In this document: positions 1 to 14,766 of the stretch, in pieces
Numbering within the stretch: the first letter of the stretch is position 1
Layout of the letters: each line of letters begins with the position of its first letter
DNA from: Gammaproteobacteria bacterium
Lineage (GTDB): Bacteria; Pseudomonadota; Gammaproteobacteria; Acidithiobacillales; Acidithiobacillaceae
Direction of reading: 5' to 3'
DNA length: 14,766 bases
NCBI GenBank assembly: GCA_023381645.1
Contig: JAMCRJ010000029.1
Coordinates: 1-14,766, forward strand
Notes under the pieces: model-generated
What the model was told of the DNA's origin: nothing
Databases searched by the model: none
The model's input: the letters and a program-made list of their open reading frames with translations, nothing else
Translations under genes and position numbers: made by a program

Positions 1-1
1 C

Positions 2-298
2 AACGGCGACGCCGCGGACATGCGGGCAGGCAGCCTGGTCGCCATCCGTGGGGAGGTCAAAGCCCCAGGGGTCGTCGCGGTGGAAAGCGTCACCTTCCGC
101 GTCAACCCTATGGACTTTGATTTGCCCGCACTACCGCAACCTCAGCTCCGTCCTGAAATCGGACGGCCTGAAATCGAAGCACCCGAAATCGAACGACCCG
201 AAGTCGAACGGCCCGAAGTCGAGCGACCCGAAATCGCCTCGCCTGAGGTACCGCAGGTCGTGCGCCCCCAGATGGAGCGTCCCGATGTTACCGATTGA
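2..298 (+). CDS. DUF5666-like protein, C-terminal part with P-E-[IV] repeat tail (5' end outside window)
   Basis: The frame is open from the first bases of the window, so the gene starts upstream and only about 98 residues are seen. The first part (GDAADMRAGSLVAIRGEV, then VAVESVTFRV) resembles the repeated beta-rich units of DUF5666 proteins, which typically read as 'aadL.vG..V.v.G' followed by 'a..v.' strands. After it comes a linker and then seven near-perfect pentapeptides of the form [R/A/S]-P-E-[I/V]-[E/G/A/P] at bases 149-253, ending ERPDVTD. The tail is low-complexity, acidic and proline-rich, and is probably extended and surface-exposed. No function can be assigned. The gene converges on mgtA with about 36 bases between stop codons and no clear intrinsic terminator. 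The family call rests on a short fragment and is moderate. Confidence 0.6.
   Translation, partial: NGDAADMRAGSLVAIRGEVKAPGVVAVESVTFRVNPMDFDLPALPQPQLRPEIGRPEIEAPEIERPEVERPEVERPEIASPEVPQVVRPQMERPDVTD
149..253 (+). repeat. 15-bp tandem repeat encoding P-E-[IV]-x-x pentapeptides
   Basis: Seven consecutive 15-base units encode RPEIG, RPEIE, APEIE, RPEVE, RPEVE, RPEIA and SPEVP. The central units (bases 164-238) are nearly identical in DNA, differing mainly at third codon positions and in ATC/GTC. The array is in frame inside the DUF5666-like gene. Confidence 0.85.
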
Positions 299-334
299 AG
301 TTGCCTTATGCCTTACGAGGATTCATGCCGGCGA

Positions 335-2866
335 CTACGCCAGGCGTCGGTAAAACCATCTCTTCACTCCTTCCACCGCCATCAGATACACGATGACCAT
401 GGCCATAAGTATCGCGAAGAAATCCAACGGCAGTGCCACAAATCCCAGCGTGGCGCCTATCGGGGTCAAAGGCAGTAGGGCCGCCACGGCAACCACGGCT
501 AATGAGGTTCCCGCCAGCAAAGGGTGCGGACGGCTGGTCAAGGGATTCAAGCGGGTACGGATGACGAATATTACCAGAACCTGGGTGGCGATGGATTCGA
601 TGAACCAGCCGGTGTGGAACATCTCCTCACCGGCATGGAAAACGTGCAACATGACATAAAAAGTGAGGAAGTCGAAGAGCGAACTGATCGGGCCGATCAC
701 CATCATGAAGTTGCGAATGAAGGCCATATCCCACTCGTGAGGGTGCGATAAATAGCTTTCATCCACATTGTCCAGCGGGATCGGAACCTCCGAGAGGTCG
801 TAAAGGAAGTTGTTGAGCAGGATCTGTACCGGCAGCATGGGCAAAAACGGGATGATCAGGGTGGCGCCGGCCATGCTGAACATGTTCCCAAAATTGGAGC
901 TTGTGCCCATCATGATGTACTTCAATACGTTACCGAAGGTGCGTCGCCCTTCTCGAATGCCTTCGTACAACACATCGAGGTCGCGTTCGAGCAGGATCAT
1001 GTCCGCCGCATCCTTGGCCACGTCCACCGCGCCGTCCACGGAGATCCCCACATCTGCGGAATGGAGCGAGGGAGCGTCGTTGATGCCGTCGCCGAGAAAA
1101 CCCACGACGTGGTGGCGTGCTTTGAGGGCCAGGATAACGCGGTTTTTCTGTGCGGGGGTGACGCGGCAAAATAGGTTCGCCTCCTCCACCACCGCCTGCA
1201 GGGCAAAGTCGTCCATCTTCTGGATCTCGGCGCCGGTCAGGACCTTGCTCACAGGCAGCCCGATCTGCGCGCAGACGTGACGGGTGACCAGGTCGTTGTC
1301 ACCGGTGACAATCTTCACTGCCACACCGCTTTTGGCCAAATCGCCAAGCGCACGGGCCGCCGTTTCCTTCGGGGGATCCAGGAAAGCGGCAAAGCCGGCA
1401 AATACCAACTCGGTTTCATCGCCCACCACTGCGTGGGGATGGCTAGGCGGCACACGTCGCCAGGCGATACCCAGCACCCGGAAGCCCTTCTGTCCCAATT
1501 CGTCGCACAACGCCCCTGCCCGACTCCGAGTCGGTGCGTCGAAGGGCGTTTGGACCCCGTTCGCCTCATATGCCACGGCAAGTCGAAGTACGTCCTCGGG
1601 AGCACCCTTCACTACCAGAAGCCGGCTATCGTTTTTTTCCACCAGCACGGAGACCCGCCGCCGCTCGAAGTCGAAGGGTACTTCATCAATTTTTCGCCAG
1701 GCGCTGACGTTGATTTCCTGATGGGCAAGAATGGCATCGTCCAGAGGGCTTTTCAGCCCGGTCTCGAAGTAGCTGTTGAGATAAGCTAATTCCAGCACCC
1801 CTTCGCTCTCCCGCCCCATGGGATCCACGTGGCGCTCAAGCCGGATATGCGCCTCGGTGAGTGTCCCCGTCTTGTCCGTGCAGAGCACGTCCATCGACCC
1901 CAGATTCTGCACCGACGCCAAGCGTTTCACGATCACCTTTTTCCGGGCCATCCGGATGGCCCCGCGCGCGAGGGTAACCGAAACGATCATCGGTAGAAGT
2001 TCTGGCGTGAGACCTACGGCCAGGGCGACGGCGAACAGAAAAGACTCCAGCAGGGGGCGGTGAAACGCGGTGTTGACGAAAAGCGCGAACAACGCCAGAA
2101 AAACCGTTAGGCGCATGATCAGCAACCCGAATTGGCGTGTGCCCCGTTCGAAGGAAGAGGGAGGCGGCTTGCTGGCCAGGCTGTCGGCGATCTGGCCGAG
2201 GGCGGTGCCCAGGCCGGTGCGGCAGACCAGGATAGTTGCCTTGCCGCTGATGACGGAGGTGCCCATAAAGGCCGCATTATCGGCGGTATCTAGATCTGCC
2301 TCGCCGGAAAGCTCGATCGCATGCTTTTCCACCGGGTACGGCTCGCCGGTGAGGAGCGCCTGGTTGACAAAAAAATCCCGCGCCTCGATTAGCCGCCCGT
2401 CTGCGGGGACCGAATCGCCTGCGGCCAGCAGCACCGCATCTCCTGGCACCACCTCGAAAATCGGAATGTCACGCGGCCGACCATCACGCAGGACCGTGGC
2501 GCGCACGGCGACGGATCGCTTGAGTCGCTCGGCCGCCTGCCCAGCGCGGTATTCCTGCACGGTGTCCAGGGCCACGCTCATCAACACCATGGCGCTGATG
2601 ATCAGGAAGCTGGCCCTGTCACCTGTCACGGCAGAAATCGCGCTGGCGACCAGAAGGATAATGACCAGGGGATTGCGAAAACGGGAGAGAAACAACCGGA
2701 GGAGCGTGCCGCGCAGCGCGGGCCGTAGCGCGTTCAGGCCGAAAGACGCCAATCGCGAAGCGGCTTCTTCCGTTGTTAAGCCACGAGGGCTGGTATCGAG
2801 CGCATGAAAAAGGTTTGGCAAGGGCTGTCGCCAAAAGGCCGCTTCCACTTCCGTGGGCTCAGACAT
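335..2866 (-). CDS. mgtA: Magnesium-translocating P-type ATPase (P3B, MgtA/MgtB type)
   Basis: 843 residues. This is an inner-membrane ATP-driven importer of Mg2+. The P-type ATPase signatures are all present: the actuator TGEP at 173-176, the membrane motif LTPELLPMIVS near 286-296, the phosphorylation site DKTGTLTE with Asp331, the nucleotide-binding KGAPE at 420-424, TGDND at 521-525 and GDGINDAP at 592-599. Hydrophobic segments lie near residues 65-100, 245-295 and over the last 180 residues. The TPELLPM motif and the closing membrane block with LPVQILLNNFLYDLSEVPIPLDNVD are typical of MgtA/MgtB. It is slightly shorter than the roughly 900-residue enteric proteins, mainly at the N-terminus. 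The ATG is preceded by AAGGTGAG at good spacing. Only 18 bases separate the start codon from the 3' end of tRNA-Pro, so there is no room for a separate long Mg2+-sensing leader. No mgtC or mgtL-like gene is seen nearby. Confidence 0.95.
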   Translation of the reverse strand: MSEPTEVEAAFWRQPLPNLFHALDTSPRGLTTEEAASRLASFGLNALRPALRGTLLRLFLSRFRNPLVIILLVASAISAVTGDRASFLIISAMVLMSVALDTVQEYRAGQAAERLKRSVAVRATVLRDGRPRDIPIFEVVPGDAVLLAAGDSVPADGRLIEARDFFVNQALLTGEPYPVEKHAIELSGEADLDTADNAAFMGTSVISGKATILVCRTGLGTALGQIADSLASKPPPSSFERGTRQFGLLIMRLTVFLALFALFVNTAFHRPLLESFLFAVALAVGLTPELLPMIVSVTLARGAIRMARKKVIVKRLASVQNLGSMDVLCTDKTGTLTEAHIRLERHVDPMGRESEGVLELAYLNSYFETGLKSPLDDAILAHQEINVSAWRKIDEVPFDFERRRVSVLVEKNDSRLLVVKGAPEDVLRLAVAYEANGVQTPFDAPTRSRAGALCDELGQKGFRVLGIAWRRVPPSHPHAVVGDETELVFAGFAAFLDPPKETAARALGDLAKSGVAVKIVTGDNDLVTRHVCAQIGLPVSKVLTGAEIQKMDDFALQAVVEEANLFCRVTPAQKNRVILALKARHHVVGFLGDGINDAPSLHSADVGISVDGAVDVAKDAADMILLERDLDVLYEGIREGRRTFGNVLKYIMMGTSSNFGNMFSMAGATLIIPFLPMLPVQILLNNFLYDLSEVPIPLDNVDESYLSHPHEWDMAFIRNFMMVIGPISSLFDFLTFYVMLHVFHAGEEMFHTGWFIESIATQVLVIFVIRTRLNPLTSRPHPLLAGTSLAVVAVAALLPLTPIGATLGFVALPLDFFAILMAMVIVYLMAVEGVKRWFYRRLA

Positions 2867-2884
2867 GGCTCACCTTGCTTTGAT

Positions 2885-2961
2885 TGGTCGGGGCGATAGG
2901 ATTTGAACCTACGACATCCTGCTCCCAAAGCAGGCGCGCTACCAAGCTGCGCTACGCCCCG
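2885..2961 (-). tRNA. tRNA-Pro (anticodon UGG)
   Basis: A 77-base cloverleaf with encoded CCA. The 7-bp acceptor stem is CGGGGCG/CGCCCCG with discriminator A. The anticodon arm is CCTGC-TTTGGGA-GCAGG, giving anticodon TGG (reads CCA and, by wobble, other Pro codons). The T arm contains GGTTCAAATCC. It sits between the ytxH-like gene and mgtA on the same strand, and no terminator is visible between its 3' end and the mgtA start codon. Confidence 0.97.
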
Positions 2962-2970
2962 TCGCGGAGG

Positions 2971-2999
2971 AGAATAGCCGCTCGCCCCGCTGCGGTCAA
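2971..2999 (-). promoter_or_regulatory. Sigma-70 promoter of tRNA-Pro (and possibly mgtA)
   Basis: On the minus strand TTGACC (2999-2994), 17 bases, then TATTCT (2976-2971): 5/6 and 4/6 matches to consensus at ideal spacing. The -10 box ends 9 bases before the mature tRNA. The -35 box overlaps the stop codon of the YtxH-like gene. As no terminator separates tRNA-Pro from mgtA, this promoter could also feed mgtA. Confidence 0.7.
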
Positions 3000-3358
3000 T
3001 CGAGGCGCGAGAGACGACGGCGCAGACGGTCCAGTTCGCCACGGGCGAGGGCAATGCCATCATTCAGGCGTTGACGCTCTTTGTCGCTCAGTTCCTTGCC
3101 CTTCTGTACCAGTTCTTCGCTATAAATGGCGATGGTATCGAGCAGTTCCTCAACTCGCTCATTTATCCGCTCGCGCGACGCGACGACGCGATCCCAGGCC
3201 CGATTGGCCTGCTGTCGCAATTGTTCGCGAGTGCGGTCGCCCGTCTGCGGAGCGAAGAGCAGAGCCGTGACCGCGCCCGCTACCGCACCTGCCAGTAGGG
3301 CGATCCCCAGGGCGCTGTAGCCCATGCCATTATCGCTATCGTTTTCAAAATTCATCAT
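2996..3358 (-). CDS. YtxH-domain small membrane protein
   Basis: 120 residues. One membrane segment near residues 15-37 (YSALGIALLAGAVAGAVTAL) is followed directly by LLFAPQTGDRTREQLRQQA. This Gly/Ala-rich helix plus 'LFAP.sG..tR..l' is the hallmark of the YtxH family. The rest, to residue 120, is highly charged and helical (RERINERVEELLD, KELSDKERQRLNDGI, RLRRRLSRLD), probably a cytoplasmic coiled coil. The family is often linked to general stress, but its molecular role is unknown. Two ATG codons lie in tandem; the first has AGGAG 7 bases upstream. It follows pgm by about 15 bases, so the two are probably co-transcribed, and its ribosome-binding site lies in that gap. Its stop codon overlaps the -35 box of the tRNA-Pro promoter. 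Confidence 0.85.
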   Translation of the reverse strand: MMNFENDSDNGMGYSALGIALLAGAVAGAVTALLFAPQTGDRTREQLRQQANRAWDRVVASRERINERVEELLDTIAIYSEELVQKGKELSDKERQRLNDGIALARGELDRLRRRLSRLD

Positions 3359-3373
3359 GATCAGACTCCTATA

Positions 3374-5020
<1,647 letters not shown>

Positions 5021-5043
5021 TCAAGTGGGACGTCAACTCTCAA

Positions 5044-5070
5044 ACTATAGCAGGAAAGCGCGGATCACAA
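5044..5070 (-). promoter_or_regulatory. Possible promoter for pgm-ytxH
   Basis: In the 59-base gap before pgm a good -10 box TATAGT (minus strand, 5049-5044) is preceded by TTGTGA (5070-5065), but with a short 15-base spacer. The -35 overlaps the stop codon of the diiron oxygenase gene. Weak; pgm may also be read through from the operon upstream. Confidence 0.35.
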
Positions 5071-5970
5071 CGCAAAGCCCTGGGTGCGCAGGAAATCCCG
5101 ACTGGGAAGCGCACACTGGTTCATCAGATCGATACGGTGTGGATTGCGGCGCGCACGCCGCGCCCAGATCCGGGGATTGCCCAGCCCAGCCGCCGCATAG
5201 ACCTGTTCGGACGGGAAGAAGCAGGTCCGCAAAAATTGCCGGAAAACCTCGCGCAGGATGGGGCTGATCAGAAGTTTTTTCAGCCGGCTCATGGCCTGGC
5301 TGCGCATCTGGATAGTGGTACGCGCGAAGGCCATATGGCGGGCTTCTTCGCGCATATGCACATGGGTGATGGTCAGCACCGCAGCGGGTAACTCTTTGTG
5401 GGCGAAGATGATACGGTTCACGCGATCGGGTACGTTCTCGCCGATGAGGATGGTAGCCCAGAAAGCGGCCGAGCCTTCCGGCGCGTAGCGGGCGAAAAGA
5501 CGCGCCAGTGGCGGGCGCTGGCTCAGCGGTGTCATGAAGGAGCGCTGTGAGCGTCGCTGTAGCTCCAGAAACATGAGGCTGTGCCCCACTTCTTCCCGCA
5601 GTTCGTGCAACTGATAGTGGTAACCGACCGGGTCGCGGTACATCTCCTGGAGCGAGTTGGCGCCAAGGCGTTGGATGAAGAGTGCTTCCAGCCACAAGCC
5701 CAGCTCGCAAAAGGAGACGAACTCGACCTGGGAAAGGCGGATACGCTCCTCCGGACTCAACTGTGAGTATTCAGGCAACCCATACAGGGACAGCAACTCC
5801 TCCGGGAGCCAAGCCGTTTCCGCGTCGAGGCTTTCCCAGGGGACGGTCTGGACCGGGTCCCGGTAGTGACTGCTGTGCTCGCTGAGCCGGTTGACCAAGG
5901 CGTCATGGTGCCGCTGAATCTGCGCTTGCGCAGGAATATGATGAGCAAAGTTCATAAGCCATTCTGCCAC
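5065..5970 (-). CDS. AurF/CmlI-type diiron oxygenase
   Basis: 301 residues from a GTG, or 296 from the ATG at 5955; neither has a strong ribosome-binding site, so translation is probably coupled to the SDR gene, whose stop lies 6 bases before the GTG. A helical protein carrying a ligand set like that of AurF (p-aminobenzoate N-oxygenase). Visible candidates are Glu89 or Glu95 in SFCELGLWLEAL, Glu127-x2-His130 in REEVGHS, Glu178 in IGENVPD, and His205-x3-Glu209-x2-His212 in HVHMREEARHMAF. The spacing from Glu178 to His205 (27) and the H-x3-E-x2-H pattern agree with AurF E196/H223/E227/H230, including its extra seventh ligand. Known relatives N-oxygenate aromatic amines or act on other substrates, so the substrate here is unknown. 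It is the last gene of a compact operon with an SDR and a luciferase-like enzyme. A plain ferritin-like protein is less likely given the ligand pattern. Confidence 0.8.
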   Translation of the reverse strand: MAEWLMNFAHHIPAQAQIQRHHDALVNRLSEHSSHYRDPVQTVPWESLDAETAWLPEELLSLYGLPEYSQLSPEERIRLSQVEFVSFCELGLWLEALFIQRLGANSLQEMYRDPVGYHYQLHELREEVGHSLMFLELQRRSQRSFMTPLSQRPPLARLFARYAPEGSAAFWATILIGENVPDRVNRIIFAHKELPAAVLTITHVHMREEARHMAFARTTIQMRSQAMSRLKKLLISPILREVFRQFLRTCFFPSEQVYAAAGLGNPRIWARRARRNPHRIDLMNQCALPSRDFLRTQGFAL

Positions 5971-5976
5971 GGACGC

Positions 5977-6939
5977 TCAGCCGCTCCAAGGGTGTATCGG
6001 GCCCTGTCTGCAGGTATCACGCACCTGGTCTATCGCGCGGCGCACGTCATAGCGGGGCTGCCACTTCAGTTCCTGCCGGGCGCTGGAAATATCGACGATC
6101 AGTGGATTTTCCAGCACCTGCAGCCAGCCGGGGTCACCAAGGCGGGTGCTGAGGGGCCGTAGCCACCTGTGCAGACCGTGCAGTTGTGTGGGTGAGAGCG
6201 GCAACTGCCAGCGGCGGGGAATGCTGGACCAGGGGATGGGATCCGGCGCCGCGATGTTGAAGATGCCATCCTGCCCGTAACGGAGCGCGGCCAGTATTGC
6301 GCTGGCCGCGTCGTCTTCATGGAGACACTGGATGGGCAGGTCCGGATTGCTTAGTCGCAGTCCGTAAGGGCTCGTCGCAATCTCATTCACCAGGGCCTGT
6401 CCATGGGGGCCGATAATGGCGTGCAAGCGCAGGCGGGTGACAGCGGTTTTTTTCTGAGCAACCGTGAACCTATCCAGCCACTGCTCCAGTGCGGCCTTAT
6501 CCTCACTGTAGGCAAAACCGGGTACCGGCCGGCAAGGTTGGTTCTCGCCAATGGGCACCGGATTATCCGGCCAGGCGCCATAGGCGGCCACACTGCCGGA
6601 ATAGACGACATGCGGTACACCGGCATCTGCGGCTGCAAGGAACAGGTGCTGACTGCCGTCAAGATTGACCTGGCGCATTTCCGCACGCCAGCGCTGTTGT
6701 GGTCCAAGGCGAGGGCTGAGCACCATAAAGGCGAGATGGATGACGCAATCCACGCCAGCCAGGTGCTCCGCCAACTGTGGGTCACGGATATCCAGAGGCA
6801 GGTAACATAGTTTGGGATGCTGCAACGCCGGCGATCGTTGGTCCAGTGCAATAATCCGGCGGATATACGGCCAGGCGAGCAGGGCCGGCAGCAGAGCCGC
6901 CGCCGTGTGCCCCGCTGCGCCGGTGACCAACACCTGCAT
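5977..6939 (-). CDS. NAD(P)-dependent epimerase/dehydratase (extended SDR)
   Basis: 320 residues. An N-terminal Rossmann fold opens with VLVTGAAGHTAAALL; the TGxxGxx[G/A] nucleotide loop is at 6-13 with Ala in place of the third Gly. DIRD at 50-53 and HLAF at 68-71 are usual positions for the extended SDR fold. The catalytic set is SGSVAAYG (near 114-121) with YSEDK, Tyr144 and Lys148. The C-terminal half is a variable substrate domain, including CLHEDDAASAILAAL, as in extended SDRs. The reaction is probably oxidation/reduction or epimerisation of an activated small molecule or sugar; the substrate is unknown. The ATG overlaps the stop of the upstream luciferase-like gene (TGATG), so the two are translationally coupled, and the diiron oxygenase follows after 6 bases. 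The three are almost certainly one operon. Confidence 0.88.
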   Translation of the reverse strand: MQVLVTGAAGHTAAALLPALLAWPYIRRIIALDQRSPALQHPKLCYLPLDIRDPQLAEHLAGVDCVIHLAFMVLSPRLGPQQRWRAEMRQVNLDGSQHLFLAAADAGVPHVVYSGSVAAYGAWPDNPVPIGENQPCRPVPGFAYSEDKAALEQWLDRFTVAQKKTAVTRLRLHAIIGPHGQALVNEIATSPYGLRLSNPDLPIQCLHEDDAASAILAALRYGQDGIFNIAAPDPIPWSSIPRRWQLPLSPTQLHGLHRWLRPLSTRLGDPGWLQVLENPLIVDISSARQELKWQPRYDVRRAIDQVRDTCRQGPIHPWSG

Positions 6940-8024
6940 CAGTGGGCGGAGGGAGCGCGCAGGGCCGGCAGTACTTCATTGGCCAGCAGGCGCAACGAGC
7001 GCTGGGTGACCTCGCTGGGGACCATCCCGGCACCTACGGCCAAAATCAGGCGATTTACCCCCGCCCGGGCATAACGGGCCAGCCGCCGGCGACAGATGTC
7101 CGGGTCACCGACGACAACCATGCCCATGGTCTCCAGCAGTTGCAGGCTGAGGCCGCGGCGCAGCAGCGGCTCCAGAAAGCCAAGGCGATGGTAGTATTCA
7201 TAGCTCTCGCGCAACTGTACCAGAACCGGTCGCGTCTGATCCAGGAGGCGCTGGTAATACCAGGCGAAACCTTCCGCCAGTCGACGCGCTTCGGCAGCAT
7301 CTTCCAAACATAAACAACCTATGGTCATGGCGAAGTTCCCATTTTGGCCCGCCTGCATGGGGCCATCTCCGTGGTGCTCTCGCCAGGTCTTTTTATAGGC
7401 ACGCAGATCCTGTTTGATCAGGAACCAGGGTTTGAACGGCCCGGAAAGCACGCCAATGGCCTCCTGTGCCGCCCATTGGAAAGTTGCCGGACTCACGGCA
7501 GCCACCCACAGAGGGGGGTGCGGCTGCTGGAGAGGCTTGGGAAGAATGTCCAGGTCACTGAAGTCGTAGAGTTTTCCGTGATAGCTGAAAGCACCGCCGC
7601 CGGCCTGGCGAAGGATTTGCAGCCCCTCCTGCAGGTGCAGCCTGCTGTCCGCCATCCGATTGCCGAAAACCTGATATTCCTTGGGAGAAAACCCTCGGCC
7701 GATGCCCATCTCCAGACGGCCATGGCTGAGAATATCCAAGGTGGCGGCGCGCTCCGCAACCCGGATGGCGTGATTGTAGGGCAGGACGACGACGGCGTGC
7801 CCGAGACGCAGATTCCGGGTGCGCTGGCTGGCTGCGGCAAGGACCGTTTCTGGGGCACTGGAGTGTGAGTATTCCCGCATGAAGTGGTGTTCCACCAACC
7901 ACGCGCCGTGAAAACCCAGCGTATCGGCGAAACTGAGTTCATCCAGCGTTTCATGATAAACCTGAGCCTCACTGCGACCCAAATGGGTGGGTACGGCGAG
8001 TTCGTAAAAGAGATCAATATCCAC
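6939..8024 (-). CDS. LLM-class (luciferase-like) flavin-dependent monooxygenase
   Basis: 361 residues from the GTG at 8024. A TIM-barrel FMNH2-dependent oxygenase of the bacterial luciferase superfamily. It opens (V/M)DIDLFYELAVP, as these enzymes usually open 'M.f.lFye'. It then shows the family signatures AWLVEHHFMREYSHSSAPE (42-60), LPYNHAIRVAER (81-92) and GRLEMGIGRGFSPKEY (102-117). A longer reading from TTG at 8087 adds 21 residues of unlike composition and is disfavoured, because GGAGG lies 10 bases upstream of the GTG. The substrate is not predictable. It overlaps the SDR gene by one base and heads a three-gene operon ending in a diiron oxygenase. A flavin reductase partner would be needed and is not in the window. 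It is separated from orn by about 146 bases. Confidence 0.88.
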   Translation of the reverse strand: MDIDLFYELAVPTHLGRSEAQVYHETLDELSFADTLGFHGAWLVEHHFMREYSHSSAPETVLAAASQRTRNLRLGHAVVVLPYNHAIRVAERAATLDILSHGRLEMGIGRGFSPKEYQVFGNRMADSRLHLQEGLQILRQAGGGAFSYHGKLYDFSDLDILPKPLQQPHPPLWVAAVSPATFQWAAQEAIGVLSGPFKPWFLIKQDLRAYKKTWREHHGDGPMQAGQNGNFAMTIGCLCLEDAAEARRLAEGFAWYYQRLLDQTRPVLVQLRESYEYYHRLGFLEPLLRRGLSLQLLETMGMVVVGDPDICRRRLARYARAGVNRLILAVGAGMVPSEVTQRSLRLLANEVLPALRAPSAH

Positions 8025-8034
8025 CGCGTTGGAG

Positions 8035-8039
8035 CCTCC
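8035..8039 (-). promoter_or_regulatory. Ribosome-binding site that sets the GTG start of the luciferase-like gene
   Basis: GGAGG on the minus strand, 10 bases upstream of the GTG at 8024. It lies downstream of the alternative TTG at 8087 and so argues for the shorter product. Confidence 0.6.
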
Positions 8040-8170
8040 AAAATAAATGCCGCACCCGCCCCGCGCCAGGTTGCCGACTGGCTGCAAGCGGCCATCTTAA
8101 CATTGGTGTAGTTGCGTCTGCACCGTGTCGGCAAAGAAGCCGCGGTGGTGGGTGGGCCAACTACCGGCAC

Positions 8171-8755
8171 CTATTCAGTCGCGGAATTTTCAGCCCCAGA
8201 GCCTGCAAAAGGTGTCTGCGGGAAAAGTCGTTCGCGATAATAAGCGAGTTCGGCAACAGATTCGCGAATGTCGGCCAGTGCTTCGTGTCGCTCGGCCTTG
8301 GAAAATTTGGGCAGGTGTGGATACCAGCGGGCGGCGAGTTCCTTGACGGTGCTCACATCGATCATCCGATAGTGAAAAAAACGTTCCAGCCGCGGCATCA
8401 GGCGGGCTAAAAATCGGCGGTCCTGACATACGCTGTTGCCGCAAATCGGTGATGTGCCGGTGGTAACATGCTGGTGCAGGAAGTCCAGGGTTTGGGTTTC
8501 TGCGGTGGCCATATCCAGGCGGCTGTCGCGGACCCGCTGCAGCAGGCCGGAAGCGCTGTGGGTACGCTGATTCCAGTCATCCAGTGCCGCGAGCACGAAT
8601 TCCGGTTGATGGACGGCCAGTACCGGGCCTTCGCAGAGAATCCGCAGACTATCGTCCGTGACCAGTGTGGCGATTTCCAGAATCTGATCCTGTTCCGGCT
8701 GCAGACCTGTCATCTCCAGGTCGATCCAGATAAGGCGGTGTGCTTTGGGGTCCAT
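8171..8755 (-). CDS. orn: Oligoribonuclease (DEDDh 3'-5' exonuclease)
   Basis: 194 residues. Degrades 2-5-mer RNA to mononucleotides and, in many gammaproteobacteria, hydrolyses pGpG in c-di-GMP turnover. The DEDDh residues are visible: Asp12 and Glu14 in [10 protein letters not shown], Asp112 in [12 protein letters not shown], and His157 with Asp162 in [22 protein letters not shown] and the [14 protein letters not shown] stretch are highly characteristic. The frame is open further upstream, but the ATG at 8755 gives the standard N-terminus ([18 protein letters not shown]) and has AAGGA 7 bases before it. Upstream are the two small-RNA units on the same strand, downstream the luciferase-like operon. 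Confidence 0.97.
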
Positions 8756-8783
8756 GCGGCATCCTTGATGAGCGAATCGGCCT

Positions 8784-8813
8784 AGTATACCATCGCTTCC
8801 TGGACGTAAAAAA
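8784..8813 (-). promoter_or_regulatory. Probable orn promoter
   Basis: A good -10 box TATACT (minus strand, 8789-8784) lies about 30 bases before the orn ATG. A 17-base spacer places the -35 in the T-tract of the preceding small-RNA terminator (TTTTTA), so the terminator tail would double as a poor -35 element. Confidence 0.45.
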
Positions 8814-8834
8814 AGACGGACCAAAGGTCCGTCT
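8808..8834 (-). terminator. Intrinsic terminator of small-RNA unit 1
   Basis: On the minus strand the stem AGACGGACC, loop TTT, and GGTCCGTCT form a perfect 9-bp hairpin followed by a run of seven T. It would also insulate orn from transcription upstream. Confidence 0.88.
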
Positions 8835-8863
8835 AATAGCCGCAAAACAACCGCTACAAAACC
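8808..8863 (-). repeat. 56-bp direct repeat, copy 1 (shared small-RNA 3' domain)
   Basis: Identical over 56 bases to 9072-9127, in the same orientation and offset by 264 bases. On the minus strand it contains GGTTTTGTAGCGGTTG, the near-repeat TTTTGCGGCT, and the terminator hairpin with its T-run. Sequence outside both ends diverges at once. Confidence 0.95.
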
Positions 8864-8969
8864 ATTTCAAACTAAGCACTGCGGCCCTTGGCCGTCAGTG
8901 TGATAAATCCTGTCGGACGATCCCCCATCTTTAGAGACGGGGCTGGGCCTATGGCTCCTCGCCTTAGGG

Positions 8970-9007
8970 TGTAGACTACGGGCCTTTTGTTTCTGGAATA
9001 TTTCCGG
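8970..9007 (-). promoter_or_regulatory. Promoter-like block of small-RNA unit 1
   Basis: The minus strand carries CCGGAAATATTC (9007-8996) and, with the same spacing as unit 2, TCTACACC (from 8975), taken as the -10 region. The first element contains the near-palindrome GGAAATATTCC. The -35 implied by a 17-base spacer (TTCCAG) is a poor sigma-70 match, which suggests an activator or another sigma factor. Confidence 0.5.
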
Positions 9008-9070
9008 CCTAAAATGATTTTCTGAGCCGTATGATGCCGGGACCCACCTGCCGTTTTAAGCCTCGGACAT

Positions 9071-9098
9071 AAAAAAAAGACGGACCAAAGGTCCGTCT
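9071..9098 (-). terminator. Intrinsic terminator of small-RNA unit 2
   Basis: The same perfect 9-bp hairpin (AGACGGACC, TTT, GGTCCGTCT on the minus strand) as unit 1, followed by eight T. Confidence 0.88.
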
Positions 9099-9127
9099 AA
9101 TAGCCGCAAAACAACCGCTACAAAACC
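9072..9127 (-). repeat. 56-bp direct repeat, copy 2 (shared small-RNA 3' domain)
   Basis: The partner of 8808-8863 with no mismatches over 56 bases. Upstream of the terminator it contains an internal near-duplication, GTTTTGtaGCGGTT then GTTTTGCGGCT, and the possible small stem TAGC...GCTA. Confidence 0.95.
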
Positions 9128-9220
9128 CGTATCGCAGCCCGTCTGTCTGACATCTGAGATGGTTTGGACTGCCCGACTTATTCGCTCCGCTCAATCTTTT
9201 GGTTTGGGTACCGATGCTGC
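9072..9220 (-). ncRNA. Candidate small RNA, unit 2 (proximal to the response regulator)
   Basis: A predicted transcript of about 150 bases with the same architecture as unit 1: shared promoter block, a distinct 5' body of about 90 bases, the identical 56-base 3' domain and an intrinsic terminator. The 5' body has a short CATC-TCA-GATG hairpin and a possible long-range pairing ATCG...CCC with GGG...CGAT, but shows little primary-sequence match to unit 1. It is divergent from the response-regulator gene at 9336. The 5' end is estimated from the -10 box. No known RNA family was recognised. Confidence 0.55.
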
Positions 9221-9226
9221 CTGTGG

Positions 9227-9264
9227 TGTATAGTGTATCCATCATATTTCGAGAATATTTCCGG
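9227..9264 (-). promoter_or_regulatory. Promoter-like block of small-RNA unit 2
   Basis: CCGGAAATATTC (9264-9253) and the -10 box TATACA followed by CC (from 9232) are placed exactly as in unit 1: 40 bases from the first C of CCGG to the last C of TACACC in both copies, while the 16 or so bases between them are mostly different. The implied -35 (TTCTCG) is poor. Confidence 0.55.
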
Positions 9265-9287
9265 AAAGCGTCTTCCTGCGGGTTTGG

Positions 9288-9322
9288 TATCCTGATGCAG
9301 GACGGTACCCGTTTTCAGGATA
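9288..9322. promoter_or_regulatory. Inverted repeat ahead of the response regulator
   Basis: TATCCTGA (9288-9295) and TCAGGATA (9315-9322) are perfect inverted 8-mers separated by 19 bases. A third, overlapping half-site makes TCCTG-ATG-CAGGA at 9290-9302. The region is the divergent promoter space between the regulator gene and small-RNA unit 2. It could be an operator, possibly for autoregulation, or a leader hairpin. No convincing -35/-10 pair was found for the regulator gene itself. Confidence 0.4.
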
Positions 9323-9335
9323 TTGTGAGGCTGGG

Positions 9336-10016
9336 ATGGCAGTCGTTTTGATAGTGGATGATGATCGGCGGCTTGCAGAGATGCTGCAGGAGTTTCTTCA
9401 GGCCCAGGGCTTCGCCGTACTGCTCGCGGCCAATGGGCAGCAGATGCGCCAACAACTGGCAGCGGGGCCGGTGGACGTCATCGTGCTGGACTGGATGCTG
9501 CCGGGGCAGGACGGCATCAGCCTCGCCAAAGACCTGCGCAGCAAGGCGGGGCCTCCCATTCTGATGCTGTCTGCACGTGGTGAGGAGGACGAGCGCATTC
9601 TCGGGCTGGAAAGCGGCGTGGATGACTATCTGGCCAAGCCGTTTAACGCGCGGGAGTTGCTGGCGCGGCTGCGGGTGCTGCTACGCCGCAGCGGGAAAGA
9701 TGAGGGCAGCGACAAACTCTGCTTTGGCGATTTCTGTCTGCATGTGGCGGAGAGACGCCTCTATCGGGGGGACGCCGAGGTCGATGTGAATCCTGCAGAG
9801 ATGGACCTGCTCCTGGTCTTTGCACAACGACCACGCCGGATACTCAGCCGCGACTTGTTGCTGCAATTGCTGGGCGGAGAGGAGGATGGCCGTTTTGATC
9901 GCAGTATTGACGTGCGGGTGACGCGCCTGCGCAAGGTGATTGAAGAAAATCCCCGGCAACCCCGTTTTTTGCAGACCGAGCGGGGCGCCGGATACCGCTT
10001 CACTCCGTCCTCATGA
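9336..10016 (+). CDS. OmpR/PhoB-family response regulator
   Basis: 226 residues. An N-terminal receiver domain has the acidic pocket Asp8/Asp9 (LIVDDD), phospho-acceptor Asp52 (VLDWMLP), Ser79 in the Thr/Ser switch position (LMLSARG) and Lys101 (LAKPF). A C-terminal winged-helix DNA-binding domain follows from about residue 130 and ends with the typical SIDVRVTRLRKVIEENP and QTERGAGYRF. The layout and the EnvZ-like partner place it with the OmpR type. The ATG has TGAGG 5 bases upstream, and the stop overlaps the kinase ATG (ATGA), so the two are translationally coupled. It is divergent from the small-RNA unit at 9072-9220, a natural candidate target. The inducing signal is unknown. Confidence 0.95.
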   Translation: MAVVLIVDDDRRLAEMLQEFLQAQGFAVLLAANGQQMRQQLAAGPVDVIVLDWMLPGQDGISLAKDLRSKAGPPILMLSARGEEDERILGLESGVDDYLAKPFNARELLARLRVLLRRSGKDEGSDKLCFGDFCLHVAERRLYRGDAEVDVNPAEMDLLLVFAQRPRRILSRDLLLQLLGGEEDGRFDRSIDVRVTRLRKVIEENPRQPRFLQTERGAGYRFTPSS

Positions 10017-11308
10017 GTTCGCAGGGTGGGCGCAGATTGTTTTCCCAAACGGCGTGGACCCTGGGGCTGGGTATCGTCGTTCTGCAGGTTCTGACGCTGT
10101 TGATTGTCGTTGCCACGGTGCTGTATCCCTTGGCGGAACGTTCAGCGGAGGACCTCGCCGGATTGATTGTGATCAGCGCGAAAACCTATACAGAACTGTC
10201 ACCTGAAGATCGTCCTGCTTTCTTGACCAGTCTGCGGGCAGATAACGGAATGGAAATTGCCAAACATCTGGATCGTTCGGTATCCCATACCCATGGTCAC
10301 ATCTATAGCTGGCTGCTGAGCCGGGCACTCTCCCGACGCCTGGGTGCGCCCGCTGCCGTCTATGTGCTGGGAGGAAGTACCCATACCTTCTGGGTACCCG
10401 TTCCCATCGGCGGACACAATATCTGGGTATATTTTGATCGTCGACGCCTTGTCTCCTCCCTCCCCGTCGCCATGATTTTTGTGATTGTTTTTTCCACGCT
10501 GGCGTTGTTGGTACTGACCATGATTCTGGTACGCCGGGTCTTGCGGCCTTTGGAGGTGATTTCGGAAGCCTTGCGCGGATCGCTGAAGGCCCCTCTGCCG
10601 AGTCTGCCCCATGGTGGTGCTTATGAGTTCCAGAACATCCTCAACATCTTCGCCAACCTGCGAACCCGTTTGCAGGCGATGATCAACCATCAGTCGTTGC
10701 TGCTGACCGGAATTTCCCATGATCTGCGTTCGCCGCTGGCTCGTCTGCGCATGGCCTGGGAGCTGCTGCCGGACAACACCCCGCAGCACCTGCGGGAAGG
10801 TATGCTGCAGGATATCGAGCGGATGGATGCGCTACTGGCCCAATCGCTGGCGTTGGGGCGCGGTATGTCGGCGAAGGTCGCGGATTTTGATCTGATGGTG
10901 TTGCTGGCCGAGGTGGGGGCGGATTTCGAAAGGGAGGGCGGTCACTGGCAGGCGGCTTTACCGCGCCGTTATCCCTTCCGGGGGGATCGGGAGGCGCTGC
11001 GCCGCTTGCTGTCCAACTTGCTGGACAATGCCCTGCGTTACGGCGGCGGGAGGGTGAGGGCGGAGTTCCAGAAAACCCAGGGACGCACTCAGTTGCGCCT
11101 TTGCGATGAGGGGCCAGGGATTCCGGAGGCGGATCTGGAGACCGTTTTTGAGCCTTTTATCCGCCTGGATGACGCACGGGGACATGGGGAGGGCAGCGGC
11201 CTGGGTCTCGCCATCGCCCGCCAGCTCGCAGAGGCACAGGGAATGCGCCTGCGCCTCTTCAATGCTGTCGGCGGTGGGCTCTGCGCGGAATTGTCCTGGC
11301 CCGCATGA
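10013..11308 (+). CDS. EnvZ-like sensor histidine kinase
   Basis: 431 residues. Two transmembrane helices (about 17-38 and 150-172) flank a periplasmic sensor loop of about 110 residues. Then come a HAMP linker (RRVLRPLEVISEAL), the dimerisation domain with phospho-acceptor His236 in GISHDLRSPLARLRMAW, and the catalytic domain: N box NLLDNALRYG near 335-344, G1 DEGPGIPEADLETVFEPF near 365-382, and G2 GEGSGLGLAIARQLA near 392-406. The SHDLRSPLARLR box resembles EnvZ. The sensor loop carries a histidine cluster SHTHGH (91-96) and HTF at 124-126, possibly relevant to pH or metal sensing. A Slp-type lipoprotein gene follows 111 bases downstream, suggesting an envelope-stress role by analogy. Confidence 0.95.
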   Translation: MSSQGGRRLFSQTAWTLGLGIVVLQVLTLLIVVATVLYPLAERSAEDLAGLIVISAKTYTELSPEDRPAFLTSLRADNGMEIAKHLDRSVSHTHGHIYSWLLSRALSRRLGAPAAVYVLGGSTHTFWVPVPIGGHNIWVYFDRRRLVSSLPVAMIFVIVFSTLALLVLTMILVRRVLRPLEVISEALRGSLKAPLPSLPHGGAYEFQNILNIFANLRTRLQAMINHQSLLLTGISHDLRSPLARLRMAWELLPDNTPQHLREGMLQDIERMDALLAQSLALGRGMSAKVADFDLMVLLAEVGADFEREGGHWQAALPRRYPFRGDREALRRLLSNLLDNALRYGGGRVRAEFQKTQGRTQLRLCDEGPGIPEADLETVFEPFIRLDDARGHGEGSGLGLAIARQLAEAQGMRLRLFNAVGGGLCAELSWPA

Positions 11309-11352
11309 CCGTTCCGGTGGGGGGCGCATGCGCCTGGTTTTACGCAGTAATG

Positions 11353-11375
11353 TTCCCGGGAAGATGGTCTATACT
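11353..11375 (+). promoter_or_regulatory. Possible slp promoter with overlapping palindrome
   Basis: TATACT at 11370-11375 is a 5/6 match to a -10 box. No good -35 stands at 17 bases. Instead the perfect palindrome TTCCCGGGAA occupies 11353-11362, in the spacer/-35 zone, and may be a regulator site. Confidence 0.4.
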
Positions 11376-11419
11376 ATGGTGCTTACCGGTCAACGATGGC
11401 GATGCTGCAGGAGGGTGAA

Positions 11420-11956
11420 ATGAACATGTCGAAGGTCTTGACAGGTATGATCGTCGCGCTGGCTCTTGGGGGGTGCGCGACGGTAACGCCGGTGAGCGGG
11501 CGGTTCCCGTCTGTTACGCCGCTTCAGGCGCAAACAGGGGCGGAAAACGGTAAGCTGGTGCGTTGGGGCGGAACGCTCATCAAAGCGCAGCCGAAGGCTC
11601 AGGAGACGTGCTTTACGGTAATGGCGCTGCCGCTGCGTCAGGATGGACGGCCTTACAAGGGTGAGGGAAGATCAGATGAAGGGCGGTTTATTGCCTGTGC
11701 GCCTGGATTCTACGACCCGGTGCTCTATGCGGCGGGACGGGAGCTTACCTTTGTGGGTACCGTGACCGGGGTGCAGGTCGAAAAGGTCGGTGGGTATGGT
11801 TACCCTTATCCCCAGCTGCAGGCCAGCACGGTATATTTATGGCCAGTGGTGGTACCGGAACCCGCCACGAGTACGGTGTTCATCAACGGCGGTTGGTACG
11901 GCGGGCCGTGGGGACCGTGGGGGCCGTGGGGACCCTGGGGGCCATGGGGTTGGTGA
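11420..11956 (+). CDS. slp: Slp-family outer-membrane lipoprotein with Gly-Pro-Trp repeat tail
   Basis: 178 residues. A short signal peptide with lipobox LALGGC predicts lipidation at the Cys of GGCATVTPVSG, with outer-membrane sorting because Ala, not Asp, follows Cys. The body fits the Slp family (carbon-starvation/acid-inducible lipoprotein): LVRWGGTLIK, RFIACAPGFYDPVLYAAGRELTFVGTVTG, VGGYGYPYPQLQASTVYLW. After the domain comes a low-complexity tail with five GPW units, ending GWG-like. The first ATG with AGGAGG 5 bases upstream is chosen; a second ATG lies two codons on. The function of Slp is not well defined; it is tied to stationary phase and acid stress in enterics. Its position after the EnvZ-like kinase makes it a candidate member of that regulon. 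Confidence 0.9.
   Translation: MNMSKVLTGMIVALALGGCATVTPVSGRFPSVTPLQAQTGAENGKLVRWGGTLIKAQPKAQETCFTVMALPLRQDGRPYKGEGRSDEGRFIACAPGFYDPVLYAAGRELTFVGTVTGVQVEKVGGYGYPYPQLQASTVYLWPVVVPEPATSTVFINGGWYGGPWGPWGPWGPWGPWGW
11903..11947 (+). repeat. 9-bp tandem repeat encoding (Gly-Pro-Trp)x5
   Basis: Five in-frame units GG[G/A]-CC[G/C/A]-TGG at the 3' end of slp, with alternating GGG/GGA first codons, followed by Gly-Trp and the stop codon. Confidence 0.95.
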
Positions 11957-11968
11957 GGAGTCCGGCGT

Positions 11969-11989
11969 CTCGGTTTCCCGCCAACCGAG
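11969..11989 (+). other. Stem-loop after slp
   Basis: CTCGGTT and AACCGAG form a perfect 7-bp stem with a 7-base loop, 12 bases after the slp stop. There is no T-run, so it could stabilise the mRNA 3' end or be a factor-assisted terminator. Confidence 0.4.
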
Positions 11990-12004
11990 TGAGTCCGACG
12001 CGTC

Positions 12005-12033
12005 TTGCCTGGGGCGGCCAGACGCTTTACTAT
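12005..12033 (+). promoter_or_regulatory. Promoter of tRNA-Leu
   Basis: TTGCCT (12005-12010), 17 bases, TACTAT (12028-12033), each a 4/6 match; the box TATACA overlaps at 12031. The predicted start is about 8 bases before the mature tRNA. Confidence 0.5.
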
Positions 12034-12048
12034 ACAGCCTGGTATTTT

Positions 12049-12135
12049 GCCGGGATGGCGGAACTGGTAGACGCGCCGGACTCAAAATCCGGTGGTGGTG
12101 ACATCGTGTCGGTTCGAGTCCGACTCTCGGTACCA
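12049..12135 (+). tRNA. tRNA-Leu (anticodon CAA)
   Basis: An 87-base class II tRNA with encoded CCA. The acceptor GCCGGGA pairs with TCTCGGT (with two G-U pairs) and the discriminator is A. The anticodon arm is CCGGA-CTCAAAA-TCCGG, anticodon CAA, reading UUG. A long variable arm (GGTGGTGACATCGTG region) and the T arm GTCGGTTCGAGTCCGAC are present. Confidence 0.97.
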
Positions 12136-12149
12136 TTTTTAAGTTCGCG

Positions 12150-12184
12150 GGCGTTCGTGGAAGTTCACGAGCGCCTTTTCTTTT
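12150..12184 (+). terminator. Intrinsic terminator of tRNA-Leu
   Basis: GGCGTTCGTG and CACGAGCGCC form a 10-bp stem (one G-U pair) with a 6-base loop, followed by TTTTCTTTT. It separates the tRNA from sixA, which therefore needs its own promoter. Confidence 0.88.
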
Positions 12185-12243
12185 AATGGCTTGGTGGATT
12201 TCCGTTTGCCGTGGTTCGCTCTGGTTCGGAGGAGGAATAGGTT

Positions 12244-12726
12244 ATGCAACTCGTGTTGGTGCGGCACGGCAAGGCGGAAGACCCGGCGGCGCAGCCGTCT
12301 GATCTTGAGCGGGAACTGACCACTACGGGACGTTCGACGGTAAAGGGGATGGCGAAAGGATTGCGACTTTTCGTGTCAGGGAAGGTGGTGATCTGGACCA
12401 GCCCTTTGCTACGTGCTCGCCAGACCGCCGACATCCTGGCCAACGCCTTTAAGGTTAAAAAGATTCGGGAGCACGACGCCATAGCGGCTGGCGATCTGGA
12501 GGTTCTCGCCAGCGATTGGCGGGATCTGGATCCCCAGCCCAAGGCCTTGATACTGGTCGGTCATCAGCCCCATCTGGGAAGCTGGGCAGAACGCCTCACT
12601 GGTGCCGCGCTGCCGATCAAGACCGCAGCGGCGCTGGCGGTGGACCTGGATGAGGACGGCGCGTTGAGCGGTATGTTGCGCTGGTACGCCCATCCCAAGG
12701 TGCTGGCCGGTCTGGCAGACCGTTGA
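12244..12726 (+). CDS. sixA: SixA-type phosphohistidine phosphatase (histidine phosphatase superfamily)
   Basis: 160 residues, a usual SixA length. The N-terminal LVLVRHGKA has the catalytic His8 within RHG. TSPLLRARQTADIL supplies the phosphate-binding Arg pair (near 57-59), and LVGHQPHL the second catalytic His107. In E. coli, SixA removes phosphate from histidine phosphotransfer proteins (ArcB HPt; PTS NPr). Which phospho-His protein it acts on here is unknown; no HPt or PTS gene is in the window. The ATG follows AGGAGGA by 7 bases. It is transcribed toward sqdB, with 51 bases between the convergent stops and no visible terminator there. No clear promoter was found in the 59 bases after the tRNA-Leu terminator. 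Confidence 0.88.
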   Translation: MQLVLVRHGKAEDPAAQPSDLERELTTTGRSTVKGMAKGLRLFVSGKVVIWTSPLLRARQTADILANAFKVKKIREHDAIAAGDLEVLASDWRDLDPQPKALILVGHQPHLGSWAERLTGAALPIKTAAALAVDLDEDGALSGMLRWYAHPKVLAGLADR

Positions 12727-12777
12727 GCCGGGAAGCGTGACCAAGATCCTAAGCCGACCCTGGGCACCAGCATTGAC

Positions 12778-13968
12778 CTATGAATCCGGCTTCGGTGGCT
12801 GCCGCCAATGAGACCGGCAGGGAATCTTGGCGGGGTCACAACGGTCGTGGTACTTGCGGGCAATGCCCCGGATTTCCTCCAGGAGTCCCGCTGAGAGAGT
12901 GACGGGCTCCAGTCCCAGATTCCGCAGGCCCTGGTTTGCCACCCGCAATTCATTCTCGGCCTGCTCGTTGCGGGGATTGTCCACAAATTCCACAGGGATG
13001 TCGGTCAGGGTATGGATCAATCGCGCCAAATCCCGAACACGGTGGGTCTCGGTGGTCTGATTGAAAACCCGGACCCGCTCACCGTGCGCAGGAGGATGAT
13101 CGACGGCCAATTCGATGCAGCGAACGGTATCGCGGATGTGGATGAAGGCCCGGGTTTGCCCACCCGTGCCATGGACCGTCAGCGGATGGCCCACCGCCGC
13201 CTGCATGAGGAAACGGTTGAGCACCGTGCCGAAGTCGCCGTCATAGTCGAAGCGATTGATGAGGCGTTCATCCAATTGTGTCTCCGCCGTCTCCGTCCCC
13301 CAGACGACACCTTGGTGCAAGTCGGTGATTCGCAATCCGTCGTTTTTGTTGTAGTAGTAAAAAAAGAGCTGATCCTGGGTCTTGGTCATGTGATAGATGG
13401 AGCCGGGATCCGCAGGATAAAGAATTTCTGTTTCTTCGCTTTCCTCGCGGTCCGGCGCGACCAGCTTTACCTTTTGGTAGCCTTCGGGCAACTGGAAGCG
13501 GGAGGTTTTGTAACCATAGACCCCCATGGTCCCAAGATGTACCAAGTGACAGTGGGCTTCCAGCCCGCATTCCACCAAGGCGCACAGCACGTTGTGGGTG
13601 GCGTTGAGATTGTTGTCCACGGTAAAGCGCTTGTGCCAGGAAGATTTCATGGAATACGGAGCGGAGCGCTGCTCCGCGAAATGGACAACGGCGTGGGGGC
13701 GCCAACGCCCAAGAAAATCCAGGAGTCGCTCGTAATCCTTGGCAATATCCATGGCGGTGAACCCAATCCGCTGCCCGCTGAGGGTTTGCCATACCTGCAA
13801 ACGTTCCTTCAGGGGCCGGATAGGCGTCAGGGATTCCACGCCGAGTTGGCGATCCTGCCGTCGGCGGACGAAACTGTCGAGGATGTGAACCTCGTGGCCC
13901 CTACGGGAGAGATACAGGCTGGTGGGCCAACCGCAAAAGCCATCGCCACCCAGAATCACGATCCGCAT
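12778..13968 (-). CDS. sqdB: UDP-sulfoquinovose synthase (SQD1/SqdB)
   Basis: 396 residues, close to SqdB. Converts UDP-glucose and sulfite to UDP-sulfoquinovose, the head-group donor for sulfolipid (SQDG). The extended-SDR start MRIVILGGDGFCGWPTSLYLS has the NAD loop GGDGFCG. The family-specific motifs are strong: RRRQDRQLGVESLTPI (35-50), HFAEQRSAPYSM (96-107), HLGTMGVYG (144-152), the catalytic Tyr192-x3-Lys196 in YHMTK, then DLHQGVVWG, RFDYDGDFGTVLNRF, AAVGHPLTVHGTGGQTRAFIHIRDTV and VFNQTTE. GTMGVYG has Val where plant SQD1 has Glu, a point to check. The ATG lies 12 bases after the stop of the upstream glycosyltransferase, so they form one operon; the AGGAA ribosome-binding site overlaps that stop. 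A related NDP-sugar epimerase is the alternative, but the EQRSAPYSM and GGQTR blocks favour SqdB. Confidence 0.92.
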   Translation of the reverse strand: MRIVILGGDGFCGWPTSLYLSRRGHEVHILDSFVRRRQDRQLGVESLTPIRPLKERLQVWQTLSGQRIGFTAMDIAKDYERLLDFLGRWRPHAVVHFAEQRSAPYSMKSSWHKRFTVDNNLNATHNVLCALVECGLEAHCHLVHLGTMGVYGYKTSRFQLPEGYQKVKLVAPDREESEETEILYPADPGSIYHMTKTQDQLFFYYYNKNDGLRITDLHQGVVWGTETAETQLDERLINRFDYDGDFGTVLNRFLMQAAVGHPLTVHGTGGQTRAFIHIRDTVRCIELAVDHPPAHGERVRVFNQTTETHRVRDLARLIHTLTDIPVEFVDNPRNEQAENELRVANQGLRNLGLEPVTLSAGLLEEIRGIARKYHDRCDPAKIPCRSHWRQPPKPDS

Positions 13969-13980
13969 CTCGTTTTCTTC

Positions 13981-14766
13981 CTATACGACGTCTTGCCGAG
14001 GGAAAGCATTCAGTGAATCGGGACGCGCCGGTACCAGCAGGGATGCAAATATCTCCGTGCAGCGGCGCCAGTCGTGGGCCAGCGCCGCAGTCCGGCAGGC
14101 ATTGCGGGAAACGGACAAGGCGGCCAGAGCGGCCTTGCCCAAATCCTCATCCAGATAACCGTTGATCCCATTCTCGACCACGGTCTGGGGACCCACCACC
14201 GGATAAGCGGCGACCGGCACACCGCAGGCGTTGGCCTCGTAAAGGACCAGCCCCAGGGTGTCGGTGCGGCTGGGAAAGACCATTACGTCAGCGGAAGCCA
14301 AGTGGCGTACCAGCGTCTCCCCCCGCATCAACCCGAGAAAATTCACCTCGGGATATCGTCTTTGCAAATCCGCGCGGAGTGGCCCTTCACCGATCACATA
14401 CTTGCTGCCGGGTAAATCCAGACTGAGGAACGCCTCGACATTTTTTTCCACCGCCACTCGACCGAAATTCACGAAGGCCGGACGGGGACCGGGCAGATAG
14501 GCGAAACGCTCCTCCTCTGGCAAGGGTCGAAAGAGTTCTCCATCCACGCCGCGTGGCCACAAGCGCAGTCGGCCCAGTCCGCGCTCCCGCAGCTCCTGGG
14601 CCAAGGCTGCATTGGAGACCATGATATGATCCGCTGCCCCGTGGAACCAGCGCATGTAGGCGTACCCCCAAGATACGGGAACAGGGAATCGGGCGGCGAC
14701 ATATTCGGGAAAGCGGGTGTGAAAGGACGTGGTGAAAATCCAACCCTGTTGCCGGCACCAATTGCG
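13981..14766 (-). CDS. GT4-type glycosyltransferase, possible SQDG synthase (N-terminus outside window)
   Basis: 261 residues are visible; the frame runs open to the window edge, so the true start lies beyond it. It reads FTTSFHTRFPEYVAARFPVPVSWGYAYMRWFHGAADHIMVSN (the end of the N-terminal GT-B domain), then RLWPRGVDGELFRP, FVNFGRVAVEKNVEAFL, the UDP-binding VIGEGPLRADL, and FPSRTDTLGLVLYEANACGVPVAAYP, which holds the GT4 acidic motif. This subfamily uses NDP-sugars to glycosylate lipids, and SQD2/SqdX belongs to the same broad group. With sqdB 12 bases downstream, transfer of sulfoquinovose to diacylglycerol is the likely role (inference). A mannosyl- or glucosyltransferase for other glycolipids cannot be excluded. 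It ends with TAG. Confidence 0.85.
   Translation of the reverse strand, partial: RNWCRQQGWIFTTSFHTRFPEYVAARFPVPVSWGYAYMRWFHGAADHIMVSNAALAQELRERGLGRLRLWPRGVDGELFRPLPEEERFAYLPGPRPAFVNFGRVAVEKNVEAFLSLDLPGSKYVIGEGPLRADLQRRYPEVNFLGLMRGETLVRHLASADVMVFPSRTDTLGLVLYEANACGVPVAAYPVVGPQTVVENGINGYLDEDLGKAALAALSVSRNACRTAALAHDWRRCTEIFASLLVPARPDSLNAFPRQDVV

Follow-up and report, generated by a model that had tools for sequence, protein, structure and literature searches.

Tandem predicted sibling small RNAs beside an OmpR-type response regulator gene in the family of Acidithiobacillus

The closest described counterparts of the locus reported here are OmrA and OmrB, enterobacterial tandem sibling small RNAs (sRNAs) that are activated by EnvZ/OmpR and depend on Hfq (PMC4211561). 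The PrrF1/2, AbcR1/2, Qrr and RyhB-like siblings likewise come in few, partly redundant copies that are sometimes tandem (PMC4211561). Regarding Acidithiobacillus, one study presents EnvZ-OmpR of Acidithiobacillus caldus as an osmoregulator (PMC9861516), and another reports that no Csr-family sRNA was found in A. caldus and cites work in which an E. coli hfq deletion is complemented by A. caldus Hfq (PMC13029372). Among the matches listed in the open PMC literature, which holds few subscription journals, there was no description in Acidithiobacillus of RNAs like those presented below. A conference paper has reportedly predicted sRNAs in A. ferrooxidans.

The window, i.e., the whole stretch of 14,766 nucleotides that was analyzed, belongs to a genome having 37% of sampled words in common with the closest genome compared. 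As an earlier note on this DNA had stated, 580 bases separate orn (oligoribonuclease; 8171-8755, minus strand) from a divergent OmpR-family response regulator (RR) gene (9336-10016, plus strand), and this intergenic span contains two minus-strand units, each with a common promoter block, a 5' body of its own and an identical 56-nt 3' end. The tandem arrangement with kept spacing that the note described was recovered in full, since the 3' ends (8808-8863 and 9072-9127) are 100% identical at a pitch of 264 nt, and the promoter blocks (18 nt; 8990-9007 and 9247-9264) are 89% identical. As a sequence feature, an exact repeat of 56 nt at such a kept spacing is not a product of chance. Two perfect 9-bp terminator hairpins with T-runs, also described previously, were found on the minus strand (9071-9098 in unit 1 and 8808-8834 in unit 2), and positions 8700-9400 hold five terminator-like sites against a shuffle mean of 0.6. 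With 5' ends inferred from the -10 elements, unit 1 is a predicted sRNA of about 155 nt (9071-9226) and unit 2 one of about 160 nt (8808-8969), both on the minus strand, with a core, TTGTTTTGCGGCTATT, at 9099-9114 and 8835-8850, respectively, next to the terminator. The view of the pair as paralogous units resembling sRNAs, each with a promoter and a terminator of its own, is supported as a prediction.

The absence of a recognizable RNA family, asserted in the earlier note, agrees with Rfam, which at gathering score returned only two tRNAs in the window. At E<=10, ten matches were obtained in 8750-9340 (Bp1_162, sX14, GadY, TarB, and others), all far under their gathering scores and judged to be chance; no Omr match appeared at gathering score in the window or at E<=10 in 8750-9340. 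The likeness to OmrA/OmrB consists of tandem paralogous sRNAs with similar ends and an OmpR/EnvZ-type link (PMC4211561). OmrA and OmrB, however, share a seed-carrying 5' stretch of 21 nt, a feature absent here, where the bodies are as dissimilar as shuffled sequence; in this locus it is the promoter and the 3' end that are shared, the RNAs have about double the length, and the divergent neighbor is the RR gene itself. Activation by an OmpR-type regulator, as in OmrA/OmrB, would fit the operator layout and the adjacency of the RR. OmrA/OmrB are the nearest working analogue, and the present RNAs may work alike without being of the same family. In contrast to PrrF1/2, AbcR1/2, Qrr, and RyhB-like siblings, the RNAs described here have no Rfam match, their invariant part abuts the terminator, and free copies of the core occur at the 3' ends of other genes. 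The best reading is that they form an undescribed family of sibling sRNAs.

The promoter block belongs to an operator-like direct repeat with a pitch of 11 bp, in which 7/7 bases agree in unit 1 (GAAATAT-N4-GAAATAT, 9241-9262, minus strand, occupying the -35 position) and 5/7 in unit 2 (GAAATAT-N4-GAAACAA, 8984-9005, minus strand). Throughout the units, the seven-base repeats match 5.87/7 at pitch 11, against 3.02 or fewer at every other pitch from 8 to 14, a result that is mainly descriptive because the units had been picked with a motif containing the repeat. The -10 pattern (A at position 2 and T at position 6), which was outside that motif, occurs at fixed spacing in 52/53 units, and the putative -10 elements of the window are CACTAT (9230-9235, unit 1) and TAGTCT (8973-8978, unit 2), on the minus strand. 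These 53 units comprise 51 from family genomes and the two of the window; G011_1, whose operator is removed by a contig break, and the unit of G041, found later, were left out of the promoter counts, and in the one unit without the pattern, G022_3, the operator seems by eye to have been set one repeat too far. A scan of the array region for sigma-70 -35/-10 pairs gave 0, against 0.5 in shuffles. Promoters activated by PhoB/OmpR-type regulators carry two repeats with 11-bp pitch before the -10 and no -35, and here too a repeat of this pitch replaces the -35 at a fixed distance from the -10. The layout is therefore alike, whereas the repeat sequence (about GAAAYAW-N4-GAAAYA) is distinct from that of this promoter class and the operator is putative.

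The RR is OmpR-type at 227 bits, where the equivalog cut-off is 331. Its likely partner, the kinase encoded after it (10013-11308, plus strand), is closest to EnvZ at 192 bits, with a cut-off of 415. An EnvZ-like kinase accompanies the RR in this genus, and none was seen next to it in those loci of other genera that were examined. An Slp-family outer-membrane lipoprotein gene follows the RR-kinase pair in the window (11396-11956), and in G041 an Slp-family gene lies directly downstream of the RR (L169:2419-2925), with no kinase found beside that RR; this lipoprotein gene is a candidate for co-regulation. The divergent RR probably activates the units, the grounds for this being proximity and operator type only.

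In the search of 29 genomes for GGAAATATTCNNGAAACA with at most one mismatch, 45/49 matches were array promoters, and strong operator-like sites are, on this evidence, nearly confined to the array. Of the four remaining sites, that of G011:C97, close to a contig end, probably represents the absent half of an array that has been split; two more fall within an open frame and within repeat-like DNA, respectively, and the fourth is perhaps upstream of a secreted-protein gene. With at most two mismatches, tallied by hand, 50/124 matches belonged to the array and 74 were outside, against 20 for the reversed pattern; since the outside sites exceed this control, further targets may exist for the RR or for a different regulator that recognizes a similar site. 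Fourteen outside contexts were examined (three with one mismatch), most of which overlap open frames. That excess also speaks for control of the array by a regulator other than the adjacent RR, such as another OmpR-like protein, as do the 4-7 OmpR-model matches per genome in 9/9 genomes searched, some of them outscoring this RR. Moreover, the studied A. caldus EnvZ-OmpR is of the same protein family and bacterial group as the array RR, and its OmpR cloning primer encodes MAKARI and matches G022:C1:62130 and not the array RR, so that the OmpR studied there appears to be a different gene (PMC9861516). Nevertheless, the RR adjoins the array in 26/26 genomes where the contig reaches, and the operator-like sites with one mismatch at most that fall outside the array are only four in 29 genomes, which makes control by another regulator fairly unlikely.

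The further units that the earlier note had suggested seeking in related genomes do exist. The array is present in 28/29 family genomes, with 53 units at one to three per genome (one in 8, two in 15, and three in 5 genomes; the single-unit array of G016 begins at a contig end). It is flanked by orn, which lies downstream, in 28/28 array genomes, and by the RR in 26/28, the contig ending in the other two. G042 (61% complete) yielded neither core nor RR match at E<=1e-60. Units were recognized mostly via the core, and a core-less unit could be missed; the G041 unit, detected through its operator, carries the 13-mer of the core too. A DNA search of 40 relatives gave matches in 25, every one from one family, and none in 15/15 relatives outside it.

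A covariance model of the 3' end (R2), run on 229 class genomes with strict filters that lose weak matches, had matches in 20 genomes. The family was seen in G001 only (80.6 and 78.3 bits), and the other 19 genomes gave 20 matches, all at or below 33.5 bits. Inspection of six weak matches spanning the full model provided no convincing homologue in the 228 other class genomes, and the other 14 weak matches begin at model position 22 or beyond. L238 and L245 were rejected as they overlap open frames, and L237, L241, and L244 as terminators preceded by another, mutually shared sequence. This sequence, TCCTCCTTTGGTGGTT, found before those terminators in three other class genomes, looks like an unrelated conserved element; in L244, the frame shortly after it is presumably ribosomal-protein-L13-like. 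At L239:1501-1557, a gene-end terminator is preceded by the partly core-like TTTTTTTGCAGCTAT (28.8 bits). A further model, R1, was set aside because dispersed copies of the core spoiled its automatic structure. In these searches, the predicted sRNA family was found only in the family of Acidithiobacillus.

The constancy of orn as a neighbor raises the question of whether the last unit could be a cis-acting leader or attenuator of that gene and not a separate sRNA. It precedes orn on the same strand in every array genome, and in the window 52 nt lie between the end of its terminator and the start of orn; yet the upstream units too have operator, -10, and terminator, and core copies exist far from orn. 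In G043, furthermore, two units stand 4.5 kb apart (L155) with several ORFs between them, one by the RR and the other by orn, and hence one of them is far from orn. An extended -10-like TGGTATACT (hexamer at 8784-8789, minus strand) is located between the last terminator and orn, from which orn probably has its own promoter. A leader function of this kind is very unlikely.

Alignments A1 and A2 comprised 41 and 33 distinct sequences, respectively, of 63 listed, the remainder being duplicates or near-duplicates. Thirteen adjacent columns, UUUUGCGGCUAUU, show no variation among 33 distinct array sequences, and these bases are the same in all units recognized. The terminator stem displays compensatory change in 4/8 pairs (20 cells) and is 98.9% paired against 26-61% when slid, these slid controls removing relatedness, which shuffles do not; further pair types (7 against 6.9 in shuffles) are not above expectation. 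A possible hairpin inside the core was rejected as a conserved structure, with compensatory change in 0/7 pairs and 28/287 cells unpaired, and the core is therefore conserved as sequence. It is a candidate seed or a candidate Hfq site. Upstream, GGCUGCGA (9132-9139) and GGCCGCAG (8879-8886), on the minus strand, can pair with the core's UUGCGGCU in both units; such pairing, which hardly varies in the type-2 alignment, could mask the core and act as a possible masking or switch element.

Regarding the bodies, those of the window measure 95 and 102 nt and are 50% identical, within the 46-56% of ten shuffles, so that each unit does have a body of its own, as the earlier note held. Its description of the bodies as variable stands for this pair and is incomplete for the family, where an element CCCAaacc...GGAGCG recurs in most long units, and where two orthologous body types are conserved in Acidithiobacillus, being 73% identical within type across genomes and 55% between types. 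The bodies can thus be regarded as two old, separately conserved lineages, and the higher identity within type than between types indicates that the duplication predates these species. Local hairpins are predicted in both types. Covariation in the bodies, which the note had proposed to look for, was seen in part: a middle hairpin of the units from other genera shows compensatory changes, yet broken pairs too. In five genomes of two other genera, the RR-proximal unit measures only 88-99 nt from its assumed start and retains little beyond hairpin, core, and terminator. Both units have identical terminators in 7/13 Acidithiobacillus genomes against a permuted mean of 2.4, and 7 of 20000 permutations, which ignore phylogeny, reach seven such genomes. 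Identical 3' ends in spite of a duplication older than the species suggest that the 3' ends have been homogenized between copies.

Which part of the RNA would find targets is the point on which readings differ most. The earlier note took the constant 3' end for a mere scaffold, with the bodies doing the targeting, and the view of the core as a stabilizing or Hfq-binding scaffold, the divergent 5' bodies carrying the seeds, has several points on its side. A U-rich stretch and a T-tailed terminator are the usual make-up of an Hfq module, and the core has UUGUUUU beside such a terminator; indeed, the intrinsic terminator with long U tail and the U-rich stretch upstream of it are those of Hfq-dependent sRNAs, and hfq was found in 28/29 family genomes (a set outside which the window's own genome lies), the remaining genome being 69% complete. 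The bodies, in addition, are two conserved orthologous lineages with CCCAaacc...GGAGCG in most long units, and seven genomes show no enrichment of core complements. Against this, U-rich Hfq sites need less specificity than thirteen invariant bases that include GCGGCUAUU, in five genomes the short units next to the RR retain the core and hardly any body, and the pairing of the core hairpin has no compensatory upkeep. The claim of a mere scaffold is not supported in this form, since what is conserved in the 13 invariant nt is their sequence, which is also found ahead of unrelated terminators; a shared seed would account for the core at least equally well. We consider the scaffold reading possible, and the less probable of the two; the core is preferred as a common seed because its 13-nt invariance, GCGGCUAUU included, exceeds what a U-rich chaperone site needs and because the core moves between terminators.

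Searches for targets were negative on the whole. A 14-mer complement of the core with up to two mismatches gave 262 matches in seven genomes, a figure that includes 21 core copies, and its reversed pattern gave 252; only G010 exceeded its control (66 against 44); the contexts of 20 of 30 non-array matches in G015 were viewed, among the matches listed. With a 17-mer complement, exact and one-mismatch matches were array and dispersed copies only, and at two mismatches there were 20 against 33 in the control. The Shine-Dalgarno site of hldD complements the core by 12 bp, intact in 4/28 hldD loci and with one change in three more, the intact complement being confined to the nearest relatives. TATSATA stands before hldD in most loci (L208-L235) and is a possible -10 of that gene. 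As a conserved target hldD was rejected, since the site is intact in only 4/28 loci and the TATSATA before it looks like a -10. Duplex energies against the starts of 12 window genes (36 comparisons) included none that was significant, and target prediction with the bodies, as the earlier note had advised, brought no support, the strongest duplexes being those of the unit-2 body with the RR leader (z -2.9) and of the core with a luciferase-like gene (z -2.6).

The exact 13-mer TTTTGCGGCTATT occurs 68 times in the 29 family genomes: 53 in the array, six as core and terminator elsewhere, and nine without terminator by eye, mostly inside open frames, which equals the nine of the reversed-pattern control. 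These figures bear out the earlier note in that the block is not a scattered repeat. Altogether, eight core copies were located off-array in seven genomes (L141, L142, L143, L144, L145, L146, L153, and L154), six exact over the 16-mer and two with one change (L153 and L154). Each directly precedes a terminator of unrelated sequence at the 3' end of another gene, and the operator search of 29 genomes showed no match beside them. Immediately upstream lie ssb, in two genera, a gene for a sigma-70-type factor, and genes whose products have no Pfam match; the upstream frame of L144, L145, and L153 stops at the TAG of TAGCGG.

Six of these surroundings were taken at 20 kb and selected proteins compared, with phage or transfer relatives among them in five: integrase, phage replication initiation, and DNA methylase in L283; anti-repressor and replication initiation in L280; anti-repressor in L282; TraG in L284; and a transposase domain in L281. 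In L279, a DUF5131/phage family occurs with a secretin, for which reason its mobile nature is uncertain. L153, which has a cytosine methylase, and L154 were viewed in short stretches only. Several dispersed cores therefore seem to sit in prophage-like or conjugative-element-like regions. A search of plasmids with the region gave no match, and one with a 35-nt core query gave three records with partial matches (E 1-4); a phage search with the core gave 67 records, partial, with E-values of 4 among the matches listed, and an exact 20-mer had 0 matches in IMG/VR.

Such copies, together with the identical tandem copies of the array, would be expected of a mobile MITE-like repeat that happens to carry a promoter and a terminator. 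However, no full unit was found elsewhere in 29 genomes, the dispersed copies are core only, with unrelated terminators and no operator match beside them, and the array has a conserved position and compensatory changes; a MITE-like origin is, in our opinion, extremely improbable. We tentatively propose, as a rather unlikely possibility, that the core is a transferable regulatory word, in which mobile-element-like regions would have placed the 20-nt sequence, with their own terminators, at the 3' ends of their genes, ssb and a sigma factor gene among them; the 3' UTRs of these genes, or sRNAs cut from them, would imitate the host siblings and tap or saturate the RR-sRNA circuit. Sibling sRNAs are a known kind of regulator, and the core copies in mobile elements are the part that could be new.

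Taken together, we favor, with a probability of roughly two in three, the reading of this region as two sibling trans-acting sRNAs, most likely activated by the RR, with the core as Hfq contact and/or common seed and the bodies adding sibling-specific control. A signal would lead to phosphorylated RR, which would bind at both repeats and have both RNAs transcribed from their own promoters; Hfq would load at the U-rich 3' end, followed by target pairing. With a common core seed, the siblings would share a target set, to which the 5' bodies would add control specific to each. Anatomy, conservation, terminator covariation, operator layout, the near confinement of near-exact operators to the array, and the presence of hfq are observed, and upon them transcription, RR binding, Hfq binding, and pairing targets are inferred.

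Acidithiobacillus is used in biomining and has hfq, and the array offers a defined sRNA-regulator module in these bacteria. What is unusual is that an invariant 3' core, apparently homogenized between copies, is attached to 5' bodies that are each conserved separately, and that this core also appears on foreign terminators in regions resembling mobile elements. Should the core be a seed, the working part of a host sRNA is being copied by mobile elements, and, if the reading as a transferable word is true, this would be mimicry of the active part of a host sRNA and not of its target.
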